Below are positions 1-6,731 of a stretch of 6,731 nucleotides of DNA, piece after piece. The notes beneath the pieces are model-generated. The model was not told the DNA's origin and made no database searches. It saw only the letters and a program-made list of their open reading frames with translations. The number at the start of each line of letters is the position of its first letter. Within the stretch, counting starts at the first letter, position 1. The position numbers and the translations under genes were made by a program. The stretch comes from Clostridia bacterium (GTDB taxonomy: Bacteria > Bacillota_A > Clostridia > Oscillospirales > CAG-272): positions 1 to 6,731 of the forward strand of contig JAGBSQ010000022.1 of the NCBI GenBank assembly GCA_017631775.1, written 5' to 3'.

Positions 1-705
1 ACCGAAAGGACCGGGAACACAAGCAGTACCACCCTTTGCAATGGGGAAAAGCGCGTCGATAACACGCTGACCTGTGATCATCGGGTCAACGGGAGGTAGT
101 TTTTCTTTGTAAGGACGTGCTACACGAACAGGCCACTTTTGAATGAGTGTAATGTTCTCAATGGTGCCATCCTCGTATTTGATTTTACCGATGCGATCGG
201 TAACCTTAAAGTCACCCTCGCGCATTTCAACAATGGTTCCCTTTGTCTTGGGAGGAACCATGATTTTGTGCACAATAACTTCGTTTTCTTGAACGGTACC
301 GTAAATATCACCGGGGCCTACCTTATCGCCGAATTTAACGGCAGGAACAAAGCGCCATACGCGGTTTCTATCAAGTGCGGGCACGTCAATACCGCGTTGC
401 AGATTGGAACCGAACTTGAGTCGGATTTGCTCCAAGGGGCGTTGGATACCGTCATAGATATTGGAGAGAAGACCGGGGCCGAGTTCAACCGACAAGGGAG
501 CTCCTGTGGAAACAACCTTATCTCCGCGGCCAATACCTGCGGTCTCTTCGTATACCTGAATAGATGCGCGGTCGCCGTGCATTTCGATGATTTCACCGAT
601 GAGGTTGTTAGAACCTACACGCACAACGTCGAACATATTTGCATTTCTCATACCCTCGGCAACCACAAGAGGGCCCGAGACCTTTAGAATTTTTCCTTCT
701 ACCAT
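1..705 (-). CDS. ntpA: V/A-type ATPase catalytic subunit A, N-terminal part (runs off left edge)
   Basis: This is the nucleotide-binding catalytic subunit of the cytoplasmic V1/A1 head, which hydrolyses or synthesises ATP. Only the first 235 residues are in the window, out of roughly 590 usual for the family. Visible parts are the N-terminal beta-barrel (from MVEGKILKVSGPLVV), the segment GPGLLSNIYDGIQRPL, the A-subunit-specific insertion domain (about residues 110-185), and RPYKEKLPPVDPMITGQRVID. The last residues in view are VPGPFG, the start of the Walker A loop GPFGxGKT, so the catalytic lysine lies just outside. The ATG at 705-703 was chosen because it starts the conserved N-terminus and has an AGAAAGG-like site (724-718) 12 bases upstream. 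It is the last gene of the operon in view, 37 bp after subunit F. The open frame up to base 1 shows no damage. Confidence 0.97.
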   Translation of the reverse strand, partial: MVEGKILKVSGPLVVAEGMRNANMFDVVRVGSNNLIGEIIEMHGDRASIQVYEETAGIGRGDKVVSTGAPLSVELGPGLLSNIYDGIQRPLEQIRLKFGSNLQRGIDVPALDRNRVWRFVPAVKFGDKVGPGDIYGTVQENEVIVHKIMVPPKTKGTIVEMREGDFKVTDRIGKIKYEDGTIENITLIQKWPVRVARPYKEKLPPVDPMITGQRVIDALFPIAKGGTACVPGPFG

Positions 706-742
706 TTTGTTGATGAACCTTTCTTACTTTGTCAGTCGGGTC

Positions 743-1063
743 TTATTCTTTAAACAGAATGTCAGCACCCACCGCGCGCTCCACAGCGGAACGGATGTTG
801 TTCATGCCGTAGCCGGTAGAGCCGCCCTGCCCTGGCAGAGAAATAACTGCGGGAAGGGGCATATCTTTATAGCGATTCATTTCTTCTTCAATCTGCACCG
901 CATAGTTTTCGGTAATGAAAATGGTGGCATACTGACCACTTTTTGCCATGGTGTGCAGTCTTTTTGCCGCTTCTTCGGCACTTTGTACGTCCTCGACAAC
1001 AAAGCCGAGAGCCATAAAGCCAAGCACCGTATCACGGTCTCCGATAATTCCAATTTTATACAT
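743..1063 (-). CDS. ntpG: V/A-type ATPase subunit F (called NtpG in E. hirae)
   Basis: This 106-residue protein is the small central-shaft subunit that pairs with subunit D and rotates inside the A3B3 head. Its fold is a CheY-like alpha/beta sandwich plus a C-terminal helix. Family motifs are clear: IGDRDTVLGFMALGF near the N-terminus (residues 7-21), the FITE strand in the middle, then LPAVISLPG, GSTGYGM and the C-terminal VERAVGADIL. Length is normal. The ATG at 1063-1061 (MYKIGIIGD) is preferred over an upstream in-frame alternative at 1102, because the family starts at this strand and AAAGGA lies 12 bases upstream. Its start overlaps the stop of subunit C by 8 bases (ATGTATAA), which suggests translational coupling of two shaft subunits. 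Symbols vary: atpF or ntpF is used for this protein in some annotations. Confidence 0.95.
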   Translation of the reverse strand: MYKIGIIGDRDTVLGFMALGFVVEDVQSAEEAAKRLHTMAKSGQYATIFITENYAVQIEEEMNRYKDMPLPAVISLPGQGGSTGYGMNNIRSAVERAVGADILFKE

Positions 1064-2051
1064 AGCTATCACGAATCCTTTCGCGAATAGTTGCGGTTGC
1101 AATCCCCGCCTCCTTGCCCGAGAGCAGGATGCGCAAATTCTTAACCTCGTACTCGTGAGCCGCCAAAAAGGCGATCATAACCTCAAGTCCGTCGGGAATG
1201 AATTTGTTTTCCAAGATCAGCGACATCCAATAGTTATCGGCAAGCTTTTCTGCGGTGCTGAGTGCTCCGTCTCCCTTTGCGAACTTCTCTGCAAAAGCAG
1301 AATAATTCGTGTGGGAAAGGAACATCCAAAGAGCATCCTCGCCCTTTGTCAGGCACTCGCTCAAGCGATCATAGGCGAGCGTTCCGCCTTCGAGAAAGGC
1401 TTCGGTGAAGAACACCTTGCCAACGTCGCCGCTCTTCATGCGCAAAATGCGCAAAGCGATCATAGCATTGAGCAAGTCAATTCTTGTTTGCACAAGGCGA
1501 ACGACGAATTCCTCGCCAGACGCTTTTGCCGCTGCGAGCATATCGCGCCAGCATGCCTTATCCAAAATAAGATCGATAACTTGCGGATTTTTGGTTTTTG
1601 CATATTCATCCATCGCGCGTTGAGCGGACTCCAGCAAGTTTGCGGGAAGTCTCTCATAAGTGCCCTGCTCTACCATTTTTACGATATCAGCCGCCGCAAG
1701 CGTACCAAAATCGAAAAGCATAGAGGTGGGGTCGATGCCGCGAATGAATGCTTTTTGCGCTGCCTTGAGATTGTTGCAATCGTATGGATACAGCCACAAA
1801 CGAAGCGCAATAGAATCGGGAGCGAGCTCTAAAAGGCGCGCATAAGCGCCCTTGAGAATACCCAAAAGGGTTTCCTCGCGCAAGATCTTTCCGTCCTCAT
1901 GGCTTCGAATGACGTTAACGCCCCAATCAGAGAGGAGCGACCACGCCTCGTCGGCATTTTTTGTGCCCAGCAATCTTTCGATGCGCTCGCGACCGATAAT
2001 CGCGTTTTCCAGTGTGCGAATATTGGCACTGCCAAATAAATAGTCAGCCAT
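1056..2051 (-). CDS. ntpC: V/A-type ATPase subunit C (d-type, AC39 family)
   Basis: This is the funnel-shaped adaptor that sits on the cytoplasmic face of the K ring and links it to the D-F shaft. At 331 residues it matches the usual family length of about 330. It is predicted to be almost entirely helical with no membrane segments, as expected for vATP-synt_AC39 (PF01992). Recognisable features are the N-terminal YLFGSANIRTLENAIIG...IERLL and repeated three-helix units such as DEYAKTKNPQVIDLILDKACW and LVQTRIDLLNAMIALRILRMK. The start at 2051 has GAAGGAG 11 bases upstream, in the 21-base gap just after the subunit E stop. Its TAA stop overlaps the next gene by 8 bases. The family is weakly conserved, so the call rests on these helical signatures and on its place between E and F. 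Confidence 0.93.
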   Translation of the reverse strand: MADYLFGSANIRTLENAIIGRERIERLLGTKNADEAWSLLSDWGVNVIRSHEDGKILREETLLGILKGAYARLLELAPDSIALRLWLYPYDCNNLKAAQKAFIRGIDPTSMLFDFGTLAAADIVKMVEQGTYERLPANLLESAQRAMDEYAKTKNPQVIDLILDKACWRDMLAAAKASGEEFVVRLVQTRIDLLNAMIALRILRMKSGDVGKVFFTEAFLEGGTLAYDRLSECLTKGEDALWMFLSHTNYSAFAEKFAKGDGALSTAEKLADNYWMSLILENKFIPDGLEVMIAFLAAHEYEVKNLRILLSGKEAGIATATIRERIRDSYV

Positions 2052-2072
2052 TACTTACCGCACTCCTTCTTT

Positions 2073-2756
2073 TTATGCTCTCGCCTCGAACAGTGTGCGA
2101 GCAACCTCGGACTCGAGGCTTTCGCGCAGCTGTGCGAAGAGAATTGCAAGAGAACAGTTGGACTCAACGCTGCCGCAACGCAAAACAAGACCACCGTCGA
2201 TGTTTGCGGTTTCACCGGCAAGGGTCAGGCGGTTCAGCTTTTCGGCAGATACTTTGCTCGCAAGGTGCTTTTGAACGCCTTCGATGACAAGCTTGCCGCA
2301 ACGGTCGCGGTCACGTTGATTAAAGAGAACCTCGTAGGATTCGGGAGCAAGTGCTTCCTCTTCACCGTAGAGGGTGCGGCTTGTCTCCTCGGATTCGAGT
2401 TGTTCGAGAAGAGCCGCGGACAAAAGTCCTATGAGAATTTCGTTATATTTTGCAAGTTCCAAATTGCGCGTTTGTTCCAAAACACCTGCAAAAACGCCGT
2501 CGATGAGGTCACTTTTGGTTTGCAGGAGCAGGTTGCGCTTGGTTGTTGCCGCCGTTGAACGAATACGTGCTACGTACTCCATTCCTCCCTTTTCTGCTTC
2601 AGTCGAAATTTCGGAACGGATCTTGTCGGCGCGCTCGGCGTATTCGGCGTTGATACGATCACACTCCGCTTGTGCATCTGCCAAAATTTTGTCGGCTTTT
2701 GCTTGCGCTTCGGAGAGGATCTTACCGGTAATTTTATTCAGTCCGTTAATTGCCAT
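2073..2756 (-). CDS. ntpE: V/A-type ATPase subunit E (peripheral stalk)
   Basis: This 227-residue protein is the peripheral-stalk subunit that clamps the catalytic head to the membrane part. Roughly residues 1-110 form a long charged helix rich in Ala, Glu and Lys (ILSEAQAKADKILADAQAEC and onward), which would form a coiled coil with the small protein at 5666-5346. The C-terminal globular domain ends with the family signature around IDGGLVLRCGSVESNCSLAIL followed by ESEVARTLF. It is slightly longer than the common ~200 residues. The start at 2756 is fixed by AAGGAGG five bases upstream. It follows subunit K by 40 bp and precedes subunit C by 21 bp. The frame is intact. Confidence 0.95.
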   Translation of the reverse strand: MAINGLNKITGKILSEAQAKADKILADAQAECDRINAEYAERADKIRSEISTEAEKGGMEYVARIRSTAATTKRNLLLQTKSDLIDGVFAGVLEQTRNLELAKYNEILIGLLSAALLEQLESEETSRTLYGEEEALAPESYEVLFNQRDRDRCGKLVIEGVQKHLASKVSAEKLNRLTLAGETANIDGGLVLRCGSVESNCSLAILFAQLRESLESEVARTLFEARA

Positions 2757-2796
2757 TGCGGCCTCCTTCCTTTTATTTTCGCGTATCTGCTAAAAA

Positions 2797-3285
2797 TTAG
2801 AGAACGAGCAGGATGGAGATGAGCAGTGCAAGAATTGCATAAAGCTCAACGAAGGATGCGGAGATAACTGCCTTACCAACAGCTTCGGGTTGCTTTGCGA
2901 GAACAGAGATACCTGCTACTGCTACTTCGCCTTGACGGAGTGCGGAGTACCAACCACCGAACGCGATGGGAAGAGATGCGAATACATAGTAGAAACCTTC
3001 AGCAATGGAAAGGTCAGCAGTGCCGCCCATAATGCCGCTGAAAACGATGATAAGGAATGCAACTACCATGCCGTAGATACCTTGGGTCATGGGAAGCGCT
3101 TGGAGAAGCATGGATTTACCGTACTTTTGGGGTTCTTCGCAAATAAGACCTGCGGTTGCTCTTGCAACGGAGTTTACTGCTTTTGCGGAGCCGAAGCCGG
3201 GGAGAAGAACTGCCAGAGCAGCACCCAAAATAGCCAGGTTGTTACCGGTGAAAAAGTTCTTGATAATTTCATAAATGGTTTGCAT
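2797..3285 (-). CDS. ntpK: V/A-type ATPase subunit K (two-hairpin proteolipid, probably Na+-binding)
   Basis: This 162-residue membrane protein forms the rotating ion-carrying ring. It has four transmembrane helices arranged as two hairpins (about residues 14-40, 60-84, 95-118 and 138-162). The ion-carrying glutamate is E147 in VELYAIL of the last helix; the first hairpin has no matching acidic residue, as is usual for two-hairpin V-type rings. From knowledge of the E. hirae ring, Na+ is held by Leu61, Thr64, Gln65, Gln110 and Glu139, with Tyr68 supporting. The counterparts here are L64, T67, Q68 (in LPMTQGIYG), Q118 (in LRQGEVAVAGI), E147 and Y71, all present. The loop between hairpins is about five residues longer than in E. 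hirae. AAGGAG lies nine bases before the ATG. Confidence 0.97.
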   Translation of the reverse strand: MQTIYEIIKNFFTGNNLAILGAALAVLLPGFGSAKAVNSVARATAGLICEEPQKYGKSMLLQALPMTQGIYGMVVAFLIIVFSGIMGGTADLSIAEGFYYVFASLPIAFGGWYSALRQGEVAVAGISVLAKQPEAVGKAVISASFVELYAILALLISILLVL

Positions 3286-3312
3286 TGTTTTAATCTCCTT
3301 TTTTGTTTTTAT

Positions 3313-4554
3313 TTATTGTTCTGCATTGGGTACATAAGAAGTGTCTTCCGAATATTCCTCTGCCGGAAGTGCAGGTTTGAAGGATTCGCCGCCATCCTCG
3401 TAGAATTTACCGAAGAACTCGATATATTGCAGACGAGCTGCATGCACGAACGTGCCAAGCAGGTTGATGGCGAGGTTAAGTCCGTGACCGAGGATCATAA
3501 TGACGAGCATAAAGATAAATCCAATAGGACCGGACGTGCCCATGCCTGTGAGCATATTGATAACCTGTGCAATAACGCTTGCTACAAGTCCGAGTGCCAA
3601 AATACGGGAGTAAGAAAGCAGGTCGGATGCAAAATTGATAAGAGAATACAGACCGCCAAGGCCCTTAATGAGCCAAGCAAATACCGTCTTCTCCCCTATT
3701 CCCTTTAAGAACAGGATCATTGCAAGTCCTGCTACCATCACATACATACCGATGCCCGACAAGCTTTGAAGCAGTGCTTCGGTTGCGGGAGCGAGAGGCT
3801 CGCTTGAGATCATTCCCGCAGCGGCCAGAGGTGCCATCATATCGATGCCTGCAAACATAACCCAATAAGGTACGTTTTCGCAAAGAGCAACAACAGGGTT
3901 ACCCTTCTTCCAAGTTTGCACCATGTTCACGGCCATGCCGGCAATCAGGTGGATCTCACCCATGCCCAAGGCTACAAACAGGAACGGAATGGAAGAACTG
4001 ACGGGGTTGAAGAACACACCGTTGCTAAAGAAGTGTCCGAGCGGCGTGTTGGCAGCTTGTCCCCCAAACTCAGGGAAGAAGTTGTTCATGATGGCAACCG
4101 GCAAATCACCGAACCATCCGCCAAACAGAACACCCATGATCATACAGGATATTCCGCAATACCCGAACATATAAAGCGTTCTCTTAAGTCCCTCCTTGGG
4201 ATTGAGAAGCTTAACACCGCCAAAGCAAGCAATTACCAAAAGCAGGCCGTATCCCACATCGGCAAACATCAAGCCGAAAATGAGGAAATAGAAGATGCCC
4301 ATGATAAAGGTGGGATCGAAAGAGCCGTACTTGGGATAAGAATACATTTCGATGACCCACTCAAAGGTAGATGCAAATGCATTGTTTTTGAGCAGTACCG
4401 GAACAACGTCTCCTTCCTCAGGCTCGGAAACCTCACATGCACATTCGAATGCGGAAAGGCCTGTGAGAACCTTTTGTTCTGCTGCCTCGGGCATCCAGCC
4501 CGCCAAAACAATGCAGTTTTGGGTGCAGTAAAGCTTTTGCTTTTGTAAGCACAT
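3313..4554 (-). CDS. ntpI: V/A-type ATPase subunit I, C-terminal part after an in-frame TAG
   Basis: This 413-residue frame carries the last part of the cytosolic domain and the whole membrane domain of the stator subunit (a/I, PF01496), which forms the ion half-channels beside the K ring. Conserved landmarks are GWMP (residues 19-22), the FDPT turn, FADVGYGLLL in the first membrane helices, and LFGGWFGD. SYSRILALGL follows, holding the key arginine R317 (codon 3606-3604). GHGLNLAINLLGTFVHAARL then holds the second conserved arginine R374, before IEFFGKFYEDGGESFKP. About eight membrane helices are visible and none is damaged. It is in exactly the same frame as the upstream part (5355-4579), separated only by TAG plus eight sense codons, so both are one gene. 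The coordinates given start at the first downstream ATG. No strong ribosome-binding site precedes it (GAGG 14 bases away, inside an inverted repeat), so independent translation is uncertain. Confidence 0.9.
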   Translation of the reverse strand: MCLQKQKLYCTQNCIVLAGWMPEAAEQKVLTGLSAFECACEVSEPEEGDVVPVLLKNNAFASTFEWVIEMYSYPKYGSFDPTFIMGIFYFLIFGLMFADVGYGLLLVIACFGGVKLLNPKEGLKRTLYMFGYCGISCMIMGVLFGGWFGDLPVAIMNNFFPEFGGQAANTPLGHFFSNGVFFNPVSSSIPFLFVALGMGEIHLIAGMAVNMVQTWKKGNPVVALCENVPYWVMFAGIDMMAPLAAAGMISSEPLAPATEALLQSLSGIGMYVMVAGLAMILFLKGIGEKTVFAWLIKGLGGLYSLINFASDLLSYSRILALGLVASVIAQVINMLTGMGTSGPIGFIFMLVIMILGHGLNLAINLLGTFVHAARLQYIEFFGKFYEDGGESFKPALPAEEYSEDTSYVPNAEQ

Positions 4555-4555
4555 A

Positions 4556-4574
4556 TTGAGGGTTGTGGCCTCAA
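4556..4574 (-). repeat. Inverted repeat (possible mRNA stem-loop) four bases after the ntpI TAG
   Basis: The coding strand reads TTGAGG, a seven-base loop CCACAAC, then CCTCAA: a perfect six-base-pair stem, extendable by one G-U pair. It begins four bases downstream of the TAG and ends one base before the ATG at 4554. No U-run follows, so it is not a terminator. Stem-loops just after stop codons are known in bacterial recoding (SECIS, and the debated PYLIS element). Here the role is pure inference, and a chance inverted repeat of this size is possible. If folded, it would also hide the only SD-like bases (GAGG) upstream of the internal ATG. Confidence 0.5.
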
Positions 4575-4575
4575 C

Positions 4576-4587
4576 GTCCTAAAGGAC
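4576..4587 (-). other. In-frame amber codon (TAG, 4581-4579) inside ntpI, in a palindrome
   Basis: On the coding strand the frame reads GAG GTC CTT TAG GAC GTT GAG, so the TAG is flanked on both sides by sequence of the right frame for subunit I. From memory of bacterial and archaeal relatives, this point is usually the Tyr of a 'YD' pair about 26 residues before the GW of the GWVP motif. The count here is exactly 26, so a one-base change of a Tyr codon (TAT or TAC) would give it. The 12 bases GTCCTTTAGGAC are an inverted repeat with the stop in its centre. Whether it terminates translation, is read through or is a sequence error cannot be told from this window. Confidence 0.9.
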
Positions 4588-5355
4588 CTCGATATCGTCC
4601 AAGCTCTCGGCAAGATCCATCAATTCTTCAACGATCTTTGCCATTTCGTCACTCAGCTGCGCTTGGCGTCTTTCCAAAGCATCGTGAGCGGCTTGTGCCG
4701 TGGTGGTGACATCGGGGAAGTTGACCTTGAGGAAAGCGGATTTATCGAGCACCGCCGTAACGGCTTCTTCATCCTCTTTGTGGTAGGTAACGGTAAAATA
4801 CTGTGTTTTGCCGTCATCCCAGACGTCTTCGACATATGCGCCTGCCGCCTCCAAGGCTTCCCAGTTGTAAAGTTTGACCGAACAGCTTCCCAGCTGCATA
4901 GCCGTGTGCGCCGATCCTGCCTCATTTAAGGGAGCATCGTAATTCAACCACGGGAAAAGGGATTGCATAGCACTTTCGTTGCGCGTTTGCTCGGCTGTGA
5001 TCTCGTCGGTGCGAGCCTTGAGCTCAAGCGTGCGCTCTACCGCACGGTATGCACGCTCTGCCCTGCCGTCGGCAACGAATGCCGCACGGTCGAGGACCTG
5101 CACACGGCGACCCAAGCCGCCACGGCGTGTGCTGTACTTAGCCAAACGAGGCATCGCCGCCTCGATGTGGGCTATGCGTTCCCTGATCTCGGTTTGTCTT
5201 CCATCGCTTTCAATTCGTTCGAGTGCGAGCTCTCCCGCTTCGGGCATGGCGCGCTGTATCTCGACACATTTGAGGTGGAGCATCCTGCGTACAATGGCAT
5301 CTGCGTCGCTTGCGTGAGCTAAGACGGTCAGTTTTTTCATTGCACTTATCGACAT
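4579..5355 (-). CDS. ntpI: V/A-type ATPase subunit I, N-terminal part ending at an in-frame TAG
   Basis: This 258-residue frame is the first part of the stator subunit's cytosolic domain, which contacts the peripheral stalks. It starts with MSISAMKKLTVLAHASDAD, the usual opening strand of the family, followed by long charged helices. The conserved region around LFPWLNYDAPL follows, then the strand-helix YFTVTYHKEDEEAVTAVL, and it stops in the returning helix DLAESLDDIEVL. An intact subunit I has about 650 residues; this part plus the downstream part would give 680 codons including the TAG. The product alone would lack the end of the cytosolic domain and every membrane helix. The ATG at 5355 overlaps the stop of the small stalk gene by 10 bases and has AGGGGG 11 bases upstream. 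The ATG at 5340 is an alternative start. Confidence 0.9.
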   Translation of the reverse strand: MSISAMKKLTVLAHASDADAIVRRMLHLKCVEIQRAMPEAGELALERIESDGRQTEIRERIAHIEAAMPRLAKYSTRRGGLGRRVQVLDRAAFVADGRAERAYRAVERTLELKARTDEITAEQTRNESAMQSLFPWLNYDAPLNEAGSAHTAMQLGSCSVKLYNWEALEAAGAYVEDVWDDGKTQYFTVTYHKEDEEAVTAVLDKSAFLKVNFPDVTTTAQAAHDALERRQAQLSDEMAKIVEELMDLAESLDDIEVL

Positions 5356-5666
5356 TTAGATGCTAACCCCCTGATTACGATTTTTTCTGCGCTTCTTTTG
5401 CGCAAGGATGCCTGACGAGTTATCTCTGCGGCCTCCTCTTTGGCTTCGGTCTCCAAACGATCGCGCAAACTGTCGGCACGCTCGCGCAACTGCACGATGA
5501 CCTCTTTTGCTGCTGCAATGGTCTCTGCCTCGGTGGTTTCGCAAAGAGCGATACCGTTTGCCTCGGCGTCAGCTACCATTTGTGCTGCTTTTTCTTGCGC
5601 TTCGCGCAGGATGCGCTCGGCCTCCTCTTCGGTTTGTTTTACCAATTTGATTGATTCTCTTGACAT
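5346..5666 (-). CDS. ntpF: V/A-type ATPase peripheral-stalk coiled-coil subunit (subunit G/H, NtpF type)
   Basis: This 106-residue protein is almost wholly a charged, Ala/Glu/Arg-rich helix (KQTEEEAERILREAQEKAAQ onward, to about residue 95), typical of the small stalk subunit that pairs with subunit E to form a right-handed coiled coil. It has no membrane segment. Sequence identity in this family is low, so the call depends on composition, length (about 100-115 is normal) and position: it is the first gene, immediately before subunit I, as in the E. hirae ntp operon. The ATG at 5666-5664 (MSRESIKLVKQ) is preferred over an in-frame ATG at 5693, because GGAGG lies five bases upstream of it and none is seen before 5693. 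The short basic C-terminus (SKCR) overlaps the start of subunit I by 10 bases. Confidence 0.88.
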   Translation of the reverse strand: MSRESIKLVKQTEEEAERILREAQEKAAQMVADAEANGIALCETTEAETIAAAKEVIVQLRERADSLRDRLETEAKEEAAEITRQASLRKRSAEKIVIRGLASKCR

Positions 5667-5680
5667 TAAAACCTCCGTTC
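5660..5680 (-). promoter_or_regulatory. Ribosome-binding site fixing the first ntp start
   Basis: The coding strand reads ACGGAGGTTTTAATG: GGAGG, five bases, ATG (5666-5664). This near-perfect site selects the start at 5666 over the in-frame ATG at 5693, whose upstream bases have no purine-rich site. Confidence 0.85.
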
Positions 5681-5701
5681 GGTTTCCCGTCATTTTTATT
5701 T

Positions 5702-5713
5702 CGACAAAAGTCG
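5702..5713 (-). repeat. Small inverted repeat in the ntp leader
   Basis: CGAC-TTTT-GTCG on the coding strand forms a four-bp stem in the 5' leader, about 35-45 bases before the first start codon. It contains one of four TGTCG motifs in this intergenic region. Too small for a confident regulatory call. Confidence 0.3.
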
Positions 5714-5751
5714 GAGAGTTGGTATTTTTTTACAAAATAACCTTACCTATT

Positions 5752-5780
5752 ATTATAACACAAACACTCCCCGATTGCAA
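5752..5780 (-). promoter_or_regulatory. Sigma-A type promoter of the V-ATPase operon
   Basis: The coding strand shows TTGCAA (5780-5775) as -35 box (4 of 6 to TTGACA), a 17-base spacer, and a perfect TATAAT (5757-5752) preceded by TG one base upstream (extended -10). The predicted transcript starts near 5747-5744, leaving a leader of about 80 bases before the first ntp gene. AT-rich sequence upstream (about 5795-5820) could act as an UP element. This is the only strong promoter pattern seen upstream of the operon, and the tight gene packing suggests the whole operon is read from here. Confidence 0.8.
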
Positions 5781-5785
5781 GCAAT
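5774..5785. repeat. Palindrome overlapping the -35 box
   Basis: ATTGC-AA-GCAAT (plus strand; the minus strand reads ATTGC-TT-GCAAT) is a perfect 5+5 inverted repeat that covers the -35 hexamer. A repressor bound here would block the promoter, so it is a candidate operator, but no known regulator is recognised. On the plus strand it is followed by TTTT, but with a five-bp stem and a two-base loop it is too short to call a terminator. Confidence 0.45.
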
Positions 5786-5842
5786 TTTTGTCGATTTATA
5801 TAAGTTTATTATTTAACAATGTCGTTCTTTTTGTCGTATATA

Positions 5843-6400
5843 TCAAAAGGCCTCTCCAACGCTGCCAAGTGGACTCTTCTTTTGTGCTCCCGGTGTCTCA
5901 TTTGTGGGATTTTTGTAGAAGATCAGCTCCTCTCCCTCGGGATAAACGCCATCCGGCACAAACGGCAATTCCCTCTTTTTAATGCCGCAACCAAACAGAT
6001 CCAATACCTGCCCCATGGGCAGAATGCTTTCCTCCAAAAGATTCCAAACGTGGGAGATCCTTTGGTAGCTGCTTTGTGTTTCCTCTCTTCGGCCCAGCAA
6101 ATAGGATTCGCAAAGAATGGCCATGTAATGCTCGCTTTGCCACGGAATGCGCATTGAAAAACGGTATTTTTGCGCCCTCCACAAGGCGCGCTCGTGCAGA
6201 TCCTCAAGGGATAAAAACTTGCTCCTGATGCGCTCGCCGTAAACCTCGGTTGCCCACGTCATGCACTTGTTTGCAAGCAGCTCATAGTATTTTTTGATCA
6301 CGTCCTTGCCCTCAGGCAAAACAAGCTCTGCCTCGGCGCGCAAAAGGACTTGATATCCTTCGCGCACGGTTGCGCGCATTTGTTCGGTGGTTGTATGCAA
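5843..6400 (-). CDS. Unknown protein, possible divergent DUF4163/DUF3298-like, TTG start
   Basis: This 185-residue protein is not firmly recognised. It has no signal peptide or membrane helix, so it is probably cytoplasmic. It starts with a helix-rich, acidic half (DVIKKYYELLANKCMTWATE, about residues 33-52). A middle part follows: RFSMRIPWQSEHYMAILCES, then ISHVWNLLEESILPMGQVLDLFG (115-137). The tail LPFVPDGVYPEGEELIFYKN (145-164) precedes a low-complexity end. The pattern of a strand, then 'W-x-L...G..L.L.DLF', then a segment rich in F, Y and P recalls DUF4163/DUF3298 (RsiV-like) proteins, but this is memory-based and weak. The start is TTG at 6400-6398: GGAGG lies eight bases upstream, while the next ATG (codon 8) is too far from it. 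It is the only gene here ending in TGA. It lies between a terminator and the ntp promoter, so it is probably its own transcription unit. Confidence 0.8.
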   Translation of the reverse strand: MHTTTEQMRATVREGYQVLLRAEAELVLPEGKDVIKKYYELLANKCMTWATEVYGERIRSKFLSLEDLHERALWRAQKYRFSMRIPWQSEHYMAILCESYLLGRREETQSSYQRISHVWNLLEESILPMGQVLDLFGCGIKKRELPFVPDGVYPEGEELIFYKNPTNETPGAQKKSPLGSVGEAF

Positions 6401-6420
6401 TCTAATCGCCTCCTTTTTAC
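6396..6420 (-). promoter_or_regulatory. Ribosome-binding site deciding a TTG start
   Basis: The coding strand reads AAAAAGGAGGCGATTAGATTG: a perfect AAGGAGG core, eight bases, then TTG (6400-6398). No ATG or GTG lies at a usable distance, so the non-standard start is well supported. Confidence 0.8.
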
Positions 6421-6425
6421 CTTTT

Positions 6426-6457
6426 TATGAGTAAAAAAGTGAAAATATGAAGGGACA
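6426..6457 (-). promoter_or_regulatory. Weak promoter candidate for the 185-residue protein gene
   Basis: Between the terminator and the ribosome-binding site, TTGTCC could serve as -35 and, 17 bases later, TTTACT as -10 (four of six matches each). The region is AT-rich, so chance matches are likely. A promoter is expected here because a terminator precedes the gene. Confidence 0.25.
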
Positions 6458-6460
6458 ACC

Positions 6461-6492
6461 AAAACAAAAAAGCTCCCCCGTGGAGAGCTTTT
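6461..6492 (-). terminator. Rho-independent terminator after the partial gene at the right edge
   Basis: Starting five bases after the TAA stop at 6500-6498, the coding strand reads AAAAGCTCTCC, loop ACG, GGGGAGCTTTT, then more T, a G and TTTT. That is an 11-bp stem with one T-G wobble pair and a three-base loop, followed by a U-tract. Because A-runs flank it on the other side, it could also work on the opposite strand. It separates the right-edge gene from the next gene. Confidence 0.9.
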
Positions 6493-6497
6493 GTTGA

Positions 6498-6731
6498 TTA
6501 TTGCGCTTTGCCGTATTGAATGCTTGTTACCGCTCCGTCGCGCAAAATGAATTGCAGATACATACCCTCACCGTTGTAGGTAAGAGCCGATGCGGTTTCT
6601 TGATCGGGCGTTCCGTAAGACGTAACAACAGCCTCTTTGGCATCACCGATGCGAATTCCCTTTTCGGTTGCAACGGTATCGTCCTGCAAAATGATCATGT
6701 AAACGAAATCCTCCTCGCCCATGGGGTAAGT
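6498..6731 (-). CDS. C-terminal end of an unrecognised protein (runs off right edge)
   Basis: Seventy-seven codons of the 3' end are visible, open to the last base of the window (TYPMGEEDFVYMIILQDD...). The ATG at 6722 has no visible ribosome-binding site and the frame stays open before it, so the true start is most likely outside. The pattern 'Y.I.L.DD.V.T..GI.IGD....V...YG.P' followed by 'Y......LQF.L.DG.V.SI.Y' is a beta-rich repeat that I recall from C-terminal domains of clostridial lipoproteins and other exported proteins of unknown function; that link is from memory. It ends with TAA and is directly followed by a strong terminator. Confidence 0.7.
   Translation of the reverse strand, partial: TYPMGEEDFVYMIILQDDTVATEKGIRIGDAKEAVVTSYGTPDQETASALTYNGEGMYLQFILRDGAVTSIQYGKAQ

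Follow-up and report, generated by a model that had tools for sequence, protein, structure and literature searches.

The subunit I gene of a V-type ATPase operon in this Clostridia bacterium contig is interrupted by a single in-frame TAG at codon 259. The stop is probably a base-call or assembly consensus error in a single metagenome contig, from a cell with an ordinary subunit I and a complete V-type ATPase. An error is more likely than a real mutation as the source of the TAG and is our first choice, a nonsense mutation being the second. Apart from this one-off stop codon, the V-type ATPase operon is an ordinary one.

Within the window, by which we mean the whole 6,731-nucleotide stretch that was analysed, the subunit I frame runs on the minus strand from 5355 to 3313 and holds 681 codons, with one interior stop and no frameshift. 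Eight sense codons separate the TAG from an ATG at codon 268, and the frame past the TAG stays open to its usual end. The original prediction had described an in-frame TAG with conserved sequence on either side; this is what we find, with no base gained or lost. Two landmarks that it named are also in place, with the Arg of YSR at codon 584 and GW beginning at codon 286, which puts codon 259 27 codons earlier; the terminal stop is TAA. The site of codon 259 presumably lies in the cytoplasmic half of subunit I, and in the window copy TAG259 breaks a frame that would otherwise encode the cytoplasmic and membrane halves as one continuous chain. When the two parts were searched as separate proteins, the 413-residue part reached 68.2 bits with PF01496 (cut-off 30.7) and the read-through protein 77.5 bits; the 258-residue part taken alone had no PF01496 match, and the NCBIfam models of V-type ATP synthase subunit I matched it weakly, under their cut-offs. 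At 4550-4587 of the window two small predicted stem-loops adjoin, one over the TAG and the other just before ATG268.

Table 1. Features of the V-type ATPase operon in the window. L001 is the nearest named relative.
Feature	Position	Strand	Basis or remark
Small subunit upstream of I, overlaps the start of subunit I	5346..5693	-	position; no Pfam match
Subunit I (ntpI/atpI), N-terminal part, 258 codons	4582..5355	-	60% identical to L001
In-frame TAG, codon 259	4579..4581	-	in no relative examined
ATG, codon 268	4552..4554	-	only other private residue of the window protein (against the best 120 of 1044)
Subunit I, C-terminal part, 413 codons from ATG268, with Arg584 and TAA end	3313..4554	-	83% identical to L001
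Subunit K, uninterrupted	2797..3285	-	NF005124 over cut-off
Subunit E, uninterrupted	2073..2756	-	alignment to L001; below NCBIfam cut-offs
Subunit C, uninterrupted	1056..2051	-	alignment to L001; below NCBIfam cut-offs
Subunit F, uninterrupted	743..1102	-	NF002384 over cut-off
Subunit A, cut by window end	1..705	-	alignment to L001; NCBIfam search

In the direction of transcription the operon reads small subunit, I, K, E, C, F and A, and the same order is seen by tblastn in L001, a contig from the MAG of a Clostridia bacterium found in roe deer cecum. The product of the small gene upstream of subunit I we take, from its position, to be G/H-like. The neighbouring genes had been described as full length, and the alignments to L001 bear this out, covering all or most of each: 235 of 235 residues for A (cut by the window end), 119 of 119 for F, 331 of 331 for C, 227 of 227 for E, 149 of 162 for K and 107 of 115 for G. 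Upstream of the operon lie two small proteins (5843-6400 and 6498-6731) without a Pfam or NCBIfam match; the former is kept beside the operon in L001, L002, L003 and L012 (46-56% identity), and the latter in L001, L003 and L012 (42-53% identity). A tRNA gene search of the window found none.

The read-through protein was used to collect homologues: 7999 candidates sharing most words were scored, 1044 of them matched, and the best 120 were aligned. A stop at codon 259 is found in none of these 120 full-length proteins. The residue there is Tyr in 104, Cys in 7, His in 5, Ser in 2, and Ala and Phe in one each; the 20 closest homologues among the matches listed all have Tyr. A list of full-length proteins is blind to relatives that carry the stop, which would be kept as two pieces, and for that reason the 258-residue piece was also searched. 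It gave 14 matches, and the only one that ends right before codon 259 is P0121, which is the window's own record; each of the others ends at another point, diverges or continues past the site. Among these, P0133 (37% identity, equal length) stops a few residues short of the site on a 981-base contig. The 413-residue piece returned mostly the same full-length proteins (best 120 of 4629). A partial JGI protein of 393 aa, P0135, which is 97% identical and comes from a 1714-base contig, starts at the Met of codon 288, just past the site; an upstream stop is possible there, and the contig edge would explain such a start. From the sequences compared, the TAG looks private to the window contig.

The same picture comes from DNA. 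Among 120 loci collected, 113 span the site and represent 104 distinct sequences; L046 falls short of it, and L115-L120 are release-factor loci. Codon 259 is a sense codon in 112 of the 113 and a gap in the remaining one. The comparison with close relatives that the original prediction proposed as a check therefore found the TAG in none of those examined (120 homologues, 113 loci). Its statement that relatives usually have Tyr at this place is right for the close ones (104 of the best 120 of 1044) and does not extend to the wider set, where a Tyr codon stands in 37 of the 113 loci and the others have mostly His, Ser, Ala, Cys and others. Several stops met along the way turned out to be natural gene ends. 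The interior stops reported by tblastn in L003/L083, L008 and L110, one in each, are read as such because they fall two or three positions short of where the alignment ends, and the single stops in G053 (L094) and G107 (via L017, same coordinates) lie one or two residues past the tblastn match; one further single stop is listed for G084, at a position that was not placed. A conserved split of the subunit I gene was also looked for among these genomes and not found, genes with two matches being mostly spanned by one open frame.

The TAG does not stand alone as a departure from the relatives. The nearest database protein among the matches listed, P0001, differs from the window at codons 259 and 268 only, and these two are also the only window residues absent from all 120 listed homologues (best of 1044); at codon 268 the window has Met, and the 120 have Ile (81) or Val (39). 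Two private residues are in themselves unremarkable across the 120 proteins, 79 of which have two or fewer and one of which (P0017) has six. They are notable, in this comparison of sequences, given how close the nearest relatives are and how the two cluster: each of the eight closest homologues among the best 120 has none, and a pair of positions drawn at random from 680 would lie nine codons apart or closer with P = 0.026. The pattern is compatible with a single local error (read or consensus) or a single local mutational event, and also with a stop that has a matching restart.

Since none of the relatives examined shares the TAG, it most likely arose through either faulty sequencing or a recent damaging mutation, and not through a new use of the code. 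We infer an error, rather than a real mutation, as the cause. A base-call or assembly error would have created TAG259 together with the private Met268, the cell's own subunit I gene would most likely be full length and ordinary, and the V-type ATPase of the cell would be ordinary and complete. It should be said against an error that the rest of the contig is clean, with the other genes uninterrupted, and that two clustered changes can stem from one real mutational event. A less likely possibility is that a single strain has acquired a real nonsense mutation very recently; this would truncate the chain to 258 residues, and the strain's V-type ATPase would be lost or impaired. Such a recent change would be expected to look as this one does, with a sense codon in every one of the 120 homologues listed (best of 1044) and the nearest of them otherwise almost identical, and the coding strand has a predicted stem-loop over the TAG (GUCC-UUUA-GGAC), small stem-loops being sites where template-switch mutations can arise. 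However, the energy of this hairpin is unexceptional (z -1.79; 9 of 200 shuffles fold equally well), the region folding only slightly more stably than shuffled sequence, no other decay is seen in the subunit I gene or its neighbours, and the TAG lies close to a second private change, as it would in a local error. Because codon 259 tolerates several residues, the harm done by the TAG, if it is real, would come from truncation and not from the loss of a key side chain. Met268 also invites a different thought, since it supplies an in-frame ATG eight sense codons past the stop: subunit I could be made as a split protein that stops at TAG259, restarts at ATG268 and assembles from two chains. We consider this improbable, as none of the 120 homologues (best of 1044) and none of the 113 loci is split at the site, and a predicted stem ahead of ATG268 would mask the upstream GAGG. 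We know of no split subunit I. The more elaborate proposal, that TAG259 and Met268 are a matched pair through which stop-and-restart yields two chains, the N-terminal one binding the stalk and the C-terminal one lying in the membrane, in a pump that works, is more improbable still.

The least probable reading of all is that UAG is read as an amino acid, whether by a suppressor tRNA, as pyrrolysine or through reassignment. Recoding is not supported, because the TAG looks private, RF1 is kept and no CUA tRNA was read in G001, and PylS is over cut-off in none of 192 genomes. G001, the genome of the nearest species (74% identical in the subunit I protein), served here as a stand-in for the window's own. 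In favour of recoding, TAG is a rare terminator in G001, closing 9 of 271 non-overlapping ORFs of at least 150 aa (379,746 bases, L155-L174), with TAA at 148 and TGA at 114, and the other complete genes of the window end in TAA (7, counting the end of subunit I itself) or TGA (1). The scarcity of TAG next to TGA in G001 is seen despite the 50% G+C of these stretches. Nevertheless, TAG does close genes there: it ends a PocR/AraC-type regulator gene nine residues past the DNA-binding domain. This was one of four TAG-ended ORFs scanned out of the nine; another is an HTH_3 protein, and the remaining two are without a Pfam match and may not be genes. The nine gene frames of the window hold 71 TAT/TAC codons and one TAG, which suggests that TAG does not stand for Tyr, as such a ratio is not expected in that case, though nine genes are few. 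A missing RF1 gene (prfA) had been put forward as one sign of recoding, and RF1 is present in G001, with GGQ and PxT motifs as we read them; it is over cut-off in four of five related genomes, G001 included. In G002 (L119; a 62% relative), possibly an incomplete MAG, the only prfA match is below the cut-off (250.5 bits) and may be prfB (RF2). The amber-suppressor tRNA that had likewise been suggested is not among the G001 tRNAs read, where 35 of 36 matches were given an anticodon, in no case CTA; ARAGORN did not call the remaining match, a weak one of 31.9 bits. As read, the set is incomplete, with no Asp, Asn, Phe or Ile label, so that a tRNA may have been missed and the absence of a CUA tRNA is weak evidence. 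The suggested pylTSBCD genes were sought as PylS, for which none of the 192 genomes of G001's family is over the cut-off (the search control was over it in 1 of 14); matches below the cut-off in 146 genomes are read as other class II synthetases. Near matches were absent from a phage search with the subunit I gene and from a plasmid search with the whole window, viral contigs gave no relative, and the portions of the literature available to us held nothing bearing directly on such a case. Of the four causes offered in the original prediction, the tests point to recent mutation and base-call error; suppression and true recoding, with the TAG in no relative examined, are not supported. By its own rule, a TAG absent in the relatives examined, with no suppressor tRNA read in G001, would be an error or else a plain nonsense change.

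A TAG that was both genuine and tolerated would point to a pump subunit that is split or suppressed. The lesson we draw is to compare near-identical sequences first, before proposing recoding, whenever an otherwise intact operon shows a single stop. The case resembles those in which a metagenome contig carries a singleton nonsense change or a consensus error, in that it occurs in one contig only and near-identical intact copies exist; no difference from that kind of case was found. As for V-type (V/A) ATPase subunits I of known structure, close ones include a chain of PDB 8wci, which we take to be Enterococcus NtpI, and one of PDB 5y5x. A profile of 14 homologues (from the best 120) matches 8wci_P over positions 1-670 of 680 (E 3.7e-71), and Arg584, kept in the window, is invariant in those 14. 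Where the window has TAG at codon 259, the aligned residue of 8wci_P reads Glu, which indicates that the position itself tolerates several residues.
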